Source: Flavobacteriales bacterium
Lineage (GTDB): Bacteria; Bacteroidota; Bacteroidia; Flavobacteriales_D; CAJJDF01
DNA: 40,470 nt
Direction: 5' to 3'
Assembly (NCBI GenBank): GCA_020630395.1
Contig: JAHDBM010000003.1
Location: 1 to 40,470 of the forward strand
Shown: positions 1 through 40,470 of the stretch, piece by piece
Position numbering within the stretch: the first letter of the stretch is position 1
Layout: each line of letters starts with the position of its first letter
Position numbers and translations under genes: made by a program
The notes under the pieces: model-generated
The model's database searches: none
Seen by the model: only the letters and a program-made list of their open reading frames with translations
Told to the model about the DNA's origin: nothing

Positions 1-2
1 TG

Positions 3-77
3 AGCCGATAGAGGGACTCGAACCCACGACCTGCTGATTACAAATCAGCTGCTCTAAGCCAGCTGAGCTATATCGGC
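3..77 (-). tRNA. tRNA-Thr (anticodon TGT)
   Basis: On the minus strand this folds as a full cloverleaf. The acceptor stem pairs GCCGATA (71-77) with TATCGGC (4-10), with T as discriminator and no encoded CCA. The anticodon arm is CTGAT-TTTGTAA-ATCAG, giving anticodon TGT (Thr, ACA). The T arm carries GGTTCGAGTCC. Bacteroidota often have tRNA-Thr at the head of a tRNA cluster leading to tuf-secE-nusG-rplK; that part would lie left of the window and is inferred. Confidence 0.96.
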
Positions 78-85
78 TTCAAAAT

Positions 86-105
86 CCAATCGTTTTATAG
101 ATTGG
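86..105 (-). other. Leader hairpin before tRNA-Thr
   Basis: CCAATC (86-91) can pair with GATTGG (100-105) around an 8-base loop. On the minus strand it begins close to the transcription start predicted from the promoter at 110-140 and lies before the tRNA 5' end at 77. It may protect the 5' end or steer tRNA processing. The pairing is seen in the sequence; the role is inferred. Confidence 0.4.
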
Positions 106-109
106 TTTG

Positions 110-140
110 CAAATGTATGAAACTTTTTTATTTCCTCAAA
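110..140 (-). promoter_or_regulatory. Bacteroidota-type promoter of the tRNA-Thr unit
   Basis: Read on the minus strand: TTTG (140-137), 19 bases, then TACATTTG (117-110). This matches the Bacteroidota primary sigma factor consensus (TTTG at -33, TAnnTTTG at -7). The start would fall near 105, about 28 bases before the tRNA. Confidence 0.7.
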
Positions 141-211
141 CATTTTAAAAAAAATATTTAATCTTTTTTTCATCAATTATGTAGTTAATTAATATTCTTG
201 ATGTTATAATC

Positions 212-244
212 AAAAAAAAACCGCTAATTAGAACATTAGCGGTT
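212..244 (-). terminator. Rho-independent terminator after hpf
   Basis: An 8-bp perfect stem, CCGCTAAT (221-228) with ATTAGCGG (235-242), extended by A-T pairs, is followed on the minus strand by a run of nine T (plus-strand A at 212-220). It ends the xerC-hpf unit and separates it from the tRNA-Thr promoter. Confidence 0.85.
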
Positions 245-262
245 AATATATTGAGGGATTAT

Positions 263-556
263 TTATTTAAGTTTTCCTTTGTATTTATTGATTTGCCTCC
301 TGAGTGCTTCCACTGCTTCATCTGTTGCTTCTTCGAAAGATTTACCTTGTTTTTTTGCAAACAAATCTTTTCCTGGTATAGCTAGTTTAATTTCGGCTAC
401 TTTATTCTCTTTCACATCAGATTTATCAATCTTTAAAAATACTTCAGAATCAATAATGTTATCAAAGAAAGTATTTAACTTTCCAACTTTTTCTTCTACA
501 AAGTCTAATAGTTTTACATCTGCATCAAAATGGATGGATTGAATTTTAATTTCCAT
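263..556 (-). CDS. hpf: Ribosome hibernation-promoting factor, short form
   Basis: A 97-residue protein of the HPF/RaiA (sigma-54 modulation protein) family. Such proteins bind the 30S decoding region and inactivate or dimerise ribosomes in stationary phase. The N-terminal MEIKIQSIHFDADVKLLDFV and the basic end (LRRQINKYKGKLK) are typical. There is no C-terminal dimerisation domain, so it is a short HPF. It lies 5 bases after xerC on the same strand and is followed by a terminator, so the two genes are very likely co-transcribed, a common Bacteroidota arrangement. HPF genes often follow rpsU-xerC; no rpsU is present here. Confidence 0.93.
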   Translation of the reverse strand: MEIKIQSIHFDADVKLLDFVEEKVGKLNTFFDNIIDSEVFLKIDKSDVKENKVAEIKLAIPGKDLFAKKQGKSFEEATDEAVEALRRQINKYKGKLK

Positions 557-561
557 AATTT

Positions 562-1464
562 TTAGTCTTTTTTATTATCTATATTCTCTTTTGGATGAAA
601 CTTCTTATATGTTTCTTTTAATCTATCTATCGAATTATGAGTATATACTTGTGTAGCACTTAAATTCGAATGACCTAACACTTCTTTTATAACATGAAGC
701 TTAGCGCCTTCATTTAACATATTTGTGGCAAATGAATGTCTAAGCGTGTGTGGACTTCTTTTCTTTTCATTTGTCACTAAACCAATATACTTATTTACCA
801 GTCTGTACACAAACTTTGGGTACATTTTTTTCCCTTTATTAGTGAGTAATAAATATTGATCAGGATCAATTAACTCTGATCTATAAGTTTTATATTGATT
901 AATAAGTTCTTCGACTGAATTTGTAATTGGTATTATTCGTTCTTTATTTCTTTTACCTAAAACTTTTACCTGACTTGATGAGCAATCTTCAATTTTAATG
1001 TTAATTAACTCACTTAACCTCATCCCTGTACTATATAGAAGCTCTAACAGCAATCTATCTCTTAATATTTCAAAAGAAGGAGCTTTACTTTCTAAATCAG
1101 AAAATAAAACTGATAATTTTTTATTAGAAAAGTAAACTGGTAAAACATCTTTTTGTTTTGGTGTAATAATTAATAATGTAGGGTCATGTTTAATTAAGTT
1201 TTCTCTCAGAAAAAATTTAAAACATGTTTTTAAAGAAGATATTTTTCTTTTGATAGTTCTATTTTCTACATTATTATCTTTTAAAAACACTATCCAAACT
1301 CTTATAAGCTGATGGTCTATGTTTTTTAAATCTTCAATTTTATACTCAGTTATGATAAATTCAAAAAATTGCTCAACATCTTTCTTATATGCTACTATAG
1401 TATGTTTACTGAATCTTTTTTCGAAAGATAAATAGTCTATGTATTTTTCTAAGTGCTCTTTCAT
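562..1464 (-). CDS. xerC: Tyrosine recombinase XerC/XerD type
   Basis: A 300-residue tyrosine recombinase, full length for the Xer family, which resolves chromosome dimers at dif near the terminus. An N-terminal SAM-like DNA-binding domain (about 1-90) is followed by the catalytic domain. The catalytic set is visible: R149 in STGMRLSEL, H239 and R242 in HTLRHSFATNML, H265 in LGHSNL and the nucleophile Y274 in QVYTH. No neighbouring integron, phage or island features are present, so it is a housekeeping recombinase rather than an integrase. XerC versus XerD cannot be settled from this sequence alone; the neighbour hpf favours the gene usually labelled xerC in Bacteroidota. Confidence 0.9.
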   Translation of the reverse strand: MKEHLEKYIDYLSFEKRFSKHTIVAYKKDVEQFFEFIITEYKIEDLKNIDHQLIRVWIVFLKDNNVENRTIKRKISSLKTCFKFFLRENLIKHDPTLLIITPKQKDVLPVYFSNKKLSVLFSDLESKAPSFEILRDRLLLELLYSTGMRLSELINIKIEDCSSSQVKVLGKRNKERIIPITNSVEELINQYKTYRSELIDPDQYLLLTNKGKKMYPKFVYRLVNKYIGLVTNEKKRSPHTLRHSFATNMLNEGAKLHVIKEVLGHSNLSATQVYTHNSIDRLKETYKKFHPKENIDNKKD

Positions 1465-1523
1465 TGAACAATGCTTATATATTAAATACGTATAGCGTTA
1501 GCATTATGTTATCTTTTATAAGT

Positions 1524-1560
1524 TAAAAAAACAAAAAAAGGCTTCTATATGTAGAAGCCT
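1524..1560 (-). terminator. Rho-independent terminator after dnaK
   Basis: A 9-bp perfect stem, AGGCTTCTA (1539-1547) with TAGAAGCCT (1552-1560), has a 4-base loop. On the minus strand it is followed by a T-rich tract (plus-strand A run at 1524-1539). It ends dnaK and separates it from xerC. Confidence 0.85.
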
Positions 1561-1586
1561 TGAACTTTTTTTAGTTACCAGTACTA

Positions 1587-3488
1587 TTATTTATCGTCAG
1601 CTACTTCTTCAAAATCAACATCTGTTACTTCTTCATCTCCTTCATTAGCTGGATTTGAATCACCTGCTGGTTGCGCCCCTCCTTCTTGTTGAGCTTGATA
1701 CATTTCTTGAGATGCTGCTTGAAAAACTGTATTTAATTTTTCCATAGAAGAATCTATACCTGCAATATCTTTTGCTTCGAAAGCTGTTTTTAATTCAGCT
1801 AATGCATCTTCTATAGGCTGTTTTTTATCAGCTGGGATTTTATCTCCATATTCTTTAAGTTGCTTTTCAGTTTGAAAAATTAAGCTGTCTGCTTGATTAA
1901 ACTTATCAATTTCTTCTTTCTTTTTCTTGTCTGCGTCAGCATTTGCTTCAGCTTCTTGCTTCATTTTTTCAATTTCCTCTTCACTTAATCCAGAAGAAGC
2001 TTCTATACGAATATTTTGAACTTTACCGGTTGCATTATCTTTAGCCGAAACATTAATAATACCATTAGCATCAATATCAAATGTTACTTCAATTTGAGGC
2101 ACACCTCTTGGTGCTGGCGGTATATCAGTTAATTGGAAACGTCCTATTGTTCTGTTATCGGTTGCCATAGATCTTTCTCCTTGTAGTACATGGATATCAA
2201 CTGCTGGTTGATTATCTGCTGCAGTAGAGAATACTTGAGATTTTTTTGTTGGGATTGTTGTATTAGCATCAATTAACTTTGTAAATACTCCTCCCATAGT
2301 TTCTATACCTAAAGAAAGAGGTGTTACATCTAATAATAATACATCTTTAACTTCTCCTGTTAATACTCCACCTTGGATAGCTGCACCAACTGCTACAACT
2401 TCATCTGGATTCACTCCTTTTGACGGAGCTTTACCAAAGAATTTTTCAACTGCTTCTTGAACAGCAGGAATTCTAGTTGAACCTCCAACTAAAATAATAT
2501 CATCAATATCACCTACTGATAAACCTGCATTTTTCATTGCTGTTTGACATGGCTCAATTGTTCTTTTTACTAAATCATCTATTAATTGTTCGAATTTAGC
2601 TCTTGACATAGTTCTTACCAAGTGTTTTGGAATACCATTAACTGGCATAATGTATGGTAAGTTTATTTCAGTTGATGCTGAACTTGATAATTCTATCTTA
2701 GCTTTCTCAGCAGCTTCCTTTAATCTTTGTAAAGCCATAGGATCTTCTTTTAAATCTAATCCTTCGTCTTTTTTAAATTCTTCAGCTAACCAATCGATTA
2801 ATTTTTGATCTACATCATCACCTCCTAAATGCGTATCTCCGTCAGTTGAAAGCACTTCAAAAACACCATCACCCAATTCTAGTATTGATACATCATGTGT
2901 ACCTCCACCAAAATCAAAAACTACAATCTTAGCATCAGCTCCTTTTTTATCTAACCCATAAGCTAAAGCTGCTGCTGTTGGTTCATTAATTATTCTTTTT
3001 ACCTCTAAACCTGCAATTTCTCCTGCTTCTTTAGTTGCTTGTCTTTGTGCATCATTAAAGTATGCTGGAACAGTTATAACTGCCTGTCCAACCGAAGTTC
3101 CTAAATAATCTTCAGCTGTTTTTTTCATTTTTTGAAGTATAATAGCCGAAATTTCTTGTGGTGTATATAAACGATCGTCTATTTTAACCCTTGGCGTATT
3201 ATTATCTCCTTTAACTACTTCATAAGGTACTCTCGAAATCTCTAATGAAGATTCATCAAAGTTATTGCCCATAAATCTCTTTACAGAGAATATTGTTTTA
3301 GTTGGATTTGTGATCGCTTGTCTTTTTGCAGGATCACCTACTTTTCTCTCTCCTCCTTCAACAAAGGCAACAACAGATGGTGTTGTTCTTTTACCTTCAT
3401 TATTTTGTATTACAACAGGCTCATTACCTTCCATTACTGCAACACATGAATTGGTAGTCCCTAAGTCTATTCCAATTATTTTACTCAT
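1587..3488 (-). CDS. dnaK: Chaperone protein DnaK (Hsp70)
   Basis: A 633-residue Hsp70, full length. The N-terminal ATPase domain begins with [16 protein letters not shown] and carries the phosphate loop [13 protein letters not shown] and the adenosine motif [12 protein letters not shown]. The substrate-binding domain starts after the linker [16 protein letters not shown], and the acidic C-terminus ends [10 protein letters not shown], the usual bacterial tail. It folds nascent and stress-damaged proteins with DnaJ and GrpE, which are not next to it here. It is a single-gene unit with its own terminator. The upstream region holds an unusual group of TGTCA sites and possible promoters, listed separately. 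Confidence 0.98.
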
Positions 3489-3536
3489 AATATTGTTTAT
3501 TTAATTCTTAAAATAAATTATTCTTCTTTTCTATGT

Positions 3537-3551
3537 TCAAGTTTTGTGCCA
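3537..3551 (-). promoter_or_regulatory. Candidate sigma-54 (RpoN) promoter of dnaK
   Basis: The minus strand reads TGGCACAAAACTTGA. It matches the RpoN consensus TGGCACG-N4-TTGC at TGGCAC and TTG with correct GG-to-TTG spacing; the final C is replaced by A. Transcription would start around 3526, leaving a leader of about 38 bases before the ATG at 3488. A competing weaker -7 box, TATGCTTTG, lies at 3568-3576 (one extra base in the spacer), with ATTG 18 bases upstream. Confidence 0.5.
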
Positions 3552-3552
3552 A

Positions 3553-3619
3553 TGACAGAAAACATGACAAAGCATAAGTTTAAGACAGATTTAACAATGA
3601 CAATTGGTCATTTTGACAT
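3553..3619 (-). promoter_or_regulatory. Cluster of TGTCA sites upstream of dnaK
   Basis: On the minus strand TGTCA occurs at 3553-3557, 3565-3569, 3598-3602 and 3614-3618, with a TGTCT at 3583-3587. Two overlapping palindromes form from them: AATGAC-N5-GTCATT (3596-3612) and GTCA-TTT-TGAC (3607-3617). They lie directly upstream of the candidate sigma-54 promoter, where an activator would bind. The sites are seen; the regulator is unknown. Confidence 0.5.
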
Positions 3620-3637
3620 ATTGTTCTTAATTTAATA

Positions 3638-3665
3638 TTGATTCTAGAAAAGAAAACTATATTTG
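3638..3665 (+). promoter_or_regulatory. Promoter of the PlsC-like gene
   Basis: TATATTTG at 3658-3665 is an exact TAnnTTTG match, with a partial -33 element ATTG at 3637-3640 (17-base spacer). The start would be near 3670, giving a leader of about 19 bases to the ATG at 3689. Confidence 0.5.
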
Positions 3666-3688
3666 ATTAATTATTCGATTAAAGCAAC

Positions 3689-4252
3689 ATGATAAGAAAA
3701 GGGTTTTCATACTTTATGTATACCAAAGTGTTAGGGTGGACTTTCAATGCTAATGGCAATGATTTTGGCGAAAAAGGTGTTTTTATGTTTGCTCCCCATA
3801 CTAGTAACTGGGATTTTATTATTGGGAGATTTTTTATGGGAATGCTAAGACTTAAGCCTAAATTACTCGTTAAAAGCTCATTGTTTTTCCCTCCATTGGG
3901 TTGGATTTTAAGAGCTTTGGGTGGGATTCCTGTAGATCGATCTAAAAAAAACAACCTGATTGACCAAGTGGTTGATATATTTAATAGCAGAGAGCGTGTT
4001 TATATTGTTTTTACCCCTGAAGGCACTAGAAGCAGAACAAAAAAATGGAAAACTGGTTTTTATTATGCTGCCCTTAAAGCTAATGTTCCAATATATTTGA
4101 TGTATGCTAAATTTGACAAAAAAGAAGGTGGTGTGTTTGAAGTTTTTAGACCTACTGGAAATGTTGAAGCTGACTTATCTTATATAAAATCTCTTTATTA
4201 CGGTATAAAAGGAAAACATCCTGAGAAAGGTGTTTTTCCTGACGAAGAATGA
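3689..4252 (+). CDS. Lysophospholipid acyltransferase family protein (PlsC-like)
   Basis: A 187-residue membrane-bound acyltransferase that should transfer an acyl chain to a lysophospholipid or related acceptor. The catalytic HX4D box is HTSNWD (residues about 33-38 within APHTSNWDF), followed by GGIPVDR and the acceptor-binding FTPEGTRSR, the four-block order of the PlsC/GPAT family. It is shorter than PlsC proper (about 240 residues), so it is better described as a short PlsC-like protein common in Bacteroidota than as the essential PlsC. It is transcribed alone and ends 4 bases from the convergent OmpA gene, with no terminator between them. Confidence 0.88.
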   Translation: MIRKGFSYFMYTKVLGWTFNANGNDFGEKGVFMFAPHTSNWDFIIGRFFMGMLRLKPKLLVKSSLFFPPLGWILRALGGIPVDRSKKNNLIDQVVDIFNSRERVYIVFTPEGTRSRTKKWKTGFYYAALKANVPIYLMYAKFDKKEGGVFEVFRPTGNVEADLSYIKSLYYGIKGKHPEKGVFPDEE

Positions 4253-4256
4253 TTAT

Positions 4257-5921
4257 TTAATACCCCAATTTAAATTCTATTCTTCTATTTTCTAAATGCA
4301 TGGCATCAGAACATTGAACACCATTACCACATTTATTAAGTAATTTAGTCTCTCCCATACCTTTGTATCGTATTTTATCGCTAGGAATACCTTGTTTAAC
4401 TAAATAATCTCTTGTAGATAAAGCTCTTCTTTCTGATAATTTTAAATTATAAGCATTAGAAGATCTAGAATCAGTATGAGCTTCTAAATAGACAAATTTA
4501 GCATCTATTGCTCTAAAATATTCTACTATAAAATCTAATTTACGAGCTGAGTAAGGAAATATTTCAGCTGAATTTAGTGCGAAATGAATATTTTTTAAGC
4601 GAACATCTACAGTTCTATCTTTTTCATTTCTCACAATTTTCATTTCACTATTATTAAGCGTATCAGTTGATCGCTCAAAAGAAAAAACACCAATTTCATC
4701 ATCTGGCAATTTAGCATATTCAGTTGGCATATTAACTTGAAACGTTTCTTCTACTAAATCTAACGTTAAATTTTTATCGAGATCAAAAGATGTATCAATT
4801 CCATTTTTACTAAAAAATAGCTTATACTTTTCCCCTCTTTTTAATCCATAAAAACTAGCCACTCCATCATCCTTTGTAGTCTTTTCATAAACAATATTAC
4901 CTTTACCATCCTTTAGGATAATACTAGCACTATCAATAGATTCTCCATATTGATTTATAAAATTCACCAACAATGTATATTTTTTTGTAGTAATAATTCT
5001 ATCCATCTTAAATCGATAAATATCATCATTCTCAGGCATTACATTATTTCTATTACTAGTAAAATAACCTATATATTTACCAGATGAGTCTATGAAACAG
5101 AAACCGAAATCATCATTATCTGAATTAATATCCCTTGGCATTGGTTCTGGATCTGATGTTAGCACATCATATTCTGAGATATAATAAATATCTTGATCTC
5201 CATCCTTATTGTCTGACATTTTATTAGAAGAGAAAAATAGAATCGTATCTTTAACATAAGGAAATAATTCCTCTCCTGATGTATTTATTCTTCTGCCAAG
5301 ATTAACGGGTTCTAACCAACTTCCATCTTTTAATTTTTGAGAATAAAAAATATCACTTCCCCCCTTACCTCCTCTTCTAGTTGACGCAAAATATAATCTT
5401 TTAGTAATGTTAGAGTATGTTGCATGCCCGATTGAAAATGCTGGATCGTTATATGGAAATTCTTTTATGTTGAATATTTCACCATCAGCAAAATCAGCTT
5501 CTACTAATCTTAGTCTATTAACTTCTAATCCTTCTTCTTTTTTAGCATCTCTATATGCACTCTTATTAAATGCGTTTAAAGTAAGGAAAATTTTACCATT
5601 CTCTTTATCAATAAAAGCAGGACCTTCGTGATAATGGCTTGTACCTTTAATTTTATCAGATAAGGATTCGGCACTTTTTTGTGTTTTTCCAGAATTCGCA
5701 TCAACTTTAGAAATCCTATGAAAATCATAATACTTACTTAACCTGTGATAAAACCTCTTGTTTCTATAAAAGTATAGGTACCCACCACTAAAATCTGCTG
5801 AAATTTCAGATAGACTAGTATTCATCTCTAATTTTATAACGGCTACTGAATCTTGAACTTGAGCAGATATAAAAAAAGAAAAAAGTGTAGTTAAACACAG
5901 TAATATATGCTTAACTATCAT
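4257..5921 (-). CDS. OmpA-family protein with PD40 propeller repeats, partner of a PorP/SprF barrel
   Basis: A 554-residue exported protein with a signal peptide ending near FFISAQ. After it come PD40/WD40-like beta-propeller repeats (about 60-300, with YFASTRRGGKGGSDIFYS and ILFFSSNK), a CNA-B/carboxypeptidase-regulatory-like domain (about 315-385), and a C-terminal OmpA domain (about 440-554, with HTDSRSSNAYNLKLSERRA) that should bind peptidoglycan. It is last in a three-gene operon and its ATG overlaps the PorP stop by 4 bases (ATGA). This resembles the SprF-linked OmpA proteins of gliding Bacteroidota, thought to anchor a T9SS surface component to the cell wall. It lacks the N-terminal TPR of PorE. 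Confidence 0.88.
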   Translation of the reverse strand: MIVKHILLCLTTLFSFFISAQVQDSVAVIKLEMNTSLSEISADFSGGYLYFYRNKRFYHRLSKYYDFHRISKVDANSGKTQKSAESLSDKIKGTSHYHEGPAFIDKENGKIFLTLNAFNKSAYRDAKKEEGLEVNRLRLVEADFADGEIFNIKEFPYNDPAFSIGHATYSNITKRLYFASTRRGGKGGSDIFYSQKLKDGSWLEPVNLGRRINTSGEELFPYVKDTILFFSSNKMSDNKDGDQDIYYISEYDVLTSDPEPMPRDINSDNDDFGFCFIDSSGKYIGYFTSNRNNVMPENDDIYRFKMDRIITTKKYTLLVNFINQYGESIDSASIILKDGKGNIVYEKTTKDDGVASFYGLKRGEKYKLFFSKNGIDTSFDLDKNLTLDLVEETFQVNMPTEYAKLPDDEIGVFSFERSTDTLNNSEMKIVRNEKDRTVDVRLKNIHFALNSAEIFPYSARKLDFIVEYFRAIDAKFVYLEAHTDSRSSNAYNLKLSERRALSTRDYLVKQGIPSDKIRYKGMGETKLLNKCGNGVQCSDAMHLENRRIEFKLGY

Positions 5922-6952
5922 TTAACTTTTAATGTTTTGGGTGATGCTACAGGATAATCATTGAATAAGCCACTGTAGGCCAATGAAATTTCGAAACCTC
6001 CTCTATATCTTGAGGCTGCTACTAAAGGTGAAATATTGATGTCATAGCTTACACCTATTGAATAGGCTCCGTGCAATAACATTTTCGTCATTATAACAAC
6101 TGCATCTCCATATCGGTAAAAGCCACCTAAATACAAATTAAAATTCCTGTAATATCCAGTGTATTTTGATACCATTCCAAAATCTTTTCTTATTAAAAAT
6201 CCTGCATTAATTTCTCTAGCTGTTCTTTGCATAGATCCAAAACCACTAATTACTGCTCCCCAATTATCAGATCTTGGAAAATTAAATTCTTTATTGGCAT
6301 GCACAACAAATTTATACGGGATATTATCATTAATATCTATGATCCCTACTTTAGGCTGTGTTAAATGAAAAGCAGAAACTCCAATTTCTAACGGATGCCC
6401 ATTAATGTCAAAATTTCTAAATAATACACCAGCTGATAAATCAAATGCTTTTTTACTTAAACCTGCGAATGATTCTCCTGAACTAGAAGTTTGATCAAAC
6501 TCTACTCCATCCCATTGGGTACCCCATAATAATCCCAAGTAATTTGCGGAAATATCCATATAACTTGCCCCAACACCTAACGTGATATCTGAAGAACTAT
6601 TTATATATATGGTTTGTGAAAGGTTTAAATCAACTCGTGTCGTTTTGGTTTTTGATGAACCTGCTATGTCTTGAAAAACATTTAATCCTATGCCTGTAGA
6701 TTTTAGTCCTAAATTATTTTTTAAAATTGTACAATCAAAAGATCCTGCATAGGTCTTATATGAATTTTTTATTATTGCCCATTGCTCTTTAAAATTTAAT
6801 ATGGCTCTATAGTCTCCACTATACATACCCGCATTTGCTGGGTTTAATAACATTGGAGCTTCATTAAATTGTGAAAAATGAATATCCTGAGCTTTGGTTG
6901 TATTAAAAGAAACAACCAGAAGAATAACAAATATGTATTTAAAGCCTTTCAT
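5918..6952 (-). CDS. PorP/SprF family type IX secretion outer-membrane barrel
   Basis: A 344-residue predicted beta-barrel with a signal peptide cut near TTKAQ. The mature start DIHFSQFNEAPMLLNPANAG is the hallmark of the PorP/SprF family. In Flavobacterium johnsoniae SprF is needed for secretion or attachment of the type B sorted adhesin SprB; PorP of Porphyromonas is a T9SS component. Here the barrel follows directly after a gene for a type B sorted protein (stop and start share one base, TAATG) and overlaps the OmpA gene by 4 bases. It is therefore most likely a dedicated SprF-like partner for the protein at 6952-8208 rather than the core PorP. Confidence 0.92.
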   Translation of the reverse strand: MKGFKYIFVILLVVSFNTTKAQDIHFSQFNEAPMLLNPANAGMYSGDYRAILNFKEQWAIIKNSYKTYAGSFDCTILKNNLGLKSTGIGLNVFQDIAGSSKTKTTRVDLNLSQTIYINSSSDITLGVGASYMDISANYLGLLWGTQWDGVEFDQTSSSGESFAGLSKKAFDLSAGVLFRNFDINGHPLEIGVSAFHLTQPKVGIIDINDNIPYKFVVHANKEFNFPRSDNWGAVISGFGSMQRTAREINAGFLIRKDFGMVSKYTGYYRNFNLYLGGFYRYGDAVVIMTKMLLHGAYSIGVSYDINISPLVAASRYRGGFEISLAYSGLFNDYPVASPKTLKVK

Positions 6953-8208
6953 TATCTTACTAGAGTTATATCGCCACTTTGCGTTAACGTTTCATTAGTG
7001 CTTAATTCAGCATTTAAATAATAGACATAAACTCCAGGTTGAGCTTTTTTACTCCTAAATGTTCCATCCCAACCTATGTTAACGTCTTTTGTTTCAAAAA
7101 CCTTTTCTCCCCACCTATTGTAAACTATAAAAGTTAGTTCTTCTACTTCTGCTCCTAGAACATATAATATATCATTTAATCCGTCTCCGTTTGGAGAAAA
7201 TATTTGAGGAACTCTTGCAGTAACTTTATCTTTTACAGCTAAAGCATATACATCATTTCCGAAATTTGAAATATTTCCTAACATGAATCTTTCTGGGTTT
7301 CCTATATTAAATAGTCCATTGGTAAAATTAACAGCATGTGGCATAGCATCCCATTGCGGCACAGGATTATCCCAAACTGATAGTGTATTGAATTCGTAGG
7401 GTAAGATTTCATCTGATCCAAAGTAAAAAATCTTGGATTGCACTTCATTGGTTCCATGAAACCTAGCTATATGGTGATAAAAACGATCATTAACACCAAA
7501 CATATTATTAGAAAGTAAATTTCGAGCGAATGGTCCAGTTGATCCAGTAGAAGAAGTTCCAGTAAAGTCAACCTCAGGGTCAATAGCTGCAAGACGAACG
7601 GCATAAACTGAACTATCACTAGTAGATGGAGTAAGTTCTACCGCTCTATATGCATTTGTTAAATCAAAATCACCAACTGGAAACATATAATTGCCATTAA
7701 CATTAGTGCTTCTTGCTAAATATCCTCCAATTGAATCTCCTGAAACATACCCTCCATTCCATAATATGGAGTTTTGATTAGGGTTTGTAACATGCATCAC
7801 ATTTTGATGTAATTGCAATTCACTATTTGTTAAATCTAAAATTCTAGAGACATTAGCGTCTATAAACATTTCTTTAACAGATATATTATACAAGTTTAAT
7901 TGTGAAAAGTTAGTTATATCGCTCCCCATAATTTTTTGATTAGCTCCTGTCATAGAAACTATGCCAGGACTATTATTCAAAAAAACAGAAAAACCAGAAT
8001 TGTTTATCCAATCTCTATCTAACTCAACCTCTCCTGAATTATCCATTACTCCAGAGTTACTGTGGACTATATCTCCATCAACATGTAATAAACTACCAGC
8101 TTCCATATGTACCAACATATTATCATTAGTCCATAATGCGGTTTGGCATATTGCACTTAAATTAATTGTGATAAACACCAAAAATAATATGTAATTATTT
8201 TTTTTCAT
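6952..8208 (-). CDS. Secreted surface protein with type B T9SS sorting domain
   Basis: A 418-residue protein with a signal peptide (MKKNNYILFLVFITINLSAICQ). The middle part (about 30-320) has no domain I recognise but is rich in beta-prone, Asn/Ser/Gly segments. The last 85 or so residues form a gliding-motility-associated C-terminal domain: IFSPNGDGLNDILYVLG, YNRWGEKVFETKD, GWDGTFRSKKAQPGVYVY. This type B signal directs export by the T9SS. It is the first gene of the operon with its PorP/SprF and OmpA partners. At about 420 residues it is small for this class of cargo. A weak -7-like TAGCTTTT lies 7 bases before the ATG. Confidence 0.9.
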   Translation of the reverse strand: MKKNNYILFLVFITINLSAICQTALWTNDNMLVHMEAGSLLHVDGDIVHSNSGVMDNSGEVELDRDWINNSGFSVFLNNSPGIVSMTGANQKIMGSDITNFSQLNLYNISVKEMFIDANVSRILDLTNSELQLHQNVMHVTNPNQNSILWNGGYVSGDSIGGYLARSTNVNGNYMFPVGDFDLTNAYRAVELTPSTSDSSVYAVRLAAIDPEVDFTGTSSTGSTGPFARNLLSNNMFGVNDRFYHHIARFHGTNEVQSKIFYFGSDEILPYEFNTLSVWDNPVPQWDAMPHAVNFTNGLFNIGNPERFMLGNISNFGNDVYALAVKDKVTARVPQIFSPNGDGLNDILYVLGAEVEELTFIVYNRWGEKVFETKDVNIGWDGTFRSKKAQPGVYVYYLNAELSTNETLTQSGDITLVR

Positions 8209-8265
8209 TGAGGCTAAAAGCTACTTTTTATACGTATTATATACAATAAGTTACATTATTAATAC

Positions 8266-9447
8266 TTAATTCGCAATATTTTCGATAACCATTGCTGAGG
8301 CTCCACCTCCTCCATTACAAATTCCAGCAGCTCCAATTTTACCATTATTCTGCTTTAAAACGTTTATTAATGTAACGATTATTCTAGAACCAGAATTACC
8401 AAGTGGATGCCCTAAAGCTACTGCCCCTCCATTAACATCTACTTTTGTTGAATCTAATCCTAATTTCTCGATATTAGCCAAACCAACTACAGAGAAAGCT
8501 TGGTTTAATTCCCAGTAATCAACATCTTCTGTTTTTATATTTGCTTTTTTAAGTGCTATTGGCAATGCTTTAGATGGTGCAGTAGTAAACCATTCTGGCT
8601 CTTGAGCAGCATCAGCATAACTGATTACTTTAGCAATTGGTTTTAAACCTAGCTCCTCTACTTTTTCCTTACTTGCTATGATTAGTGCTGAAGCACCATC
8701 ATTAAGCGTAGAGGCATTAGCAGCCGTTACCGTACCATCTTTTTGAAAGACAGGTCTTAAATTAGGTATCTTTTCTAGTTTAACTTTTTTATACTCTTCA
8801 TCCTCATTAATTACAATAGGGTCGCCTTTTCTTTGGGGTACAGAAACAGGAACAACTTCATCAGCAAACTTACCTGCTTCCCATGCTTTTGCAGCTCTAT
8901 TATATGATTCTATAGCAAATTCATCTTGATCTTCTCTCGAAATACCACACTCACTAGCGCACAATTCAGCTGCATTACCCATATGGTAATTATTGTAAAC
9001 ATCAGTAAGTCCATCTTTAACCATACCATCAGTAAACTTAACATCTCCTAATTTATACCCATTTCTAAGGTTCGCATAATGAGGTACAGCACTCATATTT
9101 TCCATTCCACCAACAACAACTATATCATTATCTCCTGCTAAAATAGATTGAGCTCCTAATGAAATAGATTTCATACCTGAAGCACAAACTTTATTAACCG
9201 TAGTGGCTGGTACATCTTTACTAATTCCAGCAAACATGGATGCTTGTCGAGCAGGTGCCTGACCTAATCCGGCTTGCAATACATTACCCATAAAAACTTC
9301 ATCAACTTGATCGGCTGAAATGCCTGCTTTTTCAATTGCACCTTTAATGGCTACTGAACCTAATTGTGTAGCTGAAACAGTTGACAAAACTCCTCCAAAG
9401 CTACCCATTGGAGTTCTTACAGCTGACAGTATGTATACTTCTTTCAT
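8266..9447 (-). CDS. Acetyl-CoA C-acetyltransferase (thiolase)
   Basis: A 393-residue thiolase that condenses two acetyl-CoA or cleaves acetoacetyl-CoA or 3-ketoacyl-CoA. The catalytic residues are C88 in NKVCASGMKS, H347 in GHPLGNSGSR and C377 in CNGGGGAS, the complete triad. The reading frame is open up to 9510, but the start at 9447 (MKEVYILSAVRTPMGSFGG) matches the family; the extension would read through the neighbouring terminator hairpin. It is a single gene between two surface-protein operons and appears unrelated to them. AtoB/PhaA-type use is likely, but the specific pathway (fatty acid breakdown, ketone bodies or mevalonate) cannot be told from the context. Confidence 0.95.
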   Translation of the reverse strand: MKEVYILSAVRTPMGSFGGVLSTVSATQLGSVAIKGAIEKAGISADQVDEVFMGNVLQAGLGQAPARQASMFAGISKDVPATTVNKVCASGMKSISLGAQSILAGDNDIVVVGGMENMSAVPHYANLRNGYKLGDVKFTDGMVKDGLTDVYNNYHMGNAAELCASECGISREDQDEFAIESYNRAAKAWEAGKFADEVVPVSVPQRKGDPIVINEDEEYKKVKLEKIPNLRPVFQKDGTVTAANASTLNDGASALIIASKEKVEELGLKPIAKVISYADAAQEPEWFTTAPSKALPIALKKANIKTEDVDYWELNQAFSVVGLANIEKLGLDSTKVDVNGGAVALGHPLGNSGSRIIVTLINVLKQNNGKIGAAGICNGGGGASAMVIENIAN

Positions 9448-9508
9448 TCTATTGATAAATTTAATTAATGAATTTAGGAAATATAGAGCAGGTCTGAAAG
9501 TTATTAAC

Positions 9509-9542
9509 AAAAAAAAATGCTCTTGTTAATAACAAGAGCATT
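9509..9542 (-). terminator. Rho-independent terminator after the PorE-like gene
   Basis: A 12-bp perfect stem (9516-9527 with 9531-9542, core TGCTCTTGTT) closes a 3-base loop and is followed on the minus strand by nine T (plus-strand A at 9509-9517). It ends the PorP/OmpA operon before the thiolase gene. Confidence 0.92.
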
Positions 9543-9565
9543 ACAATCATTTATTTGTCAGATGA

Positions 9566-11917
9566 TTACTTATCAAAACTATTTGTACTAGAATTTTCAA
9601 CACCTTTAACCATTCCTACAATTCTAAACTCTGTCCTTCTGTTTGCTTGATGTTCCTCTTCAGTACATTTATAGCAAGATTCACATTTTTCGATTAAACG
9701 ATCCTCTCCGTAACCTTTACCAAATATTCTTTCATCAGAAATACCTTGTGATATAACATATCTCATAGAAGATTTTGCTCTTTTATCAGATAACCTACGG
9801 TTATAACTATCTTTTCCTCTACAATCGGTATGAGATCCTATCTCAATTTTCATGTTAGGGAAATTTTTCATACAAGCTACTAGCTTATCAAGCTCTGCAG
9901 CTGCATCTGGCCTAATGTTTGATTTATTAAAATCAAATAATATATCTCCAATTTTACATACTTCTACCACATCAACACCTGTTTTAATAGGAGTTAGATC
10001 AAGTGCCTTCATGAATTCATTAAGGTTAACGATTCCTGGTTTTGTAATTCTATATTTAAAATCAACTTCCTTTGGGAAATAACCTTCTTTTTCGAATTTA
10101 AAACTGTAATCTATCATTCCTCCAGGACAAGGAATACCGGTTAAAGGATCTTTAAATCCTCCTGAACCATCAGTAATAAAATCTTTTTCTTCACCAGTTG
10201 CATTATTAACAATAGAAACTTTTACGTTATCAATTGGTTTTGTAGTACCTTTTTCAGTTACAGTACCAATTAAGCCACACATGTTCTTCTTCATTCTAAC
10301 ATCTCCATCTAAAATACCATCCTTAGCTGCATCTTCAGTATTAAACGTAAATGGAGAAACCATTACAAAATTATCTTTTTCTCCAACTACTTTGTAATTA
10401 CCTTCTGGTATTCCCTCAATCACATAATTACCATCAGCATCAGTTAAAACCTCTTTAATAATCTCTCCTGTTTCTACATTAACCAACTTCATCTTTACAT
10501 CAGCTAACTTCTCTTCTGTTTTATCATCAATAGCTGAACCAGTTAATGTATATAATTTAGGCCCAAAAGGGTATAAAATTTTAACACTATAAATATCATC
10601 ATTACCAACAGCATCATCACCTGTTCTGTTAGATGATACGTATCCAAATGTTTCATCATCATTAACTATAAAGCCAAAATCATCATAATTTGTATTTAAA
10701 GGATACCCCATGTTCATTGGCTTCAAAAAAGTGCCATCTCCTTTAGGTTCAGCTCTAAACAAATCTAAACCACCTAAACCTACATGACCATCAGAAGCAA
10801 AATAAAGTATTCCGTTAGAACCAATATGAGGGAACATCTCTTTTCCTTCGGTATTAACAGTTTTTACATTTTTTGGTAAATCCCATGTACCATCTTTTTT
10901 CCTTCCACAAACCCATATATCAGACTCACCTTTATTCATATTAGCATTACCTTCAGCATATTTTGGCATATCAGAAACAAAGTAAAGTGTTTGTCCATCC
11001 TCAGAAACTGAAGCGTGACCTACTGAGTATTCTCCGTTTTTACTATTGTACTTAAAAGGCTTTAATTCTCCCCATTCACCACCTGAGCTTTTCTCTGCAA
11101 TGTAAAGCATTAAATTATTATGCCTTTTAGAAGATAATCCTTTCTTTTTATTGATGTAGTTACTTCTAGTTAAATACATTTCTTCTTTATCACCATTCTT
11201 AGCAAATGCAACTGGTCCTTCGTGATATTTAGATTTATAATCTTTATTGAAAGTTTCTACTTTTTCAACTGTTCCATCCTCATTAAGCTTGGCAGTGTAA
11301 ACATCTAAAAAGTGAGAACCATCCCACTGGAAATCTTTATTTAAAGCATTCATGTTCTTCCTCGAAGATGTAAACGTTAAAAATTTCTCTCCATTAACAG
11401 TATAAAATTGAGAACCAAAATCAGAGTCCTTTGTGTTTACGCCATTATCTAATAAAGCTAATTCATATCTATCTGCATTAACTTTTAACTCTTCAGCATA
11501 ATTAGGATTATCATGATGCATAACACCTCTAGAATCTTTCCCTCCAGACATCACATAGAATTTTTCCATTTGAACATTTGCTTCCTTATACTTCTCATTA
11601 CTTTTAAGCATCTGTCCATATTGGTAAATATCTTCAGAAGTAACTTTAGCCTCAGGAAAACTAGCTAATTTAGCATACCATAATTCAGCATTTTTAGAAT
11701 CTCCGATCAATCTGTAACATTCTGCCGTTCTCCTAACAGCATAATCGGTAGGATTTTTTTTCTTTGCTAGATCTCTATATAATTCAACAGCCTTAAAAAA
11801 AGCTAATTCATCATATAAACGATCAGCTACTTTTAATTTCATTTGCGAAATTCCTTGAAAACAAAACATTCCTAGTACAAAAACTAGCACTATTCTCTTT
11901 ATTGATTGTTTTAACAT
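9566..11917 (-). CDS. PorE-like OmpA-family protein (TPR, PD40, carboxypeptidase-regulatory, OmpA)
   Basis: A 783-residue exported protein. In order: signal peptide (to about ISQ, residue 25), TPR-like helices (about 28-120, FKAVELYRDLAKK), PD40 beta-propeller repeats (about 170-440, YFVSDMPKYAEG, LYFASDGHVGLGGLDLF), two carboxypeptidase-regulatory-like domains (about 450-650), and a C-terminal OmpA domain (about 665-775, FDFNKSNIRPDAAAELDKL, SHTDCRGKDSYNRRLSDKR). This order is that of PorE of Porphyromonas gingivalis, a T9SS-linked peptidoglycan-binding protein. PorE is a lipoprotein; here the leader LVFVLGMFC lacks a good lipobox, so normal signal peptidase I cleavage is more likely. It follows a PorP/SprF gene with a 51-base gap. 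Alternative: an SprF-associated paralogue rather than core PorE. Confidence 0.85.
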   Translation of the reverse strand: MLKQSIKRIVLVFVLGMFCFQGISQMKLKVADRLYDELAFFKAVELYRDLAKKKNPTDYAVRRTAECYRLIGDSKNAELWYAKLASFPEAKVTSEDIYQYGQMLKSNEKYKEANVQMEKFYVMSGGKDSRGVMHHDNPNYAEELKVNADRYELALLDNGVNTKDSDFGSQFYTVNGEKFLTFTSSRKNMNALNKDFQWDGSHFLDVYTAKLNEDGTVEKVETFNKDYKSKYHEGPVAFAKNGDKEEMYLTRSNYINKKKGLSSKRHNNLMLYIAEKSSGGEWGELKPFKYNSKNGEYSVGHASVSEDGQTLYFVSDMPKYAEGNANMNKGESDIWVCGRKKDGTWDLPKNVKTVNTEGKEMFPHIGSNGILYFASDGHVGLGGLDLFRAEPKGDGTFLKPMNMGYPLNTNYDDFGFIVNDDETFGYVSSNRTGDDAVGNDDIYSVKILYPFGPKLYTLTGSAIDDKTEEKLADVKMKLVNVETGEIIKEVLTDADGNYVIEGIPEGNYKVVGEKDNFVMVSPFTFNTEDAAKDGILDGDVRMKKNMCGLIGTVTEKGTTKPIDNVKVSIVNNATGEEKDFITDGSGGFKDPLTGIPCPGGMIDYSFKFEKEGYFPKEVDFKYRITKPGIVNLNEFMKALDLTPIKTGVDVVEVCKIGDILFDFNKSNIRPDAAAELDKLVACMKNFPNMKIEIGSHTDCRGKDSYNRRLSDKRAKSSMRYVISQGISDERIFGKGYGEDRLIEKCESCYKCTEEEHQANRRTEFRIVGMVKGVENSSTNSFDK

Positions 11918-11968
11918 TTTAATTTGATTTTCTCTTTTAATTTTTTATTTATCTAAGTCTTGAAACAA

Positions 11969-12913
11969 TTAAAATCTTCTAGGCGTTTTAAATCCTTTTC
12001 CTAAGAAATCTAAATCATAGTTTAACATGATTTCATGAGAACCTGTATTATATGATCCTAAATCAGAAACTGTGTAATCATAAGCATAACCAGCTCTAAA
12101 AACAGGGGAAAAATGATACATTATATTGGCTACAACAGCATCTCCAGCTCTATAACCTCCGCCTATCCATAACTTCTCATAAAATAAAAAGTTTAAATTA
12201 AAGTCCATTGAAATTGGTGCATCTTGTACAGCTTTCACTATGATACTTGGCACTAATTCTATTGTACTGCTTATATCAAATGTATGACCTGCTGTAAGGA
12301 AAAAATGTCTATTTTGCCTAGCTGGCTCTGGTCTTGTTACAAGATCTTCACCCTTAAGGGTATTTTGAAGCACTTTAGGTGCAGATAATCCTACATAACT
12401 CTTTTTACTATACCAATATGCTCCAATTCCAAAGTTTGGAAGAGGATCGTTTTGAATTGGTGTCGTGTATAATGGATCATTAGGATCGTTAACAATCAAT
12501 CCGCTAAAATTTGCAGTATATAAATCTAAACCTCCTTTTAATCCAAAAGCTAGAATACTATTATTTAAAGGTAATCTATATGCTACATCAGCATAAAAAG
12601 AAGTAGTTTGTGTTGGTCCAATTTTATCATAAATAGCTGAAAACCCTAACGCTATATTCTCTCTCTTTAATGGCGTATGTAATGTTAATGAACCTGTTTC
12701 TGGAGCTCCGTCAATGTTAACCCATTGTTTTCTTCCTAACATAGTTACACTTAACGCATCTCTACTCCCTGCAAAAGCTGGATTAATTGATAGAGGGTTA
12801 AACATGTACATACTGTACTGAGGGTCTTGCTGCGCATAAACTTCACTTACACTAAAGCATGCCCCAAAAAACACTAATAAAAATACTCGGGATAAAACAA
12901 TTTTCTTATTCAT
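11969..12913 (-). CDS. PorP/SprF family type IX secretion outer-membrane barrel (second copy)
   Basis: A predicted beta-barrel of 314 residues. The mature N-terminus QQDPQYSMYMFNPLSINPAF is diagnostic of the PorP/SprF family, followed by AGSRDALSVTMLGRKQWV. The frame is open to an ATG at 12943, but that codon lies inside the -7 promoter box. The start at 12913 (MNKKIVLSRV) gives a proper signal peptide and a leader of about 20 bases, so it is preferred. It is co-transcribed with the PorE-like gene. Unlike most SprF genes it has no type B cargo gene upstream; the only other type B protein in the window without a partner is at 24157-27510. It could equally be the core PorP. Confidence 0.9.
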   Translation of the reverse strand: MNKKIVLSRVFLLVFFGACFSVSEVYAQQDPQYSMYMFNPLSINPAFAGSRDALSVTMLGRKQWVNIDGAPETGSLTLHTPLKRENIALGFSAIYDKIGPTQTTSFYADVAYRLPLNNSILAFGLKGGLDLYTANFSGLIVNDPNDPLYTTPIQNDPLPNFGIGAYWYSKKSYVGLSAPKVLQNTLKGEDLVTRPEPARQNRHFFLTAGHTFDISSTIELVPSIIVKAVQDAPISMDFNLNFLFYEKLWIGGGYRAGDAVVANIMYHFSPVFRAGYAYDYTVSDLGSYNTGSHEIMLNYDLDFLGKGFKTPRRF

Positions 12914-12940
12914 TTCTTTCTGATTCAATTTCAAGATTTG

Positions 12941-12972
12941 CAAATATATATCTAAGTCTCGATTTAATCAAA
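12941..12972 (-). promoter_or_regulatory. Promoter of the PorP/PorE-like operon
   Basis: The minus strand reads TTTG (12972-12969), 20 bases, then TATATTTG (12948-12941), a full match to the Bacteroidota consensus. Transcription would start near 12936, about 23 bases before the ATG at 12913, which settles the choice of start codon for the PorP gene. Confidence 0.75.
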
Positions 12973-13016
12973 CTTTTTATACTAAATATTATAACATTTT
13001 TTAACATTACAACATA

Positions 13017-13046
13017 CTGTTAATTAACTGTTAATTAACTGTTAAC
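13017..13046 (+). repeat. Tandem 11-base repeats between the PorP operon and the DUF3109 gene
   Basis: CTGTTAATTAA occurs twice in perfect tandem (13017-13027, 13028-13038), followed by a partial third copy CTGTTAAC (13039-13046). Each unit contains the palindrome GTTAATTAAC when joined to the next C. The 11-base period is about one helical turn, so protein bound at each copy would sit on one face of the DNA. It lies 45 bases upstream of the PorP promoter. Confidence 0.6.
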
Positions 13047-13162
13047 AAAACATTAAAAGAACCTAAACTACATCATTAAAAAACATAAACATTAGCTCAA
13101 AGAAGATATAAATATCAGTTTTTATTATCTTACCAATTAAGAATAATATTGTAACATTTAAC

Positions 13163-13735
13163 ATGATTGAAATAGAAGACAAACTTGTTTCGCTTGATAT
13201 TTTTGAAAAAAAATTTGTTTGTAACCTATCAGCCTGTAAAGGAGCGTGCTGTGTTGAAGGAGATGCAGGTGCTCCTCTTGAGAAAAATGAAATAGATTTA
13301 ATTGAACGTAATTTAAGTGGCATAAAGAAACATATGACTCCTGAAGGAATAAAAGAAATTAACGATAATGGAATTAGCTACTTAGATCATGATGATATTC
13401 CTGTAACCTCTCTTGTTAATGATAAAGCCTGTGCTTTTGTTTTTTATGATGAATCTAATACAGCAAAATGTTCAATTGAAAAAGCATACAAGGAAGGTGA
13501 CAGTTCTTTTTTAAAACCTTTAAGTTGCCATTTATACCCAATTAGAGTAAAGAAAATGAAATATTATGAAGCTCTTAACTATGATCAGTGGGATATTTGT
13601 GAACCCGCATGCTCTAATGGAAGAGATTTAAACGTTAGTGTATTTAGGTTTTTAAAAGAACCTATAACTAGAGCTTATGGAGAAAACTTTTACAAAAAAT
13701 TAGAAATTGTAGATAGAGAATTATCAAAACAATAA
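13163..13735 (+). CDS. DUF3109 family cysteine-rich protein
   Basis: A 190-residue cytosolic protein of the DUF3109 family, frequent in Bacteroidota and of unknown function. The hallmark cluster CNLSACKGACC (C20, C25, C29, C30) resembles the YkgJ-type zinc/iron-sulfur binding motif. More conserved Cys follow in CSIEKAYKEG, LSCHLYPIRV and WDICEPACSNG, so it probably binds a metal or iron-sulfur cluster. There is no signal peptide or membrane segment. Its last 12 bases overlap the end of the convergent SpoIID gene, with no terminator between them, so transcripts of the two genes could overlap. Confidence 0.9.
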   Translation: MIEIEDKLVSLDIFEKKFVCNLSACKGACCVEGDAGAPLEKNEIDLIERNLSGIKKHMTPEGIKEINDNGISYLDHDDIPVTSLVNDKACAFVFYDESNTAKCSIEKAYKEGDSSFLKPLSCHLYPIRVKKMKYYEALNYDQWDICEPACSNGRDLNVSVFRFLKEPITRAYGENFYKKLEIVDRELSKQ

Positions 13736-14863
13736 GTAAAAAGATCGCTCACTCTCTTTTATAACATTAATTCCAGTGTAATAAAATTTAATGATTTCCT
13801 TATAACTGTAGTTCTTTTTTGACATTGCTATTGCTCCTTCCTGACAAAGACCAACACCATGACCATAACCTCTTCCTGTTATAATTATTTTTTCACCAAT
13901 ATCATGAACTGAAAAGAATGTAGACTTTAACCCAAAGTAAGACCTTATTTTTGTTAATTTAATTTTCTTCCCTCCTATCTTATAGTATTTTTTTCTGTAG
14001 CCTTGAACAAAGTCAAGTTTTTTTCCTAATACATACTCTTTTGTTCTATTGGTTTTATTCGATAGATACCTTACAAATCTATCTTTAGAGATTGTTCTTC
14101 TCCAATTTGCTTGACTTGACTTTCTACAATGAGTATCTTTTATACTTTCTAAATTGGACAACTTTTTATTCCAAACATAATCAGTCGTAACGGTTTGTCC
14201 GCCACAATTGGAATGAAATAACGTATTTAAATACCCTATAGTTGAGTCTACTATTACTTCTCCAGCTGTTTCGTTTACAGCTTGATCTATATTTTTATCG
14301 TAATTTATTCCTTTATAAACCTGACAGTGAGTATGATCACACAAATCAAAACCATCCTCTTTATGTTTATGTAAAAATAGCCCGTATGTTCTACTAATAA
14401 CTGCTTGAACTTTATAATATTCTTTATTGTAGCCATAGCCAACCTCTCCTTTAACTACACCTTTAACATATTCATCTAAATCTACTTCATTTACAACTTG
14501 CAACTCTCCTTTTGAAGCATAAAACACAATATCACCTCTGTATCTTTTCTCCTTATTATGCGGAAATAACAGTAAACTATTGAGTTTAGATTGCTTATTC
14601 ATTCTAAACCAAACATAGCTACCTAGTTTTTTGTTATTGAGATATACTACCACTTTATCTCCGTAAGCTTTAACACTAAGCTTATCTCTTTTACCTTGAA
14701 AAAAACCTAACTGTTTACTTTCTGAAAGTAAACCATACCTACCAATATTATATTTTACTAGTATACTTTTTACTGGATCTTTTTCAAACAAACCTATCCT
14801 TAAATTTTTACCATTTGATAAAAAGGCAACCAAACAACATATAACAACTAAAAGACTACGCAT
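13724..14863 (-). CDS. SpoIID/LytB domain protein
   Basis: A 379-residue exported protein with an N-terminal signal peptide (MRSLLVVICCLVAFLSNGKN). The SpoIID domain lies at about 120-370: VNEVDLDEYVKGVVKGEVG, then AVISRTYGLFLHKHK with a Cys/His segment CDHTHCQVYKG, and the terminal GRGYGHGVGLCQEGAIAMS. SpoIID of Bacillus is a lytic transglycosylase acting on stem-less peptidoglycan in spore engulfment; homologues in non-sporulating Gram-negatives are thought to act on the cell wall. It overlaps the end of lpxB by 8 bases, so the two are translationally coupled, joining envelope lipid and wall functions. Confidence 0.9.
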   Translation of the reverse strand: MRSLLVVICCLVAFLSNGKNLRIGLFEKDPVKSILVKYNIGRYGLLSESKQLGFFQGKRDKLSVKAYGDKVVVYLNNKKLGSYVWFRMNKQSKLNSLLLFPHNKEKRYRGDIVFYASKGELQVVNEVDLDEYVKGVVKGEVGYGYNKEYYKVQAVISRTYGLFLHKHKEDGFDLCDHTHCQVYKGINYDKNIDQAVNETAGEVIVDSTIGYLNTLFHSNCGGQTVTTDYVWNKKLSNLESIKDTHCRKSSQANWRRTISKDRFVRYLSNKTNRTKEYVLGKKLDFVQGYRKKYYKIGGKKIKLTKIRSYFGLKSTFFSVHDIGEKIIITGRGYGHGVGLCQEGAIAMSKKNYSYKEIIKFYYTGINVIKESERSFYLLF

Positions 14864-15980
14864 TATGGCTTAAATGCTTTAGCATAAGACTAGCTACTTT
14901 TCCTGAAGCCCCTTTACCTCCTAATATTTGAATTAAACGTTCATATTCTGTTATCATACGATTTCTTCCTTGAACATCAATAATATTATCTAATTCTATT
15001 TTAAGATTATCTACTGTTAACTCTCCTTGAATGAGCTCTTTTACAACTTCTTTGTTCGCTATCAAATTAACTAATGATATGTAATCTATATTAACTAATC
15101 GCTTGGCAATTTGATACGATATAGCACTCCCTTTATAACATACAACCTGCGGAACTTTAAATAATGCTGTTTCTAAAGTTGCTGTACCAGATGTTACCAA
15201 AGCAAAAGAAGAGTATGTTAACAAAGAATAGGTGTTATTTTCAATCAATTTAACTTGATTCTCTTTTAGAAATTCCTCATAAAAAGAACGTTCCTTAGAT
15301 GGTGCTCCAGCAATTACAAATTGATAATCTGGGTAATCTTTTATTACAGATAGCATTATAGGAAGCTTCTTTTTAATCTCTTGAGTTCTGCTACCTGGCA
15401 ATAATGCTATTATTTTTTTATTAGCTAAATTATATTGCTGATAGAATGCTTCTTTAGAAATAACCGATTCTTTAAACCGTTCAACTTCATCTATTAAAGG
15501 ATGACCTACATAAGACACGTCATAATCATATTGCTTGTAAAAATCTTTCTCAAATGGAAGAATTACAAACATCTTATCGACTACTTTTTTTATAATTTTT
15601 ACTCTAGACTTTTTCCATGCCCATACTTGAGGTGAGATATAATAGAATACTTTTATTCCCTTTTCGTGAAAGAACTTAGCTACTCTTAAGTTAAAACCAG
15701 GATAATCTATTAAAATTACAACATCTGGACTATAATTAATTACATCTTCTTTACATGTTTTTAAATTTTTAAGAATTGTCCTAAGATTAGCTACAACCTC
15801 AACAAACCCCATAAACGCTAATTCTTTGTAATGTTTAACTATATCAGCTCCCTCTTGTTGCATTCTATCTCCTCCCCATGCTCTACATTCAAAATTATCA
15901 TCTTTAGCTTTTAACTCTTTTATTAGGTTTGCGCCATGTAAATCTCCAGATGCTTCTCCAGCTATTATATAATATTTCAT
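14856..15980 (-). CDS. lpxB: Lipid-A-disaccharide synthase
   Basis: A 374-residue GT19 glycosyltransferase that joins lipid X and UDP-2,3-diacylglucosamine to make the tetraacyl disaccharide of lipid A, at the inner membrane. Family features: N-terminal MKYYIIAGEASGDLHGANLI, the segment YISPQVWAWKKSRV, the GSRTQEIKK phosphate/UDP-binding loop and the donor-site motif SGTATLETAL. Length is normal. In many Bacteroidota it follows surE; here a 92-residue membrane protein gene precedes it with a 2-base gap, and the SpoIID gene overlaps its end. Confidence 0.97.
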   Translation of the reverse strand: MKYYIIAGEASGDLHGANLIKELKAKDDNFECRAWGGDRMQQEGADIVKHYKELAFMGFVEVVANLRTILKNLKTCKEDVINYSPDVVILIDYPGFNLRVAKFFHEKGIKVFYYISPQVWAWKKSRVKIIKKVVDKMFVILPFEKDFYKQYDYDVSYVGHPLIDEVERFKESVISKEAFYQQYNLANKKIIALLPGSRTQEIKKKLPIMLSVIKDYPDYQFVIAGAPSKERSFYEEFLKENQVKLIENNTYSLLTYSSFALVTSGTATLETALFKVPQVVCYKGSAISYQIAKRLVNIDYISLVNLIANKEVVKELIQGELTVDNLKIELDNIIDVQGRNRMITEYERLIQILGGKGASGKVASLMLKHLSHNA

Positions 15981-15982
15981 TC

Positions 15983-16261
15983 TTAGGATTGTTCTAAAAT
16001 AATGAATCTAACCACCCAATATAAAAAGATAAAAAATGAAGTAAGCAATACTCCTCTTCCCAAGAATTCTTTTTTCTTTTTAAACAAACACCTTATCAAT
16101 AATAAATTTAAGGCTGCTCCAAATAAAAGAGCCGACTGAAAAATTGAAGTATTTAAATATTTATCAAACAATACTAACCCAATGTTTAATGCCCCAACAA
16201 ACAAGGACGGCAAAACCAGACCTAAAAGCACACCAAACCATATATTCTTATTGTTTTTCAC
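15983..16261 (-). CDS. Small membrane protein upstream of lpxB
   Basis: A 92-residue protein with three predicted membrane segments (about 8-32, 39-60, 68-88) and a positively charged loop CLFKKKKEFLG. I recognise no family. It starts with GTG at 16261. A perfect TATATTTG -7 box ends 4 bases before this codon, so the message may have no leader. The gene sits 2 bases from lpxB and heads the lpxB-spoIID unit, suggesting an envelope role, which is inference only. Confidence 0.75.
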   Translation of the reverse strand: MKNNKNIWFGVLLGLVLPSLFVGALNIGLVLFDKYLNTSIFQSALLFGAALNLLLIRCLFKKKKEFLGRGVLLTSFFIFLYWVVRFIILEQS

Positions 16262-16265
16262 AGTA

Positions 16266-16297
16266 CAAATATATTATTTACTCCTGTGCGAGTTAAA
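16266..16297 (-). promoter_or_regulatory. Promoter of the lpxB unit, possibly leaderless
   Basis: The minus strand has TATATTTG (16273-16266) with a -33-like TTTA 20 bases upstream (16297-16294) and a true TTTG at 24 bases (16301-16298). The box ends exactly 4 bases before the GTG start at 16261, placing the transcription start at or next to the start codon. Confidence 0.55.
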
Positions 16298-16344
16298 CAA
16301 ACTTAAAGAAGTTACTCACTAATATTTGTGAACAAAGGAAAACT

Positions 16345-17403
16345 TTATTTAGATCTAAAATCATGAATATTTGTGGAGACCGAAAAGTTATGAGATGCAC
16401 CAGCAATATGATAGCTAGCTACACTATAATTGACTTTAAATCTTTTGATATTAAACCCTAATCCAGCAGAAAAGCCAACCATTCCAGATTTTACTGTGTA
16501 CACCAACTCTCTTCTTCTACGATAATTAAATCCAAAATTTATATGAAAATTTTTCGACAATAAAATTTCGCCACCTAGCACGACATGCCTAAAAGATTTA
16601 TCAAAAAAAGAAGGCTCTTTAGGAGGTAATTCCTCAAAAGTTTCAGGATCAAATTGTTTTTCAGCATTAGGATCATCATAAGTTAAATCCCATTTCTGCA
16701 AATTATCTAATGTTAATGATAGCCTTAGTGGTGCATGTAGTAACTTTTTGGTAACTCCAAGTTGAACCTGCAATGGAAAAGTTGATGTTTTAGATTCAGT
16801 GTAATCTTTTAATTTAACTCCAACATTTTTAACAACAGCACCAATAGATAACAATTGCTTTTCATTAAAATAAGACCCAGCAACATCAAAAGCAATACCA
16901 ACAGCCGTGTAAGCATCATAATTAGAATTAAAGACCTTTAAATTAGCTCCAAATGAAAATATTGAATCTAATCTTGTCCCATAACTTATTACTAAACCTA
17001 TATCATTAGCATAAAAGTCACCACTTCTCAAGCCTGTTTCATCCGCTCGCGTAAACTTACCATAATTGGCATACATTAAAGAACCACTGAACGTACCTAC
17101 ATTACTTACATGATGAGTATACGAAGAATATCCATAATTGACATCTGCAATGTAATTAAGGTAATTTAGTGAAATAGCCCCATCCATTGTAGAATCTAAA
17201 AAAGAAGGGTTAGCCAACATCATGTTAACATCTTTGTCATACATGGAAACGTTACTACCACCTAAAGCATTTAACCTTGCAGATGGAGTTAAATCTAAAA
17301 ATTTAAATGAAGCACTACCACCTAATTGTGATGTAGCAGTTGTTAATCCTCCTAAAAAGATTAACGATATTAAAAGGAATAGTTTTACTGTTGATCTAAG
17401 CAT
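16345..17403 (-). CDS. porQ: Type IX secretion system outer-membrane protein PorQ
   Basis: A 352-residue predicted beta-barrel with a signal peptide cut near TTATSQ. The mature start LGGSASFKFLDLTPSARLNALGG, followed by NMMLANPSFLD, is the PorQ signature; it is related to the PorV (LptO)/FadL-like group. PorQ is part of the T9SS attachment side and is linked to PorZ at the cell surface. Length matches the family. The ATG overlaps the end of the Kazal lipoprotein gene by 19 bases, so the two are co-transcribed and probably coupled in translation. This overlap with a protease-inhibitor gene is unusual to my knowledge. Confidence 0.93.
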   Translation of the reverse strand: MLRSTVKLFLLISLIFLGGLTTATSQLGGSASFKFLDLTPSARLNALGGSNVSMYDKDVNMMLANPSFLDSTMDGAISLNYLNYIADVNYGYSSYTHHVSNVGTFSGSLMYANYGKFTRADETGLRSGDFYANDIGLVISYGTRLDSIFSFGANLKVFNSNYDAYTAVGIAFDVAGSYFNEKQLLSIGAVVKNVGVKLKDYTESKTSTFPLQVQLGVTKKLLHAPLRLSLTLDNLQKWDLTYDDPNAEKQFDPETFEELPPKEPSFFDKSFRHVVLGGEILLSKNFHINFGFNYRRRRELVYTVKSGMVGFSAGLGFNIKRFKVNYSVASYHIAGASHNFSVSTNIHDFRSK

Positions 17404-17606
17404 TCGCCATCAATATACTCTACCCCTGCACATTCTGCATACGTTTTGTTCGCGTAAGTTTTACCGTTACAACCACATACTGGTCTATATCTAGTATCAA
17501 GATCACACCCTTCTTTAAATAATTCTGGACATTCTTCTTTATTACAACTTGAAATAAACCCTAAACATAATGTTAGCACTAGGATAGATAATAATTTAGT
17601 TTTCAT
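17385..17606 (-). CDS. Kazal-domain lipoprotein, proximal to porQ
   Basis: A 73-residue predicted lipoprotein. The lipobox ISSC puts the lipidated cysteine at residue 21. The rest is a single Kazal-type serine protease inhibitor fold: PVCGCNGKTYANKTYAECAG and a final GEC, with the Cys and Tyr positions typical of bacterial Kazal domains. It should sit on the periplasmic or outer face of the outer membrane and may block serine proteases. It is a tandem paralogue of the gene just upstream and its 3' end overlaps the start of porQ by 19 bases. Whether the reactive loop is active is not known from sequence. Confidence 0.88.
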   Translation of the reverse strand: MKTKLLSILVLTLCLGFISSCNKEECPELFKEGCDLDTRYRPVCGCNGKTYANKTYAECAGVEYIDGECLDQQ

Positions 17607-17633
17607 ATGTATTTGAAATGATAACGTTTGTTT

Positions 17634-17867
17634 CTATTTTTTATTTTCTTTACAGGCTCCTTTAACATAAGTAACACCACTACATTCTGCATAACAACTG
17701 TTTGAATATGTTTTGTTATTACAACCACAAACTGGGTCGTACATATCAATACAAACACAACTTTCATTTGTATTTTCCACACATGGAGTTGCAGTAGAAG
17801 TAGACTTTTTTGTTTTACACCCTATAAAGGCAAAAACAATAAATATTTGAAGCACAAATAATTTCAT
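17634..17867 (-). CDS. Kazal-domain lipoprotein, first gene of the porQ operon
   Basis: A 77-residue predicted lipoprotein with a short leader and lipobox FIGC (lipid site residue 17), a Lys/Ser/Thr-rich tether (KTKKSTSTATP), then a Kazal domain: CVCIDMYDPVCGCNNKTYSN, SCYAECSGV, GAC. It shares the core PVCGCN-KTY-C-YAEC-G with its neighbour but has two extra Cys, so the disulfide layout may differ. It heads the three-gene unit Kazal-Kazal-porQ, with 27 bases between the two Kazal genes. A TACCTTTG box ends 4 bases before its ATG. Confidence 0.88.
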   Translation of the reverse strand: MKLFVLQIFIVFAFIGCKTKKSTSTATPCVENTNESCVCIDMYDPVCGCNNKTYSNSCYAECSGVTYVKGACKENKK

Positions 17868-17871
17868 ATTG

Positions 17872-17879
17872 CAAAGGTA
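17872..17879 (-). promoter_or_regulatory. -7 promoter box of the Kazal-porQ operon
   Basis: The minus strand reads TACCTTTG (17879-17872), an exact TAnnTTTG match, ending 4 bases before the ATG at 17867. No good -33 TTTG is seen at 19-20 bases. Transcription would begin at or next to the start codon. Confidence 0.5.
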
Positions 17880-17921
17880 ATAAAAATTACAATATCAACA
17901 TCATTCGCTATATACAGCAAA

Positions 17922-20336
17922 TTAAACTAAAGCTACATCAAGCACATCTTTCATTTTATCTACATAATGAAACGTTAAACCTTTGAGGTAATCTTTCTTA
18001 ATCTCATCAATATCTTTCTTATTTGCTTTACACAATACGATATCGGTAATATTAGCTCTCTTAGCTGCTAAAATCTTTTCTTTAATACCTCCAACTGGTA
18101 ATACTTTACCTCTTAAGGTAATTTCACCTGTCATGGCTAATTTTTGTTTTACTTTTTTACCTGTTAAAATTGATGTTAAAGCCGTAAGCATAGTAATACC
18201 TGCTGATGGCCCATCTTTTGGAGTAGCACCTTCTGGAACATGAATGTGAACATTATTCTCTTCAAATAGAGTAGCTTCAATGCCTAAATCTTTAGCATGT
18301 GCTTTTAAAAATTCTAGCGCAATAACTGCTGATTCTTTCATTACATCTCCTAAATTACCCGTAAGGGTTAGTTTTCCCTTACCAGGTGACAAACTTGTTT
18401 CAATAAATAATATATCTCCTCCATTTTGCGTCCACGCTAATCCAGTTACAACACCTGGAATATCAATTCCTTCATATTTTTCTTTAGAATGAGCTGTTCC
18501 TAAAATAGCTTGTAAATCATCTATTTTAATGTTAACCTCATAAGGCTCATCCATAGCTATTTGCTTGGCTCTGTAACGAACTAACTTTCCAACTCTTTTC
18601 TCTAGACCTCTAACTCCACTCTCTGCTGTATAATCTTCAATTACTTTTTCAAGGACTTCATCTGGAATAATAATGTGATCTTTCGGCACTCCATTTTCCT
18701 TAATTTGCTTAGGCAATAAATACTTCTTCGCTATTTCAAGTTTTTCTTCTACTGTATAACCGTTTATTTCTATTATCTCCATTCTGTCGCGTAAAGCTGG
18801 CTGTATAGTACTTAAACTATTAGCAGTAGCAACAAACATTACTTTACTTAGATCGTAGTCTAGTTCAACATAATTATCGTTAAATGCAAAATTTTGTTCA
18901 GGATCAAGAACTTCCAATAAAGCTGACGAAGGATCTCCATGAGAATCTCTTGCTAGCTTATCAATTTCATCTAATACAAAAACAGGATTTGATGTTTTAA
19001 CCTTCTTTAAGTTCTGTAACACTCTACCTGGCATTGCACCTATGTATGTTTTTCTATGCCCTCTAATCTCAGCCTCATCTCTTAAGCCACCAAGTGACAT
19101 TCTTACATATTTTCTGTTCAATGCTTCAGCAATTGATTTACCTAAAGAAGTTTTACCAACACCTGGAGGTCCATACAAGCATAAAATAGGAGCTTTTAAA
19201 TTCTTTTTTAATTTAATTACTGCCAAATACTCAATAATACGCTCCTTTACTTTATCTAGTCCAAAATGGTCTTTGTCTAATATTTCTTGAGCTCTTTTTA
19301 AATCATAATTATCTTTTGACACCTTTTTCCAAGGTAAATCGAGTAGTAATTGTAAATAATTAAGTTGAACTGAATATTCAGCCACTTGAGGATTCATTCT
19401 TTCAAGTTTGGCTAACTCCTTTTTAAATGTCTGTTGTACCTTTTTACTCCATTTCTTCTTTTCAGCTTTTTTCTTTAAATCTTCAACCTCTTGTTTTGCT
19501 GGATTATCCCCTAATTCTTCTTGAATTTGACGCATTTGTTGATGCAAGAAATAATCTCTTTGCTGTCGATCAATGTCTGTTTTAACTTTAGATTGAATAT
19601 CATTTTTTATCTCTAGTAACTGAAGTTCCTTTGTTAAATGCTTAAGCACCATTTGTGCTCTTTCCATTAATTTTGGCTCTTCTAATAGACTTTGCTTAAC
19701 CTCAACCTCAGCTTGCATATTGGATGAGATGAAGTTTATCATGAAAGTTGGACTTTCAATGTTCTTTATGGCAAAAGCAGCCTCAGATGGAATTGACGGA
19801 GATTCTTTAATAATCTCTAATGCCATATCTTTTACTGAAGAAAATAACGCAAAAAACTTTTTATCATCTTTCTCTGGTTTAATATCAATAAAGGTTTCTA
19901 TTGTAGCTTTTGTGTAAGGCTCTTCTTGCGTAAATTCTTGAATTTCGAATCTACGTTTACCTTGAATAATAACAGTAGTACTTCCATCTGGCATACGTAG
20001 CTGACGTAAAATTTGACCAACTGTACCCGTTTTGTTTAGATCATCATTAGTTGGATCTTCTATTTTACTATCTTTTTGAGATACAACCCCTATTGTTTTA
20101 TTACCAGCATAAGCATCTTTAATTAACTTAATAGACTTATCTCTACCTACTGTAATTGGTATTACAACACCAGGAAACAACACATTATTTTTTAATGACA
20201 AAATTGGTAATTCAGAGGGTACTTCCTCTGTGTTCATTTGGTTTTCTTCCTCTTCTGATATTAATGGTATAAAATCACCCTCTGCTTCTCCTCCATTGGT
20301 TAAAGACAAAAAATCATTCTCAAATAAATCTTTCAT
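17922..20336 (-). CDS. lon: ATP-dependent Lon protease
   Basis: An 804-residue LonA protease. In order: N-terminal substrate domain (about 40-240, beginning ELPILSLKNNVLFPGVVIPI), a coiled helical region (about 250-350), the AAA+ module with Walker A GPPGVGKTS and Walker B FVLDEIDKL, and the C-terminal Ser-Lys protease with S711 in PKDGPSAGITM and K754 in GGIKEKILAA. It degrades misfolded and regulatory proteins in the cytosol. It is a single-gene unit. An acidic N-terminal extension (about 35 residues, with SEEEENQMNTEE) is seen. A 14-base stretch just upstream of the ATG resembles one in the dnaK regulatory region. Confidence 0.98.
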   Translation of the reverse strand: MKDLFENDFLSLTNGGEAEGDFIPLISEEEENQMNTEEVPSELPILSLKNNVLFPGVVIPITVGRDKSIKLIKDAYAGNKTIGVVSQKDSKIEDPTNDDLNKTGTVGQILRQLRMPDGSTTVIIQGKRRFEIQEFTQEEPYTKATIETFIDIKPEKDDKKFFALFSSVKDMALEIIKESPSIPSEAAFAIKNIESPTFMINFISSNMQAEVEVKQSLLEEPKLMERAQMVLKHLTKELQLLEIKNDIQSKVKTDIDRQQRDYFLHQQMRQIQEELGDNPAKQEVEDLKKKAEKKKWSKKVQQTFKKELAKLERMNPQVAEYSVQLNYLQLLLDLPWKKVSKDNYDLKRAQEILDKDHFGLDKVKERIIEYLAVIKLKKNLKAPILCLYGPPGVGKTSLGKSIAEALNRKYVRMSLGGLRDEAEIRGHRKTYIGAMPGRVLQNLKKVKTSNPVFVLDEIDKLARDSHGDPSSALLEVLDPEQNFAFNDNYVELDYDLSKVMFVATANSLSTIQPALRDRMEIIEINGYTVEEKLEIAKKYLLPKQIKENGVPKDHIIIPDEVLEKVIEDYTAESGVRGLEKRVGKLVRYRAKQIAMDEPYEVNIKIDDLQAILGTAHSKEKYEGIDIPGVVTGLAWTQNGGDILFIETSLSPGKGKLTLTGNLGDVMKESAVIALEFLKAHAKDLGIEATLFEENNVHIHVPEGATPKDGPSAGITMLTALTSILTGKKVKQKLAMTGEITLRGKVLPVGGIKEKILAAKRANITDIVLCKANKKDIDEIKKDYLKGLTFHYVDKMKDVLDVALV

Positions 20337-20344
20337 TGTTTTAT

Positions 20345-20358
20345 AGACATTTTGGCAT
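20345..20358 (-). promoter_or_regulatory. dnaK-like TGNCAAAATGNC element before lon
   Basis: The minus strand reads ATGCCAAAATGTCT. It agrees at 11 of 14 positions with ATGTCAAAATGACC in the dnaK upstream region (3606-3619). It starts 9 bases before the lon ATG. Both genes serve protein quality control, so a shared operator is possible, but position relative to the gene differs. Confidence 0.3.
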
Positions 20359-20559
20359 TTCTACTAAAAGTAATATTGAAATAATAATCTCAACACTACC
20401 CTATTCCCTACTCATTTAGTTTGTTATCAAAGGTTTTACAACTTAACCAAACAAACTCTTATATTATATAGGTCAATAGATATGCCAAATGCAATTGACT
20501 GCTAAAATGGCAATGAGTTAAAATAAATCAGAACATATCTAGTTTATTTCTTTATAGAA

Positions 20560-20814
20560 TTATTGCTTCTTAAATATTCTTACGTTTTTTATCAGAATGA
20601 CAATAACTCCTAATGAAATAAAAAACATAATAGTCTTTAATATTCCAAATGGCGAAAATAGCACATAAACAAAGGCAAGAATACCTTCATCAAACGCACC
20701 ATCACACATTCTTTCAAGAGTTTTAAAACACAATCCAAATAGTCCTAATAAAATGAAAAAGCCTCCAATCCAATTTACATTCTTTTTTGCTCCATCAAAA
20801 AAATTAATGCTCAT
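20560..20814 (-). CDS. Small two-helix membrane protein after the PhoH-like gene
   Basis: An 84-residue protein with two or three hydrophobic segments (about 15-32, 44-58, 58-77) and basic ends (GAKKNVNW, KNVRIFKKQ). I recognise no family. It starts 15 bases after the stop of the PIN-PhoH gene on the same strand, so it is probably co-transcribed with it. Codon use and composition look like those of its neighbours. Confidence 0.7.
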   Translation of the reverse strand: MSINFFDGAKKNVNWIGGFFILLGLFGLCFKTLERMCDGAFDEGILAFVYVLFSPFGILKTIMFFISLGVIVILIKNVRIFKKQ

Positions 20815-20829
20815 ACTTACAAATGTTAT

Positions 20830-22155
20830 CTACAACAACTCATTTGCCAAATTAGCTAATTCAGAACGCTCTCCTTTTTCTAACGTAATGTGAGCGAATA
20901 ATTTTTGTCCTTTAAAACGATCTATTAAGTATGATAGGCCATTACTCTGTTCATCCAAAAATGGCGTGTCAATTTGATGTATATCTCCAGTAAAAATAAT
21001 TTTAGTATTATCTCCAGCTCTAGTAATAATGGTTTTTATTTCATGTGGCGATAAGTTTTGGCTCTCATCTACAATAAAAAATGTATCAGAAAAGCTTCTA
21101 CCTCTAATATATGCTAATGCACTAATAACAATCTTCTTATCTTCTTGAAGCTTATCTATTACCTTGTATTTCTTTTCCGTTTCTTTATATTGATTCTTTA
21201 TAACTTTTAAGTTATCCCACAAAGGTTCCATATATGGTGTAACTTTACTGTCAATATCTCCTGGCAAAAAACCTATATCTTGATTACTTAAGCCTACTAT
21301 CGGACGAGCAATAAGTATTTGATTAAACATATTCCTCTGCTCTATAGCACTTGCTAATGCTAATAATGTTTTACCTGTACCTGCAACACCTTGTAGGGTT
21401 ACAATTTTAACTTCTGGATTTAATAAGGCATGGAAAGCAAAAGCTTGTTCAGAATTTCTGGGCTTGATGCCATAACAATGTTTTTTTTCTACTCTTTCAA
21501 AAGTATCTTCATGAGGATTATAACTTGCTAACGAACTACTATTACCATCATTTAAAATATAAAAATGATTTGGAATTTTAGTCGTATCAATTTTATCAGC
21601 ATCTACAACTCCATGTGTAAATAAATCTCTTAATGCTCCAGAATCTACATGTTCAACTTCGTGCCTGCCAGTATATAAGCTATCTAATACTACTTTGTCA
21701 CTTTTATAGTCTTGAGCTTCTATTCCGAGTCCTTTAGCTTTCATTCTAAGGTTAATATCTTTAGAAACTAAAATGACATCTTGTGTATTTTCTGTGTCTT
21801 GTAAGTATAGAACTGCATTTAAAATTCTGTGATCGGCTTTGTTAGCCATAAAAACCTTTTCTGCATCTTTTTTAAGATTTTTGGTATATAATACCACCTT
21901 AAATTTTCCTTTTCCATCTAATGGTATCCAATTATCTAAATTTTGACCTGTTGATAGTTTATCTAACATTCGGGTAAACTCTCTTGCTGAATAGTTTTTC
22001 GTATCTCCCCCCCTTTTAAACGTATCTAATTCTTCTAAGACTGTTATAGGAATTGCTACATCATTATCATCAAAATTGTTAATCGAATCATGATCATGAA
22101 GGATTACAGAAGTATCTAAAACGAATATTTTACGTGATTTTTTTTTCTTTGCCAT
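20830..22155 (-). CDS. PIN-PhoH family ATPase/ribonuclease
   Basis: A 441-residue two-domain protein. The N-terminal PIN domain (about 8-150) shows the acidic nuclease residues in VLDTSVILHD, ITVLEELDTFK and the region around KADHRIL and LVSKDINLR. The C-terminal PhoH domain (about 230-441) has Walker A GVAGTGKTLLAL, Walker B FFIVDESQNLSPHE and the sensor FTGDIHQIDTP. Family members (PhoH2, YlaK type) unwind and cut RNA. It is linked to a small membrane protein gene downstream. It is not obviously part of a toxin-antitoxin pair: no antitoxin-like gene precedes it, only the 400-base intergenic stretch. Confidence 0.95.
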   Translation of the reverse strand: MAKKKKSRKIFVLDTSVILHDHDSINNFDDNDVAIPITVLEELDTFKRGGDTKNYSAREFTRMLDKLSTGQNLDNWIPLDGKGKFKVVLYTKNLKKDAEKVFMANKADHRILNAVLYLQDTENTQDVILVSKDINLRMKAKGLGIEAQDYKSDKVVLDSLYTGRHEVEHVDSGALRDLFTHGVVDADKIDTTKIPNHFYILNDGNSSSLASYNPHEDTFERVEKKHCYGIKPRNSEQAFAFHALLNPEVKIVTLQGVAGTGKTLLALASAIEQRNMFNQILIARPIVGLSNQDIGFLPGDIDSKVTPYMEPLWDNLKVIKNQYKETEKKYKVIDKLQEDKKIVISALAYIRGRSFSDTFFIVDESQNLSPHEIKTIITRAGDNTKIIFTGDIHQIDTPFLDEQSNGLSYLIDRFKGQKLFAHITLEKGERSELANLANELL

Positions 22156-22280
22156 TTAAACAGTGTTTGATACACTAAATGTAACATCCTTTTGTGAGGT
22201 ATTATTTTATTAACTAAAATTTAATTAACAGCTAATTATGGATAATTACCTAAACATTAGACTATAAAGCAAAAAAGAGG

Positions 22281-22549
22281 TACTTCTCGATACAATTTAT
22301 TTCTCTTTAACATTCGAAATGAATCACTCGAAGCGACTAAAAAAAATAAAGTAACATTAATAACCTTGGGATTACTTCAAACTCATTTTTATTCGTTTCC
22401 GTAATGACGGTTTAATTGATTTTATCCATAAAATTAACCAAATAAACAAAGATTCGCTATCACGAGATTGACGATAGGAAATCGAAGTGATCTCAATGTA
22501 TATTTAAACTAGATTACTTCAAGCTCATTTTATTTCTCTTTTGTAATAA
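22281..22549. repeat. Decayed interspersed repeat cluster in the PhoH-NhaC gap
   Basis: The 401 bases from 22156 to 22556 hold no gene. Two copies of a 38-base unit lie at 22370-22407 and 22512-22549 (31 of 38 identical), each starting GATTACTTCAA and ending with GTAAT, so ATTAC and GTAAT form inverted ends 25 bases apart. A third, more decayed copy lies at 22281-22308, sharing TACTTC and TTTATTTCTCTTT. Between them is a GAGAT/ATCTC segment (22463-22496). The look is that of a small palindromic interspersed repeat family rather than a promoter or RNA gene. Confidence 0.55.
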
Positions 22550-22556
22550 AAGTGAA

Positions 22557-23999
22557 TTATTGTGCTTTAACTAACTTCTTTATCTTGATAGCAAAAACTG
22601 CAAATAAAATAGTCATTATAGGACTAATAATATTAAAAAAACAAAACGGAATAAACGCCCAAGGATTTTCTACAAAACCAAGCATTTTTGCATGATATGC
22701 ATTACAGGTATTCCATGGGCAAAGTACTGAAGTAACTGTTCCAGAATCTTCTAATGTTCTACTTAAATTTTCTGGAGCTAAGCCTTTTTCTTTATAGGCA
22801 TCTGCAAACATTCTACCAGGTACTACTAGTGATATATATTGATCTGAGGCGGTAAAATTCATTATAATACAGGATAAAGAAGTTGTACTGACAAGAGACC
22901 ATGTACTGTTAACAAAACTCATCATAGCCCTTGTTAATCTTTGCAACAAACCAACAGTTTCCATAACGCCTCCAAAAATCATGGCACACAAAATAAGCCA
23001 AATCGTATTTAACATTCCACTCATACCTCCAGAACTTAATAAATCTGCAGCAATTGGATTATCTATTGCTATTGATACATCAGTAGTCATAGCATCAATT
23101 ACAGCCATATATGAATTAACAAAATAGCCTCCCTCATTTCTTATTTCTTCAATAATATCTGGTTGAAACCCAACAGCAAAAAAAGCTCCAAGCAATGCTC
23201 CACAAAAAATGGCAGGTATAGGTTTTACTTTAAAAACAATCATAGCAATAACACCTATTGGAACTAAAAAAAGAAAAGGAGATATATTAAATTTAGATCC
23301 TATTGCAGTCTTTAAATCTAGAATTATTGAATTATCGATAGGCTTATCATACGAAAAACCTATTATTAAAAAGATAATCAAAGTAATAATAATTGACGGA
23401 AAAGTAGTGAATGTCATGTATTTGATATGTGTGAACAAATCTGTTCCTGCCATAGCAGGCGCTAAATTTGTTGTATCAGATAATGGAGACATTTTATCTC
23501 CAAAATAGGCTCCAGAAATAATGGCTCCGGCTGTAATGGCCTCATTAACCCCTAACGCACTACCAATCCCCATAAGAGCCACACCAACAGTTGCTACGGT
23601 AGTCCAACTACTTCCAGTAGCTAACGATACCATAATACATATTAGACAAGCTGCAAACAAAAATATTTTAGGGTTAAGAACATCTAAACCATAATAAATC
23701 ATTGCTGGTGTAACACCACTTATTAACCATGTGCCGGCTAACGAACCAATTAATAATAAAATTAAGACAGATGGCATAGCAGAATGTATACTTTTGGTAA
23801 TTCCCTTCAACAAATCATCCCATTTAAAACCAAGATTCCATCCTATTAATGCAGCTGCAACTGAGCCAAAAAGTAAGGCCATTTGATTTGCCCCGCTTAA
23901 TGCATCATCTCCAAACGTATAATTAACATTAAAAACAATTAATCCTATTAAAATCAATAAAGGAACTATTGCTTCGAAAAGTGTTGGGTTTTTCTTCAT
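22557..23999 (-). CDS. NhaC family Na+/H+ antiporter
   Basis: A 480-residue inner-membrane protein with about 11-12 hydrophobic segments, of the NhaC (ion transporter) family, exchanging Na+ for H+. Family landmarks: the conserved LATGSSWTTVATVGVALMG and GAYFGDKMSPLSDTTNLAPA with its functional Asp and Ser/Thr residues, and the late segment DSGTVTSVLCPWNTCNAYHA. Length is normal. It is transcribed alone; downstream is the repeat-bearing gap before the PhoH-like gene. Substrate could also be a larger exchange pair such as malate/lactate, as in some NhaC relatives, but the motifs fit a Na+/H+ antiporter. Confidence 0.93.
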   Translation of the reverse strand: MKKNPTLFEAIVPLLILIGLIVFNVNYTFGDDALSGANQMALLFGSVAAALIGWNLGFKWDDLLKGITKSIHSAMPSVLILLLIGSLAGTWLISGVTPAMIYYGLDVLNPKIFLFAACLICIMVSLATGSSWTTVATVGVALMGIGSALGVNEAITAGAIISGAYFGDKMSPLSDTTNLAPAMAGTDLFTHIKYMTFTTFPSIIITLIIFLIIGFSYDKPIDNSIILDLKTAIGSKFNISPFLFLVPIGVIAMIVFKVKPIPAIFCGALLGAFFAVGFQPDIIEEIRNEGGYFVNSYMAVIDAMTTDVSIAIDNPIAADLLSSGGMSGMLNTIWLILCAMIFGGVMETVGLLQRLTRAMMSFVNSTWSLVSTTSLSCIIMNFTASDQYISLVVPGRMFADAYKEKGLAPENLSRTLEDSGTVTSVLCPWNTCNAYHAKMLGFVENPWAFIPFCFFNIISPIMTILFAVFAIKIKKLVKAQ

Positions 24000-24124
24000 A
24001 ATGCAAGTATCGCAAAAATGATAGTAAACATAAAATTAAACTAACTCATTTTTGAATTAGATACACCCTTTGTAGTTTTAAATAAGTGGTTAAAGTAGCA
24101 ACCTTTAGAGAAATATTCTCGTTA

Positions 24125-24152
24125 TTTGTACAGATAATAAAAATTAATATTG
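24125..24152 (+). promoter_or_regulatory. Promoter of the modular surface-protein gene, possibly leaderless
   Basis: TAATATTG (24145-24152) matches TAnnTTTG with one mismatch and ends exactly 4 bases before the ATG at 24157. TTTG at 24125-24128 lies 16 bases upstream of it, shorter than the 19-20 seen in the best promoters of this window. Confidence 0.4.
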
Positions 24153-24156
24153 TTGA

Positions 24157-27100
24157 ATGTTGATTAGGTTTTTCTTTGTATTAGCAATTATGTTAAGTTG
24201 TGTTTCCGAATACACTTACTCTCAAGCATGTACAATTTCTGGTGGTGGTGGAACAATATCTGCTGGAACTTCTCAAACTTACTCATTGGATGCTGGTTGT
24301 AACCCCTGCAGAAATTGTAATTCTCCTAATTTTTGGTTTATTTCTTGGGGAGGAACGGGAAGTATAACTATTGGTGGAACTACCTATACTACTTCTCCTG
24401 TTTCTATTAATGGCAGCAGTAATCTTACTGTGCTCTATAATTTAGCTGGCAACTATACTATTAGTTGGGAATGGGGTAGTTCTACATGTAGTCCATCATG
24501 TCCTGGAGGTGGAGCAACATTTGGACCTACTGTAACCGTTAACTGTGCTACTCCTAGCGCATGTTGGAATGGAACATCCATTTGTGAATCAGCTGGTTTA
24601 CTCAATCTAAATACGTTATTGTGTGGAAGTGCAGCTACAGGAGGTACTTGGTCTGGAACTGGTGTTACAGGAAATAATTTTGATCCTACCGGAAGAGGAG
24701 GCCAAACCATTGCCATTACCTATTCAGTTGGAACAGCTCCTTGTGACGATAGTGAAACACATAATATTACGGTAGAAACCCCTGCAGATGCTTGTTGGAA
24801 TGGAACAACACTATGTGAAAACGATCCATCATTTGATTTAACTACTTTGCTTTGTGGAACAGCTACCTCAGGGGGTAGTTGGAGCGGAACTGGAATAACT
24901 GGAAATAATTTTAATCCTAATGGATTAGGTGGACAAACCATTGCAGTAACTTACTCTGTTGGTACAGCTCCATGTGATGATTCTGAAACTCATAATATTA
25001 TTGTTACTGAACAACCAAATTCTCCCAATGGTTCGGATAATTCATTTTCTTCCTGTATTACTCCATATTGTGTAGATTTAAATGCTGGTAGATCATGCAT
25101 TAGCGGGGTATTAAATTGGTATACAACTCCCACTCCAACTGCAGCAACTACAACCATTGCTAATCCCGCAAATGAATGTACTTCTGTAAATACAACATAC
25201 TACGGATTTTGTTATGATGCATCTCAAACAACTAATTGTCAATTTAGCGATTCATTAGAAACTATTATCACTATTACAACCAAGCCAGATCCATGTTGGA
25301 CATCATTTGGTACTATATGTGAAACAAACAATTTCTATGGCTTAAATTTTCAATTATGCGCCTCTTCAACAACTGGTGGTATTTGGAGTGGTCCTGGTGT
25401 AACAGGTAACAGCTTTAATCCTGTTGGATTAGGAGGACAAACTATCGCTTTAACTTACACAGTTGGAACTCCGCCTTGCGATACTCTTGAAACACATAAC
25501 ATTACTATTGTCAATACACCCTCTACTCCGACTGGAGGAAATTCTTCAATAACAAATTGTGGAATTGAATGTATAAATTTAAATCAAGGGCATACCTGTG
25601 CAACAGGAAACTTAAATTGGTATACAACTCCTAATCCTAACAGTGCTACTGTACCAGTAGCTTCAAGTAATAATATATGCCCTAACGCTAACATTACCTA
25701 TTATGGTTTTTGTTATGAAAATACCAATCCAAATAATTGTCAATTTAGTGATTCTATAGAAACTGTAATTACCATTTTACCCGAAAGTGATCCATGCTGG
25801 CTAGCACCTGATACTATTTGTGAGAATAATGGATTAATAAATTTATCTAGTCTACTATGTGCAACTGCTACTACTGGAGGTTCATGGAGTGGGCCTGGTA
25901 TTTTTGGTAGTAATTTTTCTCCTATTGGTAGAGCTGGTCAAAATGTTTACATAACTTACACTGTTGGAACACCACCTTGCGACACTTCATATACTGATAC
26001 AATAACAGTTTTACCTGTAACTGATGCTTGTTTCAATCCAGTATCTCCTCTTTGTGAAAGTGATCCTCCAATCAATCTTAATACCTGGCTTTGTGCATCT
26101 GCCACTTCTGGTGGAACTTGGAGCGGAACTGGTGTTACAGGTAATTCTTTTGATCCAACTGGTTTAGGTGGACAAATTGTAAATATTACTTATACTGTTG
26201 GTGTTTCTCCATGTGTATCTACTGAAACTCATCCTATTCAAGTATCTATTCAGCCAGATCCATGTTGGAATCCAATTGGCACTATATGTCAATCTGAAGC
26301 ACCAGTTAACTTAAATACATTATTATGTCCAACTGGTGTTAGTGGAGGCACATGGTCTGGCACAGGTGTTACAGGTAATACATTTGATCCTGCAGGGTTA
26401 GGAGGAAGTACAATTCCTATTACCTATACCGTAGGACCACCTCATTGTAATAATAGCGAAACACACAATTTCACAATAGCAAATAAACCAACAACTCCTG
26501 CTGGTGGAGACTATGACTTAACAATATGTGGTTCAGGATGTATTAATCTAAATCAAGGAAGAAGCTGTAGCCAAGGAAGTCTACAATGGTATAATATTAG
26601 TAATCCCACTTTAGCTACAGCACCAGTTGTAACCCCAACAAATATTTGTCCTAATTCAGATATTACTTATTATGGTTTTTGTGTTTCTTCTACTAATCCT
26701 ACAGATTGTCAATTTAGTGATTGGGTAGAAACTAGAGTCACGGTAATTCCTAAATCTGATCCATGCTGGAATTCGCCTGCAATAATATGTGATAACGGAG
26801 GATTAATAAATTTGAATGATTGGCTATGTGCTAGCTCTACACTTGGTGGAGAATGGTCTGGACAAGGAATTACTGGTAATACATTAGACCCTTTACTATT
26901 TGGAGATCAAGCTATATCAATAACCTACAAAGTAGGCACTTATCCTTGTGATACTTTTCAAACACAAGATGTTATTATATCAAGAAGCGACCCATCTTTT
27001 GAAACAAGTAATTTTTGTTTTGGAGAATATAATCAAGTAATGGTTACAGGAGTGCAAAGAGGTATTTTTACCTTACATAATGTAATTACTGGTAGTCCAA

Positions 27101-27510
27101 TAATTGATAACAATACTGGTGTAATATCCAATGCTTCTTTAAATGCTATATATACCATTCAATATAAAACCTACACCCCTTGTGTTGATAGTAGTAGTAT
27201 TGATGTTCGAGTTTTAGATTGTGATTCATTAGCTCCTATTTTATTTGTCCCTAATTCTTTTACTCCAGATAGTGATGGATTTAATGATAAATTTATACCA
27301 GTAGCTGAAAATCTAGAAGATTATACCCTATATATCTTTAATAGATGGGGACAATTATTATTTGAAACTAATCAACTTCATGAAGGTTGGGATGGAATGT
27401 ATAATGGAATGAAATGCCCTATTGATAGTTATGTGTGGCGTATTACATATAAAGAATTTAACAGTGCTATCATCACTTCTAAATTTGGACATGTTAATAT
27501 CATTCGATAA
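24157..27510 (+). CDS. Large modular Cys-rich surface protein with type B T9SS sorting domain
   Basis: A 1117-residue secreted protein with a signal peptide cut near YTYSQA. A Gly/Ser/Thr-rich head (about 23-135) is followed by seven A modules of about 77 residues, starting with the Cys of CWNG-like motifs at 136, 213, 380, 547, 625, 703 and 870. Each has GGTWSGTGVTGNNFDP-like, GLGGQ-like and ITYTVGTPPC-like blocks. After A2, A3 and A6 comes a B module of about 88 residues (CINLNQG, LNWYTTP, ITYYGFCY, NCQFSD). The pattern is A-AB-AB-A-A-AB-A. The last 85 or so residues are a type B sorting domain: VPNSFTPDSDGFNDKFIP, LYIFNRWGQLLFET, GWDGMYNGMKCPIDSYVW. Likely a T9SS-exported adhesin or coat protein; ligand unknown. 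No PorP/SprF gene is adjacent. Confidence 0.9.
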   Translation: MLIRFFFVLAIMLSCVSEYTYSQACTISGGGGTISAGTSQTYSLDAGCNPCRNCNSPNFWFISWGGTGSITIGGTTYTTSPVSINGSSNLTVLYNLAGNYTISWEWGSSTCSPSCPGGGATFGPTVTVNCATPSACWNGTSICESAGLLNLNTLLCGSAATGGTWSGTGVTGNNFDPTGRGGQTIAITYSVGTAPCDDSETHNITVETPADACWNGTTLCENDPSFDLTTLLCGTATSGGSWSGTGITGNNFNPNGLGGQTIAVTYSVGTAPCDDSETHNIIVTEQPNSPNGSDNSFSSCITPYCVDLNAGRSCISGVLNWYTTPTPTAATTTIANPANECTSVNTTYYGFCYDASQTTNCQFSDSLETIITITTKPDPCWTSFGTICETNNFYGLNFQLCASSTTGGIWSGPGVTGNSFNPVGLGGQTIALTYTVGTPPCDTLETHNITIVNTPSTPTGGNSSITNCGIECINLNQGHTCATGNLNWYTTPNPNSATVPVASSNNICPNANITYYGFCYENTNPNNCQFSDSIETVITILPESDPCWLAPDTICENNGLINLSSLLCATATTGGSWSGPGIFGSNFSPIGRAGQNVYITYTVGTPPCDTSYTDTITVLPVTDACFNPVSPLCESDPPINLNTWLCASATSGGTWSGTGVTGNSFDPTGLGGQIVNITYTVGVSPCVSTETHPIQVSIQPDPCWNPIGTICQSEAPVNLNTLLCPTGVSGGTWSGTGVTGNTFDPAGLGGSTIPITYTVGPPHCNNSETHNFTIANKPTTPAGGDYDLTICGSGCINLNQGRSCSQGSLQWYNISNPTLATAPVVTPTNICPNSDITYYGFCVSSTNPTDCQFSDWVETRVTVIPKSDPCWNSPAIICDNGGLINLNDWLCASSTLGGEWSGQGITGNTLDPLLFGDQAISITYKVGTYPCDTFQTQDVIISRSDPSFETSNFCFGEYNQVMVTGVQRGIFTLHNVITGSPIIDNNTGVISNASLNAIYTIQYKTYTPCVDSSSIDVRVLDCDSLAPILFVPNSFTPDSDGFNDKFIPVAENLEDYTLYIFNRWGQLLFETNQLHEGWDGMYNGMKCPIDSYVWRITYKEFNSAIITSKFGHVNIIR
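24562..26994 (+). repeat. Seven A and three B coding repeats inside the surface-protein gene
   Basis: In-frame repeats of about 231-234 bases (A) and about 265 bases (B). A units begin at 24562, 24793, 25294, 25795, 26029, 26263 and 26764. Units 2, 3 and 6 carry the B extension, giving a 501-base AB period three times. Units differ clearly in DNA sequence, so expansion is old rather than recent, although short identical blocks such as GGTGTTACAGGTAA recur. Confidence 0.85.
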
Positions 27511-27584
27511 ATACCCTATACTTTGTTATATGTTTTTGTCAATTAAAAGCATAATGCTATTTTAGTATGATATAATATTTTTAT

Positions 27585-29111
27585 TTGGCAGTAAAAGCAA
27601 ACATATTACAAGGGGCATTAAAAAGTAGTAATCGAATAAGCTACAAGAAAGAAAAAGCGCCAATAATTCAACAAAAAAAAGCATTAAAACGTATTTTAAG
27701 AAGAGCTAAAGACACTTCTTTTGGAAAAGTTTATCGCTTTGATAAAATATTAAATTCAAATCAAGAAATACAATCCTTTCAAAGGTTTGTACCTATTCAT
27801 GATTATGACTCTATACATGACAAATGGTGGTTTAGAACAATTAGAGGTGAAGAAGATGTTTGTTGGCCGGGTAGGATTAACCGATTTGCTTTAAGTTCTG
27901 GAACTTCTGGATCCCCTAGTAAGCAAATCCCTGTATCTAGATCTCAAATGAGGAAAATTAGAAAAGCTAGTCTCTTACAGATGACTTACTTAAACCAACA
28001 TGATTTTCCTAAAGATTTTTTTGAAGCTTCCATACTAGGTGTCGGTGGAAGTAGCACATTAACAAAAATTGAAGGGCGAAAAGAAGGAGATTTAAGTGGT
28101 ATTATCTCTGCTAATTTACCAAGTTGGTTTTCTTCTATTTACAAACCCGAAAAAGAAATTAGTGCCATTACTGATTGGGATGAAAAAATTGAAGAAATGG
28201 TGAAAGCCGCTCCTAATTGGAACATTGGCATTATTGCTGGCATACCAGCTTGGATTCAAATTCTGCTAGAAAATATTATTGAGCGATATGATTTAAAAAA
28301 CATACATGAATTATGGCCTAACTTTAATGTTTTAGTTCATGGCGGAGTAGCTTTTGGTCCTTACAAAGAAAATTTCCAGAAATTACTTGGAAAAGAAATA
28401 GACTACATGGAAACTTATTTAGCCTCAGAAGGTTTTATGGCTATAAGTTCTGGTAAGGGAACTCCTTTAAAACTTTTACTAAATAATGGTATTTTCTTTG
28501 AGTTTATTCCTTTTAATGAGGATAACTTTACACCAGATGGTAAAATTGTTGAGTATCCTGAAATACTAACAATAGATCAAGTAAAAGAACATACAGATTA
28601 TGCTATCATTATATCTACTTGTGCTGGAGCTTGGAGGTACATGATAGGTGATACAATTAAATTTTTAAATACCGATAAAGCTGAAATTATTATTACTGGA
28701 AGAACTAAACATTTTTTAAGCCTGTGTGGAGAACATCTTTCAGTCGATAACATGAATAATGCTATTGAAAAAGTTGCTCAGCATTTTAATATTCAAATAC
28801 CTGAATTTACCGTAACTGGATTTGCTTACGAAAATTTATTTGCTCATAAATGGTATATTGGTGTTACTGAACAACAAGATCCACATGAGGTTAAAACAAT
28901 TTTAGACAAAGCTCTTTGTCAATTAAATGATGATTATGCAGTAGAAAGAACTTCTGCTTTAAAAGAAGTATTTATTGAGATTTTGCCTGTAGAAAAATTC
29001 TACGACTACTTAGCTCATATTGGAAAACAAGGCGGACAAGTTAAATTTCCAAGAGTTATTAAAGGTGATTTCTTAGATGATTGGGAAACATATTTAAACA
29101 AAAAAGTTTGA
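27585..29111 (+). CDS. GH3 family acyl-adenylating amide synthetase
   Basis: A 508-residue protein of the GH3 (auxin-responsive promoter) family. Plant members adenylate a carboxylic acid such as indole-acetate or jasmonate and join it to an amino acid. The ATP-binding motifs are present: SSGTSGSPSKQIPVS (about 104-118), YMETYLASEGFMA and MIGDTIKF. The start is TTG at 27585; the next in-frame Met is beyond residue 120, inside the conserved core, and the N-terminus (LQGALKSSNRISY) fits the family, so the TTG is chosen. Its end overlaps the LysE gene by 4 bases (using the TTG at 29108). The substrate of bacterial GH3 proteins is not known to me; amino-acid conjugation followed by export is suggested by the neighbour. 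Confidence 0.9.
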   Translation: MAVKANILQGALKSSNRISYKKEKAPIIQQKKALKRILRRAKDTSFGKVYRFDKILNSNQEIQSFQRFVPIHDYDSIHDKWWFRTIRGEEDVCWPGRINRFALSSGTSGSPSKQIPVSRSQMRKIRKASLLQMTYLNQHDFPKDFFEASILGVGGSSTLTKIEGRKEGDLSGIISANLPSWFSSIYKPEKEISAITDWDEKIEEMVKAAPNWNIGIIAGIPAWIQILLENIIERYDLKNIHELWPNFNVLVHGGVAFGPYKENFQKLLGKEIDYMETYLASEGFMAISSGKGTPLKLLLNNGIFFEFIPFNEDNFTPDGKIVEYPEILTIDQVKEHTDYAIIISTCAGAWRYMIGDTIKFLNTDKAEIIITGRTKHFLSLCGEHLSVDNMNNAIEKVAQHFNIQIPEFTVTGFAYENLFAHKWYIGVTEQQDPHEVKTILDKALCQLNDDYAVERTSALKEVFIEILPVEKFYDYLAHIGKQGGQVKFPRVIKGDFLDDWETYLNKKV

Positions 29112-29824
29112 TAGAAGCTATTGGATCGGCAGCATTACTAGGTTTAGTCTTGAGTTTTTCTCTAGGCCCCATTTTCTTTGAACTTATAAATACAAGTTTA
29201 CGTAAAGGATTTAAAGCTGCTATGTTTTTAGAAATAGGTGTTTTAATGAGTGATATCATCTATTTACTAGTTGCTTTATTTAGTGCTGAAAAGGTATTAT
29301 CCTTAATTCAAGGAAATGATTATTTTAAAATAATTGGAGGATGTGTTTTTATCATATTTGGTATAGTTTCAATTTTAAAAAATTTAATTAAGAAGAAAGA
29401 ACCTAACAAAATTGATCGTAGCAATATCAAACCCATAGATGACACTATTCTAGACAAAGAAAATGAAGAAGAAGAAATAATCGAGATCACACCTAAAGTA
29501 AAAGCTCCTCGATATGTAGGACAAATTATTAAAGGAATAACATTAAATGCAATAAATCCTTCTGTTCTTGTTTTTTGGATTTTCACCTGTACATTTACCA
29601 TTAAAAGCTTAGACGGAACAGGACTTGGTGTAATACCATTCTTTGTAATAACACTTGGTGTTATGTTTGGAATTGACTTAACAAAAATTTATTTCGCTAG
29701 TAAACTAAAAAAATACATGACACCAAAAATACTGTCTATTGTAGGTATTTGTGTAGGTGTAATAATGTTAATAGCTGGAGTATTTTTTGTTTTTATGAAG
29801 TTTGAAATACCCGTTCCTGCTTAA
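29108..29824 (+). CDS. LysE family translocator
   Basis: A 238-residue inner-membrane protein of the LysE/RhtB family, exporting amino acids or similar small molecules. It shows the N-terminal LLGLVLSFSLGPIFFELI, where the family has a conserved Pro-containing first helix, and about six membrane segments. An ATG at 29081 is also in frame, but the TTG at 29108 gives the family N-terminus (IEAIGSAALLG) and a TTGA overlap with the stop of the GH3 gene, the usual form of coupling. A charged loop of about 45 residues (KKKEPNK to PKVKAPRY, with ENEEEEIIE) between the third and fourth segments makes it longer than the usual 205 residues. Its end overlaps a convergent small gene by 4 bases. Confidence 0.88.
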   Translation: MIEAIGSAALLGLVLSFSLGPIFFELINTSLRKGFKAAMFLEIGVLMSDIIYLLVALFSAEKVLSLIQGNDYFKIIGGCVFIIFGIVSILKNLIKKKEPNKIDRSNIKPIDDTILDKENEEEEIIEITPKVKAPRYVGQIIKGITLNAINPSVLVFWIFTCTFTIKSLDGTGLGVIPFFVITLGVMFGIDLTKIYFASKLKKYMTPKILSIVGICVGVIMLIAGVFFVFMKFEIPVPA

Positions 29825-30027
29825 GGTAACACGGGAGGCATTTCATTTTTACATTGATCTTCTGAGGTAGCACCACAAAATTGACATGTGCCATCAGTCT
29901 CTTCTGCAAAGATTTTACTAGCACTTGCGCATGACTTTTCTAAATGCCCTTTATTAAAAAACATTTTTATTGCCATACCTGCAATACCAATACCTAAAAG
30001 GCCAATAGCTATTAATGCTAATTTCAT
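29821..30027 (-). CDS. Small membrane-anchored Cys-rich protein (NqrM/DUF539-like?)
   Basis: A 68-residue protein with one N-terminal membrane helix (about 3-24, LALIAIGLLGIGIAGMAIKMFF) followed by a short tail with four Cys: KSCASASK, CQFCGA and DQCKN. The helix followed by a Cys cluster resembles NqrM, a factor needed to mature the Na+-translocating NADH:quinone reductase, and related small Bacteroidota proteins. The classic GSCGG motif is not exact, so this is a tentative match. It is a single gene converging on the LysE gene. The CxxC suggests metal or iron binding. Confidence 0.7.
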   Translation of the reverse strand: MKLALIAIGLLGIGIAGMAIKMFFNKGHLEKSCASASKIFAEETDGTCQFCGATSEDQCKNEMPPVLP

Positions 30028-30098
30028 TTAAACTGATTTTAAATCTAATTTACGTAGTTTACATTAAAATTAAAAGTCATTTAAAAAATGGTTTCTAA

Positions 30099-31373
30099 CT
30101 ATCTATTTAAAATAGCTTTACAATAATTATCCCAACTAAATTCTTTGGTCTTTTCAGCTATATTCTCCCTGTTAATAGGATATTCTAAAAATGTTTCCAT
30201 CTGTTTTGCCATATCTTGAATATTATTTGGCTCAGCAAGGTACCCATTAACCCCATTTTCAATAGTTTCAGGAAAATGCCCAACATTCGTAGCAATAACT
30301 GGTAATTTAAAATTATAATTTAATGACTCTACTCCACTAGGTGTAGCGGTTAAATAAAATAACAAACCACAATCGCTTACTTGAAAGTACTTATGTACAT
30401 CTTCATTAGCAACAAATTCATTTTTTAATAATACCTTATCACGAAGATTATATTCATCTAGTTTTTCCAAAGGCTTATAATGCTTTTCATCATCTTCCTT
30501 CTTTAAAAACATAGCCTTAGCAATGCCAAAAAGAACATTTTTAACCTTAGTAGAAAACTTTTTATTATCTAATGTATTCCAAAATGACTCTCCGCAAATA
30601 ATTAGAGATACATCATCTCGTTTATCCGATAATTCTTTAAAAGCATCAATAACATTATGTAAACCTTTATATTTTCTTATGAATCCAAAGTATAAAAACA
30701 CATATTTTTTTAAGTTATGCTCCTTTTTAAAAGCCTCAACATCAAAATCTGGATTTGGTTGAAATAAATCGTAAACTGGATGGTATAATTTAATAGAATA
30801 TTGTTTGTCCTTAACAATCTTTCTTTTACCATCATAGGTTAATTCAAAATTACCTTTTGGAAAAAGACTTTCTAATTCTTCTTGCGTTTTAAGAGCATGA
30901 ACAATAAAGTTATCTGCATGTTTAAGTCCCATTCTTGTAAACTTTGCATCAATTTTACTGTTCTCTTTAGGCACAACAAAATGAAGATCAAACAGGCATT
31001 CAATACCAGCTTTTTTAACTCGCTTTGCAATTTTACCTAGAGGCAAACCTTGCTGAGCATTATACCATTGAAAAATGACAACTTCAGGATTAATTTCAAT
31101 AATTGCTTTTGCTGTTTTTTTCCAAGTAGAAGGTTTATTATAATTGGTAATATATTGAATCTTTATATCAGTTCCTTCTAAAAAATCTAACTTAGAAGAT
31201 TTATCCATAAATTCTCTAGGAACAATAGCAGGGTATTGCTGAGTCCAAGATATGATATGAGTTTCAACATCTTCTATTTTATCAAAAGCTTTTGCTAATG
31301 ATGTATTATAATTTGAAATCCCTCCTTTAAATGTTGGACCGGGACCAAAACAAACAACCTTTCTTTTACTCAT
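30099..31373 (-). CDS. Glycosyltransferase family 4-like protein
   Basis: A 424-residue GT-B type glycosyltransferase. The N-terminal acceptor domain contains FGPGPTFKGGISNYNTSLA; the C-terminal GT4 domain carries FLYFGFIRKYKGLHNVIDAF and the donor-binding region around TPSGVESLNYNFKLPVIATN, in which the Glu of SGVESL matches the family's EX7E site. It should add a nucleotide-activated sugar to a lipid-linked or surface glycan on the cytosolic side. Its start shares one base with the stop of the epimerase gene (TAATG), so the two form an operon, divergent from the GDP-heptose genes. The sugar is not known; a GDP-sugar from the neighbouring genes is a reasonable guess. Confidence 0.88.
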   Translation of the reverse strand: MSKRKVVCFGPGPTFKGGISNYNTSLAKAFDKIEDVETHIISWTQQYPAIVPREFMDKSSKLDFLEGTDIKIQYITNYNKPSTWKKTAKAIIEINPEVVIFQWYNAQQGLPLGKIAKRVKKAGIECLFDLHFVVPKENSKIDAKFTRMGLKHADNFIVHALKTQEELESLFPKGNFELTYDGKRKIVKDKQYSIKLYHPVYDLFQPNPDFDVEAFKKEHNLKKYVFLYFGFIRKYKGLHNVIDAFKELSDKRDDVSLIICGESFWNTLDNKKFSTKVKNVLFGIAKAMFLKKEDDEKHYKPLEKLDEYNLRDKVLLKNEFVANEDVHKYFQVSDCGLLFYLTATPSGVESLNYNFKLPVIATNVGHFPETIENGVNGYLAEPNNIQDMAKQMETFLEYPINRENIAEKTKEFSWDNYCKAILNR

Positions 31374-32410
31374 TATACTTCTTTACAATGCTTATCGTAA
31401 ACTCTTCTTAACCCTTCTTTTAAAGAAATTTTTGGTTCCCATCCTAGTTTTTCTTTCACGTAATCCATGTTAGAATATCTTGAATGAACCCCAACAGGTT
31501 TATCTAGTAATTGCTTAATTGGAGGATTGTATCCAGCAAACTCAGTAAAAATGTCAATTATTTCTAAAAAGCTACTTAGTCTACCATGCCCTATGTTAAT
31601 GGCTGTACCATCTGTAATATGCTCCATTGCTAATAAAGTAACGTCTAATACATCATCAATATGAACAAAATCTCTACCTTGTTTACCAGTTCCCCAAACT
31701 TCAAAAGGAGTTTCCTTGCGAGCAGCTCTTCTTGCAATTGCAGGAATTGGATATGTTAAATTTTGATCTTCTCCATATCCAGAAAATGGTCTAATACAAG
31801 TAATAGAAATACCATAATGTTTAGCCGTAATTTGAGCTAAAAATTCTCCTGTTAATTTCGTCCAGCCATATGTCATATCAGGCTGTCCCATCTTATCAAA
31901 ATTAATATCAGTTTCTTTAAGTGCTACCGAGCCTGTTTCAGCCTGTAAATCTACAGGGTATGCTGCACTTGAACTTGGGTAAAGTACTCTATCTGGTTTA
32001 TGTCGAGAAATCCAATAAAAGAATTCAGCATCAATAGATAAATCTAATGCTACCTGAATAGGATCTCCATCAATCATGGCTCTACCACCTACTATTGCAG
32101 CAAAATGGAATACTTCATGAACCCTATCGAATCCTAAACCTAATTCCTCATTTAAATAATTCTCTTTGTTATTTAAATTGAATAATGTATTTCTAAAATC
32201 ATCTTTAATAAAAATTAAACGACCGTTTTCTCCATATTTAAACACATTTCCTTCATCAGAAACTTTTGGATAATCTAACCATTCATCAGCATGATCTCCA
32301 ACAGATAGATCATCAATAAACAAAATTCTATTATTAGCATCTTCAGCTAACCTTCTAACCATATTACGACCTACAAACCCACAACCTCCAGAAATAAGTA
32401 TATTTTTCAT
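31373..32410 (-). CDS. NAD-dependent sugar epimerase/dehydratase (extended SDR)
   Basis: A 345-residue extended short-chain dehydrogenase acting on a nucleotide sugar. The Rossmann motif is GGCGFVGRNMVRRL, the catalytic pair is YGWTK (YxxxK) with SSSAAYP ahead of it, and the sugar-binding part has RPFSGYGEDQ and the GKQGRDFVHIDDV segment. The open frame extends to 32452, but the start at 32410 (MKNILISGG) is the normal one for the family. The overall look is close to GDP-mannose 3,5-epimerase and GDP-fucose synthase relatives. Next to a GDP-heptose pathway it may act on GDP-D-glycero-D-manno-heptose, which is inference. It is coupled to the glycosyltransferase downstream. Confidence 0.87.
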   Translation of the reverse strand: MKNILISGGCGFVGRNMVRRLAEDANNRILFIDDLSVGDHADEWLDYPKVSDEGNVFKYGENGRLIFIKDDFRNTLFNLNNKENYLNEELGLGFDRVHEVFHFAAIVGGRAMIDGDPIQVALDLSIDAEFFYWISRHKPDRVLYPSSSAAYPVDLQAETGSVALKETDINFDKMGQPDMTYGWTKLTGEFLAQITAKHYGISITCIRPFSGYGEDQNLTYPIPAIARRAARKETPFEVWGTGKQGRDFVHIDDVLDVTLLAMEHITDGTAINIGHGRLSSFLEIIDIFTEFAGYNPPIKQLLDKPVGVHSRYSNMDYVKEKLGWEPKISLKEGLRRVYDKHCKEV

Positions 32411-32505
32411 TAAAATAATATTAAGCTTTTTATTTATGCTCGAATTTAACAAATTAAACTAAATTTACCTTCTAATAAGAGGTATATATTTAGTTAAAAT
32501 ACCGT

Positions 32506-32513
32506 TATGTTTT
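32506..32513 (+). promoter_or_regulatory. -7-like box of the GDP-heptose operon, possibly leaderless
   Basis: TATGTTTT (32506-32513) matches TAnnTTTG at all but the last base and ends exactly 4 bases before the ATG at 32518. The -33 element is weak. The divergent epimerase gene starts about 108 bases away, so this short gap must hold both promoters. Confidence 0.35.
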
Positions 32514-32517
32514 CGTA

Positions 32518-33546
32518 ATGAAGATTAGAAGCAAAGCACCATTAAGAATTGGTTTAGCAGGAGGAGGAACAGATGTTAGTCCTTATTCTGATCTGTATAA
32601 TGGTGCAATTTTAAATGCTACTATAAATTTATATGCTTATTGCACTATTATTCCTACAAACAATAACAGCATTAAATTCAATGCTTTGGATGATCATATT
32701 ATTAAAAGTTTTAACTCTAACCTTACGTTATCAACAGATAATGATGGCTTAGTTTTACAAAAAGGAGTATATAATAGAATTGTAAAAGACTTTAATCTTG
32801 ATCCTCTTTCATTTGAAATGATTACCTCTATTGATGTACCCAGTGGATCTGGATTAGGTAGCTCTTCTACTTTAGTTGTAGCCATTATTGGAGCTTTTGT
32901 AGAATGGTTTAACTTACCACTTGGAGAATATGATATTGCTAAATTAGCTTTTAGCATAGAACGAGAAGATTTAAACATGGCTGGTGGTAAACAAGATCAA
33001 TATGCGGCTACTTTTGGAGGTTTTAATTTTATGGAGTTCTACGAGAATGATAAAGTAGTCGTAAATCCATTAAGTTTAAAGCAAGAAACTATTGATGAAT
33101 TAGAATTAAATCTTGTTTTATACTACACTTCAACTAGAAGAGAATCAGCTAATATTATTGATGAACAAGTAACCAATACTAAAGAAAAGAATACGCATGC
33201 AATAGAGGCTACGCATCAAATAAAAGCGCATGCTTTCTCTATGAAAGACTTATTATTGAAACGTCAATTAGATGATTTAGGTATCCTATTAAATAAAAAT
33301 TGGGAAAGCAAGAAAAAAATGGCAAAAGCCATCACAAACCAACAAATTGATACGATATACAATGCTGCCATTGATGCTGGTGCAACTGGAGGTAAAATAT
33401 CTGGTGCTGGAGGTGGTGGTTTCATGATTTTGTATTGTCCAGACAAAGCAAAATATGATGTTATCCAAACATTGCGTACATTTGGCGGAGAAGTTAAAAA
33501 CTTTCAGTTTACTAAAGAAGGCGTAAAACATTGGACAATCAATTAG
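32518..33546 (+). CDS. hddA: D-glycero-alpha-D-manno-heptose 7-phosphate kinase
   Basis: A 342-residue GHMP kinase that phosphorylates D-glycero-D-manno-heptose 7-phosphate at C1 to make the alpha-1,7-bisphosphate. The N-terminal MKIRSKAPLRIGLAGGGTDV is typical of HddA. The ATP-binding motif is PSGSGLGSSSTLV (residues about 108-120), with the C-terminal GHMP motif KISGAGGGGFMILYC. It is first in a three-gene set with gmhA and an hddC-gmhB fusion, together giving the full route from sedoheptulose 7-phosphate to GDP-D-glycero-alpha-D-manno-heptose. Its end overlaps gmhA by 16 bases. Confidence 0.93.
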   Translation: MKIRSKAPLRIGLAGGGTDVSPYSDLYNGAILNATINLYAYCTIIPTNNNSIKFNALDDHIIKSFNSNLTLSTDNDGLVLQKGVYNRIVKDFNLDPLSFEMITSIDVPSGSGLGSSSTLVVAIIGAFVEWFNLPLGEYDIAKLAFSIEREDLNMAGGKQDQYAATFGGFNFMEFYENDKVVVNPLSLKQETIDELELNLVLYYTSTRRESANIIDEQVTNTKEKNTHAIEATHQIKAHAFSMKDLLLKRQLDDLGILLNKNWESKKKMAKAITNQQIDTIYNAAIDAGATGGKISGAGGGGFMILYCPDKAKYDVIQTLRTFGGEVKNFQFTKEGVKHWTIN

Positions 33547-34115
33547 CACATATACAAGATACTATTCAATCTTCATTAAAGATTAAACAAGATATTCTTT
33601 CTAATTCTACTATTTTATCACAAGTTGAACTTGCCATTCAAGCAATGGTTAGTTGCTATAATAACGAAGGTCAAGTTTTATTTGGAGGAAACGGAGGTAG
33701 TGCAGCTGATGCACAACATCTTGCCGCAGAATTATCCGGTAAATTTTATTTAGACAGAAGACCACTTAATGCTGAAGCTTTACACGCAAATTCATCCTAT
33801 TTAACTGCCGCTAGTAATGATTTTTCTTTTGATGAAGCTTATGCTCGTATTGTAGAAGCCAAAGGAAAAAAAGGAGATATTCTAGTCGCTATATCTACCT
33901 CTGGTAATTCATCCAATATTGTTGAAGCTGTTAAAGTAGCTAAACAAAAAGGAATGATAATCATTGCGCTATCTGGTAATGATGGTGGAACTCTAAAAAA
34001 CATTAGTGATATTAATATTATTGTTCCATCTAATGATACTCCAAGAATTCAAGAATGTCATATTCTTCTTGGTCATATTATATGTGAACAAGTTGAAAAA
34101 GCCCTTTTTTCATAA
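33531..34115 (+). CDS. gmhA: Phosphoheptose isomerase
   Basis: A 194-residue SIS-domain enzyme turning sedoheptulose 7-phosphate into D-glycero-D-manno-heptose 7-phosphate, the first step of heptose synthesis. Motifs: FGGNGGSAADAQHLAAELSG with the metal-site His and Glu, STSGNSSNIVEAV for phosphate binding, and IQECHILLGHIICEQVE with the second Gln/His pair seen in E. coli GmhA. It starts with TTG at 33531, inside the end of hddA; the next in-frame ATG would cut into the fold, so the TTG is chosen. Length equals the family norm. Confidence 0.94.
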   Translation: MDNQLAHIQDTIQSSLKIKQDILSNSTILSQVELAIQAMVSCYNNEGQVLFGGNGGSAADAQHLAAELSGKFYLDRRPLNAEALHANSSYLTAASNDFSFDEAYARIVEAKGKKGDILVAISTSGNSSNIVEAVKVAKQKGMIIIALSGNDGGTLKNISDINIIVPSNDTPRIQECHILLGHIICEQVEKALFS

Positions 34116-34121
34116 TTCATT

Positions 34122-35360
34122 ATGATTACCGAAGCAATTATATTAGCTGGTGGTAAAGGAACTCGATTACAATCGGTTATAAAGGACATCCCTAAGCCTA
34201 TGGCTAAAATAGCAGGCAGACCTTTTATTACCTATATTTTTGATGAGTTAAGTAATCAAGGAATAAAACATGTTATACTTTCAGTAGGATATAAACATGA
34301 AGTGATAACTAAAAGCTTTGGAGGTTATTACAAAAATATGACCATCTCTTATTCTATAGAGACATCTCCATTAGGAACCGGAGGTGCCATCAAACAAGCA
34401 CTTAACCTTTGTGAAACTAATGATCCATTAATCCTTAATGGCGACACCTTATTCTCAATTGACATTAAGTCATTATATAACGTTCATAGCCAACAAAAAA
34501 GCGATTTAACCATTGCTTTAAAAGAGTTAACTCATTTTGATCGATATGGAACTGTTAAAATTGAACATAATCTAATTACTCATTTTGTATCTAAGAAACC
34601 TTGTAAAAAAGGACTTATTAATGGAGGAATTTACTTAATTAATCGATCAGCAACTGATCTATCTTCCCTACCCGATTCTTTTTCTTTTGAAACAGACTTT
34701 TTAGAGAAAAAAACGAGCGATATTTCAATGAATGGTTACCCATTTGACAATTACTTTATTGATATTGGCATACCAGAAGATTATAAGAAAGCTCAATTAG
34801 ACTTAAAGCAACTTAACACTACATCACTTCCAATCATTGATGAAACATGGACGATTTTTTTAGATAGAGATGGTGTTATTAATAAGAAAATTGACAATGG
34901 CTATGTTACTAGTTTTAAATCTTTTGATTTTTTACCTAGAGCAATTGAAGCAATTAAGAAGCTCACGGCTTGTGCAGGAGAAATTTTCATTGTAACTAAT
35001 CAGCAGTGTGTTGGTAAAGAGATTATTTCTAATGATGACCTATACTTCATACATGATGAGATGCTTAATGCCATAGAAGAACAAAACGGAAGTATAACTC
35101 AAATATATTACGCTCCTCAATTAAAAGAAGAAGAAAGTGCATACCGAAAACCAAATAGTGGAATGGCAGATTTAGCAAAAGAAGATTTTCCTTATATCGA
35201 TTTTAATAAATCAATTGTTATTGGAGATTCGGATAGTGATATTCAATTTGGCTTAAATAAAGGGATGATTACCATTAAAATAGAACACCAAAATTCTGGT
35301 GTAGCTCATTTTTCATTTCCTAGTCTTTTTGAAGTAGTAAAGAGCATCTGTAATATTTAA
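34122..35360 (+). CDS. Fused heptose-1-phosphate guanylyltransferase and heptose bisphosphatase (HddC-GmhB)
   Basis: A 412-residue two-enzyme protein. Residues about 1-230 are a nucleotidyltransferase of the HddC type (LAGGKGTRLQSVIKDIPKPM, LNGDTLFSID, DIGIPEDYKKA), joining GTP to heptose 1-phosphate. Residues about 240-412 are a HAD phosphatase of the GmhB/HisB-N group, with the nucleophile motif FLDRDGVINK near 246-255, VTNQQCVGKE and IGDSDSDIQFG. It should remove the 7-phosphate of heptose 1,7-bisphosphate. The Cys/His zinc loop that GmhB normally has before CRKP is missing: here the segment reads YYAPQLKEEESAYRKPNSGM. The gene starts 6 bases after gmhA and completes the pathway. Confidence 0.92.
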   Translation: MITEAIILAGGKGTRLQSVIKDIPKPMAKIAGRPFITYIFDELSNQGIKHVILSVGYKHEVITKSFGGYYKNMTISYSIETSPLGTGGAIKQALNLCETNDPLILNGDTLFSIDIKSLYNVHSQQKSDLTIALKELTHFDRYGTVKIEHNLITHFVSKKPCKKGLINGGIYLINRSATDLSSLPDSFSFETDFLEKKTSDISMNGYPFDNYFIDIGIPEDYKKAQLDLKQLNTTSLPIIDETWTIFLDRDGVINKKIDNGYVTSFKSFDFLPRAIEAIKKLTACAGEIFIVTNQQCVGKEIISNDDLYFIHDEMLNAIEEQNGSITQIYYAPQLKEEESAYRKPNSGMADLAKEDFPYIDFNKSIVIGDSDSDIQFGLNKGMITIKIEHQNSGVAHFSFPSLFEVVKSICNI

Positions 35361-35369
35361 AATTAAAAT

Positions 35370-35400
35370 TTTGCATATTAAAAACGGAGTATTATCTTTG
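35370..35400 (+). promoter_or_regulatory. Promoter of tRNA-Arg
   Basis: TTTG (35370-35373), 19 bases, then TATCTTTG (35393-35400): a full match to the Bacteroidota consensus, with the same 19-base spacer as the tRNA-Thr promoter. The start would fall about 6 bases before the tRNA at 35412. Confidence 0.75.
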
Positions 35401-35411
35401 ACCCACGTTAC

Positions 35412-35485
35412 GGGCTCGTAGCTCAGCTGGATAGAGCACCTCCCTTCTAAGGAGGCGGTCACAGGTTCGAATCCTGTCGGGCTCA
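35412..35485 (+). tRNA. tRNA-Arg (anticodon TCT)
   Basis: A full cloverleaf. The acceptor stem pairs GGGCTCG (35412-35418) with CGGGCTC (35478-35484) using two G-T pairs, with A as discriminator and no encoded CCA. The anticodon arm is CCTCC-CTTCTAA-GGAGG, giving TCT (Arg, AGA). The T arm has GGTTCGAATCC. It is transcribed alone between its own promoter and a strong terminator. Confidence 0.97.
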
Positions 35486-35486
35486 C

Positions 35487-35530
35487 AAAAACGAAAAAAC
35501 CTCAGTATTAACTGAGGTTTTTTCGTTTTT
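35487..35530. terminator. Bidirectional terminator between tRNA-Arg and the PLP enzyme gene
   Basis: A 20-bp perfect inverted repeat (35487-35506 with 35511-35530) with loop ATTA. The core is CCTCAGT/ACTGAGG, flanked by an A run on one side and a T run on the other, so it works on both strands. It ends the tRNA-Arg unit and the convergent TraB-PLP unit that stops at 35551. Confidence 0.93.
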
Positions 35531-35550
35531 TACAGTCTCTTTCCATAAAA

Positions 35551-36453
35551 CTAAAGAGACAAGCCTTGCAGTCCTCCTGTATGAATAAGTAATATCTTTT
35601 TCTTATTACCAAAAAAATCTTGCTTAATGAGATCAAAAATTCCAAATGCCATTTTACCATTATAAATAGCATCCCATTGAATATCATACTCTTTTTTAAA
35701 TCTTTTTACAAAATCAATTAATTCGGGTTTAGATTTTGCATATCCTCCAAAATGATAATCAGCAATAAGGTTAACTCTACTCATTATATCATTAGTCAAT
35801 TCATCATCATTGATGATTTCATTAACATAGCTTCTAATTTCATCTTTTAAAAACGCCCCGCCTTTTAAAGCTGGAAACACCAATAATTGTTGATCTGATT
35901 TTAAACTCATTGCTATACCAGCTGCTGTGCAACCTGTTCCTGCAGGACAAACAATATAATTATATATCGAGTCTTCTTCATTAAGAATTTCCATACAGCC
36001 GTTTGTACCATAATAATTAGACCCTCCTTCTGGAATTAAATAAAATGAACCAAAAGTTTCCCTTAACGACTCTTTAAAATCCCACGTATGCTTTTGCTTG
36101 TATGATGTACGATCTACATAATGTAGCAACATTCCATCAGCTGTAGCTTTTGACAATGTATTATTTAAAGGAGTATGCTCCTCTCCTCTTATAATACCAA
36201 TTGTATTAAACCCTTCTCTTTTTCCTATTGCTGCTAATGCTGCTATATGATTTGAATATGCACCTCCAAATGTAAGTAAAGTATCATTACCTCTTAATTT
36301 AGCCTGCTTAATGTTATAAAATAACTTTCTCCATTTATTACCTGATACCTCAATATCTATGAGATCTTCTCTTCTAACATCAACTGTGATATTTTTTTTA
36401 GATAAAAATTCACTAATTAATCTATCTGTATGAACAGATATTGGCATTTCCAT
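35551..36453 (-). CDS. ACC deaminase / D-cysteine desulfhydrase family PLP enzyme
   Basis: A 300-residue fold-type II PLP enzyme. The PLP lysine lies in SGNKWRKLFYNI (about residues 43-54), and LLTFGGAYSNHIAALAAIG holds the Ser/Asn/His segment that holds the cofactor and substrate carboxylate. PEGGSNYYGTNG and CPAGTGCTAAGIA form the phosphate-binding part. The family deaminates 1-aminocyclopropane-1-carboxylate or desulfhydrates D-cysteine; the two are hard to tell apart by sequence, and D-cysteine desulfhydrase is the safer call outside plant-associated bacteria. It lies 6 bases after the TraB/GumN lipoprotein gene and shares its transcript. Confidence 0.88.
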   Translation of the reverse strand: MEMPISVHTDRLISEFLSKKNITVDVRREDLIDIEVSGNKWRKLFYNIKQAKLRGNDTLLTFGGAYSNHIAALAAIGKREGFNTIGIIRGEEHTPLNNTLSKATADGMLLHYVDRTSYKQKHTWDFKESLRETFGSFYLIPEGGSNYYGTNGCMEILNEEDSIYNYIVCPAGTGCTAAGIAMSLKSDQQLLVFPALKGGAFLKDEIRSYVNEIINDDELTNDIMSRVNLIADYHFGGYAKSKPELIDFVKRFKKEYDIQWDAIYNGKMAFGIFDLIKQDFFGNKKKILLIHTGGLQGLSL

Positions 36454-36459
36454 GAAAAT

Positions 36460-37383
36460 CTATTCTTTATTTGCTACTGGCTTAAGTTCGTATCCTTTTG
36501 CTTTTAACAACTCTATTACTCCTTCCTTTTCTGGTAAATGAGCAGCTCCAACAGCAATAAAACAAGACTGATCTTGAACCATAGAATCTATTTTAGGTAT
36601 CCATCTTGCATTTCTATCGGTTAAAAACTCGTCTTTGTTATTTAGCAACTCTTTACTAGATTCAGATTCATTTATTAGCTTAGCTAAGCCATTAATATCT
36701 TGCTTTTTATATAACGATATCATTTCATTTAATTCTTCTAAAGATTGATCTAAACTATCAACTGATCGTAATAACATGGTAACTTGTTCATCTAACGGAA
36801 TTGATTTAAACACTCCTACTTGAAAACCTAACGATTCTAGGCCTTTATTTTCAATTTTATTTTTCTTAGCAAGCTTTATTAGTTCCATCTCATAACTTTT
36901 AGTTTGATCGCCAAAAGCAGCAACAGTAATTTGTTGCTGTATCATTATAGGCAACATTCTTGATAGTGTTAATTCAAAAATGGCTTCATCCATATTAAGT
37001 TCTTCTTTATAAAAAGACTTTACTTTTTTGTATTGTTCATCTGTCATAAAATCGGATAAAGAACTATCTCCTGGTATCATCATATCCATAGGATTCATAC
37101 CAGCAAGGTTATTGATTTCTACTTCAGTTATAAAAACATCAGCTTTTGATAATAAATCCTTTGTAACATCACTAAGAAAAAAATCATCAGCTCCAATTAT
37201 ATGGATTGTACCAAATAAATATGATGGTTTTGTTAACCCATTACCCGTGATTTCCCAAAGTAATGAATTGTTATCATCAGCATATTCAATATCGCTATTT
37301 TCTTTTGTTTCAACTTCTTTTTCTTTTGTCCCACAAGAAAATCCAAGTAAACTTAGCAAGCATAATGAGGCTAACTTTTTCAT
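36460..37383 (-). CDS. TraB/GumN family lipoprotein
   Basis: A 307-residue predicted lipoprotein: signal MKKLASLCLLSLLGFSC with the lipidated Cys at residue 17, then an acidic linker (KEKEVETKENSDIEYADDN). The TraB/GumN domain follows, beginning LLWEITGNGLTKPSYLFGTIHI and ending with the conserved CFIAVGAAHLPEKEGVIELL. The GTIH and GAAHLPG-like motifs are thought to form the active site of a TIKI-type metalloprotease fold; activity in bacteria is little known. It is first in a two-gene unit with the PLP enzyme, though no functional link is evident. Confidence 0.92.
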   Translation of the reverse strand: MKKLASLCLLSLLGFSCGTKEKEVETKENSDIEYADDNNSLLWEITGNGLTKPSYLFGTIHIIGADDFFLSDVTKDLLSKADVFITEVEINNLAGMNPMDMMIPGDSSLSDFMTDEQYKKVKSFYKEELNMDEAIFELTLSRMLPIMIQQQITVAAFGDQTKSYEMELIKLAKKNKIENKGLESLGFQVGVFKSIPLDEQVTMLLRSVDSLDQSLEELNEMISLYKKQDINGLAKLINESESSKELLNNKDEFLTDRNARWIPKIDSMVQDQSCFIAVGAAHLPEKEGVIELLKAKGYELKPVANKE

Positions 37384-37474
37384 AAAACTGTTATTAAGTA
37401 TTTATTAATTTTCTAAATGTACTGTTTTTTTTGATGAACTAATCCCTATATTTAGGAACCTATGATTTTAAATT

Positions 37475-38293
37475 ATGCATAAAAAATTAATTATTGCGCT
37501 ATTTTTATTCACATTTTCCTTAGCTTATTCGGGAGGAGAAAATTTTCCTATAGGCGCAAGAACAACTGCTATGGGTAACACAGGACTATGTTTATCTGAT
37601 ATTTGGTCGGTAAATATTAATCAAGCCGGATTAGCCAAAATAAAATCTATAACTGCTGGAGTTTCTTATGAAAGTAGGTTTACACAAAAAGAATTGGGTA
37701 TACAAGCCTTTGGTTTAGCTATACCTGTTAAAAATGGTGCATTTGGTTTAAATTATACTGGCTTTGGAGGGAAATTATACCGTGATTCTAAAATTGGATT
37801 GTCTTATGGTATGAAATTTTCGGATAAAATAAGTGGTGGGTTAAGTATTAATTACCATAACCTTTCTATTGCAAATAACTATGGCACTAAATCTTCACTA
37901 ACATTTGAACTTGGTATAATTGCTAACGTTATTGAAAATCTTCAACTTGGGTTTCATTTATTTAATCCTTCTCAAGCTAAATTAAATGATTATCAAGATG
38001 AAATAATCCCAACAGTTGTTAAACTTGGTTTACGATATGATTTTTCTAAAAAAGTATATGTTAATGCCGAAGTTGAAAAAGACATTGACCTTAAACCAAT
38101 TTACAAAATTGGAGTTGAGTATCATCCAATTGACATCTTATACATACGAACTGGTATTTCATCTAATCCATCTTTACCTGCAATAGGTTTTGGTGTTGAT
38201 GTAAAAAATTTCCGCTTTGATTTCTCATCTAGTTTTCATCCTGTACTAGGAGCAACTCCTGCTTTTGGTATCGTATATACCGTTAATAAATAA
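37475..38293 (+). CDS. PorV/PorQ-like outer-membrane barrel protein
   Basis: A 272-residue predicted beta-barrel with a signal peptide (MHKKLIIALFLFTFSLAYS). The mature start GGENFPIGARTTAMGNTGLC, followed by SVNINQAGLA, resembles the start of PorV/PorQ and UPF0164 barrels, and the rest is alternating beta-strand sequence with Gly/aromatic spacing. It is shorter than PorV (about 390) and PorQ (about 350) and is not either by sequence. Its TAA shares a base with the ATG of the next gene (TAATG), so the two proteins are probably made together and may work together in the outer membrane. Confidence 0.82.
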   Translation: MHKKLIIALFLFTFSLAYSGGENFPIGARTTAMGNTGLCLSDIWSVNINQAGLAKIKSITAGVSYESRFTQKELGIQAFGLAIPVKNGAFGLNYTGFGGKLYRDSKIGLSYGMKFSDKISGGLSINYHNLSIANNYGTKSSLTFELGIIANVIENLQLGFHLFNPSQAKLNDYQDEIIPTVVKLGLRYDFSKKVYVNAEVEKDIDLKPIYKIGVEYHPIDILYIRTGISSNPSLPAIGFGVDVKNFRFDFSSSFHPVLGATPAFGIVYTVNK

Positions 38294-40386
38294 TGAGAAT
38301 AGTAGTATTCATATTGTTTGTTTTGTTTTATCAGATTTCATCTGCTCAATTAACTGAAGAGCAAAAAAACGAGATCATAGAATTACGTGTTGAATATTTA
38401 GGTGGAGAAAATGAAAATGTTGACTATACTACGATTCTTGATAATCTTTATTACATGTTTGATAATCCTATAAACCTTAACAAGGTTGATGATTTATACA
38501 AATTAAATGAAGTTTATTTATTATCGGATATACAAATCAATGATTTAAGGCAACATATTGAAAAAGAAGGAAAACTGCTTTCTATTTTTGAATTACAAGC
38601 TCTACGATCTTTTGACATGCAAACCATTCGAAATATACAGCCTTTCGTTAGAGTAAACAGGGATTTTAATGCTGCCAGTGTTACGTTAAAAGAAATTCTT
38701 AAATACAGTAAAAACGAAATTTACATTCGAAACATTAGAGAATTAAATGAAAAAAAAGGCTACTCCCCTATTTCTACAGAAGAATTAGAAGAAAATCCTA
38801 ATAGACGATATTTAGGTAGTCCAGATAAGCTATTTGCTCGCTACCGTTTTAAATATCAAAACAAAATTAGTATTGGTTTTGGTGGAGAAAAAGATCAAGG
38901 AGAAGAATTTTTTAAAGGATCGCAAAAACAAGGCTTTGATTTTTATTCTGCCCATTTTTTCATGAAAGGATTTGGAAAAATTAAGGGACTGGCTATTGGG
39001 GATTATCATTTGCAGTTGGGTCAAGGACTTACCGTTTGGACTGGGCAGGCTTTTGGTAAATCGGCAGATGGGCTGAGTGTAAAAAGAAATGCTCCAGGAA
39101 TAAGACCTTATGTTAGTGTAGATGAAAATAATTTTTTAAGAGGAGCTGCTGCTACTGTTGGACTAGGAGACTTTGATGTAACAGGTTTTTTCTCTAAAAA
39201 AAGAATTGACGCAAATATTCAAGATTCACAAGATACGCTTGAAGCAAGCAGAGAAGTTATTTTTACTTCTATTCAGAATACAGGTTTTCATAGAACCCAA
39301 AATGAATTAATCGACAAAGATGCTATTGGTGAAATGGTTGGAGGTGGAAGAATCGCTTTAAACAAAAAAACATTTTCGATAGGTGCTCAAGGAGTAGCTT
39401 CGCAATATGATGCTTCATTCCAAAGAAACTTACAACCCTATAACCAATTTGAATTTAGTAGCGATCAAAATTTTGTTGCTGGTGCCGACTATAATGTTGT
39501 TTACAAGAATTTCAACTTCTTTGGTGAGCTTTCTAGAAGTCAAAATGGTGGAATGGCTCACATTAATGGAGTATTAATGGCAGTAGACCCAAGGCTTTCA
39601 TTAACTGTAGCATATAGAGATTATGGAAAAGATTTTCAAAATTTATTAGCGAATGGTTTTTCTGAAAACAGTAGACCAATAAATGAGAAAGCATTATATT
39701 TTGGTATTTCTGCCAACATTACAAATCAATTAATCCTTACGGGTTATTATGATAAATTTAAATTTCCATGGCTAAGGTCTCAAGTAGACCAGCCCAATAC
39801 GCAAGGTTATGAGGCTCTCGGTCAACTATTATACAAGCCAAGTAGAAAAACATCTATGTACGTTCGTTTTAGACAACAAAACAAACCCATTAACGACAAT
39901 GGATTTGAAGGCACTGAACGTATCAAAAAAGTAGTCGATCAAGTACAATCTAATTATCGTTTTAATATTAGCTACAAAATAAATGATGCCATAAAACTTA
40001 GAAATAGATTTGAATATGTAACCTACAATAGAGGTAACAATCCTCAAGAGCAAGGTTTTATGATTAATCAAGATGTTATTTATAAGCCATTAGGAAAGCC
40101 GTATAGTTTCTCTTTACGATATGCTCTTTTCGATAGTGACAGCTTTAATGCTAGGATTTATGCTTATGAAAATGATGTGCTGTATTATTTTTATATACCT
40201 GCTTATTTTAGAACAGGTTCCCGTTTTTATGTTACTGCTCGTTACAAATACCGTAAAAAGTTTGATTTTTGGGTTAGATACGGTATTTGGGATTATCGAA
40301 ATGAAGAAACTATTTTATCTGGTTTAGAGGAGATTAACGGTAATATTCGTTCGGATATTAAACTTGTTGTGCGGTACCTATTTTAA
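38293..40386 (+). CDS. Helix-hairpin-helix domain outer-membrane protein
   Basis: A 697-residue exported protein with a signal peptide (to about ISSAQ, residue 19). Residues about 45-125 carry two ComEA-like helix-hairpin-helix repeats (NPINLNKVDDLYKLNEVYLL and LLSIFELQALRSFDMQTIRNI). The remaining 550 or so residues are rich in amphipathic beta-strands, with IGDYHLQLGQGLTVWTG, and end in Phe (VVRYLF), as outer-membrane barrels do. HhH motifs normally bind DNA or act as protein-interaction modules. The family is widespread in Bacteroidota but I know of no assigned function. It is coupled to the PorV-like gene upstream by a one-base overlap. Confidence 0.85.
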   Translation: MRIVVFILFVLFYQISSAQLTEEQKNEIIELRVEYLGGENENVDYTTILDNLYYMFDNPINLNKVDDLYKLNEVYLLSDIQINDLRQHIEKEGKLLSIFELQALRSFDMQTIRNIQPFVRVNRDFNAASVTLKEILKYSKNEIYIRNIRELNEKKGYSPISTEELEENPNRRYLGSPDKLFARYRFKYQNKISIGFGGEKDQGEEFFKGSQKQGFDFYSAHFFMKGFGKIKGLAIGDYHLQLGQGLTVWTGQAFGKSADGLSVKRNAPGIRPYVSVDENNFLRGAAATVGLGDFDVTGFFSKKRIDANIQDSQDTLEASREVIFTSIQNTGFHRTQNELIDKDAIGEMVGGGRIALNKKTFSIGAQGVASQYDASFQRNLQPYNQFEFSSDQNFVAGADYNVVYKNFNFFGELSRSQNGGMAHINGVLMAVDPRLSLTVAYRDYGKDFQNLLANGFSENSRPINEKALYFGISANITNQLILTGYYDKFKFPWLRSQVDQPNTQGYEALGQLLYKPSRKTSMYVRFRQQNKPINDNGFEGTERIKKVVDQVQSNYRFNISYKINDAIKLRNRFEYVTYNRGNNPQEQGFMINQDVIYKPLGKPYSFSLRYALFDSDSFNARIYAYENDVLYYFYIPAYFRTGSRFYVTARYKYRKKFDFWVRYGIWDYRNEETILSGLEEINGNIRSDIKLVVRYLF

Positions 40387-40396
40387 ATTTACTATC

Positions 40397-40470
40397 ATGC
40401 TAAAGAAAATTGGATATTACTTAAACCCACTCACTTTATTTAAAAAAAATAAAAAAGATAATTTTAATAC
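40397..40470 (+). CDS. Start of an unidentified gene, cut by the window end
   Basis: An ATG at 40397 opens a frame that continues to the last base (24 full codons; MLKKIGYYLNPLTLFKKNKK at its start). It begins 10 bases after the stop of the HhH protein gene on the same strand, so it may belong to the same unit. The basic, aromatic N-terminus could precede a membrane segment, but too little is seen to name it. Confidence 0.45.
   Translation, partial: MLKKIGYYLNPLTLFKKNKKDNFN

Follow-up and report, generated by a model that had tools for sequence, protein, structure and literature searches.

Proteins bearing a T9SS type B sorting domain are anchored through PorP/SprF (PMC9143113, PMC12635249). 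In F. johnsoniae, three such proteins, Fjoh_1123, Fjoh_1720 and Fjoh_4934, have orphan C-terminal domains (CTDs), in that no PorP/SprF gene is adjacent, and these three CTDs use one orphan shuttle, Fjoh_1677 (PMC12618676). The gliding adhesin SprB (PMC9143113) is a repetitive type B surface protein, while a string of Ig-like domains within a bacterial surface appendage is seen in the grappling hook protein of Aureispira, GhpA. Beyond T9SS, the Anabaena contractile injection system has a crown with fibre-like protrusions, which is formed by Cis19 (PMC8894136).

The gene considered here lies at positions 24157–27510 on the forward strand of a 40,470-nucleotide stretch of a Flavobacteriales genome (hereafter the window), and is an open reading frame with an ATG start and a product of 1117 aa. 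It had been predicted to encode a surface protein built from two cysteine-rich modules in the order A-AB-AB-A-A-AB-A and ending in a type B sorting domain, an arrangement which is borne out by module mapping, Cys counts and domain profiles. The protein is of a well-populated kind, common in Bacteroidota. What is unusual is its paired disulfide enrichment, the cysteine-stapled version being found nowhere else in the genomes searched.

Layout of the protein and its sorting domain

The protein opens with a probable Sec signal peptide (24157–24225), judged by eye from its basic start and hydrophobic core, followed by a Cys-rich N-terminal domain with seven Cys (24226–24549, aa about 24–131), which is a candidate distal tip. 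Ten beads then run in the order A-A-B-A-B-A-A-A-B-A, all on the forward strand: A1 (24550–24780), A2 (24781–25011), B1 (25012–25281), A3 (25282–25512), B2 (25513–25782), A4 (25783–26013), A5 (26017–26247), A6 (26251–26481), B3 (26482–26751) and A7 (26752–26982), the last of these being the most divergent A copy. Between this array and the sorting domain (27223–27510) lies what appears from its sequence to be a degenerate domain with three Cys (26983–27222, aa 943–1022). Both this domain and the N-terminal domain were absent from the original prediction. Searches of Pfam, NCBIfam and PHROGs with the whole protein returned the CTD and a sub-threshold Ig_7 match and nothing else. No module scores over a Pfam cut-off and no ligand-binding domain was recognised, such that the label ‘adhesin’ is one given by analogy.

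A search with the N-terminal domain finds one relative, a paralogue on contig C12 of this genome (12070–12441; 45% identity, E 1.5e-23), while 148 further genomes of the class yield none. The paralogue, at about 7000–12500 of that contig, combines the same N-terminal domain with Ig_7-type modules and is interrupted by a run of N, so an assembly gap may have divided what is a single long gene.

The sorting domain scores over the curated cut-offs of both TIGR04131 (E 1.5e-15, 57.1 bits against a cut-off of 35) and CHU_C, PF13585 (E 1.4e-14, 54.4 bits against 27), a type B signal which supports the predicted surface export. The same genome encodes the T9SS translocon SprA (TIGR04189, 2518.7 bits), together with 18 PorP/SprF-like matches and 63 type B CTDs over cut-off. 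A PorP-like gene adjoins 10 of the 60 CTD genes that were fetched. No PorP/SprF gene lies next to 24157–27510, which has a GH3 gene downstream and 11 kb between it and the closest PorP-like gene, and the 1117-aa protein is an orphan T9SS type B substrate. In a tree of 59 CTDs its sorting domain falls within a clade of 31 (support 98/98), none of whose members sits beside a PorP-like gene (Fisher p 2e-4, calculated on rows that are not independent). Given that type B proteins are anchored through PorP/SprF, and that the three F. johnsoniae orphans have a shuttle in common, the simplest inference by analogy is that the 31 members would also share one shuttle.

Some further T9SS genes are seen in this genome. 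On the reverse strand of the window, at 9566–12943, the gene with the genome's best PorP-like match (11969–12943; TIGR03519, E 4.3e-86) precedes a PorE-like gene of PD40/OmpA type. As no type B CTD gene adjoins the pair, the PorP-like gene is an orphan shuttle candidate, and other candidates lie on contigs C137, C128, C4, C117 and C12. A classic operon of type B substrate, PorP-like and OmpA (PorE-like) genes occupies 4257–8208, also on the reverse strand. Two SprA genes are present, on contigs C84 and C83, one of them cut at a contig start, so the genome possibly has two T9SS translocons.

The A and B modules and their cysteines

The seven A modules, each of 77 aa (starting at aa 132, 209, 376, 543, 621, 699 and 866) and each with exactly four Cys, share 44–69% pairwise protein identity; local alignment of A1 with A2–A7 gives scores of 211–312, where the highest of 500 shuffles is 76. 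Although no Pfam or NCBIfam family was found for these modules, a profile built from them has matches in 32 of 296 Bacteroidota genomes, in some cases within long proteins that also bear Ig_7 and CHU_C domains. The family has the core motif C...L...GG-W-SG-G...F-P...ITYT...C, and its members match Big_9, HYR and Bact_surface_Ig-like weakly. In other words, the A module, which the original prediction did not recognise, is a member of a widespread Bacteroidota Ig-like family that is as yet uncurated. The genome's closest A-type modules, in a two-Cys form, are encoded on contig C49 (1–1424), which begins inside their gene, and a PorP-like gene directly follows.

With respect to structure, AlphaFold2 models of all A copies, built like those of B on alignments of 4–7 rows, have a beta fold with the same strand pattern (pLDDT mostly 80–94). 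An A-A-B-A model is matched best in the PDB by proteins with Ig or cadherin domains in series, 81 chains having E <=1e-3. Matches of the A model by VIA-align, which include the S-layer Ig-like domains of SbsC and Sap, reach Z <=7.9, a middling level that common beta arrangements also reach by chance, such that an Ig-like beta-sandwich is the likely, yet unproved, fold of these predicted structures. Profiles of A1 and A2 by themselves find no credible PDB relative, and a broad A-family profile matches three stretches of Anabaena All3314/Cis19 (PDB 7b5h; E 1.7e-16 overall). A phage PKD-like protein also resembles the A model (BFVD, E 7e-5, 35% identity), and an AB relative is encoded in no phage record searched.

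The three B modules (aa 286–375, 453–542 and 776–865; 89–90 aa), with exactly six Cys apiece, are 43–57% identical in pairwise comparison, and B1 aligns with B2 and B3 at scores of 261 and 215, where the shuffle maximum is 78. The original prediction had left this module, too, without a known domain. All three, however, match Ig_7 (PF19081, ‘Ig-like domain, CHU_C associated’) over nearly its full length, with a best E of 5e-4; B3 spans profile positions 1–82 of 84 and is also recovered in an Ig_7 search of the genome (E 7.9e-4). The best score, 20.7 bits, is under the Ig_7 gathering cut-off of 27.3. Of 14 B-type modules, ten have an Ig_7 match, the best at E 1.2e-16, and a B profile search of the genome finds Cys-rich proteins elsewhere, one of which, on contig C112, is over the cut-off at 233.2 bits (E 2.5e-70). 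From the near full-length match, and from relatives in the same genome that pass the cut-off, B1, B2 and B3 are divergent Ig_7 domains by sequence. Their fold is assigned on this same basis since the modules are modelled poorly (pLDDT about 41–66). The contig C112 protein (17.7–22.5 kb; 1585 aa, 76 Cys, twelve Ig_7 stretches) is of the same Cys-rich style but has a type A sorting domain.

The distribution of the cysteines is informative as to how they may pair. In a set of 154 distinct A-type modules taken from other proteins, and counting those with a residue at the position, C2 is conserved in all 146 and C4 in 148 of 154, whereas none of 91 has C1 and none of 48 has C3. Both C1 and C3 are found in all seven A modules of the 1117-aa protein, and in no other module of this comparison, from which we infer a C1–C3 bond in addition to the C2–C4 bond of the family. 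In both AlphaFold2 models an isolated beta-bridge residue comes directly after C1 and another directly before C3. Were these two residues to bridge one another, as they presumably do, then the two Cys would face each other. Among B relatives, C3 and C5 co-occur with a phi of 0.86, and C2 and C4 with a phi of 1.0, the latter on very few modules outside the 1117-aa protein. This leaves C1 and C6, the plain Ig_7 pair, so that the probable bonds of B are C1–C6, C3–C5 and C2–C4. The earlier suggestion that the modules are disulfide-linked is thus supported by Cys columns that appear and vanish in pairs.

Distribution and age of the gene

In a genome of the same genus, the genes which flank this locus, GH3 and a Na+/H+ antiporter, are neighbours separated by about 190 bases, an interval that holds no surface gene, and the arrangement is the same in a second related genome. 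No full-length relative was found in 59 related genomes, where the best match is 45% over aa 306–772, and a whole-protein search of genome contigs also gave no relative. The gene has a GC content of 0.364, against 0.29–0.35 for the other genes of the window, and a GC3 of 0.154, which is within the native range. The higher GC therefore reflects amino-acid make-up, and a recent horizontal gain, considered on compositional grounds, was rejected because of this native GC3.

The module copies share 60–74% DNA identity, with third-codon-position identity of 38–59%, and are therefore old, making recent slippage unlikely. A recent change in copy number was accordingly rejected as unsupported. In the one strain covered there was likewise no evidence for the variation in copy number between strains that the original prediction had entertained. 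Taken together, the absence at the syntenic site in relatives, the native GC3 and the age of the copies mean that the gene is specific to its species among the genomes sampled, either through gain or through loss in the others.

Proposed role and comparison with known systems

The probable role of the protein is that of a T9SS-exported, surface-anchored stalk of Ig-like beads, stapled by disulfides and serving most likely in adhesion. The 1117-aa protein would cross the inner membrane via Sec, after which its C-terminal sorting domain would thread it through the SprA translocon, leaving it held on the outer surface and bound to a PorP/SprF-like shuttle. Since no PorP/SprF gene lies beside its own, this shuttle may be one that some 30 further orphan type B proteins also use. 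The A and B modules, as immunoglobulin-like beta-sandwich beads placed head to tail, would form an extended stalk that presents the Cys-rich N-terminal domain away from the cell. Adhesion is the most likely purpose, whether to surfaces, to particles or to cells. Within each bead the family's C2–C4 bond and the extra C1–C3 bond (A), or the Ig_7 C1–C6 bond together with C3–C5 and C2–C4 (B), would act as staples, such that the stalk, presumably rigid, would resist pulling and proteases. This is in keeping with the fibre or adhesin design first suggested for the protein, the adhesin part of it by analogy.

A repetitive type B surface protein could also be mobile, as SprB is: an SprF-like shuttle on the GldJ/K/N track would carry the stalk, and pulling on it would move the cell. 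Type B CTDs do send SprB and Fjoh_4750 to the gliding track, along with a subset of the orphan Fjoh_1123 (PMC12618676), and disulfide stapling would suit a stalk that is pulled. Such a role is nevertheless unlikely, given that SprB is far larger at 669 kDa (PMC9143113), that no SprF gene adjoins 24157–27510, and that foci with the orphan CTD were mostly static in the same F. johnsoniae study (PMC12618676).

Less probable again is a coat, in which Ig-bead proteins from the orphan family line up against one another as a surface layer or sheath, instead of serving as individual adhesins. That a single genome has 31 orphan type B CTDs in one clade could be taken in its favour, as could the matches of A to SbsC and Sap, but these matches have middling Z values and stand among hits to unrelated Ig-like proteins. 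Moreover, the orphan proteins differ widely in length, and a main coat protein would hardly be expected to be missing from a same-genus genome, as this gene is. A capture or contact filament against other cells, like GhpA, is very improbable. The structural matches do include GhpA fragments (9fly, E 2.8e-6; 9flw, E 5.1e-5; 9flp, Z 6.9 over 147 residues at 17% identity), but eukaryotic Ig and cadherin strings match as well or better, so the resemblance means ‘Ig-like beads’ and no more. It is one of fold alone, there being no GhpA chain in PDB sequence searches, and GhpA is far larger, its fragments extending beyond residue 5000.

A broader proposal can be put forward tentatively. In this, a single orphan PorP/SprF shuttle, or a small number of them, would sort all of the roughly 31 orphan type B proteins. 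The stalk would be an over-stapled member of this group (four-Cys A, six-Cys B), its extra disulfides having arisen as pairs in a single lineage and hardening it against force or proteolysis. The beads constitute a natural series (two- and four-Cys A; two-, four- and six-Cys B) with which one could directly measure how extra disulfides affect bead stability. The analysis also highlights a widespread Bacteroidota Ig-like module still without a Pfam entry, while the large, clean orphan clade allows the shared-shuttle idea, derived from three F. johnsoniae proteins, to be tested at scale.

Set against known systems, the A modules have the length, motifs and C2–C4 pair of their uncurated relatives, which occur in tandem arrays beside Ig_7 and CHU_C (for example in a 1823-aa protein on contig C106 of genome G016), but differ in the extra C1–C3 pair, seen in 0 of 154 distinct relatives. 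The B modules retain the W-Y and YY core motifs and the C1...C6 pair of Ig_7, from which they depart in having two extra Cys pairs and in scoring below its cut-off. All3314/Cis19 is a cyanobacterial, non-T9SS protein, whose matched residues, about 915–1258, may be in a part that its authors were unable to model. In export there is a parallel with the F. johnsoniae orphans, likewise type B CTDs that group together, of which there are three in that organism and 31 in one clade of the genome here.

Follow-up and report, generated by a model that had tools for sequence, protein, structure and literature searches.

In plants, GH3 enzymes conjugate small carboxylic acids with amino acids. Bacteroidota membranes are rich in amino-acid lipids, among them glycine, Gly-Ser and ornithine lipids, and some of these lipids act on host receptors. 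A bacterial GH3 homologue, OlsH of Singulisphaera acidiphila, was described in 2025 as converting ornithine, free fatty acid and ATP into N-acyl-ornithine, and its authors reported more than 7500 homologues, almost 90% of them in Bacteroidota, for which they suggested other amino acids (PMC12493201). A preliminary description of the locus studied here knew of no substrate assigned to bacterial GH3 proteins of this type, a view that OlsH renders outdated. Bacteroidota also possess acyltransferases of family PF13444, namely the long, bifunctional OlsF, which leads to ornithine lipids, and GlsB, of about 320 aa, which leads to glycine lipids (PMC11631085, PMC10191378). The ligase that adds serine to N-acyl-glycine was marked as unidentified in December 2025, with six Pfam families searched and GH3 not among them (PMC12746155), and Chitinophaga (Chitinophagaceae) makes Gly-Ser-Orn tripeptide lipids (PMC8433624). 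The LysE superfamily is reported to include amino acid exporters as well as the lipid-transporting GAP family, whose members export peptidoglycolipids (PMC4608589). Neither "LysE" nor "exporter" occurs in the main text of the OlsH paper (PMC12493201), and our search of the open-access literature for GH3 with LysE, or for export of N-acyl amino acids, returned nothing relevant, although earlier recognition of such a pair is possible.

The window analysed here, 40,470 nucleotides of contig JAHDBM010000003.1 from a Flavobacteriales bacterium (assembly GCA_020630395.1), contains an intact GH3 gene that overlaps a LysE-type gene by four bases. This arrangement had been proposed in the preliminary description, and we confirm both its coordinates (Table 1) and the presence of Pfam domains scoring above their cut-offs. 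In a tree of 120 GH3 proteins, three clades, A, B and C, separate cleanly; the GH3 gene of the window belongs to clade C, and its own genome holds three GH3 genes, one of each clade.

Table 1. Features of the GH3-LysE locus (window positions) and of convergent genes at other clade-C loci (positions within each locus)
Feature	Position	Strand	Remarks
GH3-family ligase, clade C	27585..29111	+	508 aa, TTG start, intact
Nucleotide motif I, SSGTSGSPSK	27894..27923	+	residues 104-113, aligned to GH3 motif I
Nucleotide motif II, TYLASEG	28413..28433	+	residues 277-283
Nucleotide motif III, GAWRYMIGD	28626..28652	+	residues 348-356
GH3 hinge region between large and small domains, GRTKHFLSLCGEHLSVDNM	28698..28754	+	conservation clade-specific
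LysE-type translocator	29108..29824	+	238 aa, TTG start
TTGA overlap, GH3 stop and LysE start	29108..29111	+	sequence, 4 bases
LysE cytoplasmic-type loop with acidic stretch	29393..29512	+	about residues 96-135, family-specific, partly predicted disordered
Possible Bacteroidota-type promoter, TTTG + 19 bases + TATTTTAG	27535..27565	+	weak; rejected (see text)
GHELGH proteins convergent to clade C	L168 5664-6233; L169 5776-6396; L170 5694-6317; L173 5813-6358; L174 7970-8599		

The Pfam GH3 N, middle and C domains of the window protein score 116.6, 56.2 and 43.1 bits, all above cut-offs. Its three nucleotide motifs, following published definitions (PMC12493201), are intact and conserved through clade C (SSGTSG..SK, YLASEG and GAWRYMIGD), with motif I residues S105, G106, T107, S112 and K113 invariant across the clade. 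Modelled by AlphaFold with the help of its homologues, the protein (mean pLDDT 82) adopts the GH3 tertiary fold, and its top fold matches are plant GH3 structures, the best PDB match being JAR1 with JA-Ile (4EPL; TM 0.74, E 1.6e-24). Its enzyme class is thus well supported, and ATP-dependent amide bond formation is predicted for it. Fold and motifs are shared with the plant amido synthetases JAR1/AtGH3.11, GH3.5, GH3.6 and PBS3, but identity to plant GH3 is about 16% in structural alignment, and we found no evidence of a hormone substrate for clade C.

OlsH offers a nearer comparison, being of the same family and similar length, with the three nucleotide motifs recognisable, and ATP-dependent amide formation would be expected of both enzymes. 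The OlsH model (NF052613; Sinac_1599) is the best NCBIfam match of the window GH3, which scores 321.9 bits, below the cut-off of 620, and the two paralogs in the same genome score higher than clade C's 322, at 428 and 419 bits; we therefore rejected orthology to OlsH and, on these scores, regard the window protein as a relative of OlsH rather than a filed member. The genetic settings differ too: the planctomycete OlsH operon is reported to contain OlsI, whereas the neighbours of clade C are LysE and unrelated genes, not olsG or olsI.

The partner protein scores 58.5 bits against PF01810, above the Pfam gathering cut-off of 25.6, and is modelled by AlphaFold (pLDDT 84) as an all-helical membrane protein. 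It thus resembles LysE/RhtB exporters in family match and as a short helical membrane protein, and differs from them in its link to a GH3 ligase. It scores 20.6 bits, far below the curated cut-off of 183.95, against the model for RhtB homoserine/threonine exporters (TIGR00949), and likewise falls below the RhtC equivalog cut-off. Among solved structures we found no sequence match to it and no fold match with E <= 0.001. Homologues bear out the earlier view that both genes start with TTG. At the aligned GH3 start, the same-genus homologue has ATG and three other family members have TTG; at 29108, where LysE begins, TTG recurs in the same-genus homologue and the other family members have ATG. 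This agreement in position supports both starts, with the LysE frame itself open further upstream, to a TTG at 29081. The acidic loop that had been singled out as unusual is present in the window LysE; however, it is confined to the source family and its near kin, is absent from LysE partners elsewhere, and has pLDDT below 50 at residues 116-130, which are predicted to be disordered. We accordingly rejected the loop as a functional feature and regard it as a lineage-specific linker, no part of the GH3-LysE module.

The pairing of GH3 with LysE is well supported across Bacteroidota. We assembled 96 clade-C loci from the best 80 matches of a scan of genome contigs, picked by similarity to the window and almost all labelled Bacteroidota, together with loci from relatives. 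In 68 of them the next gene downstream is a LysE gene in the same orientation, and in six it is a LysE gene on the opposite strand. The next commonest neighbour occurs at 17 of the 96; a third operon gene was rejected on this count, and no GH3-linked acyltransferase was found beside clade C. In an independent sample of 295 genomes spread evenly over the class, many of them metagenome-assembled, 145 carry clade C, and in at least 92 of these, from 24 of 40 families, the gene that directly follows clade C in the same orientation is LysE. This count is a lower bound, as weak LysE matches were listed without coordinates, and it compares with a roughly estimated chance expectation of about 0.03. 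The preliminary description had named rare adjacency in other genomes as grounds against its proposal; the two genes are clearly not rarely adjacent. None of 40 paralogous A and B genes has a listed LysE within 3 kb.

Of the 145 genomes with clade C, 137 have LysE, as do 71 of the 150 without clade C, which indicates that LysE has other roles or substrates too. The wider neighbourhood turns over while the pair stays, often overlapping or nearly so, and in some relatives the two genes lie about 8-21 kb apart on one contig. Linked and unlinked members are intermixed in the LysE tree, a pattern that fits an old pairing lost several times. One large family has a clade-C gene that is not linked to LysE but stands convergent with a conserved protein of about 200 aa that has a GHELGH (HExxH) metallopeptidase-like motif and no Pfam match; the loci of this protein listed in Table 1 come from that family and one other genome. 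In the families of two close relatives, LysE lacks a clade-C neighbour and has another conserved gene at its side. At two relatives' loci without clade C (L086 5147-6877, L087 7156-8924), LysE adjoins a gene for a conserved protein that resembles an FAD-dependent oxidoreductase, and at L073 (6862-10502) the order is this gene, GH3 and LysE.

The distributions of GH3 clades C and B are largely complementary to those of the PF13444 acyltransferases OlsF and GlsB/GlsA, which belong to an unrelated family but have in common with GH3 a proposed role in amino acid N-acylation: clade C rarely occurs together with OlsF, and the complementarity of clade B to GlsB is almost strict. We separated long, OlsF-like PF13444 proteins from short ones by length and score only. 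Among the 295 genomes, 145 with clade C and 73 with an OlsF-like protein, both occur together in two, where independence would predict about 36 (p 3e-23 with no correction for ancestry). In a subset of 60 genomes, selected by their clade C and OlsF content at a time when that of B and GlsB had yet to be established, clade C versus OlsF gives counts of 1/39/13/7 (family-collapsed p 7.6e-4), and clade B versus GlsB gives 24 genomes with B only, 34 with GlsB only, two with neither and none with both (family-collapsed p 1.5e-7). Later exceptions to the B-GlsB pattern are genome G056, which clearly has both, and G101, which is ambiguous. With the GH3-A tree as proxy for the species tree, five of six supported independent contrasts for B and GlsB are opposite and none is in the same direction (p 0.0625), while those for C and OlsF number two to three opposite and none the same, which is not significant. 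Taken together, the collapsed counts and ancestry contrasts make the B-GlsB relation firm and the C-OlsF relation suggestive. The source genome has no PF13444 acyltransferase; its clade B and clade A paralogs are L007 (C41) and L006 (C28). Clade A occurs nearly throughout the class (58 of the 60 genomes), whatever acyltransferases are present.

Our analysis supports the GH3 fold and motifs, the conserved pair and the complementarity with OlsF, and the chemistry and distribution of the GH3 clades point to amino lipids. In the mechanism that we propose, for which we infer the lipid substrate, the choice of amino acid, and the cargo and direction of LysE, the two genes would form a translationally coupled unit. 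The clade-C enzyme would use ATP to turn a lipid carboxylate into an acyl-adenylate and transfer the acyl group to an amino acid, at its amino group; the acceptor would tentatively be ornithine or a different basic amino acid, and the result an N-acyl amino acid or the head group of an amino lipid. Either this product or its amino acid would then cross the inner membrane by way of LysE. We consider the balance about even that clade C is such an ATP-dependent amino-lipid ligase, possibly for ornithine, with LysE moving the product or the amino acid; that the enzyme joins an amino acid to a fatty acid is probable. The intact motifs and full GH3 fold nearest JAR1, the chemistry of OlsH (PMC12493201), and the rarity of genomes with both C and OlsF together with a source genome free of PF13444 proteins all argue for a ligase of this kind; the adjacency to LysE of clade C alone among GH3 clades, the greater frequency of LysE in genomes with clade C, and the reported export of amino acids and peptidoglycolipids within the LysE superfamily (PMC4608589) argue for its coupling to a transporter. 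Against it stand the position of clade C as the least OlsH-like of the three paralogs, the few and non-significant C-OlsF ancestry contrasts, the occurrence of LysE without clade C, and the genomes in which C and OlsF coexist: four of one family, in which no LysE adjoins clade C, and G324, a class genome in which clade C is adjacent to LysE. The phylum-wide conservation of the pair supports the central part of the earlier suggestion, a unit that makes and exports an acyl-amino acid, or else one that makes and flips it.

The same observations could be read differently. The GH3 enzyme might make a membrane amino lipid while LysE acts as a valve, not for this lipid but for the free amino acid used to make it, such as ornithine, lysine or arginine. 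Characterised LysE/RhtB members do export amino acids (PMC4608589), and the many genomes with LysE but no clade C, like the intermixing of linked and unlinked LysE proteins, are as expected of a general exporter; such a valve alone, however, leaves unexplained why only clade C of the three GH3 clades is tied to LysE, and we regard it as possible but somewhat unlikely. Nor does the adjacency itself compel a functional link, since linkage looks ancestral and lost several times, as the tree and the separations within contigs suggest, and the gene order could simply be inherited. Yet the pair persists, often overlapping or nearly so, while its surroundings turn over, and 24 families keep it, which makes mere inheritance of gene order very unlikely. 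Plant GH3 chemistry and the structural match to JAR1 would also suit conjugation of a small aromatic or hormone-like acid with an amino acid, followed by export of the conjugate by LysE for signalling or detoxification. In the neighbourhoods we found nothing tied to the metabolism of aromatic compounds or hormones, fatty acids are the substrates of the closest bacterial homologue to have been characterised (PMC12493201), and the co-occurrence data point to amino lipids; the earlier idea that a conjugated signal or toxic acid is exported has no support here, and we judge small-acid conjugation highly improbable.

Returning to amino-lipid synthesis, we suggest a wider model in which Bacteroidota possess a second, GNAT-independent amino-lipid pathway of three GH3 ligases and, next to C, a dedicated lipid transporter of the LysE family, a model that we put forward tentatively and consider unlikely as it stands. 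In it, the near-universal clade A would add serine to N-acyl-glycine, B would make N-acyl-glycine where GlsB is missing, and C would add ornithine where OlsF is missing, the amino acids being those that we infer for each clade; the source genome would then rely on GH3 enzymes alone. The patterns name GH3 enzymes, and clade A in particular, as candidates for the serine ligase of Gly-Ser lipids, and clade B as a candidate replacement for N-acyl-glycine synthase where GlsB is missing, giving each clade one testable role. A lead for clade C comes from family f15: all of its sampled genomes carry clade C, and the LysE tree places it with loci of Chitinophagaceae; together with the Gly-Ser-Orn lipids of Chitinophaga, this offers a hint of the role of clade C. 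The tie of one GH3 clade to a transporter concerns a step for which neither "exporter" nor "transport" occurs in a review of aminolipids (PMC11631085), and the persistence of the GH3-LysE pair in many families of Bacteroidota suggests an uncharacterised route by which amino-acid lipids are made and moved.

Upstream of the GH3 gene, a ATAATGCTATTTTAGT block is common to the same-genus homologue. The possible promoter in this region (Table 1) was rejected, as counts of its pattern within the window are at chance level. Elsewhere in the window, a small PlsC-type acyltransferase (PF01553; 3689-4252), a possible candidate for O-acylation, is unlinked to GH3-LysE. Directly upstream of the pair (24157-27510) lies a gene for a repetitive, cysteine-rich protein of 1117 aa with a CHU_C type IX secretion signal domain, and at 32518-35360 a GHMP kinase, a SIS-domain protein and a nucleotidyltransferase fused to a HAD-type phosphatase follow one another in a row that resembles a GDP-heptose synthesis cluster.
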